Positions 1 to 64,000 of a stretch of DNA of 64,000 nucleotides are shown here, one piece after another. The notes under the pieces are model-generated. The model was not told the origin of the DNA. It ran no database searches and was given only the letters and a program-made list of their open reading frames with translations. This DNA is from Bolinopsis microptera (taxonomy: Eukaryota > Ctenophora > Tentaculata > Lobata > Bolinopsidae), in assembly GCF_026151205.1 (NCBI RefSeq), contig NC_087075.1, positions 9,904,303 through 9,968,302 on the forward strand. The letters run 5' to 3'. A program made the position numbers and the translations under genes. Numbering within the stretch: the first letter of the stretch is position 1; every line of letters starts with the position of its first letter.

Positions 1-1240
1 GGATTGTCAGGTATTTCATTCATTCATACTTAATCGGTTTAAAGCTGTATATTTAGAGCTCACTATTGTTTGAACTATGAAAGCAGAACGTAAATAATGG
101 ACAATATACCGACGACAATACCAAGGACCCGAGTGCCGCATTGACTTTTCCGGATCCGTTTTTACCGAAGGCTTATCCACCAGTTACTCATGCTGCATGT
201 ATAGTCTGATAATATTTTGTTTTATCTCTAGCAAGCATTCTGTAAGTTGGAGTGTCGTATTTATTATAGAAGAGCCAGCCAACCTCCGCAGTCCGCATTA
301 CAATCTTTTGTATGCCAGGTTCGTTTATAAAATCTAATCATATAATAAGATTGATCCAATAGTCTAAGATGAACGGTATATCTTAGCTCATCGTTATTAA
401 AATCCTAATGGATGAATTAATCAAGTAATGTTCCCTTCCAACACAACTAAACAACAAACAAATGCTTGCTCACCAGTGGTGACGCAATCGTAGGGGCATG
501 CAGTTGGTTCAGTCTCATTAAACTATATAAAAAATAAGTATAAAGAATAAGGAAAAGGAACGGGAATGAAGCCAATACCAGAAGTGAAACCCCACCAAAG
601 AATAATTGATCCTTAGGTAGACCTGGTGAAATAAAGTAACTGAACTGTAAGTTTAAGAAAAGACGGAAGGAATAAAGGAGAGAGGAAATAATGTTATGTG
701 AACATCATCAGCAGATGATTTGGCACACCGGTTTCGGGGGTTAATACCTGTACCGGTTTAATGTGCCAAGACCCCCTAGCAATCACTCGTCAGTGATCAC
801 CTGTTCACGTTAAATGTAACTCTCACCCCGACGACAGCGTCGAGAAATTATCAAATTATGCATTTGCGCCATACTGGACACATTTTATATTTAATATTTT
901 GTGGTTTGTAGAAATTAGTGTCATCTAAAGTATAGCTTAACTGGCGAGCAAGCATCGTCCCACTCGGCGGGGACGAAAATACCGAGTCCAATCACAGAAA
1001 GTTAACCAAAAGATAAAAACAAGAGCTCGGATATTAACAAAAATCACACGCTCCAGACGACGGGGGAAGAGAGGATAGGAAGTAAGCTGCTGGGCTCAAC
1101 AAATTTTGATAATTGTAAACAAATTTGTTCTTGTGCCCTATAATAATTTGGTATTGAGGTATGACCCTGTACTGTGCGTGATAGTGAAAATGAAAGTGAA
1201 TGTGAATCTGTAATGCGAACGAAACAGAGGCACATATTAG
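1..1240. other. No gene recognised
   Basis: No ORF here has splice signals, paralogues or domain-like composition that would make it convincing. The only visible structure is a short imperfect inverted repeat around 720-770 (TTGGCACA with TGTGCCAA, both next to CCGGT) and a perfect 7-bp hairpin around 780-797. A weak GTGAAA-like run lies near 1180-1205. I read the rest as intergenic or repeat-derived. Confidence 0.5.
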
Positions 1241-1244
1241 GTGC

Positions 1245-1370
1245 GGTAAAAAAATCGAAATTATGCGGTACCGCACCCGACTATAAAGGTAAAATGTGCG
1301 GTAAGTTGCGGTAAATTTTTACCAATTATGCGGCAAATGTGCGGCGATTTTTTCGAAATTTGTGCGGGAA
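1245..1370. repeat. Local GTGCGGTAA-like degenerate repeat
   Basis: GTGCGG and TGCGGTAA words recur at irregular spacing over about 125 bp, including a GCGGTACCGC palindrome. It does not code for a recognisable protein and looks like a decayed simple or transposon-derived repeat. Confidence 0.45.
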
Positions 1371-1554
1371 TTGTGAGATTTGTATAGAACGTTAGAACTG
1401 CAGTAGGGTCAGTTTAAACATAAATGACATAATTGCCATGTCTGAAGTGGGTTGTAAATGGGCCATTTTTAGCCTCGAGCGTTTTGGTCCTTTGTTCCTG
1501 CCACTCAGCATTGCCTAATGCAAAGTTGTCATACGTTGTATGACCCGCCGCGCA

Positions 1555-1985
1555 CGAAGTGCGCGGCTCCCCCTGTATCGTCGAAGACGATTGACGATAC
1601 TCCACTATAGTGAAGCGACCGTGGGGGTCACCACGTGATACAAATGCAAAGTAGACATTTTTCTAATACAATAGAGAAATTGACTGATGTTACTTGTTTA
1701 AATTTCTTCGAAGTAGCACGCGCCGCTTTCTTCTCGAAATGTCATCGTGTTGGCCCGATGGCACGTCACAGGAGGAGCATTTAAGGGTGATACTCGTAAA
1801 ATATCTGTTCTATATATTGACCGTCGACGAGTCCAACTCGGCGCACGTCCTGGTAGGTTGTAAACCTACAACACTTGTAGCGCGATGCGTTACTATGCCG
1901 CGCCGCGCACTCAATAAGGCTCCTCCTGGCTAGATCGGCGAAATGCGCTACTGTGCCGCGCCGAGCTGCCATGAATTGACATCGT
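1555..1985. repeat. CpG-rich dispersed repeat, longest copy
   Basis: This GC- and CpG-rich block contrasts with its AT-rich surroundings. Parts of it recur at about 2925-3045 (the segment from GCGATG to GAATTGACATCGTCAATTAA), 3258-3305 (reverse orientation), 3455-3562 (the TGATACTYGTAAAATATCTG to AAACCTACA segment) and 4083-4200 (the TTCTTCGAAGTAGC segment). Different copies keep different pieces, as expected for an old transposon broken by deletion. No transposase is visible and the ORFs across it are short. Confidence 0.6.
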
Positions 1986-2326
1986 CAATTAACTACAACA
2001 CTAAATTCAATCACTTGCCATAATAAAAATTTTTGCTCTAACCAGAGCCCTCTCGCTTGCAATACGCGTAGACACATGGCTATGTGAATAAAAATACTAA
2101 CAATCAATTATCAAATAAAGTTTAATCAATAATTATATACAATCACCAAAAAATGTTTCCTCAAGTTTATTTCTAGTCAACTAGTTCGTGGTTTACAAAA
2201 GTGTTATTTTATTTACGATTTATAAACTTAAAGGAATTATTAAATCAAAGTTCTAAACAAGGTATAGTTAAAAAAACAACGCCCAAGTCTAATCTTTCCC
2301 TAAAACAAAAACAAAAAATTAAAACT

Positions 2327-2740
2327 TCATTGCAAATTCCGCCAATATCTCTTGTCATAACTCAAATTACGGAGATAATGCAGGTCAAAGATATTATTCA
2401 AATAAAGATTTCTTTTACATAAATCATGCACAATCAGCGAGAATAGATTGCTTTGGGGTCTTCTTCTTCTCCCTGGTAAGTCCAGTGTATTGTTGGCAAA
2501 AATGAGGGAAGAAAACGCTGGTCCGTCAATAGGACCCCGCAAAACATGTTTTAACATTCTCCACCGACTACGGGCCACTTTTTCTGACAATGGTTCAGAA
2601 TTGCAGCGTTTATACAAGTTTTTGTTGGAGATGACTCCTGGGTACTTTATATTCAAAATAGTGCGAAGATGTCTGCGGTGAACAACATTTAGTTTTTCAA
2701 GGAATATTTTGGGGACGGCCCAACAGGATGAGTTGTACAT
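2327..2740 (-). mobile_element. LINE reverse transcriptase, C-terminal fragment
   Basis: A 137-codon fragment matches the end of the LINE at 10133-12170. Both contain NSSCWA/NCSSWA, RRKHLR-type and ISN(K/E)NLYKRC motifs, then RW(R/K)ML.HVLRG, GRRRRP.SNLF and a final RRLWR-like segment. This is the region downstream of the RT palm in RTE-like non-LTR elements. No RT or endonuclease motif remains, so it is a 5'-truncated dead copy. The exact clade is uncertain. Confidence 0.8.
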
Positions 2741-2924
2741 AAGAACCGATACGACTAAAGCATTATCAATTATACAGTATTAGACGCTTGTTTAGGGGCA
2801 GTTTATCACTCCAGGCCTTTTTGTAATTGTTAAAGGAATGTAAAATAAAATTTTATTTAAATAAACACTAATTGTTTCATTGAAAATTTATAGCTTTATT
2901 GAAATTTCTTGCAAATATATACTT

Positions 2925-3045
2925 GTAACGCGATGTGTTACTGTGCTGCGCCGCGCACTCAATGAGGCTTCTCTCGCTAGATCGGCGGGATGCGCTAATG
3001 TGCCGCGCCGAGCTGCGATGAATTGACATCGTCAATTAAATATAT
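2925..3045. repeat. CpG-rich dispersed repeat, second copy
   Basis: It matches about 1880-1985 over roughly 110 bp, including CCGCGCCGCGCACTCAAT-like and TGAATTGACATCGTCAATTA segments. The copies differ by scattered substitutions, many at CpG sites. Confidence 0.6.
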
Positions 3046-3408
3046 ACACTTATTAACTAACATAAATTACTTGGAATACTTTGAAAGAGATCAACAAGCT
3101 TAAAAACACTTATGTCTTATTTCTTTGTAAAACGCACAATACGGTTAGTAGCTTTTGTTGAGGTGCTTCAAACGTGATTTTAATATAATAAAATATTTTG
3201 GTCGATACACGTACACGTCAACTTTACGGGTTTTACTAATTCGCCGTTTTTGTGGGTTTATAACCTACCAGGACGCGCGCCGAGTTGGACTCGTCGACGG
3301 CCCCGTTCGTTAATGTTTCGACACGCGCGCAAACTAGCATTCTTGCTTCGCATCGAAGATGGTTGCAGAGCAACGATCTGGAAAGGTTGAAATCATCAAT
3401 CAATGCAC

Positions 3409-3434
3409 AACCCTAACCCTAACCAAAGCCCTAA
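3409..3434. repeat. Short interstitial telomere-like tract (CCCTAA)
   Basis: Two perfect CCCTAA units are followed by decayed units. Another short CCCTAA tract lies near 42468-42487. TTAGGG is the usual metazoan telomere repeat, so this is a small interstitial telomeric sequence and not a chromosome end. Confidence 0.6.
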
Positions 3435-3454
3435 ACAATCGAATTCGTGTTTAT

Positions 3455-3562
3455 AATTAACGAGTGATACTTGTAAAATATCTGTTCCATATATTGGACC
3501 GTCGACGATCAGTCCAACTGCCAACTCGGCGCGCGTCCTGGTAGGTTGTAAACCTACAAGTT
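3455..3562. repeat. CpG-rich dispersed repeat, third copy
   Basis: It matches about 1775-1880. A fragment in the opposite orientation lies at 3258-3305, so this segment has an inverted partner 150 bp away. Confidence 0.55.
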
Positions 3563-4082
3563 TATAATAGATTCCATCATGCACATAGCAAACCAAATTG
3601 TATTAATGATTACAAATTAAATGAATTTGATTTAATCTAATTTTCCTTGGTTTACTATAATGTATACATACACATATTGACATAGCATAGAATGTGAGGG
3701 AGTTTTAAAAATCGCCATCTTTGACTTATTTACCGAAAAGGCTTATTTTATACATCGACATTTTGACATAGAGATTTCTACCAATACATGATACATTTAA
3801 ATGTATTTTTAAAATTTACTGTTTTGGGGTCCTCCGGAAATCTGTCAGCATAATAATGTAAGCCAATCACTAATGACATTAGTAATGTAAACTAATTTTC
3901 TTAATTAACCGCGTTAAAATACAAAACGATATTTAAAAATCATAACCACAAACTCTTTATTATGTATTAATAATTATACTCCGTATAGATTCACTGTTTG
4001 AGTTTCTATGATTGTTCCCGATTTACTCACAGCTGATCACTAATGTGGTTTTACTTCTAGATGCAGTCAGAGTTTACTGGGC

Positions 4083-4200
4083 CTTGACGGATGTTACTAG
4101 TCTAAATTTCTTCGAAGTAGCGCGCGCCGCTTTCTTCTCGAAATGGCCCGATGGCACGAGCTACGAATGACGAAGTAGCGCGCGCCGGGCCAGATCATTA
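4083..4200. repeat. CpG-rich dispersed repeat, fourth copy
   Basis: It matches about 1683-1765. The AAGTAGCGCGCGCCG segment appears twice within this copy, a small internal duplication. Confidence 0.5.
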
Positions 4201-4550
4201 ACAATGGTCAAACTGGGCGCTCAGCCTATCATTCCGCCGAATCTCTATGTGCATGAACATAATAGCCGAGGTCCCCAGGTAAAGTCAAAGTCGGCGTTGT
4301 AGTCTGAATCCGGTGTCCACCTGTGACCTGAGGAAGATTAAAATTTAGTTTAATGACAGTTTTTTTATTTGCTTCATATTTACCTTTTAATTAATAACTT
4401 TCTTGAAAAAAAGGCCAAATAAAAATTGGAAATGTCTGTCTCGGTGTATCAGTATGTTGCAAATTTCACAATAAAGTCAACAAACAATTAGTGGTAAAAA
4501 CGAATTTATATGTATGATGTACCTTGTTTATCACTTAGCATTTTGAAGTC

Positions 4551-7500
4551 CTATTCTTTATCTATGGTGTCGTATACATTTTCACTGTCTGATGCTATGA
4601 ACTGTCTCTCCTCAGCTGAACAACTCACCCCAACTTCAGCCATGATAATTGGACTCTCACTTGGCAGCTCAACTAGTTCCATTTCTTCCTGGGCGCCTAT
4701 ATGTGCACTGGCCTGGGAGTTATAGACCACTCTTATAACTGGATCTATTTCCTCTAGCCTACCTTTTCTTTTCTCACAGTAAAGAAGTAGACTTAGTGTT
4801 AGGGACACCACTGCCAGGAGTCCCGATGTGCATGACACAATAATCAGAATATAAATTATTTTGTGAACACTCGTTTGAACTTTATCAGGCGACAGAGACT
4901 GACAGGATCCACTTCCATTCTTAGCACAGCAATGTTGAGAGCCTGCTTCTGAGGATGTTCCTGTAGGACACATGGAACATGAGGTCATGTCGGGGTTTTT
5001 GAAGGTACCAGGTATGCAGGAACAACTCTCAGATCCAACTGTTGAAGTTGAGAATGGCGAGCAAGGGGCACAAGCAGACATTTGGGAGTCTTTGTAGGTA
5101 TTCTGAGGGCATAAGACACAGGTTTCGCTAGTATTTTCAGTCCAACTCCAGTTAGTACCAATTGGGCAGTTGCAAGCTGTTCCGTTATATATGACCTTTG
5201 ATCCAGGCGGACAGCTTAGGCATTGTAAGGATTTGCTCCAATACCTATCCTCAATACAGGCACACCGGTCAGAACTGGCTGCTGACGAGGAGAAATCAGG
5301 GCAGAATGTACATGATGTCCTAGTCCCAGTTCCAGCTTCGTAAGTGTTAGCAGCAGGACAGGGTCTACAAGACCTAGAACTAGTGTATTGACCTGGAGGG
5401 CAGGTCACACTGATGCAACTGGAGGAACCAGTAGTGGAGGTAGATGTGGCTGAGCATGAAGTACACCATGTCCTAGAATTAGTTCCAGATTTGTAAGTGT
5501 TAGCAGCACAGGTTCTACAGTACCATCTATTATAATTATTATAACTATAAGCGTATTGACCTGGAGGGCAGGTCACTGGCAGGTCCCCTAGCTCATTCCA
5601 ATTCTCATCAACCAGCAGGAAGCTGCATTCTGAAAAAAGTGCAACTCATTCTCTTGTTGATCTACTTAATCGAACTATATTATAGCGACACTGCTATAAT
5701 ACGACGTGGTTCTCATATCTCTGTATACCTCTAAACATTAAACAGTGTATACGATATAGTGCACTAATTGAACTGTAATGACAGCACTTAACTTTATTGT
5801 GACATAAATAATTGCACTACTTATCAGTTTAGACTTTAGCACACTGCTAGTAGCACACTGCTAGTAACACACTGCTAGTAGCACACTGCTAGTAGCACAC
5901 TGCTAGTAGCACACTGCTAGTAGCACACTGCTAGTAGCACACTGCTAGTAGCACACTGCTAGTAGCACACTGCTAGTAGCACACTGCTAGTAGCACACTG
6001 CTAGTAACACACTGCTAGTAACACACTGCTAGTAACACACTGCTAGTAACACACTGCTAGTAGCACACTGCTAGTAGCACACTGCTAGTAACACACTGCT
6101 AGTAACACACTGCTAGTAACACACTGCTAGTAGCACACTGCTAGTAACACACTGCTAGTAGCACACTGCTAGTAACACACTGCTAGTAGCACACCGCTAG
6201 TAGCACACTGCTAGTAACACACTGCTAGTAACACACTGCTAGTAACACACTACTAGTAATACACTGCTAGTAACACACTGCTAGTAACACACTGCTAGTA
6301 ACACACTACTAGTAATACACTGCTAGTAACACACTGCTAGTAGCACACTGCTAGTAACACACTGCTAGTAGCACACCGCTAGTAGCACACTGCAGGTAGC
6401 ACACTGCTAGTGGCATACTGCTAGTAGCACACTGCTAGTAGCACACTGCTAGTAGCACACTGCTAGTAACACACTGCTAGTAACACACTGCTAGTAACAC
6501 ACTGCTAGTAGCACACCGCTAGTAGCACACTGCTAGTAGTACACTGCTAGTAGCACACTGCTAGTAGCACACTGCTAGTAGCACACCGCTAGTAGCACAC
6601 CGCTAGTAGCACACTGCAGGTAGCACACTGCTAGTAACACATTTCTAGTAAGTAGTAGCACACTGCTAGTAGCACACTGCTAGTAACACACTGCTAGTAA
6701 CACACTGCTAGTAACACACTACTAGTAATACACTGCTAGTAACACACTGCTAGTAGCACACTGCTAGTAACACACTGCTAGTAGCACACCGCTAGTAGCA
6801 CACTGCAGGTAGCACACTGCTAGTGGCATACTGCTAGTAGCACACTGCTAGTAGCACACTGCTAGTAGCACACTGCTAGTAACACACTGCTAGTAACACA
6901 CTGCTAGTAACACACTGCTAGTAGCACACTGCTAGTAGCACACTGCTAGTAGTACACTGCTAGTAGCACACTGCTAGTAGCACACTGCTAGTAGCACACC
7001 GCTAGTAGCACACCGCTAGTAGCACACTGCAGGTAGCACACTGCTAGTAACACACTGCTAGTAGCATACTGCTAGTAGCAACCTGCTAGTGTACACTGCT
7101 AGTAGTACATTGCTAGTAGCACACTGCTAGTAGCACACTGCTAGTTGCACACTGCTAGTAGCACACTACTAGTAACACACTGCTAGTAGCACACTGCTAG
7201 TAACACACTGCTAGTAACACACTGCTAGTAACACATTTCTAGTAAGTAGTAGCACACTGCTAGTAGCACACTGCTAGTAACACACTGCTAGTAACACATT
7301 GCTAGTAACACACTGCTAGTAACACACTGCTAGTAACACACTGCTAGTAACACACTGCTAGTAGCACACCGCTAGTAGCACACTGCAGGTAGCACACTGC
7401 TAGTGGCATACTGCTAGTAGCACATTGCTAGTAGCACACTGCTAGTAGCACACTGCTAGTAACACACTGCTAGTAACACACTGCTAGTAACACACTGCTA

Positions 7501-7945
7501 ATAGCACACCGCTAGTAGCACATTGCAGGTAGCACACTGCTAGTAGCACACTGCTAGTAGCACACTGCTAGTAGCACACTGCTAGTAGCACACTGCTAGT
7601 AGCAACCTGCTAGTAGCACACTGCTAGTAGCAACCTGCTAGTAGCACACTGCTAGTAGCACACTGCTAGTAGCAACCTGCTAGTAGCACACTGCTAGTAG
7701 CACACTGCTAGTAGTACACTGCTAGTAGCAAACTGCAGGCAGCACACTGCTGGTAGCACACTGCTAGTAGTACACTGCTAGTAGCACACTATTGATAGCA
7801 CCATATTTAGTCACGTAATATATTCGTTATACTATTAATTAAAACAGAAAATTAGTTTTAAAAATTAAGATTATAAACTAATAAACTTACGGTAATTAGT
7901 CAGAATTAGAGCGAGCAGCAACGCTATCTTTGTCGGAAGCAGCAT
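4551..7945 (-). CDS. Single-pass membrane protein with Ephrin-receptor-like cysteine repeats
   Basis: Two coding exons on the minus strand, 7945-7891 and 5629-4551, give a 377-residue protein. Exon 1 encodes a start Met and a hydrophobic signal peptide (about residues 1-17) and ends at a consensus GTAAGT donor. Exon 2 follows a T-rich CAG acceptor, and the phases join cleanly at Tyr-Gln-Cys. Residues about 20-260 are repeated C-rich modules of the form CPPGxY..C..C....Y..G....C..C, as in Ephrin_rec_like (GCC2/GCC3) and TNFR-like ectodomains. One hydrophobic helix (about 276-302) is followed by basic residues and a tail of about 75 residues ending near a YDTI sequence, a possible sorting or phosphorylation motif. 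A cell-surface receptor or adhesion role is inferred; there is no kinase or death domain. The intron contains a 2-kb minisatellite. Confidence 0.8.
5838..7790. repeat. 14-bp minisatellite (CTAGTAGCACACTG)n in an intron
   Basis: About 140 copies of a 14-bp unit, mostly alternating between AGTAGCAC and AGTAACAC variants. Rare variants (GCAGGTAGC, TGGCATAC, CACATTTCTAGTAAGTAGTAG) recur as blocks. For example, the TGGCATAC block starts at 6411, 6824 and 7404, which shows higher-order duplication of several hundred bases. The array fills most of the intron of the receptor-like gene. Confidence 0.95.
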
Positions 7946-7989
7946 CTTTCACAAAAACAAACAGGGGTGAACTCTCCGATCAGACGATG

Positions 7990-9440
7990 AAATATGCGAT
8001 CAAATTGCGACGTATCAATGTAACGTTTGGAATTATCTACCAACGTGATTTGTTGAGTTATGTAAGAGCACCCCAGTGAGCACCTGTATTATCTACCATT
8101 CAAAATAATCCGGTTTATGGATTTTGAGTTCCTCATTTAGTGGTATAGAATTTCAATTCAAACTTCAAAGAGAAGTCTTTTTGTTGACAAGTAAAACTCT
8201 ATTACCGGTTACTGAGCTGGTTACCATGGTAATTGAGCTGCTGGTTACTGTGGTTACTGCTGACACGAACTCAAGATTGCCTTTAACGAACTTATCATAA
8301 AAATGTGCTGTCATCTTTCACTGCTCCCACGATTCTTTGAGTTGATTTTGAGTTCCTTATTTTGTGGTGTAAGCAGATATACTGTTGATCATGTGGAGAT
8401 TTTAATTTCAAATTCTCAATATGGTGGTTGAGGTGGTCGAACGGCTAAATTACTAGAATTTGTTAACTCACAGATAATTTTACTACAGCGGATCATCCGA
8501 TAATCAGAACAGAGACTGGGAACGTTTTGTGATTTCATAAGTTTGTATACGTTTTAACTGCTAAAAATTCATCAAATATTTTGATTGATGATAGGATGCA
8601 TACTGCATAGGAAAGTACTCGGCACTAACTCAAACCGAACTTGTTACAATTTGCTGGCCGTGAATGAATGGGAAAATCCAGCGACCGATTTCACAAAATG
8701 TATATTCCCTTTTGTGGTGCTTTATGTGGCCGGTATGTAACTTCCAAAACATCTATTGGGTCTCATGTCATCCTTAGTAAACCGACTAATTGATCGCTGG
8801 ACAATAATTCCGTAAAATATTTGAAATTTGTGTTTGAAAATAGGACAGGAGTTCGACAGTATCAATTTTCCACTTTGTAATGCTTTCTTTGAAATGCTTT
8901 ATCCAGATGGAATCAAAATTCCAGCAAAGCACAATTATTCCTTGAATCAGAACTTCACCATTTTGACGTTATTATTTTCCAGGGACCAATTAGTGAGTTG
9001 ATGGCACATTTAGGTTTTGAAAGGTAGATTCGCGGAGAAAGCTTTCGCCTTTCGAAGAAGGCTTCATATCCGAGTTTGATCGTTTCTGATACAAGATTGC
9101 GGACTTTTTACATAAGAAACACAGACACAAACATCAGTATTAAAACATTGAACACCAATTTATTGACTGTGTAGTCTACTTATTTTACAAAGTAAATATA
9201 GCAGTAAAACTTTTGCGACCGACTTTTTCCAGAAAACAGTGCAATTAAAAATAATTGTCTCTATAAATCATCTTGAAATTTAAAAAAACTGAGTACCCCA
9301 GGTTTTTCTGTATAACTAATTGCTAGCTTCTCTGATACAGTAATCTTTGCATGTTGTAGGTGAAGCACCTCATTTCACTGTAAGTAATCCTTCTACCCGG
9401 TGTATAACTAAGTTCTAAGCCCAATGACGTAGTCGTATCA
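7990..9440. other. Intergenic stretch, no gene recognised
   Basis: AT-rich sequence upstream of the receptor-like gene. GGTTACTG-type words cluster near 8200-8260, and two weakly similar segments start near 8115 and 8340. On the minus strand an AATAAA at about 9159-9164 could be the polyadenylation signal of the eight-cysteine gene that ends at 9471. Confidence 0.4.
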
Positions 9441-9470
9441 CCTGATGTGACGTCACTGCTCTTCTAATAG

Positions 9471-12361
9471 TTATTTTACTAGTTCTACTTCGACTAGTTT
9501 ACCATTAGGGTCAACATGCATTTCAACGTTATGTTCCAGCAGGTAGTTGACATGTTCAGCACAGAAATCCTCTCCTTTCATTCTGCTTTCACATTTCTGG
9601 AAAATTTTAAAAGTTTGGTCGACAATGCCAAACTATTTGTGTGTTAAATAAGACAAATTGTAAACTTGAGAAAGGTGGTCCTACAAAACTTTTCCATCTC
9701 AGATCTGAAAAATTGTAAACAAATTCTCAGAAAATCCGTGCACTAGCGAAGGATCAAATCGAACATAATATTAATATTATAGAATTATGAGGGGATCAGT
9801 TTCACAAACCGTATTGGCACAGACAACTTGACAGTTGAATCTTCCAGAACACATTCCGCAAATGTCAGGTTGACACCATAGATCACCCGGTACAAACTTT
9901 CGATTAAACCTGCAACAAACTTTCATTGTCGGCATGTGAAAAATAATTCGTAAGAAACTGTAACTGACATAATATTGGAATGCATTAAATGCAGGTTCAG
10001 TAGATTTGCTTGGAAAATTATGATTATTTTTTAGCTTTATGCAATTCATAGATCCAGAATAGGTTTTCATATAGTTTTAAGAGTTTTAATTATCTTTCCT
10101 TCCATATTATTTTAGCCTTTATTGAAGGTATATTGAGTAAATGTGCCGTCCAGGTGGTTGGTAAAGTGCCCCCGGGGAAGCCTCATCAGTACAGCGACGA
10201 TCCAACTGTCGTTAAACTTTCAGCAGAGAGAAAGTCCCTTCAGCAAGAATGTAGCCTCACAGGGATAAGTGACAGGAGTGGCCTCAGAAAAAGAATCAAC
10301 CATCTCAAACGTACCATCAAAAAGAGGTTGAAATCTATCAACGAGGCCACTGCTAACGCCCTAGTAGATGTCATCAACAACACCGACAGCTGCAGAAGCA
10401 TGTTTGAAGCGAATAGAACTTTGGCCCAGTGTAGGATGAAGAAAGATGGAGTGACTGTCCACGATGCAGACGGCAAAACCTTAGGTTCTGACTCATTAAA
10501 AGCAGAAGCTATTAAAGAATACTTTAATAATGAGTGCAATGAAAAAGATGAACCCCATCTCCCAGCATTCATAGACCCTCCTGGAAGCCTCCTCTGTCCC
10601 ATAACACCTGAAGAAGTTGGCCGTGCTGTTATGAAGCTGAAATCCGGTAGAGTGTGTGGCCCTGACGGTATACCTAATGAGCTAATGAAAGCTGCTGGAT
10701 ATCCCCTCCACTGTGAGTTGGCTAGGATCTACAATCTCTCCTTTGACGCCAACACATACATCCCAGCTATTGGAGAAGGTATCCTGACACCCCTTCAGCA
10801 GCCAGGAAAACCCCGAGGTCCGGTAAAGTCTATCCGGCCCCTCACATTGCTTAATGGAACTAGAAAAGTCCTATCCCTCGTAGCCTTGAACAGAATCAAT
10901 TACCACGTTGATATGTACACTGGACCTTGGCAGGCGGCATACAAGCAGGGTCGCAGTTGTGCTGACCTGGTTTGGTCTCAGAGAATGTTGACATCAGTGG
11001 TTACCAGGCGCGAGTTTGAGTATAGTAAAATCAACATTGACCGCTGCGTTTAATACCATCCGCAGACAGACCATCATCAACCTCCTCATTGATGCAGGAT
11101 GCTCTAGAGACGACATTCGCCTGGTTCAGTACCTCCTCTCAAATACAAAGCTCAAGGTGACGGTCAACAGAGCTGAGTCTGGTGAATTCGTGATTAATAT
11201 TGGAGCTTACCAGGGAGACAGTCTGGCAGGTAAAGTGTTTACATTGACCCTTGCCGGTGCCCTGAATCACATCAGAGCCGTGATCAGTGTCACAATCCCT
11301 AGACCGAACCCCCCAGTCTCTGATAGAAGCCTCCCGTTAGAGTCCGCCTATGCTGACGATGCTGAGCTTCTGAGTGAAGATGGTCAGAGTCTGGTGAAGA
11401 TACTAGAGATTGCCAGTGACATACTAAAGGACTGGAGTCTCTTTGTTAACGAATCAAAGACGGTGTTTACAAGAGTGTATTTGGCAGGAACAGATGCTTT
11501 AGATGCCCATGGCAATAAAATCAGAGGAAATGAAGAGTGGCGACAGTCAGTGCTATTAGGATCAAAGCTCTGTTCAGAAAGAGATATTGTCAACAGACGC
11601 AACAAAGCCAATGTTGCCTTCTACACCTACAAGAAAGTTGTACGAAGCTCTTGTCACTTCAGTGTTGTTGTATAACTGTAGCAGCTGGGCTGCTCCTGAA
11701 ACCGTAATGGCATCTGTCGACGTTCTTCAAAGGAAGCATCTGAGACAGATAATCAACACCTATTGGCCTACGGTTATCAGTAACGAGAACTTATATAAAA
11801 GATGTAATGTCAGTCCCCTTACTGAAACGATCAAGAAAGCACGATGGAAGATGCTTGGGCACGTTCTCAGAGGCGGTGATGACACTCCCGCTTTCTTATC
11901 TTTTAGATTTGCATGTTTAGGATGTCTTGACTACAAAGGAAGGAGGCGCAGACCTCGTTCAAATTTATTTGATTTATTATTAAGACATTATGACGAAGAA
12001 TATTATTATATATATATTGTGATTGTAATTTCAACGATTTAGTGTACAAAGCTCATGATAGACGTTTATGGAGAAGCTATGGGTGAGTCGAGACTACTCG
12101 GCCACTCGATTTTATGATTTATTTCCTATTATCTTGTGTTTGCTGTATATAGTTGATTAATAAATAAATAGGTAGTTCACTTTTAAAAACTTTACAATTT
12201 ACCAGATACCGTGCCTTTCGCCACTTAAACGAAATGAAATGAGGATCGCGAAGTGAAACAAAATCAAACCTTGAGAAGAAGCAAAGGTTGTGGTCAGCTG
12301 GGAAGGAGGTTGTCAGATGAAGTAAACTCAGGGTACCGATTAAGAAGAGTAGCTTCATCAT
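9471..12361 (-). CDS. Small secreted eight-cysteine protein, copy 1
   Basis: Three exons (12361-12270, 9909-9810, 9596-9471) give a 105-residue protein. Exon 1 encodes a signal peptide starting MMKLLFLIG and one Cys. Exon 2 begins with FNRKF.PGDLWC and exon 3 with KCESRMKGEDFC. From the tryptophan-linked Cys the spacing is C-x4-C-x2-C-x5-C-x3-C-x4-C-x9-C, identical in the paralogue at 17005-17913, and both copies share all intron positions and phases. This reciprocal conservation is the main evidence that the gene is real. The tail is acidic and Val/Glu-rich, containing MHVDP. I recognise no named family; it could be a short VWC-like or other disulphide-rich extracellular domain. Intron 1 carries a LINE insertion. 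Confidence 0.78.
10133..12170 (+). mobile_element. RTE-like LINE reverse transcriptase, frameshifted
   Basis: Three overlapping frames (10133-11053, 11016-11675, 11587-12042) read as one RT broken by two frameshifts. Frame 1 has the fingers (GPDGIPNEL, then PLTLLNGTRK). The first shift falls at about 11038 within motif A, next to AAFNTI. Frame 2 has a motif B-like GAYQGDSL and the motif C YADD. The second break, near 11640, also removes sequence. Frame 3 carries the C-terminal RKHLRQI...NLYKRC...GHVLRG region; a further shifted segment ends at 12086. No endonuclease domain precedes it, so it is 5'-truncated and inactive. It lies in intron 1 of the minus-strand eight-cysteine gene, in opposite orientation. 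Confidence 0.85.
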
Positions 12362-12849
12362 CCTGCAGCTGACAGCATAAAGAGTGAGAACTCGCAGAAA
12401 TTAGCTGCATTACGTACAGCGTACCTTACTTCCCAAAAATTAAAGATAAAAAGAAGATTAATGGAAAATTAGATGAATGGCAACTAATCAAGTCCAAATG
12501 TTTGGTAACCAAATTATTGAGCCCAAAGTTTTGGCACATAACTTTTAGGGAAATGGGAACTAAGGTACCATGTAATTTGTAGATATTAAAATAGCAATTA
12601 AAATAAGAGTTAAACAAAAAATGTACGATGCAATGCGAGGTAAGGACAAGTTTCAGGATTAACTAAACGTTTAATGAATTAACTAAGTTGTATTCTAGAC
12701 TGACTCCTTTCAATGTTGCTCAATATATGTTTGACTAATCAACTAATGCTAATGCTAATGAATAACGATGCTTAATATTATTATGAATAATATTATATGT
12801 AAACTATATATATATTTATATATATATTAGGTTATATAATAACGTATAT

Positions 12850-12960
12850 GATGTGGAATGTGGATTCTGATGGGGAAGTGCCGAGGTGAGGCATATTTGT
12901 TTGCCATAAATTTGACACGTGATCGAACACGTCAATCCACACCAGAGTTCACATCTACAG
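12850..12960. mobile_element. Decayed MITE related to the element at 61508
   Basis: The left part (ATGTGGATTCTGATGGGGAA) matches the left end of the 116-bp inverted-repeat element at 61508-61623, and the right part ends in CACATCTAC, the matching terminus. The middle has diverged, so this looks like an older family member. Confidence 0.45.
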
Positions 12961-13584
12961 GTCTATTAGTATTGTATTTCCTTAAGTGCTATATTAATTG
13001 TATTATAATAACGTAATAAATTATCATGTGTTTTATTTGTGTCTAATACTAAAATTGAATAAAATGTTCTAACATATAAGACTATATTAAAATGGAACAC
13101 AAGACTTAAGTTTATTTTCGAAACAAAATACCAATGACACCAAAAATCTGAGAATACCGTTCGTGCATGTCGTGCAACGCTCACTGAAAAATACAGCTAA
13201 CTCCAAAATACTACTGATGAGAAGCTAATGTCCGAGCGACATGCGGACACTGAGCTCAATGTCTGACTGTAGTCAATGAGCAGATAATGACTCAGGTCCT
13301 GTACAGGGAACCTGCTAAACTGCCAGTACTCTAATTGTAACTGTAACTGTCACATTTAGCTCGTTTACTAACTTTATTAATTAGAGTTTGACACGGTAGA
13401 TGTGGTAATATACTGCGTTATTGTAAAAATAGTTATACTTTTCGAGTATATCTTGAGGAGTATCGGGCGGAAGTCGAAGGAACTCTATTTTAAGTTATAC
13501 TATAAGTATAACTCAGGAAACACCCCTGATGGCATCATTACTCGAACTCAATAATTTATTATCTTTATTTGGAATCGAATCTAT

Positions 13585-13645
13585 AAATGTTTCAAAATTG
13601 TCCCACATTCAAACGCACAGCGGGGGTCAGCGGGGCCCTTCGTTG
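13585..13645. mobile_element. Fragment of the CAGTGGCGTAACG hAT-type MITE
   Basis: About 60 bp match one end of the MITEs at 34397 and 57671: TTTCAAAATTGTCCCACATT, then CAAACG, then CAGCGGGGGTCAGCGGGG and CCTTCGTT. The terminus itself has decayed (GCACCA for GCCACTG). Confidence 0.6.
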
Positions 13646-13829
13646 CACCAACTTCAAGTACCTCTGCTTGTATGTCGATCCAAATTGGTAAACCTATCAT
13701 CTATCACTATCAACACAATTGTAACTGCAGTTTTGCAGAACTTTAAAGTTAGACACTTAATCAATGAATACCTTTACAGGTACCATTTCCCAATACAATA
13801 CGAGATTAGCGGACGTAGTTAGGGAATTA

Positions 13830-14070
13830 TGCACAATGTCTGGGAAAAATTTGCGACAAGTAGCTTTCTGCAGGAATTTGTTGTCCATAGTGTCAGGAAC
13901 CACCCCAAAGAGTTTTGAATCTAAATCTGATTGGGAAAAAAAGTTAGAGCAAATTTTCTCCAAGCGCCTAATTCAGCCTGAAAACCGCACTTGTAACTAT
14001 TGTAAGAAAGACACATAGGAGCCCTATAGGGGGTGCAAAATGACCGCAATAATGACATTATTATTATGTA
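13830..14070. repeat. Left arm of a ~230-bp inverted repeat
   Basis: The segment matches the reverse complement of about 16283-16515 at high identity, ending in a shared CCGCAATAATGACATTA. It lies in an 84-codon open frame (13764-14018) with a TCNYCKK motif. The right arm lacks the full frame, so coding function is doubtful. The arms enclose 2.2 kb holding a GIY-YIG fragment and a LINE. Confidence 0.75.
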
Positions 14071-14346
14071 TTTTTCGGTAACCATTGTAATTGTACAAGG
14101 TTGGAGCAGTGCTAAAACTAACAAAATCCAAAAGGGAACAAAAAGGAACAAAAGAGAAACAAAGAAATCGCGGGGAAGGGAGAAATCATATCGCCCACAA
14201 GAAATATTGGATTGTGGAAAATGGGCAATTAACTGCACGACTATTTACCGAAATGAAACAACTTTACAGTAAGTATACTATTAATTTTGTTGTTGTAAAC
14301 TGTTGTTTTCCAGTACCCAGACTCCGAAAACAAATTGATGAATTAA

Positions 14347-14709
14347 AATGTTGTATACCTCTTCAGTTGCCAACTTTGTAACATGTGTTATGTAGGAAGA
14401 ACGGTGCAGCCCCTCAGGGCACGAGTAAACGAACATCGCGCCCATTACTACAAACTCATTTCGGACAATACCTTTGTCCCTGAAGAAAACGACGACGGAT
14501 TCAGCTTGGGTAAACACCTTGTAGAAGTTCATAACATGAAACAACGTGACAATTTCAACCAGGCTTATAAAGTGTCAATTCTCAGTAATAGTAGCCCAAG
14601 AACTCTAGAAGTGGATGAACACCGTTATATTCAGAAACTAAGAACTATACGTCCATTGGGGCTCAATGCCGTGGACCCGTTTGGGATTCCATTATTGGAT
14701 TTATCTTAA
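14347..14709 (+). mobile_element. GIY-YIG endonuclease domain fragment, Penelope-like
   Basis: A 120-residue open segment begins NVVYLFSC..C...YVGRT and continues with R.NEHR, LG.HL...H, SILSNSSP and EVDEHRYIQKL, ending near PLGLN. VYL...YVG is the GIY-YIG signature; the arginine in R.NEHR and the later glutamate (EVDE) are in the expected places for catalysis. A Cys pair just before YVG is typical of the GIY-YIG domain of Penelope-like retroelements, so that origin is inferred. No adjacent Penelope reverse transcriptase is visible. A stop codon precedes the domain, so this is a fragment. Confidence 0.65.
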
Positions 14710-14936
14710 ATGTTTTCTATTGCATTGGGGCACAAGAGTTATGTTTTTTAAAAATATTCATATCGTTTTTAGTTGTGTCATTTCATTCCCAATGTTACAC
14801 TTTGTAGGAACTGATATTAACCGAGTTTCTGATTCAGGATGTTACTGAAGATAGTAATGAAAATGTTTTAACACCTCAGTACTGTGTTTTACTACAGCTC
14901 AACCTGCTCAGTCTGACTATTTGGGAATTTAAACTC

Positions 14937-16025
14937 TTGATACCCATAAGGGTTTTGAAACCAATATATAATTATAAACTATTAACTGAGATTCTGCCTA
15001 CGGAGTGCAAAGGAGACAGCTGGAAGAGTCTGGGTGTCAAATTTGATGAAACTCTAAACATGGAAAGACAGATCAATAATGTCAAAAGGAAATGCAGCTG
15101 GACAATGATGAACCTAAGAACCATTGGTCGTTACCTGGATGAAGGCATTAAATTGATGCTGGTGAAACAACTGGTCATAACTAAATTAGACTACTGTAAT
15201 TCTCTTTACATGAATCTACCCAAGACCAGATTGAACAAACTTAGATCAACCCTTAATGGGGCAGTTCGTTTCATCTACAGCATAGAAGAGAGGACCACGG
15301 ACTTGGTTCCCTTCTATAAGAAGGCCCACATACTCCCTATAGACCAACGAATCTTCTTCAAAGTTTGTCTTTTAACCCACAAATCAGTTCACGGTACTGC
15401 ACCTGATTACCTCAAAGCACTACTGGATGTGGATGTAGTGGATATAGAGCTTTCAAACACCATGACCAGGTCGAAAAGACCGGATGACCATCTCATGCTC
15501 AAGATACCAAAGAATAAAAGATCCAAAGTTGATGACAGACGTTTTTCAAGCCATGCACCGGTTGCATGGAACTCTCTTCCGCTGATGTTGAGAAGTATTA
15601 CTGATACCAACTGTTTAAAGCGAATGTTAAAGAATCATTTATATAATCACTTCTGATGTTTTTTTTTCTTTCCATTGTCTTCACTTTGCAAGACACGTTA
15701 GCTTTTATTTTTTACCGCACTCCATTTTATGTCTTGATGTCTAACTTTCTAGGATCTGTCTCTTTCTTGATTGATTATGTCACTGTACCTTTATTTTACC
15801 TACATGTATTGTATGGTTTCTGCTTCTACTTAGTTTAGTGTGGTTTACAATAAAAGATGTTTTAATTTTGTCTTTACCTTATGACGAGTTATACTTTAGT
15901 TCACTTTTACACATTTGCTCACATCACTCACAGTCAGCCGCTCTGACATGGTTAACCACCTTCCTTGTGTTGTTGGTTAATCATATGAGCGGGATATAAA
16001 TACCTCATTTCATTTCATTTCATTT
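14937..16025 (+). mobile_element. CR1/L2-like LINE, 3' end of ORF2 and tail
   Basis: The open frame 14937-15656 (239 codons) carries the C-terminal half of a CR1/L2-type ORF2: LGVKFDETLNM, TKLDYCNSLY.NLP, APDYLK.LL and DRRFSSHAPVAWNSLPL, ending LKNHLYNHF. The RT palm and endonuclease are missing. The 3' sequence ends in GAGCGGGATATAAAT followed by about four TTTCA units. The element at 28033-29868 ends the same way, so both belong to one family. Confidence 0.85.
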
Positions 16026-16282
16026 CAACTAATATAGTTTACAAATGTACAATAGTTTATCGAACTTACAACTGCATTAGAATTACACTGAATGTTCGAA
16101 ATTTATAAGAAAAGTTTAATCATAGTTGATTGTGTGTCCTTCTAAGGTATGGTTTCATTCGACCTCAAATATTAATAAACTTTTTGAGCAATTTTGAACA
16201 TTATAAAATTGAAAATGTAAATAGTACAATGAACAATGATTTAATACTAGTCTGATGACCCAGAAACACTGATTCGCCCCAC

Positions 16283-16515
16283 ATAATGTCATTATTGCGG
16301 TCATTTTGCACCCCCTATGGGACTCCTATGTGTCTTTCTTACAATAGTTACAAGTTTTTGAAGTGCGGTTCTCAGGCTGAGTTAGGCGCCTGGAGAAAAT
16401 TTGCTCTAACTTTTTTTCCCAATAATTCCAGATTCAAAAATCGTTGGGTGGTTCCTGACACTATGGACAACACATTCCTGCAGAAAACAGCTTGTCGCAA
16501 ATTTTTCCCAGATGG
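16283..16515. repeat. Right arm of the ~230-bp inverted repeat
   Basis: Reverse-complement match to 13837-14066 with scattered substitutions and one short insertion (TTTTTGAAG near 16353). The arm begins CATAATGTCATTATTGCGG. Confidence 0.75.
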
Positions 16516-17004
16516 TTGTGTATCAATGTTAATTGTTCCCTAACTAACGGGTCAGAAACGATCTACTATTTACTAATAACGATATTGAGTTCAGGTTTTA
16601 TTGAGTGTGAAGTCATCTTATTTTATTAATTTTTTGTAGCAGTAAAACCCTAAAAAATTACAGTCAGAGAATTTAATTTTACTTTATTTTCAATTAACAA
16701 TATGCCTGAGAACCCGGTCTTCGTCGAAATTTAAATATTAACAATTTAACTAACCACCCTTATAACTGATACAGCTACAAATCCTTGTACGGTCCATTAT
16801 TTTAATGTTACTCATTTGCTTATAAAGATTTGACACATCCAATTGGTAATGTTTAGGAATAACTATGACAAAGTGTAAACAACATTTCGGGTGCAATCGT
16901 AGTAATTATTTAGTCTGGAGTAACTAAGTTCATTTTGTATAGCCTAGTCGTATATCACCTGATGTGACATCACAACATTCCAGTATTCATCAGATGAACC
17001 TGGA

Positions 17005-17913
17005 TTACTCTACTAATAGTCTTTCTACTAGTTGCACTACTCGTTCCAGTTCTAGTTCTAGTTCTCCGTAAGGGTCAACATGCATATCAATGTGATGTGC
17101 ATGCAGGAATTTAACATGTTTAGCGCAGAACCTCTCCCCCTTCACTCCCTCGTCACACTTCTGAACAATTTAATGTTAACTTTATATTATATATGTATGA
17201 TAATAACATTATTAATATAATGTTAACTTAAAAAACAAACACCTATCCTCTCGATCTCGTTAGAGTTCTGAAAAATGATAAATATTCTAAACAACATGAT
17301 TTACCTTACAGGCTCTTATTTAAGTAATTTGCCCTTCTTTTCTGATAATTAAATTTGGCTAGCTTATAATGTTGGCAGCCTTCAATTTGCCTGTTCAAAC
17401 CGGGCACTTAGTGGAATGTATAATTCATTAAAAAGGACCACCGAAATAAAATATAAAGCTCTGTTGCATAACCACCGTAATAAGTTGAATCGGGACTTTT
17501 AGGACTATTTATGGGTTATAACTCATTGTAACAAGTACATAATGTATAGAAACTGAAATTGCTAACCGTATTGGTACAGACAACTTGGCAATTGAATCTT
17601 CCAGAGCATATCCCACAGGTTTCCGGTTCACACCACAATTCACCAGGTTTGTAACGTTTGTCAAACCTGTGATTGAGTAAATTGAAATGTATGAAGCAGT
17701 GAGTTGGTGACTGGTGAGTCGATCATGTTCATGTTTCCTTCATAAAACAGATTGGAATTTGGACAATTAACTGACATTTTACCAATCCACAAAGAATACA
17801 ATAGTCTGGACGTCAAACCTTTTCAAGTAACAATAGCCGTCATCATCAGGAGGAGGGCAGGTTACCAGATGAAGTAGAATCAGTATTATAACAAATGAGA
17901 GCAGCTTCATCAT
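17005..17913 (-). CDS. Small secreted eight-cysteine protein, copy 2
   Basis: Three exons (17913-17819, 17666-17567, 17160-17005) give a 116-residue protein paralogous to the gene at 9471-12361. Exon 1 starts MMKLLSFVIILILLHL, a clear signal peptide, then PPPDDDGYC. Exon 2 has RYKPGELWCEPETC and SGRFNCQVVC; exon 3 has KCDEGVKGERFC and MHVDP. All eight structural cysteines and both intron phases match copy 1. The C-terminal tail is longer, ending in a Leu/Glu-rich helix-like segment. This copy has compact introns, so it may be closer to the ancestral structure. Function is unknown; an extracellular role is inferred from the signal peptide and cysteine pattern. Confidence 0.8.
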
Positions 17914-17980
17914 CCTGCTGCTGCTGGTGGTAACATTTATTAATACAGGTAACTCAAGTCAGGGAAAGACTAAAGACTAA

Positions 17981-18284
17981 CCCCCCAGTTCCATAGCGGA
18001 TATTATGCCAAATTATTAGACGGAGGTCCATTTCTAGGGTGATGATTCTCCGGCTCCGTCTACTGTATTAGACGGAGATGAAGCTCTCCGGGAATTTCTC
18101 GGAGATTGTAGCAGTTTGTGGCAGTTTCTTTGCACTTTGCTCCATCTGTGAGAATCAACAAAATTACCGTAGATGGTCTCCGGATAAGGTTATGGAACTG
18201 CAAACCGGAGAAATATCCGAAGAAATATTAGTTGACGATCTCCGTTTAATAATTTGGCATAAAATCCGCTATGGAACTGGGGGG
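17981..18284. mobile_element. 304-bp MITE with ~45-bp TIRs and TAA target duplication
   Basis: The termini are inverted copies beginning CCCCCCAGTTCCATAGCGG and running on through TTATGCCAAATTATTA. The flanks are TAA on both sides (17978-17980 and 18285-18287). A 3-bp TWA target duplication is the mark of PIF/Harbinger elements, so a non-autonomous Harbinger-type MITE is likely. The 69-codon frame inside it is incidental. Confidence 0.8.
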
Positions 18285-18289
18285 TAACA

Positions 18290-19320
18290 GGTAAGATAAC
18301 GACTATCCGTGAAAATTTAATAGAATTTATAATTCGCTCAAGTTTTGATTTTGTAGTAGACCTGCGACAGACAGTGAACATAAAACCCTAAATGATATAA
18401 TAGAACCTAGTCTGTTGAGCCAGGCAAAATTTACTATAATTCATGTCCCTGAGGCCTGAGATGGAACGCAAGCTTAAAAACCCGAAATACCGATGACATA
18501 AACCTAAAATACGAATATTAACACGACGAAACTTAACGTAAAGCACTAAAAATCTTAATGCTTAAGCTCACTGAACAATACATCTTGTATTCTAGCTTCA
18601 ACACGCGACTGACAAATGCTAATGTTCAAGCTGTACACACAGAATCACACAGCTCTTTCCAGCTTCCACAATCCGCATATGTTATCTTAATTCTTATCAG
18701 CCCTTATCTGAGCATACTAAACTATGAGCGACCCTAATTATATTTAGAGAATGGCAAACTGCTCAAATAATGATCCTTATCTCAACATACGACTGAAGAT
18801 AAAGCTAATATTGGAGCTGTAGAGCATGCAGTCAGTGAATCACGTAGCTCCTGTACAACAGACCTACTAAACTACCGTTACTTGAAGTGCCTCTAACTGT
18901 AACTATAACCCAGTATAACGATTAGTATTGTGATGAGTATGTTAAGTATGATATGTAAAGCAAATCAGAGAGGAGGTCATTGGTTGAAGTGAGACTAGGA
19001 GTTAGAGTGCAGTCTTTATAATGTACAGGGGAGTGTTCCTGTGTGGTGTTTTCAGATAGTAGCTAGACGGTACGTGATCAGATTATAGGCAATATATAGC
19101 TGAATTTCTGTGGAAGTGAGAGAAGTAAGAATTGTCAGTGTGTTTCATCAATCATCAACAAGGTGCTCGACTAGTGAAGCAAAAAGCAAAAAGATAGTGT
19201 TTATCTTTTTGCAAGACTTTACTCTTACACCGACCACTTTGTCATCACAGAATAAAATAGAAATAAGCATAACAATATGGAATCGGTGGAATAGAATTGG
19301 AAGAGTCATGTTTTATTTAC
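18290..19320. other. Intergenic stretch, no gene recognised
   Basis: AT-rich sequence with no convincing exon. A few words resemble the flanks of 13200-13330 (for example GACAAATGCTAATGTTC...GTACA and CCTACTAAACT), suggesting a diverged dispersed repeat. Confidence 0.35.
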
Positions 19321-19326
19321 ATTTAT

Positions 19327-19819
19327 TTAAGGGGAGGGGGGGGGGGGGGGGGGGTTCACCCTGATTTTTGTGTGAAACTTGGTTTCGAGATAGCAGTTGA
19401 CCAACAAACTAGGACCGGTGGCCGAACTTTTGAGGGGGTCCCGGACCCCAACCGCCAAACGGCGCCCGCGGGGCAGCCACGCCCATATTTGGTCCAAATC
19501 AGGCCCAATTTAGCCAAATACCCTGAACATGCCCAAAACCCAGATTTTAGGTGGTCTACTTGTAGCTAGTGGTCCCTTGAACTCGTATATGAATTGTCAT
19601 CACGATTGGACAAAATATGGGCATATAGTTTTTAGCTCATAACTCAGTCATGTTCAGGGCCTGATTTGGACCAAATATGGGCGTGGCTGCCCCGCGGGCA
19701 CCGTTTGGCGGTTGGGGTCCGGGACACCCTCAAAAGTTCGGTCACCGGTCCTAGTTTGTTGGTCAACTGCTATATCGAAACCAAGTTTCACAAAAAAATC
19801 AGGATGAACCCCCCTATAA
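19327..19819. mobile_element. ~490-bp fold-back element with long inverted arms
   Basis: The left arm (from about 19350 to 19530) and right arm (about 19650-19810) are inverted copies over roughly 170 bp, containing CCTGATTTTT, AACTAGGACCGGTG and CCCGCGGGGCAGCCACGCCC. The outer ends are G-rich on the left, including a run of about 20 G, and C-rich on the right. TTTAT flanks both sides (19322-19326 and 19820-19824), a possible 5-bp target duplication. No transposase is present; the superfamily is not assigned. Confidence 0.75.
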
Positions 19820-19824
19820 TTTAT

Positions 19825-21555
19825 GAGTAAATTATTGGTTGTAGGAGAATAAAATATAATACAGATAATAATGTAATATAATTTGATGGTGCAGTTTTTG
19901 TTAACAGACTCGTATCACCAATGTTCAAAGATCGATTAATTCTTGTTATGCTTAAGATTGTACATATACAATATACATAAAACAATGTGAAGGCCGTTTG
20001 GCGTTTGTGTTTGATCGTTCTCAAGCGCAAAATAATACAGAGAGTGAAATCGAACGCTCGATTATCCTATTTATTTACGTGACCTGCTAACGTGACCTAG
20101 CTATTGCGTGACCTGTTAACGTGACCTATCTAGATTATGACCTAGCTAGAACGTGGATATGCCAAGACTGAGAAAAATAAATAAATCGTGAATTATTAAT
20201 TGTTGGCTGCGGTCACATTTTGAAATATTATGAATTTTATTTAAAAATTAAAGGCACTCAAAATTCAGCATGCACTCGATCGAGGGAAATACAATTTTTA
20301 ATTTTAGACTAGTTTAATGATTTAATTTCAATTCTTTGTCTTTGAAACGTGATTGCATGATATTATATTAAAAGCTGTGGTTTACATTTTCTACCACTCA
20401 AAAATCTACAAAGAAAAGATTTCTTTAAATTGGGATTGATCTATCATTTGTATTCACAAACTACAATTATTAAAAACATTCTTCAAAGCGACCACACGGT
20501 TTTAAAACTATCGACAGTTATATTGTAATTACATTCAGTTCATGATACGATCATCATCAAGGTGTCAGCCATTTGAACTTGATATTTAAATTGATGAAAG
20601 ATTTTACAAGAAGTATAATAAAAACTCTAGCTCTTAAATCTTCAGCCAGACAGCCAAGATAAGTCTTCATATTATTAAATTAATTCAGACGTTTATGATG
20701 ACAGGATCAATGATCATGGTATATAGTCGAACGATTGTTTTTTTCGGTTTGTTTCGCAAAAAACATTCAACTTCAAATAATTGAATAACTGTCTTCAATA
20801 TCGCATTCTTTATCAGAAAATTCCCACGCTTCAGTTCCGTCAAGATGACCATGGTATAACTTAGGTTCATTCAGTTATCTGGTTCTTGCATCGACACCAA
20901 AACAGTGACTCAACGATGTAAAACGGTTTTAACAATTCCGTTTCCCATTTTTGATACAAAAACGCTCACAAACAGGTAGATTTCCAACGAGATAATGATT
21001 GCAGAATTTTAGAGCAACAACCGTAGTGAAAAAGGTTAAACAATGCTACGTGCTGGTCCAAATGTTTCCACTCTGTTAGTGCAACTCGTCTGCATGGCAT
21101 TATCCATGATTTTTGGCCTGTGTTTTCAATTATTTTCAATCGAGACATTATTTTCCTCAACTAAAAGCTGATCACACGGTCTTTAAAAAAGAATCACTCG
21201 AAACCTGCTTCCTCTGACTAAACTCATGAAACTTCAAAAGTATCATCTTTCGATAAAGCACTACATTGATATCTAAGATTGTCGGATAATTGTCCTCTCA
21301 TTCTCCCTGTCCTCCCTGTGATATGATGGGAAGGGAAATACCGACTGGTTGAGGTAGGGCTGCACCCTGACTTGGTAGTTTGAAACTTCGCATACCCATC
21401 TTCCATTTGTTTCTGAAATGTTGGTTGGAATGTTTATTAATATTGCTTTGAACCCTCAACCCACATAGAAGCAAGGCATTGGACACCATCGGACTTTACT
21501 TGAGAGATTATGAGCAGTCTGAATCATGGACGAAAAAGTTCAGAGTTGTTTAAAA
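19825..21555. other. AT-rich stretch, no gene recognised
   Basis: CGTGACCT words are repeated at 20078-20160. Minus-strand frames near 20685-21490 lack paired splice signals that would join them into a gene, though one could be a distal exon of the minus-strand gene ending near 23621. Confidence 0.35.
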
Positions 21556-22353
21556 CAGGGCTGTGAAATACCAATACGTGTTTTACGTTTTTTTGAATTG
21601 GAGCGTTTTTACGTTTTTTTAACAGGTTTTTGCGTATTTATTTAAAAAACGTTATTATTTGTACGGAAATTTACAATGTTTTGACGGTCACCGACTACCA
21701 GTAAACGAACCAGCGAAGTACGAACACTGAGGCCTGGGCCACAATCACATAAGCAGATTGCAGTCTTCAGTTACACTGCAGTACACTTACATTCCTATTA
21801 TAACTGCAAAGTATCGAAACGAGCCATCACATATCCTCATTACTCACTTTATTATTGTAGTTAAGCGAACATTCCAGACTCTGCTATATCATACCGTCAG
21901 ATTATATGTGTAGCAGCTAAGCAAACGTGCGAGATAACGCTAATTCTATAACTTAAATGATAAATTAGCGCATATTAAGATGTTTCATATTTGATATTTT
22001 CAGAAAGCATAACCGAAACTCTATTTAACATCTGATGTTGCTCTCTTAGTAGGTGGCATGGTCATAATCTCATTTCTTGCTTACTGAATGAAAGATGAAA
22101 CTGCAGCTGATTCCCACCCCTCTTAGTTATTCGTGTTACATGTACAGCAACTTAGAAAGCAAGAGTATTCAACAGTCAACACAACTGGCAAGTTTGATTG
22201 GTCATATACCGCTACATTTTGAATTTTCACGTGAGTCGGCTTGATTAGATTATGCGAACGTTTTTCTCGTTTTTTGAACGTTTTTTGAAAAAGATAGAAA
22301 AAATCACGTTTTTAACGTTTTTGAGTTTACCATTTATGTTTTTCACAACCCTG
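21556..22353. mobile_element. ~800-bp non-autonomous hAT-type element
   Basis: Inverted termini start CAGGGCTGTGAAA on the left and end TTTCACAACCCTG on the right. Both subterminal regions contain several ACGTTTTT words in mirrored orientation. The 8 bp outside each end are identical, GTTTAAAA (21548-21555 and 22354-22361). An 8-bp target duplication plus CAGGG termini is diagnostic of hAT elements. No transposase ORF is inside, so movement would need one supplied elsewhere. Confidence 0.88.
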
Positions 22354-22399
22354 GTTTAAAAAACGTAGTATCAAGACATTGACAACAGCATATAATACC

Positions 22400-23600
22400 G
22401 ATAGAATATTAATAATCTGAAGGGCTTTTTAGTATTTCTTTGGTGAAAATTAGCGACAAGAATTTGTAATTGTGCGGAGTCGAAGACAGAGACATGACAA
22501 TTTAGAAGTGCTAAAGTCGATGGCGTTTTAAAAGTTTTAGAGGTTTCACATGCTCGAAGTTTGGCAATGTGTGTATATCACTGTATATAATAGTATAATA
22601 GCTCAGCAGGTACGAGAAAGTTAACAAGCAATACCTCCAAACCGAGGAATCTATAAAGGTATCACAATAAAAGAAGGGTGCGTACTTGAAGTAATAAACT
22701 GTTTTATATGCCCAGAGTTTATGCCCTCAGATTTAGCCAGAGTAAAAGTTCAAAATTGTAAGATTGATATGTTTGGTCAATGGTGATTCATTATAAACGG
22801 TGTAGTAGCGTGATTTATGTTGTAATGATTGCAGAGAAGGAGCGAAATTAGGGGATCTGGTCAATCCAACAAAGCAATTAGATGGAAAAAAGAAGTAAGA
22901 AAGCTTTCTTCCCGGTTATTTTAGGCAGTTCATGGTTATGCTGGTGAATACTGAATACCCACAACAGAGATGAGTTTTTAGCACGACTTTTCATCAAACG
23001 ATATTCCCAAATTCACCCTTGGCAAGATTTCTACCCTCGAACTTCTTCGACGGACGGTATTATGTTCCAAACCGGCTTTTCTGAGCGAGGGTGAAGTGTT
23101 TAATAAGTTAATTAGTTAATTAGTTAATTTAGCAACACTTTTACCAGTAGCTTAAACAATAAAAACATTTAAAGGCTTAGCTTATCAAGGATTACCCGAT
23201 CAAAATTAGGGTGGTATATAAGTATAACATATCACAAGCTGATATACGAGGCAGCAGAATAAAATGACGTGGTAGTTGAAGGAACTGGATTATTTTACTG
23301 TTTTGTTATAATTTAATTTTAGAAAAATTCAAAAATTGAGGAGGGATCATTTGAAATGAAAAATGTTTTAAAGAAAGGCAATGGACTGAGCTACATTTTA
23401 TTACTTATAAATAAGAGCAAGTGCCAAACTTTATATGAGAAATTTCCAACTTTAATGGCTTGGCAATTGGTATTTAGCAAATTATTTTTGATGACAATTT
23501 ATCTTTTGTGCAAAGTTGACAATTCCAATAGTCGTACATTTACATTTTTGCATTCATAAAAAGATGAACTGTACTGTTTTTAATTTTGAATGACATGCTT
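22400..23600. other. AT-rich stretch, no gene recognised
   Basis: No exon with convincing splice sites is seen. It includes a TTAGTTAATTAGTTAATT microrepeat near 23108. It lies just 3' of the last recognised exon of the minus-strand 13-exon gene and could hold its 3' UTR or further exons. Confidence 0.35.
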
Positions 23601-23620
23601 TACCACGAAACGAAGAATAC

Positions 23621-26600
23621 CTAATTTGAACACGTTTGGATACGTTATCCATAAGAGTCTCAATATAAGCATTTCGTCTTTCATCCAATCGCTCGGGATC
23701 TGTTCGAAGATATTTGCAGTTGCAAAGTGATGCAAACGACCGTAGGATTTTCAACTGAAAAAGAGTTGGAATTATGTCTTTCAGTTGTGGTAATATTTTC
23801 GTTTTCTGTTTATATACGAATTTTAGATATGATCACATGCAAGACCTGGCAGCCGTCCAACTCCAATAAAACTGAAGACCTGGCAGCCGTCCAACTCCAA
23901 TTAAACTGAAGACCTGCTAGCCGTCCAACTTCAATAAAACTGAAGACCTGGCAGCCGTCCAACTCCAATAAAACTGTATTCTATGGACTGTTGCTATTCG
24001 TAGCAGCGATATTTGTAATCTTGATTAAAATTGAGCAGTCAGCATCTTATCGTTATTATAAATATCTTTAATATAAGTATCATGTGCGAATCAATGTATC
24101 ACTCATCATGGTGAAAAGTAACACCTGTTTGTTAAATTGTAGGCGTGGCTCTGTTATAAATCTACCGCTGGCCGCAGAAAAAGCGGAAATCATGGACACT
24201 GTCCATGATTGCCACTGTAAATTTTACAACTCGTATTAAATTTAATATCAGGAACATTATAATACTCAGTCCTACAAACAAAGACATAATGAATAATTAT
24301 GTAAATATTTTTATAAGAAATGTGTTACCTCTTCAATAAACCTAGTACCCTCGCCACTTTGATGGATTATCTGAGCTATGTTCTTAGCTCCTTGATCCTT
24401 AGCTTTCTTAGTTGGTCTTATCGTCTCTGCTCTCACCTTAGAAACCTTGTCAGCAATGTGCTTCGTCTTCGAGTTCAGCTGCATCTCTGAAATAATTAAG
24501 TAGTGTAATATTATTATAGATTTCTGTATAAACATTAAACATGTGCTACCAATCAAACTTGTATATTCTTGGTAGTTCTTTGTACCAGTAGTGTGACTAT
24601 TATACTGGAAATTGCCTTCTACGTATACCATTAAAAGATTAAGCAAGAAAAACGAATATGAAACAAAACTCTACCGATATGAATTAAATTGTAAAAGCAA
24701 AAGCTTACCGATAATTGATTCAGTTCCAGTGTAAGCGACCTGCTTGTTCTGTTTAGAAGGCATCTTGGTCATAGCCTGACTGAACTCCATATCTCCTGCA
24801 CTGCTGGCAAGCCCCTGTTGGAACCTGGGAGGGTATCACGTTACAACGTTACCACAAAAAATGAAGTCAGTATTGTAAGTCAAAGATAGGGGTGACTCTA
24901 GCAAGCTAGTGGACAAGGGGCCCCTCTCTATTCTTTCGTGGTACGGCTAGAGCCCTTTCGGTACAGACATCACTGAATCACCGTCGGGACGCAACGCCAG
25001 GCATATGCACTCGTGTTATTTTCGCAGCTCTAATGAGAGATACTATCATTCACAGGTAAGTGACGGCTGCCCTTCAGCTTTGAGATCTTAGGCCCGTCCG
25101 GAACTCAAAATCGCTAGAAAAAGTTATTATAACCAACTGCACCCAACTGCACCACTGACTCACTGAGCTACAATAAAATGACAGTTTGCAATACACTATT
25201 ATTTCTTTTTAAATCCCCATAATCATATCTTACTTTTTAGGGTTGATCTTCTTCCTGTAGTTAGCAGTGAGTTCGTCCTCGTCCATGATGAAGTCAGGAC
25301 TAAAGAGACCACTCTGTATGGGTGAGAGAGCTACAGGGGAGTAAAGGGAGTCACCCCTCTTCTCACGTTCTCTCCAGTTCGTATGGTAAGGCGGCTGTAA
25401 TAGTGGCAAATAAAAGTAAAATTTTTGAATTTCATGAAAACAGAGTTTTGGAATTTTTGATTTTATATATTTTGTGATATTTTGAATTTTTTTGATTTTT
25501 TGACGTTTTTTACATTTGTTTGTCATTCTCGCTGCAGGAGAAAGTATGAATTTGCCTTACCTTGGGTCTAATAGACTCCTCCATGAACGATTCAGCTCTG
25601 CTGTCAATTTGTTCCACAGTGTTGTCTCTAGTACTGAGTTCCACATCACTGTAGAGTGTTGGCATACTGTAACAGTGCAGGGTTAGTAACAGTTGCATGC
25701 TATCATTTACTGCATAGAAACAGTGTGGTGTCAGCTGCATGTTATTGCAATTTACTTGTGCATGTTCAAATTTATATCGGTGCCTTGCAAGTGCAAGATT
25801 TCATTAGTACCTGAGAGCAGACGTTGAATGGATGATTTATGTCAGGTCTGGATAGTGGATATGTTGAGATTGAAAGATTAGATATTATACTCCGATTACA
25901 AAACTATAGCATTGTATTCCGAATGTGGTGATCATTTGCAAAAATCTGCCTTTTAAGTTCATCAAATTGGTTGAGAAAATCCCGTTTGGCCGGAAAAATT
26001 CGTGTGCTCTGCAGTATTATAAAGGTCGTAAAGGCAAGCTGTGTTTATGATTACTATCAACCAATCAAATGATTGATAATTTACTTATAATACCTATTAA
26101 TGCTTTTCATGCAAACAAGTTAAAACGAATCTTTTATGTCATGCATCCTGGGTTTGGACAGGATATGCCCGCTTAAAATACTTCCATATTATGTATTATC
26201 GATGTTGTATAAATACAAATAAAAGCATGATATTTATGTCCGATAAGGTTAAATGGTGTGTAAATGAATATGAAACTACTTTCAACACTACTGTATATAA
26301 CAAATAATTTAAAAAAGCGATGAAACAGAGCCAATAAATCAAATGTTGCCATGCCGACCTGGCAAGTCCCTATTCATTAATTCATTGTAGCCCGCTAGTT
26401 ACACAGCCTCTCAATATGAGTATATTCGAGTACTATTCAAATCATATTATGTAATTGAATAATTTTAGTGATTTAATACGTACAACGGAATTTTCTCGTC
26501 TTTCATTTTAGTATGAGGCAATGATGATTGATGATTGATGAATAAATAAAATAGTTTTGTTGTAGACCCTGGTCATTAGAAACACCCCTAAAGGTTCTTG

Positions 26601-29600
26601 CTGTGACAATCTTCTAAAGTTAAATTGGGAAAACGTGGTCCATCTCGTGCGAACTTTCCTAATGAAATAATGACCAGGGTCTGTAATAGTATACCATTTA
26701 ATTCAACATCGTGGAGGGGCGGCAATATGCGTGTAATGTATATATAAATTATATATCATGAAATCCTGATTTATCATGATAATTTTATAGGTTTGTTGTA
26801 TGAGCTGATACGTTTGTTTTCCTTATCGTTTTAATTTGAATAATCTGTTGCAGTAATACTGTAAAGTAATTCTTCAGACACTCAAAAACTACTTTAAACT
26901 TATTTTTGCATATCCTTGATGCTTCATAGTGAACAGTTTCCCCATGACGACGGAATAAGATTAAGTCGGTTTAAGTTTAGATATATAGTTTCAAAACAAT
27001 CGAATTATTCAATCGATAAAGTCAGCGTCCAGTGGGTATTTATTTAACGCAGAAATATAGCCAGCAGGTATATTTGTCTATTTGTATCAATCCCGGCTTT
27101 TCCCGGCTATTGTCACTCAAATACCGGACGAATCCATATTATATATCGCAGCCCGCTATTTAAATTTTAAACTGCCTCTCAGTATGAGTATATTCAAGAA
27201 CTTTTCAAACCATCAGGTCATTCAATAATTTTAGTGACTTAATGTGTTGAAAAGAATATTCCCGCCAAATCGTTGTTTGAATGGGGGGAAATTTTGAAAA
27301 CTAGCAAAATTGCGCGTTCTGCTCGTGAAACTCACCTTTTTTAAACATGCAACGTTACACCAGTCTCCACTGGTATGTGCTGTGTGTATATTATGAAATC
27401 CTTATTTACCATAATAATTTTATAGGTTTGCTGTCTAAACTGGTAAATTTGGTGTCCTTAGGCTTATCGTTTTTCTGTGCCCTAACTTGTTAATTTGTTT
27501 AAGTAATACTGTATAATAGCATTTCTTCAGACACTCAAAAACTATTTTAAACTGCCGTTTTTTGCATAGCGAAGAAATTTAACCTGACTTTCTTATCGCC
27601 TAGAAACTTGTTTTAATGTTTCAATGCATATCCTTAAAGCTTCGTAGCGTTTATATATTAGTCAAGTATTAGTAGTCGAAATTTAATTCCAATATTTCTT
27701 AATTACTAATTTTCGTTAAGTACTTCATTAGAAATATGTACCTTCAGTACTCAGTAGAGCTATAATTCAGCTAAATTTATACATTCTGGGTAAAAATTAT
27801 CTTTATCCCGGTTGTTGCGACAAGTAAAAATGCGCGTATTAGGGAAAGGAGATTACTCGACGTTTCAATGTAACTACATCGTATTCATGATCTCAAATTA
27901 TTTGTTATATAGTAGTGTGTAGTTTTGTTACGCGTTGATTATTGAGCTCTCTTATCTCATCTCTTATCGCTACAATTTAACGACGACTTAGCTGCTAGTT
28001 TGTGTCTGGTGCTATACAATTCTGAGTACATTATGGGAAATGTGGACTTTCACTCTACAATGTGGTCATGTAAATATATGGACATGTTTGCTGATTCTGC
28101 TAATGATCTTGGTTGTTGGGCAGAGGAAGTGATGAAGACAATAAACTGTGATGAAGATAGTCATATTACATTAGACAAGTTCAAGAAACCAAACAAGGAC
28201 GTTGTGGTAAAGCACCTTTTTGATGCCTTTAAGGGAATTGTTGGATATAAGGAATGCTTTCGAAAAGCGACAATAAGACTGGAGGAAATGAGAAGCGACA
28301 TGATTAATACTCAGAAATCAGTTATTCAGTTGCAAGGGGAACTCTTGGACATAAAGACTAAAGAGCTAGATTCAGTCCAGAGAACTGTTAAAACCGCTGT
28401 AGAAAATACTGTTCAAGCTGAGATTAAGTCTTACAGTGCTGCTGTGTCAAAACATTCCCACAGCTCTGCCTCCACTTTCACGGCAGAGAACTTTAAGAAA
28501 GTAGTTCAGAATGTGGTAGCTGAAGAGGATCGCAGCAGAAATGTGTTGATTTTTGGTCTCAAGGAGGATGCAGGTGAGAAACTTGCTGATAAAATTTGCG
28601 ACGTGTTTGAACAAATGGCAGAGAAGCCACGTTTTGAAGCTGCTCGAATTGGGAATAAAGCTGGTGACAAACATAGAGCTGTTAAAGTATCATTTGGAAG
28701 TTCCAGCACCGTTCATCAGATACTGATCAAAGCTAAAGAACTTAGACTGTCTCAGTGTTTCAAAACTGTCTTTATTTCACCGGATCGGTCGCCGGAGGAG
28801 CGTGCAGTACATAAACAGCTGGTTCTAGATTTGAAGAAGAAGGTCACGGAAAATCCTAATAAACGTTATTTTATCAGGACTGGTAAAATTTGTGAGATAG
28901 ATGAGTGAGATATAATAGTTTATTTCTTATTCAATAATATAGATATTACATATTTCTTAAGCCATTTTACACTTTACATTTAATGGGAATATACATGCAT
29001 TCTGGAGTTTAAATTATTACTTTTGTCACCACGCCAGCCGCTTTGAAGTCGGCAATTTTTTATTTTAATAATATTGGTTGTTGATATAAGCGGGATATAA
29101 ATGCTTTATTTCATTTCATTTCATTTCATTTCATTTCATTTCATTTCATTTCATTTCATTTCATTTCATTTCATTTCATTTCATTTCATTTCATTTCATT
29201 TCATTTCATTTCATTTCATTTCATTTCATTTCATTTCATTTCATTTCATTTCATTTCATTTCATTTCATTTCATTTCATTTCATTTCATTTCATTTCATT
29301 TCATTTCATTTCATTTCATTTCATTTCATTTCATTTCATTTCATTTCATTTCATTTCATTTCATTTCATTTCATTTCATTTCATTTCATTTCATTTCATT
29401 TCATTTCATTTCATTTCATTTCATTTCATTTCATTTCATTTCATTTCATTTCATTTCATTTCATTTCATTTCATTTCATTTCATTTCATTTCATTTCATT
29501 TCATTTCATTTCATTTCATTTCATTTCATTTCATTTCATTTCATTTCATTTCATTTCATTTCATTTCATTTCATTTCATTTCATTTCATTTCATTTCATT

Positions 29601-32600
29601 TCATTTCATTTCATTTCATTTCATTTCATTTCATTTCATTTCATTTCATTTCATTTCATTTCATTTCATTTCATTTCATTTCATTTCATTTCATTTCATT
29701 TCATTTCATTTCATGTCATTTCATGTCATGTCATTTCATTTCATTTCATTTCATTTCATTTCATTTCATTTCATTTCATTTCATTTCATTTCATTTCATT
29801 TCATTTCATTTCATTTCATTTCATTTCATTTCATTTCATTTCATTTCATTTCATTTCATTTCATTTCTCAGTTATTTAGAATATATATTCGCATTTATCC
29901 ACACTATATTTACATTACACGTACAACGCGATATCGTTATCAGTGCAGTGTGTACAACACCAACTACACCGATTAATTGCCAATATGCGAAACATTTAAT
30001 TATTATTATCACTTCACTGGCCATCATTTCATTTCATTTCATTTCATTTCATTTCATTTCATAGTGTTGAAAGTATTATTTTAATACTTTCAACACTACT
30101 ATATAACAAATAATTCATGAATACGATGTAGTTACATTGAAACGTCGAGTAATCTCCTTTCCCTAATAAGAGCATTTTTACTTGTCGCAACAACCGGGAT
30201 AAAGATAATTTTTACCCAGAATACATTACAACAATGCGACTCATAAATAATACTCCAATCCGGATTTTACATAAATTTATACAATCCTTATTAGATGATA
30301 AGACGGCAAACTAATCAATTGTTGAGCTAAATCGGATGGGATCTGTCTATCTCGGGGCCCTTCCCGGCTATTGTCACTTAAACACCTTGTCATTAAAGCT
30401 GAATTTATACTATTCCTAGATGATAAATGACTGTAGAGCTCATTCATATGGGTGCTCTGAAAACCACTCCAGACATTTTTGTCGACTGTGTGATGTGAAT
30501 GACTCGGATCATCTCTCCAGAAACTGTCCTCAAGCAAGTACGCTATATCATGGAACTACAGCTGATGCAGCGATAAATATTACAGAGGAGGGACTGAAGT
30601 GTAGTCCAAATGGCAGGTTAGGTCGAGGGATATACTTTGTTGAAAATCGTGATGATGCTCTAAAAATAGCTCGCAGCAGAAATCCCAACAATTGGGCTGT
30701 GTTACAGTGTAGAGTTAATCTAGGGCCTCCCATAGCGGGAAATCAATCTCCTGATACAATTAAAAGGTTACATGGAACAGTTGGTGTTCATCCTCCATGG
30801 GCAGGCATTACAGCCGACTTTATGGAATACTGCTTAACAAACGAAAAAAAGTGCAATGTGGTTGAAAAAATCTCTGAAGGCGGAGAATTCATCATCAGGA
30901 ACAAAGTAGCTATTCCCAAAGAAACTGATCAAATGTTACAAGCCAGAGATTTTCCAGCAAGACAACCTGCAGCAGCACCACAGCAAGTGAGGCAACCCAC
31001 ATTTGTAGCGGCAAGACAGCCTGCAGCTGTGCAATGGCAAATGAGGCAACCCCCAGCGCCATGGCAAATCCAAGCAGCTCCAAGACGACCTTTTAGTGAT
31101 ATTTGCACCCATATACAGCACTGCTTAACAAACTTTATTGTAAACTGTAGGAAAGCTGTGACTGGAATCTGCCTACAGATACTAATCTGTTTAGAGTGTT
31201 TGGCTGTGAACTGTGGAAAATGTCTCGTATGCTTATGCAAATGGAAAACTTTAAAACATTTTCCCAGTATTTTAATCTTGCTCAGCTTCCTCCCGAATCT
31301 CGCGAATGCGATTTACTGCATCGTTTTGCATGAGCCTGGTAAGCTTAAAAATGAAACGCTTAAAAATGAAACGCTTAAAAATGAAACGGTCGAGACTGTT
31401 CTTAGAAATATCCAGAACAGCTTTATTTCATTCTCTGTGTTATTTGTTTTACACTCTATAGGCAACATCCTACTTCTAGGCACGTGTTTGTTTACAGACA
31501 AGTGGAAGGTTATGAAAACTTGCAGCGTGATATCCTTAAAACTCGGAAAATATTTTCTGCTGGATATGCCGATGTACGTGTTACATGTATGTTTGATAAA
31601 ATCAGAGATGAAGTTCATAGGAAATGAGGATTGGGATCCATACTTCTGGGATCTACTACTGCAGCTGGGATTCTTCATAGAAACGATTATAATAATTGTG
31701 ATCCTGATCACGACCCAAGCAACTCGTAGATACAAAATGATTGCTTTTATGATAATGTTTTTGTTGTCATTTTACGCTCCCATGTGGCTGGCAATGAGTA
31801 AACCTTTCAGTAAAGAACTTTTCTCTACTGATCCTTCTGATTTAGGACAAAACAAAACAGGAAAATTCACCGAGGGAGGACGTTCTCATAAAATACTGAT
31901 ATTTTTATGTTTTACAGGGGTTGCGAACTTGTATGGTTTTATAACAGTTAGTGTCCTTATAGGATTCGGTATTGTTCTATGCATATTGGGTTGTTACTGT
32001 AACTGCGGAGATGGATAAGATAACTATAAAGATCTTATCAACACATAAGACCGGTTCCGAACCCGCATCGACCGTTTGTTTTTGTAAAGCTCTTAAAATG
32101 TCTTTCTTTACAATTACAATAAACGACGTAGTTATTAACTTTTAGCAATTAGCATACTTATAGTTTCATCTCAAGAGATGTATTTTGATAAAGTTTATCT
32201 TTCTAAAAGCGTCTAATTGATATTTAATTTGCAACTCGACTAATGCGGGTAATGCCAAAAAAATATGATGAGGTATGGAAATATTATATGGCATGATATG
32301 GCATGTGCAATAAATTCATAAAGTTTCATCATAATAAATTCAACATTTGGGCTAAATTTGGAGTAAATATTTACTTAGATTTCATTAAAGTTAAACTGTT
32401 TGATCGATCTCACTTACTCACATTCTTTTATTTTTCATGTTAATGAGGTGGTATGATTCACTTTCTTTTGTAATTCCTATTTCTTCTTCCGTGTTTACAC
32501 GTTATCACTGGTTGTTTATTTATAATTTACGTGTTTATTCATGTCGATTGTTTACTTTACTGTAGTAGTATATCATTGTTATCTGAAAGCAGACACTAAA

Positions 32601-35600
32601 TGAATGATGTCAGGTATGCATATGTGTTCACATTAAAACATGGCAAACATTTTAATATGACTTAATAAATGAGATTAGTTGTTTGTATGGCATAAATCTA
32701 TATTCCAATTGACATTTGTTATCTATTTCATTGAGGTGGTATGCATGTACAGTAAAACCCTGATTTACCACGCCCTGATTTACCGCGGGTAATTGAAATT
32801 CCGTTTCCCCCAAATTTTCCTTTAAAACGTTACCATTATCTTGAATTACGAAATTTGATACAAGCTGGGTAAGTAAAGATGTTACATTTCACTTTTCCTT
32901 ACTGTATTATGCAATCCTGAATATATCATAATTACTTTGTCTGGACTGGTACAACGTTCGTTTGTCCTTACCCTATTTCTGTGCAGTGGAATTTTTTATT
33001 TTACTAATACGTAATAAGTTTTACTCCCCTCTCCGAATAATATAAATTGTTTTTTAGCCTGCGAAAAAAAATAACTTACTTAACCAAGAACAAACGGTTT
33101 TTGTCGTTTGATGTTTTTTCGTTTTGATGTTTCATAACTTTAAAAATATTTCAAGTCGAATAATTAATTCCTTTGTTACCTTAAGGCTTAAGTAACGAAG
33201 TTATTTGGGAGGTCGTCATGCTTATAACCATGGTCTTGCTAGTTTTATGATAACTTGGCTGAATGTCCCAAGATGATTACAGATCACAGAGTCTTCCAAT
33301 GCAAAGCTAAGTCGGATGGCTGCATAGAAAATCACCGTAAACATTTCTGTCGACTGTGTGATGAGGATAATTCAGATCATCTTTCCAGAAACTGTCCTCA
33401 AGCAAGCACACTGTTTCATGGAACTACAGCGGATGCAGTGAAAAATATCACAGAGGAGGGACTGAAGTGTAGTCCACAAGGTTGTTTAGGTCGAGGAATA
33501 TACTTCGTTGATAATCGTGAATATGCTCTAACAATAGCTCGTGGCAGAAACCCCAACAATTGGGCTGTGTTGCAGTGTAAAGTTAATCTAGGGCCTCCCA
33601 TAGCGGGAAATAAATCTCCTGATACAATTAAAAGGTTACATGGAACAGTTGGTGTTCATCCTCCATGGGCAGGCATTACAACCGACTTTATGGAATACTG
33701 CTTAAAAAATGAAAATAGGTGCAATGTGGTTGCAGAAATTTCTAGAAACGGAAAATTTATCATTCCAATACAACCTACAGCAGTGGCAAAACAACCCACA
33801 GTGGTGCCAAAACAACTCGCGGTAGTGCCAAAACAACCTGCATTTGTGCCAAAACAACCCGCATTTTTGCCAAAAAAACCTGCAGTAATGCCCAAACAAC
33901 CCGCAGGACAACTCGCAGCAGTTCTAAAGCAACTTGCAGTAGTTCAAGGACAACCTGCAGCAGTCCCAAAACAACCCACAGTATTTACAGGACAACCCGC
34001 ATCGACCCACAAAGCCTCTGTAAGTGTAAAAGAGCGAATTGCCATATTGAACAAGACAGCTGATGGTAACAACTAACAATGCAAAAATGAAATAGACCAG
34101 TCTTCTTAGATGAATTTTAAAATAACCTCAAAGATCTCACAGTGAAACCTAAATTTCCTATCATTGCGGGAGATTTCAACTCAAAAAAAAAGGACAGTAT
34201 TAAAAAATTGTGTTTTCTTATAGAGAATGAAGGAAAAGATACCCCTGTATGTACTTTTGATCAAATCAGAGATGATTTTCTTGAGAACCAAGAATTGGGA
34301 TACGTCCTTTTTGGAATTATTACTGCAGCTGGGATTCATCATCGAAACAATAATTTTCATTCTGATCACGACCCAAGCAACTCGTAGACACAGGATCAGT
34401 GGCGTAACGAAAGGCCCTGCTGACCCCGCTGTGCAGGGGGGCGCCGTCTTAGGGGGGCGCCAAATCGTCGTTTGAATGTGGGACAATTTCGAAAACTTAA
34501 CTAAAGTACTAGCAAAACTGCGCGTTTTGCTCTAGATACACACTTTTTTAGAGATTTTACCGGCGTATTCTTTAAAATCACCTAATTTGTTCAATTTTAG
34601 GGAGGGGCACCAAAAGGGGAGGGGGCGCCAACAGGGGGGCGCATTTTTCGCCAACAGGCAACGTTACGCCACTGCACAGGATTATTCCATTTATGATTAT
34701 TTTGTTACTTATTGTTGTTATTTTACGCTTCTATGTGGATGTCAATGAGTAAACTTGTCAGTATCTGTCCATTTTTCTGATTTAGGAACATTCAGGGAGG
34801 ATGTTCTCATAACATTTTGATATTTCTATGTTTTATAGGGACTGTGCACTAATTGTTTGTAATTATAACTTGTTTGTAATTATTACTTGTTTGCTATTGC
34901 AGAAGTTAATTACCCTTATTATACACATACTGTTTAGTTTCATTTCACATGAGATGTATTTTTCCCCTACTCTTGCCGAAGGCAAAAATATCGTAGGGAA
35001 TAAGTAATCGGGTTTGGATATATGAGGTGGCCCGACGGTCCTACGATGTCGACAAAAGTCTGCTCCTTCGCAATATAGACCACTCCCCTATATTCTATAA
35101 TTAAGTGTATAGGAAGCGTATGTTATGCTGCGCGCGACGCTAGCCATGTGTTAATTAATTACGGTGAAATTCCTCCTTCGCAAAGTTATTTTCCGCAATT
35201 TTCTGCATTTATTAAATGTTGATGCGCGGCGCTGCATTGGTGAAATAAATCGTCAATTTTTACCATGCACAAATCCTACTCATTTATAAAAAACCATTGC
35301 ATAGTATGTAAATATGTTGCACTTTTTTCCAGTCACACTTTTCACTCAAAAGAATTGATGGTACAAGTACATCGTAGGGAAAATTGATCGTGCGTGGTTT
35401 AACCGCGGCGAAATTCTTGTTAATGTCAATTTGCAACTTGAAATATGATGAGGTTCAACAAGAAACATGATGATGCTTTAAAAGTAAATACGTGACACGG
35501 CATACGATATGCTGGGAAATTTACTGTAGGAACTAATATACAGCACCTGGGAGCACGTTTCTGAGCTTGGCACAGAATAGAGTTCAGTCACAGTACCCAA

Positions 35601-38600
35601 TCTCTGTATCAGAGACGTTTCACGTTAGCTATAAAGGGGGAGACAGCTTCCATTCGACTACGAAATTAATGCTAGATTACCCCACAAACGAACAAACAAA
35701 CAAACAATCACCTGGGTATGACATCATAAGAGATCCTCCTCTGTCTAGGTTTGTTGCCAGGGGAGGAGTTGTTTGTGATAACAGGTTGACTGGCACACCT
35801 CCTCACACTACCTGCTCCTCCGTACCCTTTCAGTTCACTGTCGTCTTTAGAGGTTACTGCGAGGTTTTTGCATAGTTAGGAATGTATTATTGGGAGAAGA
35901 ACATAGTGAGCGTCGTCCAGCCCCAGGAATTTGTACCCAATAGCCACAGTGAGCTCGTGCCCCAGAGCATCGAAAATACTCGAAATACTCGAGCTTCTAA
36001 TTCATCTATTGCAATGGTATTCGTGTTGTTTTCGGGCGCACTGATCTGCGAAACAAAGTACTGGGGCCCGACGTCACTGCATGGCTGAAAATCTGAGACA
36101 AAGGGGTCTGGGGTAAACGGTTCAGCAGCAGGAAGAGGTGAATACTAGATACATTTTAGTATTATCAACGGGAATTCGCTACAATTAAATTCTTTAAAGA
36201 ATGTATGAGCTTGATCGTCTGTTTGGTGCTGGTTATGTTGTTGGACCACGGGACTTGTCTGCAGGGTGTATGTCCCCTTAAGCTATATTTACTTTACTAT
36301 ATGACATGGGATACCATTAATAATCATGCATATCTAGAGTCTAGACTCACTCTTGCCGTTTCCGATGCTGGGAAACCTATTGATGGTCTGCAGCTCCGCA
36401 GGGGCCTCCAAAGCCTGACCCCTTTTAAACCTACTCCCGAACAACACAGGACTTTTCTTTTCACTGACTGGCTCTGGGGAACCTTGCTCACTGGTCTCCT
36501 TCTTCACTGAAAATAAGGTCTTGGATGTGATATTTTGTTAAGGAGTTTTGAGCGTCATAGGCGTCTAGCATTCTCTTTGAGACCCAATAAAATATATACC
36601 ATATAATACATATACATGCATAAAGTATATATGGAGACTAGAATATTGTTGATCATCCTTAAATTATAAATGTCGTTTAATGATTTGTTGAAAACGAATT
36701 ACCACTTTCTCGATCTGTGGGCTGTTGTTATGGCCTTAAAAAATCTGAAAACTTAAGAAAAACTTATGAAAACCTTAAGAAAAACTCAAAAAAAAACTCA
36801 AAAAAAACCTAACAGTGAATTGACTAATTAAATATTTAATTGATCGCAAATAATCACAAATTAAACCTGGTTCCTTGTTCTGTCCCTGCATGATATATTT
36901 CCACTGGGGGTTCTTCTCAAAGTCTATCATATTAGACATATTATTAAGCTCATCTAACAGGTTATTCATGCTCTCTGTCTTCTTGTCCCCGGAGGTAGTA
37001 TCTGAGGCTTGGTCCCCATCCTGGTGTAATACAACAATCAATCACTTTGACAGCACAATCAAGATTGCAACTTTCGATTGTATTAAATCATATATAATAC
37101 TTTTGTAAATAAACTATGCACCAAATTATGAATAACAATATTTGTTTAAAGTGGTGAGTAGTGCTCATGGTATAATATTGTGTAGAAATTTCAAATTGAA
37201 CAAAGAATAAAATAAATAAATAAAATAAGGGACATAATGTGAACCTGATTTGAAGTGTTAGAAGCTGACTTGTTGTCGTTCCTCCCTCCAACTGCACTAG
37301 CATTGTCACTATCATCTGAGTCCTCTACCTGAGGGAGAACATACGTGACAACAGTGTCATTATACTGGATAGTTACCTTAACCGAGGACGATTAACACAA
37401 GTCGTTTGAAAGGTTCTGTAGCAACATCCAAATATATTATTCAAATGTTTGACGCCCCCTACCACTACCAGAACTACGTAAGTGGGTATTATTTTGAATT
37501 ACTTATTAATTAAAAAAATTACTTTGAATTTTGCGAACAGCATTGTGAGGCGCTTGTTTTCTTTAACCTTCTGAACTCTCTCTACAAACAGCTCCAACTC
37601 CCTGGCCTCCAAAGAGTAACGCTTTAGCTCTGAAATATATCATAGAGAGAAAAAGCACAATGGCTGTAAATTATTAACATGGAGTAACATTTTGGCTCTG
37701 AAATAAATAGAGTATGAGGATTGAGGACCAATCATGAATGGATATTAACAGTAGAAAGTTATTGAACTCTATGAGCTATCTAATAAAGGCAGTTTCTCAA
37801 TTTCAATCACAACATTTCCCTCTGATTTAAGTAAGTTACCAATGTGACGCATGCTCTCCAATGTAGCTTTCTGCTGAGCAATTTCCTTTCTCGCAGTATT
37901 TTTTATAACTCGCCTCCTTTTATTTAGGACACTCATTTCTTTGATGCTTTTTCTTGGCCGTCTCCTATCACGGACCATCACCTGACGAAAAAAGAGTCAG
38001 CTGATAATTTGGCTGCCAGACCTTGGGTCAGAGGTGATATGACCACCATATACGTCATCAAGTAATTAACATACACTCATACTAGAATATTCTAAAAGAT
38101 CGATAATGTCGTGTTGGAGCAATGGCCAATAGGCATGCACTCCAGCTTCTTTTGGGGGCCAAGTCGGAATATTTTGAGAGCAGTTTATCACCCACCACAG
38201 ATTTTGGATTGATTTTGGATCACAGCTCATTATGTACTTTAACTTTTACAATTAATTTATACCACTTTTTAAAATATTCATGACTTTAGCACACCGAAAA
38301 ATGGGTCAGCTTATTTTGTGATGTTTTGGTATCACGTGACTTAACATCACGTGATTTGAAGCTTACTTGCAATATTTAAGGAAGCAAAAAAACACCATCG
38401 AATATTTATCCCTTCACAAAATTTCGGCAATGCTGGTCAATTATCACGTGATGTGAAAAAATGACATTCGTTGTGATTATACCCGGATGAAAAACCACCA
38501 GGAAAACTCTAAGTTATAAAGCACATTACCTGAGGAGATGCCTATTTCATATACTCGACATCAACACGACTCAAAAAATGAATAAAAACGTACGGTATTG

Positions 38601-39609
38601 TTCAACAGTGAATATAAATATCCACATAGGTCGGGAGAGCGGAATATTGATTAAAAATTTAATATCACGTGATCAACATTTTGCTTAATATAATATCGCT
38701 CGTGGTCGGACTTTTCTTGACTTACGAAGAGAATCATATCCATGATTGCATGTCAATAATTTCATTGTGGCGAGGAAAATATCAAATTTTCAATCACGTA
38801 AGGACATGCATCATGTCAAAATTACCGGTGTCAACCATCTTTTGTTCTGGATGAATTTCAGTGTTGTACCACAGCTGCAGAAATGTTGGTTGATATAAAG
38901 GTTGATAAAAGCTCTTGTTAACTATAATAATACATTAACTGATCGAAGTTAAGTGGCTATTTTTTGAGTTTTTTGCGGACATGTTTTAGATAATTGTTAT
39001 GACCATGGTATATGGTAGTTGCGAACTAGACAAGATTTCTAAATAATGAAAATACTGTGGCAGAATCACCCCACAAGTGTGGTGATCTTGCATAGATAGC
39101 AATTAGCAGCAGTGTTAACTAAGTGAGATGTACGTTTCGCTTGGGCGCATTTGTCTAATTCAGATCCGCTGTGCTTCCATAGTGATTACCACAAGCTTAC
39201 CGTGGAAATGGAAGTCAACTTTTTCAACCTTTAACACGATCATGATGCAGTTGACATCTTAAACATTTGTTACGATCCAACTGTATATCGTTCATTGTAA
39301 TTAACACAGTCGTGAAACAAAAAAGAAGAAGCACAAATTTGGAGAGATAATTGATATGCTTTTAAATGTTGCCGGTAGATATGCACGTTTGCAAAAAGGC
39401 GATTTACCGACAGCCTTGATTGAGAAATTTAACATAACGTAATGAACGGGATTTCGATTGAGGAGTTAAACATTTTTGGAATGAGTGGGTTTATGATCAA
39501 TCGTCACCCGACGTAAATAAAAATAATATTCTCGAGCTATATTAGATATCACTCACAAAAACTTTAATCGTGTCCGCCTCTTCTTCAGAATGAGTATGAG
39601 GAGACCGAC
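23621..39609 (-). CDS. Multi-exon intracellular protein of unknown family
   Basis: Thirteen minus-strand exons join with matching phase at every junction: 39609-39557, 37981-37840, 37629-37523, 37328-37245, 37020-36867, 36506-36351, 35856-35712, 25666-25561, 25394-25234, 24824-24709, 24486-24329 and 23754-23621, with 35856 to 25666 spanning a 10-kb intron. All use GT donors and AG acceptors. Reading 5' to 3' there is an acidic start (SEEEADTIKVF), a basic segment (RDRRRPRK) with helical K/R/E-rich sequence, an acidic Ser/Asp linker, a basic phosphosite-like RQRRIS, and lysine-rich helical C-terminal exons with DPERLDERR. There is no signal peptide or membrane helix. Composition suggests a nuclear or cytoskeletal protein, but I do not recognise it. 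Neither end is defined: the first exon needs upstream sequence, and the last may splice on or read to a stop near 23556. The listed coordinates count twelve exons; 42714-42582 is a likely further 5' exon. Confidence 0.7.
23843..23977. repeat. 34-bp tandem repeat, four copies
   Basis: Copies start at 23843, 23877, 23911 and 23945 with core GACCTGGCAGCCGTCCAACT. They differ by one to three bases. The repeat lies in the intron between the last two recognised exons of the minus-strand gene. Confidence 0.9.
26564..26682. mobile_element. 119-bp MITE with AGACCCTGGTCATTA termini
   Basis: The ends are perfect 15-bp inverted repeats (AGACCCTGGTCATTA / TAATGACCAGGGTCT). The target duplication is unclear: GT lies on both sides. 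The element interrupts the first copy of the local tandem duplication and is absent from the second. Confidence 0.65.
27265..27372. mobile_element. Degraded CAGTGGCGTAACG-family hAT MITE
   Basis: It contains GCCAAATCGTTGTTTGAATG, GAAAACTAGCAAAATTGCGCG, and an ACGTTACACCAG terminus, all recognisable against 34397-34674. An internal deletion has removed the middle. It lies in the second copy of the local tandem duplication. Confidence 0.6.
27783..27918. repeat. Left arm of ~136-bp inverted repeat around an ORF1-only LINE
   Basis: The arm begins ATTCTGGGTAAAAATTATC. It is nearly identical to the reverse complement of 30087-30222: three substitutions in the first 105 bases, then a 5-base indel. 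If the termini are read as TTCTGGG, TACA flanks both outer ends, a possible 4-bp target duplication. Confidence 0.85.
28033..28908 (+). CDS. LINE ORF1-like protein (coiled coil plus RRM-like domain)
   Basis: An intact 291-codon frame from the ATG at 28033; an in-frame TTG lies 33 bases upstream. Residues about 75-135 are heptad-like and rich in Glu/Lys/Gln, suggesting a coiled coil. Residues about 165-285 carry RNVLIFGLKE, DKHRAVKVSF and FISPDRSPEERA, then LKKKVTENPNKRYFIR, the pattern of the RRM-like and C-terminal domains of ORF1p in L1/L2-type LINEs. In that family ORF1p binds the element's RNA. Only about 120 bases separate its stop from the LINE 3' end (GCGGGATATAAAT then TTTCA), so there is no ORF2. 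It may be an internal deletion or a half-LINE similar in design to mammalian HAL1. Confidence 0.8.
   Translation: MGNVDFHSTMWSCKYMDMFADSANDLGCWAEEVMKTINCDEDSHITLDKFKKPNKDVVVKHLFDAFKGIVGYKECFRKATIRLEEMRSDMINTQKSVIQLQGELLDIKTKELDSVQRTVKTAVENTVQAEIKSYSAAVSKHSHSSASTFTAENFKKVVQNVVAEEDRSRNVLIFGLKEDAGEKLADKICDVFEQMAEKPRFEAARIGNKAGDKHRAVKVSFGSSSTVHQILIKAKELRLSQCFKTVFISPDRSPEERAVHKQLVLDLKKKVTENPNKRYFIRTGKICEIDE
29106..29868. repeat. (TTTCA)n pentanucleotide array, ~760 bp
   Basis: About 152 nearly perfect TTTCA units. Only a short stretch near 29713-29730 has TGTCA variants. The array directly follows the LINE 3' terminus GCGGGATATAAAT; the related LINE at 14937-16025 ends with only about four such units. 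A 36-bp second tract lies at 30026-30061. The open frames through it (SFHFI repeats) are an artefact. Confidence 0.98.
30063..30097. repeat. Perfect hairpin GTGTTGAAAGTATT / AATACTTTCAACAC
   Basis: Perfect inverted arms of about 16 bp surround a very short centre. The hairpin adjoins the right inverted-repeat arm and the small TTTCA tract. A partial copy, ACTTTCAACACTACTGTATA, occurs near 26278. Confidence 0.85.
30087..30222. repeat. Right arm of the ~136-bp inverted repeat
   Basis: Reverse complement of 27783-27918. With the left arm it bounds a 2.44-kb unit containing the ORF1 frame and the TTTCA array. Confidence 0.85.
30420..32018 (+). CDS. Zinc-cluster / PARP-like ADP-ribosyltransferase / multi-pass membrane protein
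   Basis: One uninterrupted 532-codon frame. Residues 5-36 form a Cys/His cluster (C5, C12, H16, H19, C21, C24, H31, C36) likely to bind zinc. Residues 41-160 resemble a PARP-like fold: TLYHGT (H44), GRGIYF (Y72), an ALKIARSR segment and a VLQCRVNLG strand. This style is seen in small ART domains such as fish Gig2. A Glu at 136 (DFMEYC) could be the third catalytic residue; that is inference. A Pro/Gln/Ala linker (171-225) and a Cys-rich stretch (229-273) lead to five or six hydrophobic segments between about 281 and 525. LKNET repeats three times at 309-323. The product is probably membrane-anchored with its catalytic head in the cytosol. Substrates are unknown. It is nested in a 10-kb intron of the minus-strand gene. 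Confidence 0.82.
   Translation: MINDCRAHSYGCSENHSRHFCRLCDVNDSDHLSRNCPQASTLYHGTTADAAINITEEGLKCSPNGRLGRGIYFVENRDDALKIARSRNPNNWAVLQCRVNLGPPIAGNQSPDTIKRLHGTVGVHPPWAGITADFMEYCLTNEKKCNVVEKISEGGEFIIRNKVAIPKETDQMLQARDFPARQPAAAPQQVRQPTFVAARQPAAVQWQMRQPPAPWQIQAAPRRPFSDICTHIQHCLTNFIVNCRKAVTGICLQILICLECLAVNCGKCLVCLCKWKTLKHFPSILILLSFLPNLANAIYCIVLHEPGKLKNETLKNETLKNETVETVLRNIQNSFISFSVLFVLHSIGNILLLGTCLFTDKWKVMKTCSVISLKLGKYFLLDMPMYVLHVCLIKSEMKFIGNEDWDPYFWDLLLQLGFFIETIIIIVILITTQATRRYKMIAFMIMFLLSFYAPMWLAMSKPFSKELFSTDPSDLGQNKTGKFTEGGRSHKILIFLCFTGVANLYGFITVSVLIGFGIVLCILGCYCNCGDG
32118..32123 (+). promoter_or_regulatory. Possible polyadenylation signal AATAAA
   Basis: The first AATAAA lies 100 bases after the stop of the 532-residue ADP-ribosyltransferase-like gene, a normal distance for its 3' UTR. 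Position is the only support. Confidence 0.4.
32130..33240. other. Spacer between the tandem ADP-ribosyltransferase genes
   Basis: AT-rich, no exon seen. A CAGTAAAACCCTG word at 32752, followed by CTGATTTACC twice, resembles termini of pogo/Tigger-like elements, but no partner end was found. Part of it (about 32915-33000) resembles the repeat at 26757 and 27393. The gene-proximal 3' region near 32130-32300 is similar to 34900-35510, downstream of the second gene. Confidence 0.4.
33273..34076 (+). CDS. Zinc-cluster / PARP-like ADP-ribosyltransferase, second tandem copy
   Basis: A 267-codon frame from the ATG at 33273; an in-frame TTG upstream would add six codons. The Cys/His cluster and ART-like core are closely similar to the gene at 30420, with FHGT (H49), GRGIYF (Y77) and DFMEYC (E141) kept. 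After about residue 170 the linker has expanded into some ten imperfect seven-residue repeats of the type PKQPAVV, and the protein ends without membrane segments. Remnants of the lost membrane domain lie downstream (34227-34850) in other frames. It could be a soluble paralogue or a decaying copy; the intact core favours retained function. Confidence 0.75.
   Translation: MITDHRVFQCKAKSDGCIENHRKHFCRLCDEDNSDHLSRNCPQASTLFHGTTADAVKNITEEGLKCSPQGCLGRGIYFVDNREYALTIARGRNPNNWAVLQCKVNLGPPIAGNKSPDTIKRLHGTVGVHPPWAGITTDFMEYCLKNENRCNVVAEISRNGKFIIPIQPTAVAKQPTVVPKQLAVVPKQPAFVPKQPAFLPKKPAVMPKQPAGQLAAVLKQLAVVQGQPAAVPKQPTVFTGQPASTHKASVSVKERIAILNKTADGNN
34227..34850 (+). pseudogene. Decayed membrane domain of the second ADP-ribosyltransferase copy, split by a MITE
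   Basis: Residues corresponding to the first copy's LIKSEM..., W-D..., LLLQLGF.IETII and ILITTQATRR are readable from 34227 to 34395. The alignment stops at the MITE (34397-34674) and resumes at about 34683 with sequence matching 31742-31960, including TTATTTTACGCT-like and ATGTTTTATAGGG segments. Upstream frameshifts separate it from the intact 33273-34076 frame. It is the ancestral C-terminal half of that gene. Confidence 0.85.
34397..34674. mobile_element. 278-bp hAT-type MITE, TSD CACAGGAT
   Basis: The termini CAGTGGCGTAACG and CGTTACGCCACTG are perfect inverted repeats. Identical 8-bp flanks CACAGGAT lie at 34389-34396 and 34675-34682. The interior matches the element at 57671-57959 in reverse orientation. 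An 8-bp target duplication with CAGTG ends indicates a non-autonomous hAT element. It landed in the membrane-domain remnant of the second ADP-ribosyltransferase copy. Confidence 0.95.
35907..35940. repeat. ~30-bp dispersed match to 63064-63093
   Basis: CGTCGTCCAGCCCCAGGAAT then TTGTACCCAA is matched at 63064-63093 with about six differences. Both frames stay open in places on both strands. It may be a small shared exon-like segment or a repeat fragment; I cannot decide. Confidence 0.35.
38000..39540. other. Intron-like stretch, no gene recognised
   Basis: It lies between two exons of the minus-strand gene (37981 and 39557). It is AT-rich and has several ATCACGTGAT-like palindromes (38333, 38346, 38443, 38667), a clustered E-box-like CACGTG motif within about 340 bp. 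Confidence 0.4.
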
Positions 39610-39714
39610 CTGTAAACACATTGTACCAGCTGTACAGTGTACATGATCAGTGATCACATTAGTTAGACTGTATTCTGAAGCAGTAATGTAACTACATATT
39701 CAATAATAAAACCC

Positions 39715-40130
39715 AGCCATTGAGCCATCTTCTGCATAATTCAGAACTTGACCTTGAGTACCTTATCACCATGTCTCCACAGCTGAAATGTGTGGCGCGG
39801 AACATTCTCCGGAGACTGTATTTACTGAGCACACCTCACTTCTTTATCAGTTTATCTTCATTGTATAGTGTTCAAAATGTATAATAAACCCGTAAATACA
39901 ACCAACGAAACTTCACTTCATTCCCTATCTTCTGAGCACATCATTCTCTTATCAGCTGCGGACAATGTTCGAAAGTACTCTTCTGCATAATTCTCAGCCT
40001 TACTTTGAGTACCTAATCTCTATATCTTCACGGTAAAAGTGTGGAGTAAAACATTTCTCATCAGAAAAGATATCTACTGAGTACTTTGCCTCCGTATCAG
40101 CTTATCTATTAACCACTTCCTTGTTCAGCT
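39715..40130. repeat. Two-copy diverged tandem repeat upstream of the GPCR
   Basis: TTCTGCATAATTC...CTTGAGTACCT..TC.CYATRTCT and later ACTGAGYAC...TATCAG.TTATCT occur at about 39729-39860 and 39981-40110. The offset is about 250 bp. Confidence 0.6.
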
Positions 40131-40261
40131 TATATAGCGTACCCTGAGGCAACAATGTACTCAAGTACATATTATCTCAGTTTTGCTTGAGTGGTTTCCG
40201 CATATTCCACGAAAATCATCCCGATTTGCTTGTGTGATCTCTGCTGATTTCTTACCAAAAC

Positions 40262-41588
40262 ATGATATACAACTACTCTAACCAGACGCTGTTTGGCATA
40301 AAAAGCAGCCCCGAAAGATACACTTTTGTAACCTGGGTAGTATTCGTAGTGCTCTGCTCGTTTATCGGGGACACCAGTATACTCATCGCCTCCCTCAAGT
40401 ACAAGGCCCTGAAACTCCACAGTGTCATGATAACGTTCATCCAGCACCTAGCTGTATGTGACCTCCTCAACTCCCTGGGTAACTTCCTACCTTCCGTTAT
40501 CTCCGCCTTTGCTAACTGTGAGTACTTTGGGGAGGAAGTGAGGTACCTCAGGTTCTGGATAACCTACTACAACAACACTGTTAGTATAGGACTGATCTGC
40601 GCTATGACACTCACCAAGTTACTCCTAATAAAGTACCCGCTACGAACAGCTGCCTGGCACTCTGAACAAGCTAACAAGGTGAATATCATTCAAGTTTTTT
40701 TATTGAATTGATGTATAGCCAAGACGAGTCCGTTATAGTGTTTTTCTTGGTAATCTCATGTTTAATTCTTGTTTAATTCCAAGGTGTGTGGAGGAATCTG
40801 GTTGCTGTCCGTCTGTGTGCCTTCTCTTCACATCCTGGTTGATAAACACGATGTTATCTTCGATTACCGAGTTTACAGCTGCATGTACGCGTACTCGTCA
40901 GATGTTTGGAAGGTTTTGTTGCCATTAACGGCAGTTCTGATTGTGTATATCCCGACTATCACCATCATAGTTGCAACAGCGATGCTACTGAGAGAGGCAG
41001 TGAGAGTAGCTAGATCTCAGCTCCGTTGGCAGGGTATTATAACTGTGGTTCTTACTGCGGCAGTTTACACTCTCTCTTTCTTGCCATATGGGATATACTG
41101 CATTGCAGAGCCGCTAGTGGTGAAGGATCCCTTAACTCCGGGATATTTCTACACTTATTACTACAGGTATTCTTTAAGTTTACTGAATATTACAGAATGA
41201 GCGGATATTTCCTAGTACAATAAATGTTAGGACCATTTATATTGGCATAAGTTACCGAATTAAAGTATTATTTTCTAATAATTTTGCATGTTGCATGCAC
41301 GATCCAGTTTAATATTGTTTTGTTTTATTTGATAATGTACTTATTTAATAATAATAATATCCTTGCAGGATGACGTGGGTGTTTGTGAGTTTCAATGTTC
41401 TCGCCAACTTCTTCATATACAGTTTGACTGTTACTAGTTTCAGAGCATTTCTGAAGACAAAGATGGGGAATGTCATGTCGAGTGTGTATCGTTCATCTTC
41501 TAATTCAGGTGAATTGTTAAATTTTGAAAACCCAATCCGTTCTGCTCATATTGAGAATATGATATTCTCATATTTTTTAAATAACTAG
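40262..41588 (+). CDS. Class A-like G-protein-coupled receptor
   Basis: Three exons (40262-40678, 40784-41166, 41369-41588) join in phase to give 339 residues with seven hydrophobic segments. The N-terminus has two N-glycosylation sequons (N4, N7). TM1 has FIGDTSI where GN is usual; TM2 has the class A LAVCD with D67. C86 before TM3 and C172 in the second loop can form the conserved disulphide. The end of TM3 reads TKLLLIKYP instead of DRY, TM6 has SFLPYGIYC without the CWxP tryptophan, and TM7 has LANFFIY instead of NPxxY. It is probably a lineage-specific receptor; the ligand is unknown. Introns are 105 and 202 bp. An AATAAA lies about 530 bp past the stop. Confidence 0.88.
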
Positions 41589-41599
41589 AGGTCATAAAT

Positions 41600-42570
41600 A
41601 CGCATTTGTGTTTTATTAACTCTCAAAATCATTACTTGGTATAACAGGCGTACATGATAAATTGATTTTAGTAGTAAAATGTCATTTAACACAGATGGAA
41701 GAACTACTGATAAGAGTAATAGATCCATACAAGCAAGCAACCTAGAGGAGACGATAAAACTAAAAGAAACATCGGTGATATGAAAACACATCCTGTAATT
41801 GAAATACAAGGAACCTATACGTATAAGACCAGGGTGAACGAAGTACACTTCAAACTATTCCACAGTTCCACTGGTGGCTGATGTGGCAGTCTAAAAAGAT
41901 CAAATGATATACAGAGGGATTAAAACTGTTTTGTAGATCACATTTTGACCACTCCATAAAATGTGAACTCTGAACTGTGATTTGACACTGGTATAAGATG
42001 AGCCATCCTATATATAGAAACGGAATAATAAACCTCGTTTTGGCAGGCAAAAGAAAGTATGTCCTCCCACAGGAATACAAAAATATTAATGAGGGGAGAA
42101 CTAAAATAATATTTAATAAAGCATCCTGGTTCGTATCATTTTTTCTTAAAAAATCTTAGATTTTAAAAACATTTTAAAGCATTTTCCGCGAATTTTGCTT
42201 ATGTTAAATATGCAAAAGGTGGCAGGATTGTTGAATTGAAATTGTTTTCTATTTTTATGGTTTTGTTTGAATGCGTATGTGCTTTGTAATTGCAATTCAC
42301 ATGATTATTTTTTATATTATTAAAAAAATTGTTGTTGTTCCTACATCTGACATTGAAATACATGATTGATAAACAAAATCTGGGTAGACAGTGGACAAGA
42401 AAATCACGTTACTTTTGTTTTCGTTTCTGCAGCCGATCAAAACGCTCTTACCTAAATCCCAAACCCAACCCTAGCCCTAACCCTAACCACAACCCCGACT
42501 AAAAAAGGTTTACACTTTAAAAGTAAAATAATTAGGTAAACAAAATGATCAGTCACTGAAAATAACTGGT
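41600..42570. other. Non-coding stretch downstream of the GPCR
   Basis: No exon is recognised. A short interstitial telomere-like tract with CCCTAGCCCTAACCCTAACC lies near 42468-42487, about 330 bp before the CCCTGA array. Confidence 0.5.
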
Positions 42571-42581
42571 GACATACTAAC

Positions 42582-42714
42582 CGCGTTATTGGCATTAGCT
42601 AAGCCTTCCTGTTCCTTTAGCTTCTTGAGTAGTTTAGCCTTCTTCCTTTTACTTTCTTCATCATTCTTCCCGTTGGCAGTCGTATCAGCTAACTCCAACA
42701 TTCCACCGTCTTTC
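42582..42714 (-). CDS. Lysine-rich exon, probably 5' part of the 23.6-39.6 kb gene
   Basis: Bounded by a TTGCAG acceptor and a GTTAGT donor, the exon reads KDGGMLELADTT, then KNDEESKRKKAKLLKKLKEQ in a helical, charged segment. Strand and composition fit the gene at 23621-39609. Its end phase (0) does not match the entry phase of the exon at 39609 (1), so either an exon between them is missed or this belongs to another gene. Confidence 0.55.
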
Positions 42715-42817
42715 CTGCAATTTTTGATAATTAATTATTAGTTACTACAGTTGAATAATAATTAATAAGTATGACTGAGTACAGTTGTAAGTAATTTATA
42801 GATAATGAATTTGTTAT

Positions 42818-44063
42818 CCTGACCCTGACCCTGACCCTGACCCTGACCCTGACCCTGACCCTGACCCTGACCCTGACCCTGACCCTGACCCTGACCCTGA
42901 CCCTGACCCTGACCCTGACCCTGACCCTGACCCTGACCCTGACCCTGACCCTGACCCTGACCCTGACCCTGACCCTGACCCTGACCCTGACCCTGACCCT
43001 GACCCTGACCCTGACCCTGACCCTGACCCTGACCCTGACCCTGACCCTGACCCTGACCCTGACCCTGACCCTGACCCTGACCCTGACCCTGACCCTGACC
43101 CTGACCCTGACCCTGACCCTGACCCTGACCCTGACCCTGACCCTGACCCTGACCCTGACCCTGACCCTGACCCTGACCCTGACCCTGACCCTGACCCTGA
43201 CCCTGACCCTGACCCTGACCCTGACCCTGACCCTGACCCTGACCCTGACCCTGACCCTGACCCTGACCCTGACCCTGACCCTGACCCTGACCCTGACCCT
43301 GACCCTGACCCTGACCCTGACCCTGACCCTGACCCTGACCCTGACCCTGACCCTGACCCTGACCCTGACCCTGACCCTGACCCTGACCCTGACCCTGACC
43401 CTGACCCTGACCCTGACCCTGACCCTGACCCTGACCCTGACCCTGACCCTGACCCTGACCCTGACCCTGACCCTGACCCTGACCCTGACCCTGACCCTGA
43501 CCCTGACCCTGACCCTGACCCTGACCCTGACCCTGACCCTGACCCTGACCCTGACCCTGACCCTGACCCTGACCCTGACCCTGACCCTGACCCTGACCCT
43601 GACCCTGACCCTGACCCTGACCCTGACCCTGACCCTGACCCTGACCCTGACCCTGACCCTGACCCTGACCCTGACCCTGACCCTGACCCTGACCCTGACC
43701 CTGACCCTGACCCTGACCCTGACCCTGACCCTGACCCTGACCCTGACCCTGACCCTGACCCTGACCCTGACCCTGACCCTGACCCTGACCCTGACCCTGA
43801 CCCTGACCCTGACCCTGACCCTGACCCTGACCCTGACCCTGACCCTGACCCTGACCCTGACCCTGACCCTGACCCTGACCCTGACCCTGACCCTGACCCT
43901 GACCCTGACCCTGACCCTGACCCTGACCCTGACCCTGACCCTGACCCTGACCCTGACCCTGACCCTGACCCTGACCCTGACCCTGACCCTGACCCTGACC
44001 CTGACCCTGACCCTGACCCTGACCCTGACCCTGACCCTGACCCTGACCCTGACCTGACCCTGA
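42818..44063. repeat. (CCCTGA)n hexanucleotide array, ~207 copies
   Basis: Essentially perfect over 1.24 kb, ending in a few decayed units and TGACCTGACC words up to 44115. It differs by one base from the CCCTAA telomere unit. Long frames through it (VRVR or GQGQ) are repeat artefacts. Confidence 0.98.
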
Positions 44064-44129
44064 TCTAGACACATTGCTCTGGGCACGATGTCTTGCCTGA
44101 CATGACCTGACCTGACTATCCTAATCATG

Positions 44130-44540
44130 AAGGATCAGTAAAAATACATTTTGGAGTGAAGGGAAGAATTGAGAAAAATCCCTAAAAATGGAAATTAAAA
44201 GGATCAGTAGGAAATAAATCTTGGAGTGAAATGAGGTAAAACTCCAAAGATGGAAATTAGACTGGTCAGTTAGAAGTAAATTTTGGAGTGAAACTGAAAG
44301 GAGGCAAGACCCCATAGACGGAAATTAAGCTGATCAGTAAAGAATACATCTTTGGAGTGTAAGGACTAAGGAGGTAAGACCCGAAAGATGGAAATTAAAC
44401 TGATCAACAGGAAATACATTTTGGAGTGAAATGAGGTAAAACCCGAAAGATGGAAATTAAACTGATCAGTAAGAAATACATTTTGGAGTATAAAGAAAAA
44501 AAAATCCAAAGATGGAAATTAAACTGATCAGTAAGAAATA
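44130..44540. repeat. ~65-bp tandem repeat, about six copies
   Basis: Each unit has GATCAGTARRAAATACATTT, TTGGAGTGAA, a variable GAGGTAAAACCC part and AAAGATGGAAATTAAACT. Units differ by 10-25 percent. Confidence 0.8.
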
Positions 44541-44559
44541 CCCAGTTATCGGAGGTAGA

Positions 44560-46200
44560 GTCGCCATACTATCCCTTCTACCGGACATGACGTAGAATCA
44601 CCAAACTTTGCGGAGTAACTTTGCAGAGGAACGACGATAAAACTCGCTCTAGTTAAAGAAATGGTCCGGTTTTCTGACGCACTGCTGTAAGGATCGAAAC
44701 GAAACAATTCCTTCTAGTACATTAAAACACATAATCCTCTCAAGAGAACAATATACGTATGCATTAAAATCGAACTCTCTGATTAATCCCGTCTAATATA
44801 TATATATAATATATATATCGTATCATATATAGCTCTCTATAGCTGATGACATTAAAAATTCTCGTCTTACGACTGTTCATATCACACGGTGAAGAGACCA
44901 CGTGACTGGCTTGTGGTGAGAGACTAGGCATTGTTCTTGGTCAGCACGGCTGGTGTGCTGTAAACTGTAGTGTGCGGAGAATAACTTTGCGGAGGGAGCT
45001 TTAGTGAGGGTTTTTTAACTTTCTGGCTGGTGATTTTCAAGTTTGCTAAATTGATTATGGTTTTTTAAAACGTTGTTTTAAAATGTTGTTCAAAACATTC
45101 CTGTAATTGCTTTTTTGATCATGTCAGCTCTTGGAAGGATGACTTTTGATGAATTGAATAAGAATGTGTTATCAATAGGATGTTACACAAAGCCTGATAT
45201 GCATCGTAATTTGTAAAAAAGACGGTGAATAGAAGATAATTCAGTTTAACACATAGTTGTAACCTCACCCGCACCGTGTCTGTGCAGAAAGGGCTGGATC
45301 TTTTTTGAAGCTTTAAAAGCTGGTTTGCAATCTATGCATGATACCTCTTGTACCATGGTACGCTCAGCTCTATTACTAGTTTGAGTTGATTTCAAATAGA
45401 GATAAGAGTATAAAAGGTGGAAACGTCATTTTATCATATCATTATGAGTCATGTGCAATTTCGATCTTTCTTAAAAACATGATGATGAAATTATCTTTGT
45501 TTTGTCTATCCACGATGCTGTCGACCAATAACAATATGCATTAACATTAATGTTTTTTGTTCCACGAATAAATTTTAAAATGATCCTAATAAGATCATAA
45601 GAATTCCGCGACCGTACGAATACAGAATGCCTATTCTCTTCTAGATTAATCTATGATTATGAATATATAAATCTTCAGTTGATATTTGTATTGCATAATC
45701 TAAATCAGCCGCCAGGATGTTGAAGCTGGGCGTAATCGTGATAATTATGTTAACGTCTGCAACTGATTGTGTCATAAATACGGGAGAACGGTAATTTTTG
45801 AACAATTTTGGCAAGCAGCAAAAAATAAGGATACCAAATGTTACAAAAGTTAATTTATATAACGCACGATGCTTGTCTAAATGGTATACAATTCGGTATC
45901 CACCAAAAGTATTGTATACCTTATCGATAATTATATCTACATCTATGTATATACCTTATCGGGAATTCCTACTTACCGATAGCGAACCAGAATTTAAAAA
46001 TTGTTACTTTAATTTTTCGAGTGTAAACCTGATATACCGAAGAATTTAGCTTTTTTCCACTTAAGTCAGATTTCTAATGTACTTATCCCGATTGTTGAAA
46101 CTAGCACGTCGGTTGACTGTTGAGCCACAAAATAGAGAAATGATTGATTCCTTCCACAAAATGTTGAGTTATCCTTTACTACAGAACTAATTTAGTAATC
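44560..46200. other. AT-rich stretch, no gene recognised
   Basis: Includes a palindromic TATATATAT cluster near 44800-44820. No exon pair with good splice sites was found. Confidence 0.35.
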
Positions 46201-46214
46201 TAACTAATATTAAT

Positions 46215-46370
46215 TACAAAATCTAGCATTAAATGAATACCTCAGGGACACACACTTGGTCTCCTGGATTAAACTTACCTGTGTATTGAGGGCAGCCTCG
46301 CAGGTTTCCGAATAGTAACAGTAAAACCTTCAAGCACCATATCAAGAAATGTTTCTTTGAACAGTGAACC
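46215..46370 (+). mobile_element. Possible LINE ORF2 3' remnant, copy A
   Basis: AAACTTACCT, GCAGCCTCGCAG and CTTCAAGCACCATATCAAGA align with 50040-50150. In the + frame the segment reads LNLPVY, a stop, GQPRRF, then KTFKHHIKKCFFEQ and a stop. That resembles the WNSLP...TFK..LK..LF end of jockey/CR1-type ORF2. Stops show decay. Confidence 0.45.
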
Positions 46371-46901
46371 AGTCAATAGATAATATAGCAATGCTCAAAA
46401 TAAAATTGATATTCGCAAAGGTCCGCCACCAACTTTGATTTTAAACTACGTCATAACAAAATATGTAATGAGAAAATATTTTATAATGAAAATATGCAAT
46501 AGAAAAATATGTAATAACAGAATTAAGTAAAACAGAATAAAAAGTTATTAAAAATGTTCTATAGAAAGTTTTTAATATTTATCTAATTTTTATTTTTATT
46601 TTTCATGTGCATTTTTTAATATACGTTGGGACCTTCACTTTATAAAACATACGATCATGTATGCATCAATTTTATCATTAATATGTGCTGTACCTAATAT
46701 CTCCTCAATCCTCATATTCATTTCTAGACTTTGTTCAAAATTGAACCACTGTTGTATGGTTGTGGATGGTTTTTATTGCACATAGACCGTCGGATTATAA
46801 TAAAGGGTCGAAAAATTTCATCCCGGAAACCAGTGATTGACTTGTTTGACTTTGCCAAACGAATTATCTATAAATAGCTGAGTAACTGTAAGAAGGTTCT
46901 G

Positions 46902-47345
46902 CATATTGGGACAAGTAATTGTGGGACAAGTAATTGTGGGACAAATAATTGCGTGACACGTAATTTTGGGACAAGCAATTGTGGGACAAGTAACTGTGGG
47001 GTAAGCAATTGCGGGACAAGCAATTGTGGGACAAGTGATTGTGGGACAAGTAATTGTGGGACAAGTAATTGTGGGACACGTAATTTTGGGACAAGTAATT
47101 GTGAGACAAGTGATTGTGGGACAAGTAATTGTGGGACAAGTAATTAAGCGACAAACAATTGTGGGACAAGTAATTGTGGAACAAGTAATTGTGGAACAAG
47201 TAATTGTGGAACAAGTAATTGTGGGAAAAGTAATTATGGGACAAGCAATTGTGGGGCACGTAATTGTCGGGCACGTAATTGTGGGACAAGTAATTGTGGG
47301 ACGACGTAATTGTGGGACAAGTAATCGTGGGACAAATAATCGTGA
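46902..47345. repeat. 15-bp minisatellite (GTGGGACAAGTAATT)n
   Basis: About 29 copies with frequent CACG-for-CAAG and AATTTT-for-AATTGT variants. Because 15 is a multiple of three, it is open in several frames (SHNYL or GQVIV repeats), but no start, splice or flanking context supports a protein. Confidence 0.95.
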
Positions 47346-47399
47346 AGTTGTGAGACAAGTGATAGATCAAGGGAAGTTTGTTGATTAAGACACTCAAGG

Positions 47400-50030
47400 A
47401 TCAGAGAACACTTGAGGAACATTTAAGCGACTCTTTAATTATTTACTTAAGTTAATAAGTTCATTTAAGGTCCTTAAGTTTCCTTTCAGTGATCCCGATC
47501 TGTATTTTAAGTATGCTAAAATTAATTTTGTTGCATCCCCTACATTTCTCAAAGCTAACAATTTGAGTCACCTCAAGTCTAGTGTTTATGTTATAAAACA
47601 GTTCATGGATTCTAGTTTGGAAACATGCCATATTTGCTGACACGTGACAACCATAAACCAACAAGTCTCCAGCAACCCTCTAGCAACCCTCCACCATTAA
47701 TTAATCTGCATAACAACAATTATTGTCACGTGTCAAAACAAACAAAATTGACCTTCCCACCGGATTTATTGACAGTAGACACAAATATTATTTTTATGAT
47801 AGTAATATGTGAAAAAAGAAAGATTTACCTGTTGACTGCAACCATTCTGTACAATTTCTAACCACAAAGCTCAGACTTAGAAGCAGACCAATTCAAATGT
47901 ACATGCGAAAAAATACTGGAAATATAAAAAAACTGCAGCGTTGCCGATATAGATAATTCGAAAAAAACAATATGACGCGTAAAATACAATACTGTAGGAG
48001 AGAGCCGTAAAATTTCTAGATAACAGATTATGCGTAATGCGTATTGCACTACGTATATTAAGCAAATCAGCCTGCCGACTTTAAACACGGTCTGAATATT
48101 ATTCATCGGTGAAACAAAGGACTTATATCTGTGAGCCGTCAAAATTACATTGGATTTCAACGAGTTTGTTGATGTGGAGTGCTTGATATAAAACTAGAAA
48201 TCCCTCGGAAAAAACCACTTCGATAAGATACTGGTTTTAAAAGCAGGCAGTAGAGTTGTTAACTGTTCTCATATGCACATGCATATTAATCCATCGTAAA
48301 ACTGCATCAAATCGGGTTTTAACTCGAAATTTCGTATCTTATCGATCGCTTTAATTTGATTTTGCTTGAGAATTTAATTCTGTTTAAAAAACCTAAGTAT
48401 ATTCCAGCCTTATATCAAAGAGACCATCGTGGATATGTGAGGATATTCAAAATGTTAGCAGCTTATCAAATCACGTGAGATATCCTTAAGACCCTAAATT
48501 TATAGTTGTAGCATGTTAAGTCCAGGCCAACGTCTAGAATAAAAAATACTTTAGTTAAAGCGGTTCATTGTTGTTAATTTTAAATAAACGTTTGCGGTTA
48601 ACATTTCAAGTTTAAGTTTTACGTTTTACATTATGTTATGCTGAGATACGAGTTGATTTGATTCTTTTGTTAGCTGATTCGTAGTCTGGCACATTGCTGC
48701 GGAAACATAGCTTTGCTTGATGGCTTGATGTCGGAATTCATCATTTATTTTGAACACTTAAAATCTAATTTGAAACGTGATTCGAATCTCACAAACACAC
48801 ATGTTTAAAAAGTTGTTCCACATAGTCATAATGAACAAGTTTTAGAGCTTTTTGTTTTGTAATGATGACTGTGAACAGAATACAGATCGTTGTGTATTAT
48901 GATCGTGATCATTCGATGTTATGATCTTTAAATTTATTCTTAACGATATGATCAAAAAGCTTTCTTTTTCTTTGAGTACTCACGACCGAGTGTTTGATAA
49001 ATTTGCAGATTTTAAATCTCGACTTTTTCTGAAGAATCATACTTATTTATTTAAGTGTCAAATCTGGGAGTATGTATTTATTTCTCGATCAAGCAGAGCT
49101 ATATATAACGATGAGACTCAGTATTATACTAATACTATGTACGGTTTAACTTCCAATCAGTTTTCGGGATGAAATTCTTCAGGTTTGAAGCATTGGTGGT
49201 TCGTGTAAAGAAAGTAAAGAAAGGTCATCTTCAATTACTCGTGTTACGGCTGCAGATAGGTTAAGTAAGTGAGCTTTATATTTTGCAAAGAGCTTAACTT
49301 TCAACTTCATATAGAACCCTTAGAACAAATCTTTGGTGGCATATTTTAAAAGGACTGGAGAGGAAGCTTTAAATTCGATACAGTCTCATAAGTTTTAAGG
49401 AATTTTGGCATGATAGAATGCTGGCCCTAAAAACGACTATAATAATAAATAAAGGATTTACTAGACGCGACTGAATTATTTTCTAATTATGATATATATC
49501 AATATGTTATCAGATCAACCCTAAAAATACATGTCTGCGATGAATCAGAATAGTATAAGCAAAATAGTAAATATACGTGAATAGTGAACAACATATACAT
49601 TCAAAATATATATAAGCTGACAGACACACTCGTCAGATGTACAATTGTACATCATCCCAGACAGCAAGTCAGGTTTGATAGCTATAATCAATAATCATAA
49701 GCTTATTGTAACTGTCAACTAATTAAAAGCTTATTCTAACTTTTAATTACCGAACTCTAACGATATCAATTATGGCTGATCACTGCCCATCAACTGCCAT
49801 GGCGACAGTTTCGTTTTATTTTATCACCACCTCGTTATGTACAAAATATGTTTTGTCCCCTAATAGTCACAATCTTTGTCGTGGTTATGAGGAACAGTCA
49901 TATAAACTGAGTATCACAGAGCTTACTTATTCAATAGTTACTGCAGTCTTGTGCTTATTAGACTATTGCGGATCCAACAATGACGAATCTCAATTCAACT
50001 ATCGTCATTGCAAAACCAATCAATCAAGGA
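47400..50030. other. AT-rich stretch, no gene recognised
   Basis: Frames are short and no convincing splice-site pairs are visible on either strand. Confidence 0.35.
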
Positions 50031-50035
50031 GTTCC

Positions 50036-50150
50036 ACAGGGATTTGTACTTTAACTTGGTCCCCTGTTTTTTAAACTTACCTATAAATAGCGGGTAGCCT
50101 CGCAGTTTTTCGACGCGAAAGCGTGAAGCCATCAAGAACCATTTGTAACC
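50036..50150 (+). mobile_element. Possible LINE ORF2 3' remnant, copy B
   Basis: Aligns with 46215-46370. The + frame reads LNLPINSG, a stop, PRSFSTRKREAIKNHL and a stop. Reading it on the minus strand gives another open frame (MVLDGFT...), so the assignment is tentative. Confidence 0.4.
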
Positions 50151-51717
50151 AACCAATTGTAAACAGGAGAAAAATTAGATAAGACTTTTAATCTTATCTA
50201 AAGACTATAATAAAAACTAGAAATTTCGTTTGAAGACAAATTAACGAAATTTGGAATGAATTATAAATGAGACTGGTCAATAATTGTATATTTAACATTT
50301 AAACTCCTGGAAAATTCGAACAATTGATCAATCCGATCATGAAAAAGAATTGCGGTTACACATTCACGATCATGAATAGGATATGCGGTAACAATCCCAT
50401 CACGAAAAGGAATCCGTGGTTAAATGAACGTAAATCTGAGCATGATCATTCACAGCTTAGTGAATGCTAAAGTTAGCGTACACTTGCTGTTAACAAGTGA
50501 TGCAATTTTTAAAGTAACCAAAAACAAGTAGAACGTGGAGTTTTATATACCATGCTTGGTATATCGATAACAAGTAAAACTTTACAGAAATATAATATAA
50601 TATATATCTACAAGACATAACCTCGAGGACAACGGTTAACATTAAAAACTTTGTAAAAAAGCAACCCTCAAGTGCACAAGAAAGAGTAAAATCAGCTGAG
50701 ATCTTATCAAGTAATACTAAATGTAATGAAGAGATAACCTCAGCACTACATAGCGTTTATAACAGTCACACACACTGCGGATTGTCAGACAATGACAAGT
50801 AGGGTTTAATACAAAGTAAAAGACGATATCGTCAAACGTTTTATATGCAGCAAGTAACATACATTCAATTTTAAATTAATGTTACATAATTATAGTTAAA
50901 TAAAAGTTAACACACATGGTGATATAATCAGCTCTTAACATTTATTTATAGCCATGAAGTTATCCGCCTATCCGGATCATGAAAACAACGACCTACCTAT
51001 TGTTGAGTTTACTGTAAAGTCGTACTAGATGAGTAGACACCGTTCTGTGTACCCTTTTAACCACTGTTAACCGTTTTAACCGTTAACCGTTTTAACCACC
51101 CGAACTACCTGCTGTGTAAATAACGTCAGTCACAGTGCTGGTAAGCGCGACCGTCAGTTTGATCATAGCATTATTTGGCTTATTAAAAATCATTAAAAAT
51201 ATAATAGGAGTCAATATTATTGGTTCGTGTTCAATCTTTAACTATTTTTCTACTCAACGATATCAGTTCATAAGGTTTAAATTAAGTCTGGAAACTCTTG
51301 TTCGACGTTTTAAATCGATCAACGACACTGATGGCACCGGAAGTTTAGATCGAGCGAAAATGAAAATGTGAATACGGAAATGTAATCATTCAGCGATTGG
51401 TGGTGTAATGTTACGAGGTTACAGGTTCGAGCTCCACGATGTTCTGATGTAGCATCATGTCAACCACTGGGCTAAGGACTCCATCGGATCTAAACAGCCC
51501 CCAGGCCTCACAGTGAACTTCCTGCTCCACAAACAAGTCGCTTAGTATTTGATCACACAGAAATTGATTTCCCCGAAATTTTCTGGACCGATTTTTCACA
51601 AATCAGAATTTCATAGACCTTATCAAACATGCTTGGGCCCTAGCTTGATCGTAAGGTCCATGAAACCTTTATACGATAAGATTACAAGTCTCCCATGAAC
51701 ACCCCGCTGTCACAGCA

Positions 51718-53382
51718 GTGACACAACTGGAATTCTCTATCAGTGATGTTATCGAGGCTATTGATGATATTAAGCCAAATGCTTCATCTGGTCCTGATGA
51801 GATCCCAGTTGCTCTACTTAAGAATTGCAAAGATGCTATGGCGATTCCTATCCATCTGATCTGGTCAAAATCCCTTGCATCTGGAGAAGTACCTTCATTT
51901 TATAAGTACTCCCACGTTTCTCCGCTCCACAAGAAAGATAGCAAGGCGTTTCCTTCCAACTACAGGCCCATTTCACTCACCTCCCATATAATCAAGGTGT
52001 TTGAGAGAATCATAAGGAAAAAGCTAGTCTTACATCTAGAAATGAACAACTTGCTCTGTAGCAAACAGCATGGCTTTAGATCAGGCCGCAGCTGCCTTAC
52101 ACAGCTTCTCCACCATTTCGACGACGTTTTTGAGTCATTAACCAACAAAGCTGACTTTGATTCTATATATCTTGATTACGCTAAGGCGTTCGATAAAGTT
52201 GATCACAAATTGTTGATCAGGAAACTTCACCTCTATGGCTTAAATCCAAAAATCATCAAATGGATTGAATCTTTTCTGTCAGACCGGAAGCAAGCTGTAG
52301 TGGTCGACGGCCACTTGTCATTTCTCGCTCTGATCATCAGTGGTGTCCCCCAGGGAACAGTCCTCGGGCCGATCTTGTTCCTTATTTTCATCAATGATAT
52401 TGAGCATTGCATAACTGAATCCATCATCAGATGCTTTGCAGACGACACTCGTGTTTCAATATCGGTAACCTGTGAACAAGACGTATCTGTGTTACAAAAC
52501 GACTTGAACAGTGTCATAAAATGGTCTGAACGAAACAATATGGCACTACATAAAGACAAGTTTGAGTACATGTGTCACAGACACAATCGACGTAGTGCTC
52601 TCGTCGAACTTCCTTTTGTTAGTGAACTATACCAGTACTCAGTATCCAAAGACAAGTCACTCGCACCTGTAGGTCAACTAAGAGACCTCGGGGTTCTCGT
52701 CTCCAACGATCTATCTTGGCAACCCCACATCAAGACCGCAGCAAACAAGGCTCGACAAAAAGCTGCCTGGGTTTTCAGTGTCTTTCAGACAAGATCTCCA
52801 GTCATAATGCTTACGCTTTACAAGTCGATGGTTCGTAGTTTACTGGAATACTGTTGCCCGCTATGGCACCCCTCCAAGATATGTGACATCCAGGAGCTTG
52901 AAAGCGTACAGAAAGCTTTCACCGCAAGGATTACTGGAATGCGTGATCTCCATTATTGGGACCGTCTTCAACGGCTATCTCTGATGTCTCTACAGCGTCG
53001 CAGGGAGCGGTTCATTTTACTTCATATGTGGAAGATTTTCCATCACCATACCAGCAACGACATTAACGTGCAGTTTGTCTCCAGGCCACGTTTTGGAAAC
53101 CTTGCAGTCATTCCATCTGCATGCAGACACAGCTCAGCTGCAAATCAGTCACTGTATGATAATTCATTTGCAGTCATAGGCCCAAAATTGTGGAATGCAA
53201 TGCCTTACCATTTGAATTCCATCGGCGACCGAGAGCATTTCAAATCGCAGCTCACCCAGTTCATGCTATCTCTTCCGGATACACCGCCCATCAGGGGCTA
53301 CACTCCTCAGAACTCAAACTCGCTGCTTTGCTGGAGGAATGACAGAGAGATCTCCTCTCTGTGGGGTGGTCACACAATGTGA
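51718..53382 (+). mobile_element. Open 554-codon LINE reverse transcriptase, 5'-truncated
   Basis: An uninterrupted frame covers the whole RT: SGPDEIPVALLK, NYRPISLTSHIIKVFERII, HGFRSGRSC, motif A LDYAKAFDKVDH, motif B SGVPQGTVLGPILFLIFIND, motif C FADDTRV and a LGVLVSNDLSW segment, then the C-terminal LLEYCCPLWHPS and WNAMPYHL. All catalytic aspartates are present. This is the jockey/CR1 type of ORF2. The apurinic endonuclease domain is missing, so the copy is 5'-truncated and cannot move alone. The intact reading frame implies a recent insertion. It is not closely similar to the CR1/L2 fragment at 14937. Confidence 0.92.
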
Positions 53383-53399
53383 TGGCCCTGTTAAAGCTT

Positions 53400-55040
53400 A
53401 ACGAATCTCAACATAGGTGACATAGGTAGGTAACAGTGTCACGACGGTGACAGTTCGGTTGTGATAAAACACCCATGAAACTATTTTATCATTCCAATTA
53501 TCTTAAATTGATGTTGAGAAATATTCAAGTTAAAAGATGTGCGAAATTATAATTACTTACATGATTTTAAAAATAGATTCCTCTGAAGCAGACGATGTTA
53601 TCCAATAGTGCAATGTCGAGGCATGATCTCACTATCACAAATAAATATAACTGTAAAGTGTGGACATTTAAAAGTCAGAATTAAATGTTGCCGAAACAAT
53701 TTTTGAAGAAGTCAAGAAAACAGTGGCTTTTCTGTCATAACATATTCAAATAAAAACTTCACAGTGGCTTTTTCGAACAATAACTTAACATAAACTAAAA
53801 ACAACTGCTGAAAATCCAACGAAATCTGAATTTAAAAACAGCATATTCCGATCATCTCGCGTACAATTACATGTTAAAAAGATGAAAAATCATTATATTT
53901 AGTAATTAGAGGATGATCTTATGATTACTTTAAATTGTGGGCAACAAGAAAAAACCACTTATTATGATGCGTAACTTAGCTCCATGATTGTTGAACATAT
54001 TTATCCGCATGGACTGCATAACAATTACAAGTGTGACCTGTAGTAATTTATTAGTTTAACGTTAAGTAAGCCTCATGGACTTTTGGGCCACTTCGTCTTA
54101 TGCAACAAATTATTTATTGAACGGAATCATCGCATTCGTGGATATTATCGCAAAAACATTACAAATGTATACAAATCATCGCCAAAACAGGTGATTCATA
54201 AGTTCCGTTAATATCACTAATTCTAAACATAAAATCAACCTCAAAACCAAACACACATCAACAAACTCTCCACCATTCTTCACAGTTTACAGCTAATAGT
54301 AATAACTAAAAGTTATAACGTGCAAAAAACAACTGCTCTCCCTATCATTCTGTTAAGTATGTTCACGGTGGAAGATTTCGAAAATAAGACTTATTCAGTT
54401 TTTTATTGATCTGCATGAAAAGCTAGCTCTGTGTATTTTAACAGACTGCTTGGTTCAATCTGTACGGGGGGCGGGGGCTCCTTTATTGATGCCGCCCTTA
54501 ATCAGCAACTATTAGCTTTATATCTCACATAATCCGCATACAATTACGAAACTTAATCACGTTTGCAAAAAGTTTCTCATACGTAGACAAACTTTCGCCT
54601 TCTTTGTTTCAAAAATTTATTCAGTAAAAATCGTTTGAATCCAATTGTGCGACAAAAGAGATAAATTAACTATGATATGATCTATAATATATAACATAAT
54701 AATATTATAAATACTAAAACAGCCTCAGAACCGCATAACACAGGGGTCTACGTGGTGACGTGAAGGAACACGCTGGAAATTTCCGATAATTCATCGAAAT
54801 TTCCGGATTATTCTCCGCTCTGACTTACTCTTCTGCTATATTCAATATTCAGTGATTTAATGTGCTAGATTTAGGACAGGGTGGCTTGAATCCTTGAGCG
54901 GCTTCAGTCTAAATAACACGTCTTAAGCGGCTTTTCTTCAGTTAAGGTGGCTTGTCTGGGTGGCATCATATCTATCTCAACATTAACCAGAAGTTATCAT
55001 TCTTACTAATCAGTAGTTATCTCAGATTCACTGATAGGTT
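53400..55040. other. Non-coding stretch
   Basis: AT-rich, with the LINE 3' UTR at the start and no exon recognised. A G-rich run lies at 54465-54476. Confidence 0.4.
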
Positions 55041-55051
55041 ATAATCCGTCA

Positions 55052-58000
55052 TCAAACACATCTCGCATCTAAAGTTGCGTTATTAAGATTATTGTCCGTG
55101 TGATAAGAGTTGATAGCAGCTAGATTTCCGCAGAACACATCCCGTCTGTTCATGAGAAGGGAGTCAGCTTCACAACCTCGCATTATCTGGGAGAGAGGGG
55201 TGTTACTAGGTGTTACTGGGTGTTATTCATAGATGTTATTAGGTGTTATTAGGTGTTATTAGGTGTTATTAGGTGTTATTAGGTGTTATTAGGTGTTATT
55301 ATGTGTTATTAGGCGTTACATATTATTAGTTGTTCCTTTTTATTTGAAAATTCAAATAATTATTATGTAAGAGAAATGAGAATCAAGCGTTACATTTCAG
55401 TCATGCAAAATTACAGTAACATCGCATTTTGATATAAAACTAATGGAAACAATGATATTGGGTTATATGTTGCAAACTGTGTAACCGGATGACAACTAAC
55501 TAAACTAGAAAAATAAATTTTAATATATATAATAAAATAATTAATTCGGTTGAACCAATACATTGAGCTGCATTAAAGTTGAGGCCGTCAAACTAGGTGT
55601 TACTAGGTGTTACTAGATATTACTAGGTGTTACTAGGTGTAACTAGGTGTTACTAAATGTTACTAGCTGTTGCGCGGTGTTGTATCATGCTCGGTTTTAC
55701 ATGGCGAGAACAGTCAAATTCTGACCGAACTGAACATTATTGTTTTGGATTTGATTTCTGCAAACTGTTTCACTGCTTGCAAAGTTTATCATTTTGTGGG
55801 TTGGAAATTTGCTAAAAAACACATAGAAAAATAGAAGTTGCCAATTTAAAATAGCGGCGAGGTTGCGGCTTGAATGCGTAGAGAACTGCCAAAAAGTGTT
55901 GGTGTGCTTTGCAGTATCTAAATGAAATAGTTTTATCATATGGGGCAACTAGGTGTTACTAGGTGCTTCCAGGGGTAACTAGGTGTAACTAGGTGCTTCC
56001 AGGGGTAACTAGGTGTTACTAGGTGCTTCCAGGGGTAACTAGGTGTTACTAGGTGCTTCCAGGGGTAACTAGGAGTTACTAGGTGCTACCCGTGGTAACT
56101 AGGTGTTACTAGGTGTTACTAAGTGTTACTAGGTGACATTATACCTGATGTGTAATGGATTTAGGGACAGAGTGTCCCTGTTCTCTGATAGACCTACAAG
56201 TTCTGATCTCCTTGCTCGGCTCTGTCTGCACTAGCTCTTTAGAGTCAACACAGCTCTGGATCAACTTCCGTCTGAAATTTAGTTGGAAATTAACAATGTA
56301 ATACTGTCTTTATCCCCGATGTTCTAAAGCCTCTTTCTAAATTTATCATAATGAGAATGCTATGAGCAAGAACATAATGATAGTCATTAATTAAAGAATG
56401 TTCATGTCTGAGAATATTTACAAAACAAAGAAACTCACTGGCTAAATAGTTGATGTCCGATAAAAACATCATTCTGACTGTTCTGAGAGATCGCCCCGCA
56501 TGCTCCATTAATGTTAGACCTGGAGAGGGCATTATTTTTATAATTATTATGATATTGTCATTAAGATTTTAAACATTTTAGGATTGATGAAAAGAAATCA
56601 AAATCATAACCTTATTCTCATTTATTTCGGTTTGAGGAAATAGTCATGTTGCATAAGAAATAGAAATAATCAGGGTTGTAGGAAGCGGGGGGGGGGGGGG
56701 GGGGGGGGGGGCCAACTTTTTAATTTAGGTTTCTAAAAATTTTAGAGAAATAAATTGTTTTCCCGAAAATTTTCTAAGTCAAAAAACTACTTTTGTTCAT
56801 GTTTCATGCTACCCTGATCATTCTGAGCCGAAAATATTTTTTTCGGTTTTCGAAGTTCGATATACGATTTTGGACTCGAGGGTTCCCCTTTGTAATGCGA
56901 TCTCGAAAGGCAGGCCTGATCCCCTTCGCAATACGAGCTCGGCAGCGGAAGCTCTGCTTTCAGAGGTACGTATCGAGAATGACTCGGACCGAAGTAAAAT
57001 TTTTTCAAAGTTTCTCTTGAAATTACTTTTGTTCATGTTTCATGCTACCCTGATCATTCTGAGCCGAAAATATATTTTTCGGTTTTTTGAAGACCGTACC
57101 TACATTCGGAAGGTTGTGGATGTGATACTAATTGGTTTCATATATTAATTATAGAAAAAGTGTCGCGGAAACGTGAAAAATCGCGATACCGCACATGTTG
57201 CAATTTCCTTTTGTCCTTACCCTCGAAATTCAGGCTTTGGCGCGAAGCGCCAAAAAATATTTTGAATTTGGCCCCCCCCCCCTACACCCCTGGAAATAAG
57301 GCATTAGTTTTATAATTGTGAGCAAGATTTTGGCAGTTGAGGATCGAGAAACAGATATCTACATTTTATTTGTATATTATTATCTTACTTTGATTTTATG
57401 AAAGTGTAACTAAGTTAATACTCACAGTTCATGCGCGTTTGTCCTGACAACTAGGTAGTTCTGGTTAGAGTACATTATCTGCAAATCCTCCAAAAGTAAC
57501 GTCAGGGTTTTATCCTTCCTCGCAACTTTTACTTTGTCTCCAAACAGGCTGATTTCCGAGTTTACCTAAGTTGAAGGTTAGGATAAATGCTACAAAGTGT
57601 TACTTGGTGTTACTTGGTGTTAATAGGTGTTACCAGGTGTTACCAGGTGTTACCAGGTGACAGGTGTTACCAGTGGCGTAACGTTGCCTGTTGGCGCCCC
57701 CCTGCCGAAAAAAGCGCCCCCCTGTTGGCGCCCCCTCCCCTTTTGGTGCCCCTCCCTAAAATTAAACAAATTAGGTGATTTTAAAGAATACGCCGGTAAA
57801 ATCTCTAAAAAAGTGTGTATCTAGAGCAAAACGCGCAGTTTTGCTAGTACTTTAGTTAAGTTTTCGAAATTGTCCCACATTCAAACGACGATTTGGCGCC
57901 CCCCTAAGACGGCGCCCCCCTGCACAGCGGGGTCAGCAGGGCCTTTCGTTACGCCACTGGGTGTTACTAGACTGATTTATGAGTTTACCTGAGTTCAATG

Positions 58001-61000
58001 TTACGGTAAACGGGTAAATGGTACAAAGTTACAAACGGGAGTACGGTGGAAGTTGCAAACCCCTCCCTTACTTCAAACCCCTGCCTAAGCTGGCTTACGT
58101 AATATCGTCAATTATCGGTGAAACTTCTAGAATTCAGCGCCAAATGGACTTCATGGAAACTTTAGATTTCGTTAATGCTTTTAATAAGTTTATTTTCTCA
58201 AGCATAGATAGTATTTTGGCCATGAAGATGTGCATTAAAGTTGATGCCACTTTTACCTTTATTATTTGCTGTAAGCTTTCTCTTCGTATAAATTCATTTG
58301 TAGTGTGGCTTTAAAAGCCATGTTTCTTAGCATGCGCGTCATCGTTGTTATTTTGGCGATCCTATTACTTGTTGAATGGTGCGAAGCAGCTAAGACAAGT
58401 AAACTCAAGGTCAAACAATCTAAAAAGAAGAAAGCAGGCAGTAAAAAGACCTCCAAAAAGAGCAAAGCAGGAAAGAAAAAGGAAATAACACTAAAAAGCC
58501 CGGCAGTCAGCGCAAAGAGTGTTCCATACGCCGCAGCTCCTGACACTGAATACTGGGAATCTGCCGGTTACAAGCGAGTCTGGACAGAGCAGGACAGCCC
58601 TGTTAACAACATTCACTTTAAAGCTGCTTACGATCACCTCCTTGAAACTATGACACTGGACAATTTACCTCTAACCGAGCTGACTGAGGTGGACATGTTC
58701 TTGAACAACACCAAGTTTCTGGAGTGGTTCATAGCCATGGACAGGATGGAGGAGCTGGCTGCTCCTAGTTTGGTGATTAGTCCAGATATCACCGGGTTTG
58801 ACATTGAAAGTATCACGTGGGCAGCTCACGTTGACAGTTCTAGTAAGTGGTGTTACCTTATCGGAATTAATTTGGTCGGACTTTACGTTAGCACTGGACT
58901 CTAGAGGGCTTAGCGTCTAGCAATCACGTGATGTCTACACAAATTAAAGTATAGCTATCATGTACGTTCAAAGGAATTTTCGCCATCATAATTATGTCCG
59001 CCCAAAATTATGTCTGTCCACGTAATATCCTCCCAAGTAAGGTCCTTTAAAATATTTGATACCATCTGTTAATAGGTGTTGATATGTAAGAGAAGGCTCT
59101 TCAATTGCTATTGCTAGGTGTTACTACCTATTTTACTTCTATAAATTGTCCCAACAGGCGGAAGAGACCTGCCCCCTATCCTCAAGAATTACTGCACAGT
59201 ACCTGACTGTTTGGAACGGGGTGTAAAGTTCAACTCGTGTAATGATCACGATTTCTGGGACCCCCACCCAGTATACCTGCCCACTGAGGTGTACACGGAA
59301 CAGAGCTACACCCCGGCTGACACGTTATTAGACGACTTGCTCTCTAAGGTTGAGAGACACTCCCGCACATTCACGTTTGAGGACACAGTGAATATTTTGT
59401 GTGGAGATGGGTATGTGGGGTCCACAGAGAGCAGTCTGGATGCTGTGTTGGAGAAGTTGCTGGGGGAGGATGTGGAGGTGAGTTACTAGGTTTTACTAGG
59501 TGTATCAGGTGTTACTAGGTGTTACTAGGTGTTACTAGGTGTTGCTAGGTGATACGTGTTATAAGATCAGACATACTATAATTATAAAACCCTGACATCT
59601 GATAAAATGAATTCAGCTTCACTCTGAACCTCAACTATTAACGTCTCACTGTGTCCCTAACTAACAACTAACTAACAACTGCAGGTGTTCCTACAAGCTC
59701 CAGGACAGTATAGTAACTACCTGGCGGGGAGGCGACTGTTGGATCTTCACGAGATAAACAGTGCACAGTTACTGAGACGCGTGGTTCAGAACCTGTGTAA
59801 AGGAAAGGGTGGAGGAGCGGGAGCTGATAGTACAAAGGGAGGAGAACAGAAAGTGAGCGCTAAAAAGAAGAGCGGTAAGAAGCCTAAGGAAGCGGTGGTG
59901 ATTAAGAACCTGAGTTAGGGACGAAGAAGACCCGAATGGAAGAGGATCCACATTAGGAAGATAAGATTTTGAAAAGATGGTTAACTATGTTAGAAATCTA
60001 ACGAGAGTAAGATTATAGCGCATGATATGTATTACTGACTGAGCAGTTATTGTAAGGCATAAACCTTTTATTCATTTTTAAGTTGTTGAAGAATTTGGTA
60101 GACGATTATAAAATGCATGAGAGCACAGTTTGTTTAACGGTTTCAAGATCCTAGCAAAGATAAATTTAATATCCTAGCAAAGATAAGTTTAATTCCGTTT
60201 AATACGATGTAAAGTTACCAGAAGCTAAATATTTAACATTTCTAACCGGTAAGGAGACTATTTTATTTCCGTAGAAAATGTCGAACTCTAGAGATATCCT
60301 GACAAGATGCACTCTGTCAATGTATAGCTGTAACATTGTAATGCAGAACGGTCTTCCCTCGCACTTGGTAAATCTGAAAGTTGAAATGTTTAAATTAAGC
60401 TGAACAAGTTACGATGATTTGCTTTAGTAATTGACTGATTATTCAATAGAAAAGTGAGATGTCCACACGCATGAGTATTGAGAAGTCCAGTGTCTACACT
60501 ATCAGTAACAAAACAGTAACAAAACAGTAACAAAACAGTAACAAAACAGTAACAAAACAGTAACAAAACAGTAACAAAACAGTAACAAAACAGTAACAAA
60601 ACAGAAACAAAACAGAAACAAAACAGTAACAAAACAGTAACAAAACAGTAACAAAACAGTAACAAAACAGTAACAAAACAGTAGCAAAACAGTAACAAAA
60701 CAGTAACAAAACAGTAACAAAACAGTAACAAAACAGTAACAAAACAGTAACAAAACAGTAACAAAACAGTAACAAAACAGTAACAAAACTGTAACAAAAC
60801 AGTAACAAAACAGTAACAAAACTGTAACAAAACAGTAACAAAACAGTAACAAAACAGTAACAAAACAGTAACAAAACAGTAACAAAACAGTAACAAAACA
60901 GTAACAAAACAGTAACAAAACTGTAACAAAGAAATTTGATGATTACCTGACATAAAGATGGTATTGAGGCTTCCTGGAGTAATCACTTATTAGATCGTAG

Positions 61001-62962
61001 TAACAATCCGCCGACACCTTAAAAATTATCGTATTTAATATGAAATATAACAATATCATATATAATGTCAAGTGAAACAGTTCTTACATGGAGTATAAAT
61101 AGTAAAAATGACAGAGAAAGAGAAAGCAAATTTGAAAATTTGCAGTGAGAAATCAAAGTAAAAATGTTACCTGAAAAACTGTATCGTCGTATTGTTTTAT
61201 TCTCCCATTTCCCCAAACAGCACATGTTTTATAAGGACTACTTTTGATTGCAGCTGACTTCATTTCACAGTTAGCTTCTGCAGAGACAAAATTATTATAA
61301 AATGTTTTCTTGTGTTTGAGAAGTGAGAAAGAAACCCCCGTTTTTTTTCAAGACACAACCTTGAAGATTGTCATACGTATTGAACAATCAATATGTGAAA
61401 CGTTTTAGAGAAAACCAGCAACATCCTAAGCGTAGTACAAGATCTAAACACACTGAGATAAAAATTAAACATAAAATTGATATAGCCCGTATCATATCGA
61501 AAATATATAGATGTGGACGATTCTGGTGGGGAAGTATGGTGTAAATTATAGTCCTGTCCTAGATCATGTGTCGACTTTAAGGTAAACAAATATGCTTCAC
61601 TTCCCCACCTAAATCCACATCTATAGATACCAGGTATTATGTAAAATGGAACAGGAAATTAAAAGGTTTAACCTGGCGGGTATTGGTCAGGGAGGAGCTC
61701 TAAAAGAGGGTCTACCCCATTTTCACAAACATTTTCACCGACATCTTTTCTGAAGAACATTGGGCATTTCTTGTCTCCCTGAAACAGTTTCTAGATTGAA
61801 AAAAAAATCCAAAACTTGAACTCTATGCAATGCTTCTTTTTTACAAAAGCGTGATTATATCGATTCGATTTACCAATATTTTCGGATGGATCGAGTCTCA
61901 AGTCAAGTTTTAAGCCTTAAGTGAAATAGTCAAGTTTCAAAAGTTCATTCTTGCTGAGCGTGGTCTGTTTATTTCACTTTCACTTTCACTTTCACTTTCA
62001 CTCTAACCTGTGGGTCAGTGCACCAACATTTGCCATCTGTCCGACACTGGAGAGGCTTGTAGTTCCCCCGATCATCACAACTAGGCATGTTACTCCTCTG
62101 CTTCAAGGCATACGTGTTTCTTTCCTTATAACACTCCCCTGAAATAGTGAAATGTGAGTGAAATATGAGTGATATAGTGAAATGTGAGCAAGACTCGGGT
62201 TATTTTGAGAAGATGCGGTAGGGGTTTTAAAATTACAGTGATGAGCATTAAATTATTATTCACTATGACGCAATTATTGTTCGCTATGACGCAATTTTCA
62301 TCAAAATCCAGGAAAAGACCTCAGCCTGAATTATTAAGTTACAACCGTTGTGAGTGTTCCATAATACTTATCATGTCACTTACCGCATTCCTCAAGAAGA
62401 TGACATACTCCGTCTGTATTTACAGGTCTATCACTAGGACACTCACATCTGAAAGGAAACAGTGTAGTAGTGGTGAATGATGTCAGATGAAATTGTAAAA
62501 CTGCATAGCCCCAATACCTACCCAAGCTTTAGTTTTACTGCTACCTTAATATTGTGACCCTAGCTTCAACACCCTAGCTTCAACACCCTAGCTTCAACAC
62601 CCTAGCTTCAACACCCTAGTTCACATAATATGTAATAGTCAAATCATAAACCAATCCTTTGACCCACATTTAAAGCGATAAGGGGAAAGAGTAAAGGGGA
62701 GCTATTTTTCTTGCTCAATTCTGTTCCCCTAAAGTAACAAGGTCTGAGTCAGAATGAGAGTTAATGTCTGGATCACCACGACTCGAGCAGGTGATGTGAA
62801 AGTGAAAGCGAATGCGAAAGCGAAAGAGAAAGTGAAAGTAAAAGTGAAAGTGGTCTCTAAAAGTAACAAACCTAGGAACACAGTCTGAGTCAGATTGGTA
62901 TTGTTTTTTAGGATCCCCACAAGTCGGCTCTACCGGATTAGAACAGATGTTGAACACGGCTC
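55052..62962 (-). CDS. Secreted thyroglobulin type-1 / von Willebrand D domain protein, 3' part
   Basis: Ten exons join with consistent phase: 62962-62872, 62448-62384, 62138-62008, 61778-61673, 61277-61171, 61017-60947, 60373-60247, 57565-57426, 56271-56145 and 55186-55052 (stop at 55052-55054). This gives about 365 residues in the window; the 5' end lies beyond or was not found. Exons 1-2 are Cys-rich (SDSDC, CECPSDRP). Exon 3 is a thyroglobulin type-1 repeat: Y-A-L-K, NMPSCDDRGNYKPLQC and CWCTD. Exons 5-8 read as a VWD domain: KTCAVWGNGRIKQYDDTVFQ, CYYDLISD, VHLVRISLE and KIVSLP. The last exons contribute more cysteines. VWD proteins form extracellular matrix, mucus or yolk-type complexes. 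The donor after KIVSLP (GTTAGA) is the weakest junction. The 2.7-kb intron 57566-60246 contains another gene on the opposite strand. Confidence 0.83.
55196..56135. repeat. Decamer repeats (AGGTGTTAYT)n in three clusters
   Basis: Clusters at 55196-55325, 55592-55680 and 55946-56135. The last has a 30-bp higher-order unit that alternates AGGTGTTACT with AGGTGCTTCC and AGGGGTAACT. Further short clusters occur at 57590-57670 and 59485-59560. All lie in introns or flanks of the VWD gene and the gene nested in it. Confidence 0.88.
56671..57292. mobile_element. 622-bp non-autonomous hAT-type element
   Basis: It starts CAGGGTTGTAG and ends CTACACCCCTG, with a G-run just inside the left end and a C-run inside the right. 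The flanks are GAAATAAT and GAAATAAG, an 8-bp target duplication with one mismatch. Inside, a ~65-bp segment starting TACTTTTGTTCATGTTTCAT is directly repeated (56788 and 57024). No transposase. Confidence 0.8.
57671..57959. mobile_element. 289-bp hAT-type MITE, TSD GGTGTTAC
   Basis: Same family as 34397-34674, in opposite orientation, with perfect CAGTGGCGTAACG / CGTTACGCCACTG ends. The 8-bp target duplication GGTGTTAC (57663-57670 and 57960-57967) is part of an AGGTGTTACT decamer, so it inserted in the repeat tract. Confidence 0.95.
58320..59918 (+). CDS. Secreted lysine-rich-tailed protein of unknown family
   Basis: Three exons (58320-58842, 59158-59477, 59685-59918) join in phase with GTAAGT and GTGAGT donors and CAG acceptors, giving 358 residues. 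MFLSMRVIVVILAILLLVEW is a signal peptide. Residues about 25-62 are a Lys/Ser tract (KQSKKKKAGSKKTSKKSK), and the C-terminus has a second one (KKKSGKKPKE). Between them is a folded-looking region with DTEYWESAGYKRVW, NYCTVPDCLERG, NDHDFWDPHPVYLPTEVYTE and LAGRRLLDLHEINSAQLLRR. It has three or four cysteines and I do not recognise the fold. The clean three-exon structure argues that it is a real gene. It lies wholly inside an intron of the opposite-strand VWD gene. Confidence 0.82.
60506..60929. repeat. 11-bp minisatellite (CAGTAACAAAA)n
   Basis: About 38 copies, with occasional CAGAAAC, CTGTAAC and CAGTAGC variants. It lies between two VWD exons (60373 and 60947). Long minus-strand frames (FCYCFVTVLL) are artefacts of an 11-bp unit cycling through frames. 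Confidence 0.97.
61508..61623. mobile_element. 116-bp MITE with TAGATGTGG termini
   Basis: Ends TAGATGTGGAC and the inverted TCCACATCTA, both continuing to GGTGGGGAAGT / ACTTCCCCACC. TA flanks both sides, consistent with a Tc1/mariner-like TA target duplication. It lies in an intron of the VWD gene; a decayed relative is at 12850. Confidence 0.7.
61975..62002. repeat. (TTTCAC)n microsatellite
   Basis: Four to five units immediately 3' of the thyroglobulin exon donor on the minus strand. A related GTGAAA tract on the + strand lies at 62795-62850. Confidence 0.8.
62557..62622. repeat. 14-bp tandem repeat (ACCCTAGCTTCAAC), ~4.7 copies
   Basis: Perfect copies in the intron between the first two recognised VWD-gene exons. 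The ACCCTA core is telomere-like, probably by chance. Confidence 0.9.
62735..62795 (-). pseudogene. Decayed duplicate of the adjacent cysteine exon
   Basis: The minus strand aligns with the exon at 62962-62872: TTGTGGGGATCC matches TCGTGGTGATCC, and both continue to TCTGACTCAGAC. The equivalent peptide has SDSDL for SDSDC, so a structural cysteine is lost. It is followed by a GTGAAA microsatellite and has no good acceptor. Confidence 0.55.
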
Positions 62963-62969
62963 CTGAGTG

Positions 62970-63700
62970 ATAATGTTGTAAGTAGAAGTCATGTGGGACA
63001 AAATAATGTACTAAACTATATTAGAGATTATTATTAAAAGTAAACTATGTTAGAGATTTTAAACGTTGTCCAGCCCCAGAACCTAGTACCCAAATAAGAG
63101 TTCTCAGGTAAGAGGTTCAGGGACAGGACGTCGTGAATGGTTGGAAATAGGAGATATGTACAAAATAATGAATCTGATTGATTGTTTTAGTCACGTGATA
63201 CAATTGGTTGTTTTACATCTGCTTGTGCAAGTAGCAACTAGCCATCAAGAATTACATTGTTGGTTTATTTTCGTTTATATGTTTCGAAATCTATAACTCG
63301 TGAAGTCTTTGTAATGATTTTTATTCATCCATGACCAAAAGTAAATTTATATATGGTTAAACGCAAAATAATCATATTAAGATCGGTTATAGTATAAAAA
63401 TAATTGTTTTAAGATCGGTTAATATTGAATGCGAATCGCAAGTAATTTTTCGCAAATTTATTTCATGCCATAAACTAGGGCAGTAAACGACAAGCTAGCA
63501 AGATATTGGTGACTTAAGGTCTCATGTCTAAGTTTGTATGTGGTTGAAAATGCACAAATGCAGCCCTCTGATTGGTGCGTTTGTTTCACTGGCTGTGCTA
63601 TGATTATCCGTTCTGAGTCAAATGGGATGATCGACAACTTTACCAAATAAGATCCAGTTAACAGGGTACCCAATAAGCCCAAATCCCAAAATGGCAACTT
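62970..63700. other. Upstream region of the VWD gene, no exon recognised
   Basis: Phase 1 is needed to enter the exon at 62962, and no fitting exon was found. The 63064-63093 segment resembles 35907-35940. Confidence 0.35.
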
Positions 63701-63706
63701 CACTCA

Positions 63707-63801
63707 GGTCATATTAAAATTGCACCCATGCGGGTGCAGTTTTAATATGACCTTTAATACGAAAACTTCACCCGAATCTCAGTAGATCAGATTCGGGTGA
63801 A
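63707..63801. repeat. Two adjacent hairpins
   Basis: 63707-63752 pairs GGTCATATTAAAA and GCACCC with their complements around ATGC, giving arms of about 21 bp with two mismatches. 63767-63801 pairs TTCACCCGAATCT perfectly with AGATTCGGGTGAA. They may be ends or remnants of a fold-back element. Confidence 0.75.
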
Positions 63802-64000
63802 ATTTTCCTGCGTCATGAAATGACGTGCTATGATTGGCTGTTCTAAGTAACGTGATGTGATTCTAATTGGTTCTGAGTCAAATAAGGTGATTGGTCTACT
63901 GGTATTGTACCTTCAGGACATGAGAAGTCGCCGATTACTTGTCCTTTTAAACGTTCTGGGTGTCCACACTTTATCATATTCGGACTCAGCAAGTTGTTCC

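Follow-up and report, generated by a model that had tools for sequence, protein, structure and literature searches.

A candidate membrane-tethered PARP-type ADP-ribosyltransferase and its gene family in the ctenophore Bolinopsis microptera

The open frame and its parts

The window analyzed here is a stretch of 64,000 nucleotides of the Bolinopsis microptera genome. Its open reading frames include, on the forward strand, a single-exon frame of 532 codons (532 aa), hereafter copy 1, which runs without internal stops from the ATG at 30420 to a stop codon ending at 32018 (30420..32018) and is conserved in a second intact copy, L014. The sequence-only reading of this DNA had described a Cys/His cluster, an ADP-ribosyltransferase (ART) core, a Pro/Gln linker, a Cys-rich belt and membrane helices, in this order, and all of them are seen in the one frame. 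Residues 5-36 (30432..30527) comprise a putative double zinc site, CX6CX3HX2H followed by CX2CX6HX4C. The candidate PARP-type ART core, residues 38-165 (30531..30914), contains H44 (30549-30551), Y72 (30633-30635) and E136 (30825-30827). It is followed by a linker rich in Pro, Gln and Ala (residues 166-227, 30915..31100), where L014 has an in-frame gap of 138 nt, by a Cys-rich belt (residues 229-274, 31104..31241), and by a membrane half with about six hydrophobic segments (residues 284-525, 31269..31994).

In the Cys/His cluster, C5, C12, H16, H19, C21, H31 and C36 are identical in all six copies found in the same genome, and C24 in five of the six; the cluster may bind zinc. A search of PDB sequences yielded no clear relative of the cluster (best E 0.12), and in the own genome it was located, up to an E of 10, solely in the six places of the ART copies (six candidates scored).

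Five or six membrane helices had been proposed for the C-terminal half. This agrees with a hydropathy scan, in which both intact copies show five strong hydrophobic segments and one or two weaker ones. The scan is crude, as each copy also has a single false peak within its ART core. The membrane half has no Pfam match and no match among PDB sequences. A transmembrane segment in the Cys belt was considered and rejected, since the belt is hydrophobic and scored as transmembrane in copy 1 only, while in L014 it carries charged residues and is not scored. For the same reason the belt is not counted as a helix; it more likely lies at the membrane surface than spans the membrane, and is possibly S-acylated.

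With helix ends set by hand, the net charges of loops 0, 2, and 4 in copy 1 are +3, +3, and +3, and those of loops 1, 3, and 5 are 0, -4, and +1, a pattern consistent with an N-terminus in the cytosol. In L014 the respective values are +7, 0, +2 and +1, -3, +2, and the predicted orientation is less clear. In the membrane half of copy 1, the four NxS/T sequons fall within loops 1 and 5; of those of L014, two lie in the Cys belt and one in loop 1. The N-terminal part, read as cytosolic, also contains four sequons in each intact copy, so sequons do not decide the topology.

The window contains several other features. Two forward-strand frames resemble retroelement reverse transcriptases, one at 51664-53382 (PF00078, E 1.6e-32) and one at 10052-11675 (PF00078, E 0.0075 for 10052-11050, below the cut-off). 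Pieces similar to rhodopsin-type GPCRs are located at 40238-41200 (+); the piece at 40238-40708 matches PF00001 with E 3.3e-7, and the second has no PF00001 match. On the reverse strand, a 364-codon frame (4551-5645) carries Cys-rich repeats and matches Ephrin_rec_like (PF07699) with E 0.0069, below the cut-off of this model; inspection by eye shows a hydrophobic stretch close to its C-terminal end. A 1.26 kb hexamer satellite (42809-44068) is open in several frames on both strands. Genome-wide, we found 18 matches to innexins; as sponges are not known to have these proteins, a sponge as host was rejected. Mitochondrial COX1, tried as a host marker, gave no match.

Six related loci and the fate of the membrane half

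When the genome (264,652,675 bases in 232 contigs) was searched with the ART part of copy 2, a tandem neighbor of copy 1, at least six places were recovered: copy 1, copy 2, L014, L015, L016, and L017. Copy 2 (33273..34076, forward strand) consists of the Cys/His cluster, the ART core and Pro/Gln repeats, and meets a stop before the membrane half. L014 (contig C3, 1.70 Mb; 465 aa) is intact and has all parts. L015 (C13, L015:4823-6220) is a frame of 465 codons without stops, with long Pro/Gln tandem repeats after the ART core, and L016 (C4, 12.35 Mb, L016:4769-7618) has 949 codons without stops, with Pro/Gln and WDVEDD repeats; both end near the counterpart of the start of the Cys belt. In L017 (C3, 10.2 Mb; 216 aa), judged by eye, the ART core runs in one frame into a stretch resembling the Cys belt and first helix, and then reaches a stop. 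Hence four of the six copies, namely copy 2, L015, L016, and L017, carry no intact membrane half in their frame.

Still, in all four the ART frame is followed, in the same orientation, by DNA that can be aligned to the membrane half. Compared with 60 shuffles each, the alignments to L014 had z-scores of 52.6 for copy 2, 17.9 for L015, 15.2 for L016, and 23.9 for L017, and those to copy 1 had z-scores of 43.7, 5.3, 14.3, and 31.0, respectively. In a control with 400 unrelated 1-kb stretches taken from this genome, every stretch scored below all eight values, and reverse strands stayed at background. Downstream of copy 2, one decayed segment (34239..34397, +) lies outside the ART frame and corresponds to residues 383-440 of copy 1, and another (34697..34900, +) contains stops; they are separated by 299 nt unalignable to copy 1. 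The relics of L015 and L016 are marginal at the protein level (tblastn E 0.018 and 0.28) and, visible by DNA alignment, are absent from the genome-wide protein searches. Beyond the intact copies, these searches with the membrane half listed nothing but decayed remnants close to copy 2 and to L017 and, behind L014, a duplicated 3' end. Decayed membrane-half pieces occur on C3 in a tandemly duplicated block (L018, 3924-5293 and 8033-9900), where the ART search of the genome listed no ART copy.

Since the four anchor-less copies still have membrane-half DNA downstream, the collinear arrangement of ART core and membrane half probably predates all six copies, and at most four events probably removed or truncated the anchor in the four copies that lack it. 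In an unrooted tree of the ART parts, copy 1 and L014 split from the rest (support 95) and L015 groups with L016 (100); the placement of copy 2 and L017 has a support of 45. Alignments of the Pro/Gln tails with the membrane half are meaningless and were left out of use. We also considered whether the copies are haplotype duplicates of one locus, and rejected this because the intact copies are ∼12% divergent and each is located on a large contig of its own.

The fusion in one frame, as claimed from copy 1 alone, recurs in L014, which has the full set of parts in identical order at 80% identity to copy 1. All 13 internal indels between the two coding regions are multiples of three, compared with three of 20 in the flanks (1/9 and 2/11). 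Nei-Gojobori estimates for this pair (own script, bootstrap intervals) gave dN/dS of 0.56 (0.39-0.75) for the whole frame, 0.37 (0.15-0.85) for the ART core, and 0.58 (0.39-0.87), only moderately below 1, for the Cys belt with the membrane half. For the Cys/His part alone the value is 0.59 with a wide interval of 0.18-2.45, and for the linker, with 11 codons only, 1.15 (0.25-5.82). In a neutral simulation starting from copy 1 (0.10 changes per site and lineage, 2000 runs), both lineages kept the whole frame free of stops in no run, the membrane half in three, and the ART part in 72. The same order of parts in L014, the in-frame indels and the dN/dS below 1 argue that the fusion is not a chance read-through.

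These data bear directly on the alternative that the active unit is the Cys/His-ART part, mostly with a Pro/Gln tail, and that the membrane half is a fading appendage, drifting in two copies. In its favor are the relics downstream of the four copies that do not read through the membrane half, which is therefore dispensable in them. Also in its favor, dN/dS of the N-terminal and ART parts between copy 1 and those four copies is 0.24-0.42, lower than the 0.58 of the membrane half between the two intact copies. Against it, the interval of the latter excludes 1, the internal indels are exclusively in frame, and stop-free membrane halves are rare in the neutral runs. We regard this alternative as possible, if unlikely.

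The ART core and its relatives

A PARP-type ART core had been proposed from motifs, and the searches bear this out: the Pfam PARP model (PF00644) matches all six copies, and PARPs are the top matches among PDB sequences. The model matches the whole of copy 1 with E=1.1e-4 and 22.2 bits, below the curated cut-off of 26.7 bits, and copy 2 with E=3.4e-6 and 27.2 bits, above it. Against the excised cores, it matches six of six at E<=1 (best 2.8e-7), and in the genome scan the cut-off is reached by four of the six copies; copy 1, at 22.2 to 24.2 bits over the different searches, stays below it. A six-row profile of the ART cores placed PARP10 (E 0.0026) and PARP3 (0.0033) first among PDB sequences; these values are modest. 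The HGT and GxGIYF motifs are common to the ART core and its best relatives in the PDB. Compared by hhalign, the six cores align with 96% probability to three canonical PARPs of the same genome and, equally, to its ten PARP-like sequences taken as one set; the probability falls to 72% for a PARP16-like frame and to 7.4% for a group of five NFX1-type sequences. None of these alignments extends as far as E136. Taken together, the sequence matches indicate that the ART core of copy 1 is homologous to PARPs.

H44, Y72, and E136 are identical in all six copies, including the most diverged one. The first two had been put forward as catalytic motifs, and the H and Y indeed align to those of PARP10 and PARP3. 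E136, suggested as the third residue of the triad, is a plausible candidate: in an hmmsearch alignment to PARP4 (E=0.02) it coincides with the glutamate of an EFVVY strand. As it is aligned only in this match, E136 is the least certain of the H-Y-E set, and its spacing from Y72 is presumably shorter than in canonical PARPs. Copy 1 has both marks of a PARP-type H-Y-E ART, the match to the PARP model and H, Y, and E at the respective positions.

The modest scores leave some room for a membrane protein with an ART-like fold that lacks catalytic activity or is no PARP, such as a binding-only ART or an enzyme resembling RNA 2'-phosphotransferases. The matches to PARP models are weak, and there are faint matches to RNA 2'-phosphotransferases around the HGT motif in copy 1 (E 0.12) and copy 2 (0.16 and 0.033), with none in L014, and to ART-PolyVal in five of the six cores (best 0.018). 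On the other hand, PARP ranks first among the Pfam matches of the first core and no other family is matched by all six, PARPs make up 57 of the best 60 of 81 matches to PDB sequences at E<=10, and the H-Y-E set is kept in all six copies. A dead or non-PARP core therefore seems quite improbable to us.

The Pfam PARP scan of the genome gave 21 matches, comprising the six members of this family, five close together on contig C12 that look like exons of one gene, and ten translated frames. By eye, neither the Cys/His cluster nor the membrane half is present in any of the latter ten, five of which are 5'-incomplete (L030, L031, L033, L037, and L041). One of the ten, the PARP16-like frame L038, has a hydrophobic helix at its end, also judged by eye. 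We further considered a viral or prokaryote origin of the gene and rejected it: pattern scans, two over viral contigs and a third over prokaryote genomes, gave no relative at tblastn E<=1e-3. PADLOC gave no match, and PHROGs one weak match to a family of unknown function (best E 0.0015).

By analogy, the nearest working counterpart of copy 1 would be PARP16 (ARTD15), a tail-anchored mono-ART of the endoplasmic reticulum. As in copy 1, a PARP-type ART core is followed in it by a membrane anchor at the C-terminal end, and it is described as a helical extension, an ART domain and one transmembrane helix (PMC10450202; the anchor also in PMC7695420 and PMC10389827). Unlike PARP16, copy 1 has the Cys/His cluster, the Pro/Gln linker, the Cys belt and a candidate third-triad E; instead of a single C-terminal helix after a helical extension and ART, it has ∼240 residues with about six hydrophobic segments. 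To our knowledge, PARP16 has no E at the third position of the triad.

The catalytic domains of PARP10, PARP3, PARP14/15, and PARP4 are the best relatives among PDB sequences and have the HGT and GxGIYF motifs in common with copy 1. The accessory parts of these proteins are macro, WWE, RRM, and vault-binding domains, none of which has a Pfam match in copy 1. The Gig2 genes of fish and amphibians, to which the ART core had been likened, were first found as interferon-stimulated genes and are reported from non-amniote vertebrates only (PMC3617106). By description only, Gig2 is similar to copy 1 in having a weak match to the PARP signature in its N-terminal part and a family-specific C-terminal domain of its own, and differs from it in that the description mentions no membrane or Cys/His part (PMC3617106).

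The fusion of cluster, ART core, and membrane half was found in none of Pfam, NCBIfam, PHROGs, PADLOC, the PDB sequences and the viral and prokaryote contigs. The earlier statement that no standard PARP or ART family has such an order of parts is consistent with these sequence libraries. None of the literature matches listed deals with a PARP that crosses the membrane several times or with a comparable PARP from a ctenophore; one paper on tankyrases names ctenophores (PMC9688111).

A probable membrane-tethered enzyme and its 5' flank

Two diverged copies, copy 1 and L014, keep the cluster, the H-Y-E ART core, the linker, and a hydrophobic half of several segments in one frame. On balance, we think it probable that copy 1 encodes a PARP-type ADP-ribosyltransferase of a ctenophore that is tethered to a membrane and is functional, or was so until recently. 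In such an enzyme, the N-terminus would face the cytosol, where NAD+ is located, and the multi-pass half would fix the protein to an internal membrane or the plasma membrane. The zinc-type cluster would bind a partner or nucleic acid and may choose the target, the flexible Pro/Gln linker would give the ART core reach, and the core would mono- (perhaps poly-) ADP-ribosylate nearby proteins, much as the tail-anchored PARP16 does, from a larger anchor. The four sister copies with a broken or cut-off anchor, three of which have a Pro/Gln-repeat tail, would, if expressed, be soluble forms acting away from the membrane. An immune role of copy 1 is only a guess by analogy.

The protein might also be a polytopic membrane sensor, whose half of six or seven helices would sense a ligand, a lipid or membrane damage, with the cytosolic zinc-ART half ADP-ribosylating proteins there and the family also making soluble forms. 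We know of no example of a receptor-like PARP and hold this to be very unlikely.

The ATG of copy 1 is directly preceded by a stretch ending in TATTCCTAG (30406..30419, +; alignment read by eye). A similar TATCCT[TC]AG stands before the homologous codon in L014, L015, and L016, and not in copy 2 or L017. It is a possible 3' splice site or spliced-leader acceptor; the AG before the ATG may thus accept trans- or cis-splicing, and an upstream exon is therefore possible. The start of homology between several copies at such an AG|ATG would also suit two separate genes or exons that share a frame by chance, their halves coming from different mRNAs; yet two loci keep one frame across a linker differing by 138 nt, no GT-AG pair bounding this gap is seen by eye, and L017 too joins the ART core in one frame to what by eye resembles the Cys belt and first helix, which makes this the least credible of the alternatives.

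Copy 1 and L014 have about 770 nt of upstream flank in common, from which the start of copy 1 is separated by about 2.6 kb that could disturb its expression. An inverted repeat pair (27783-27918 and 30093-30222, 94%) encloses about 2.4 kb, with a 302-aa frame (28000-28908) and a TTCAT satellite inside. The homologous flanks of L014 (ending at 4181 and resuming at 4185) lack this interval, which suggests an insertion a short distance 5' of copy 1.

Two forward-strand stretches of the window, at 26283 and 30091, resemble the spliced leader of Hormiphora, another ctenophore, which served as a query (PMC8527503). For the 29-letter form at 30091, the genome has 1,209 exact occurrences, 564 on the forward and 645 on the reverse strand, and none was found in the reversed control. 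Some of the listed places form close inverted pairs, so the motif may belong to mobile inverted repeats rather than leader genes. In the window and 17 further loci, leader-like motifs were found at 26283 and 30091 only, neither of them immediately 5' of a copy of the gene. As the source of the family, retroposed mRNA copies bearing a spliced leader were rejected; DNA-level duplication fits better, given the position of these motifs and the shared flank of ∼770 nt.

If copy 1 is a membrane-tethered PARP-type enzyme, it would go beyond what the cited sources describe: their membrane-anchored PARP is PARP16, with its single helix, and a multi-pass PARP-type enzyme in a ctenophore would broaden current knowledge of ADP-ribosylation at membranes. 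The presence of intact and anchor-less sister copies in one genome makes the role of the anchor directly comparable. Should copy 1 be induced by infection, it would bear on the age of PARP-based defence in animals.
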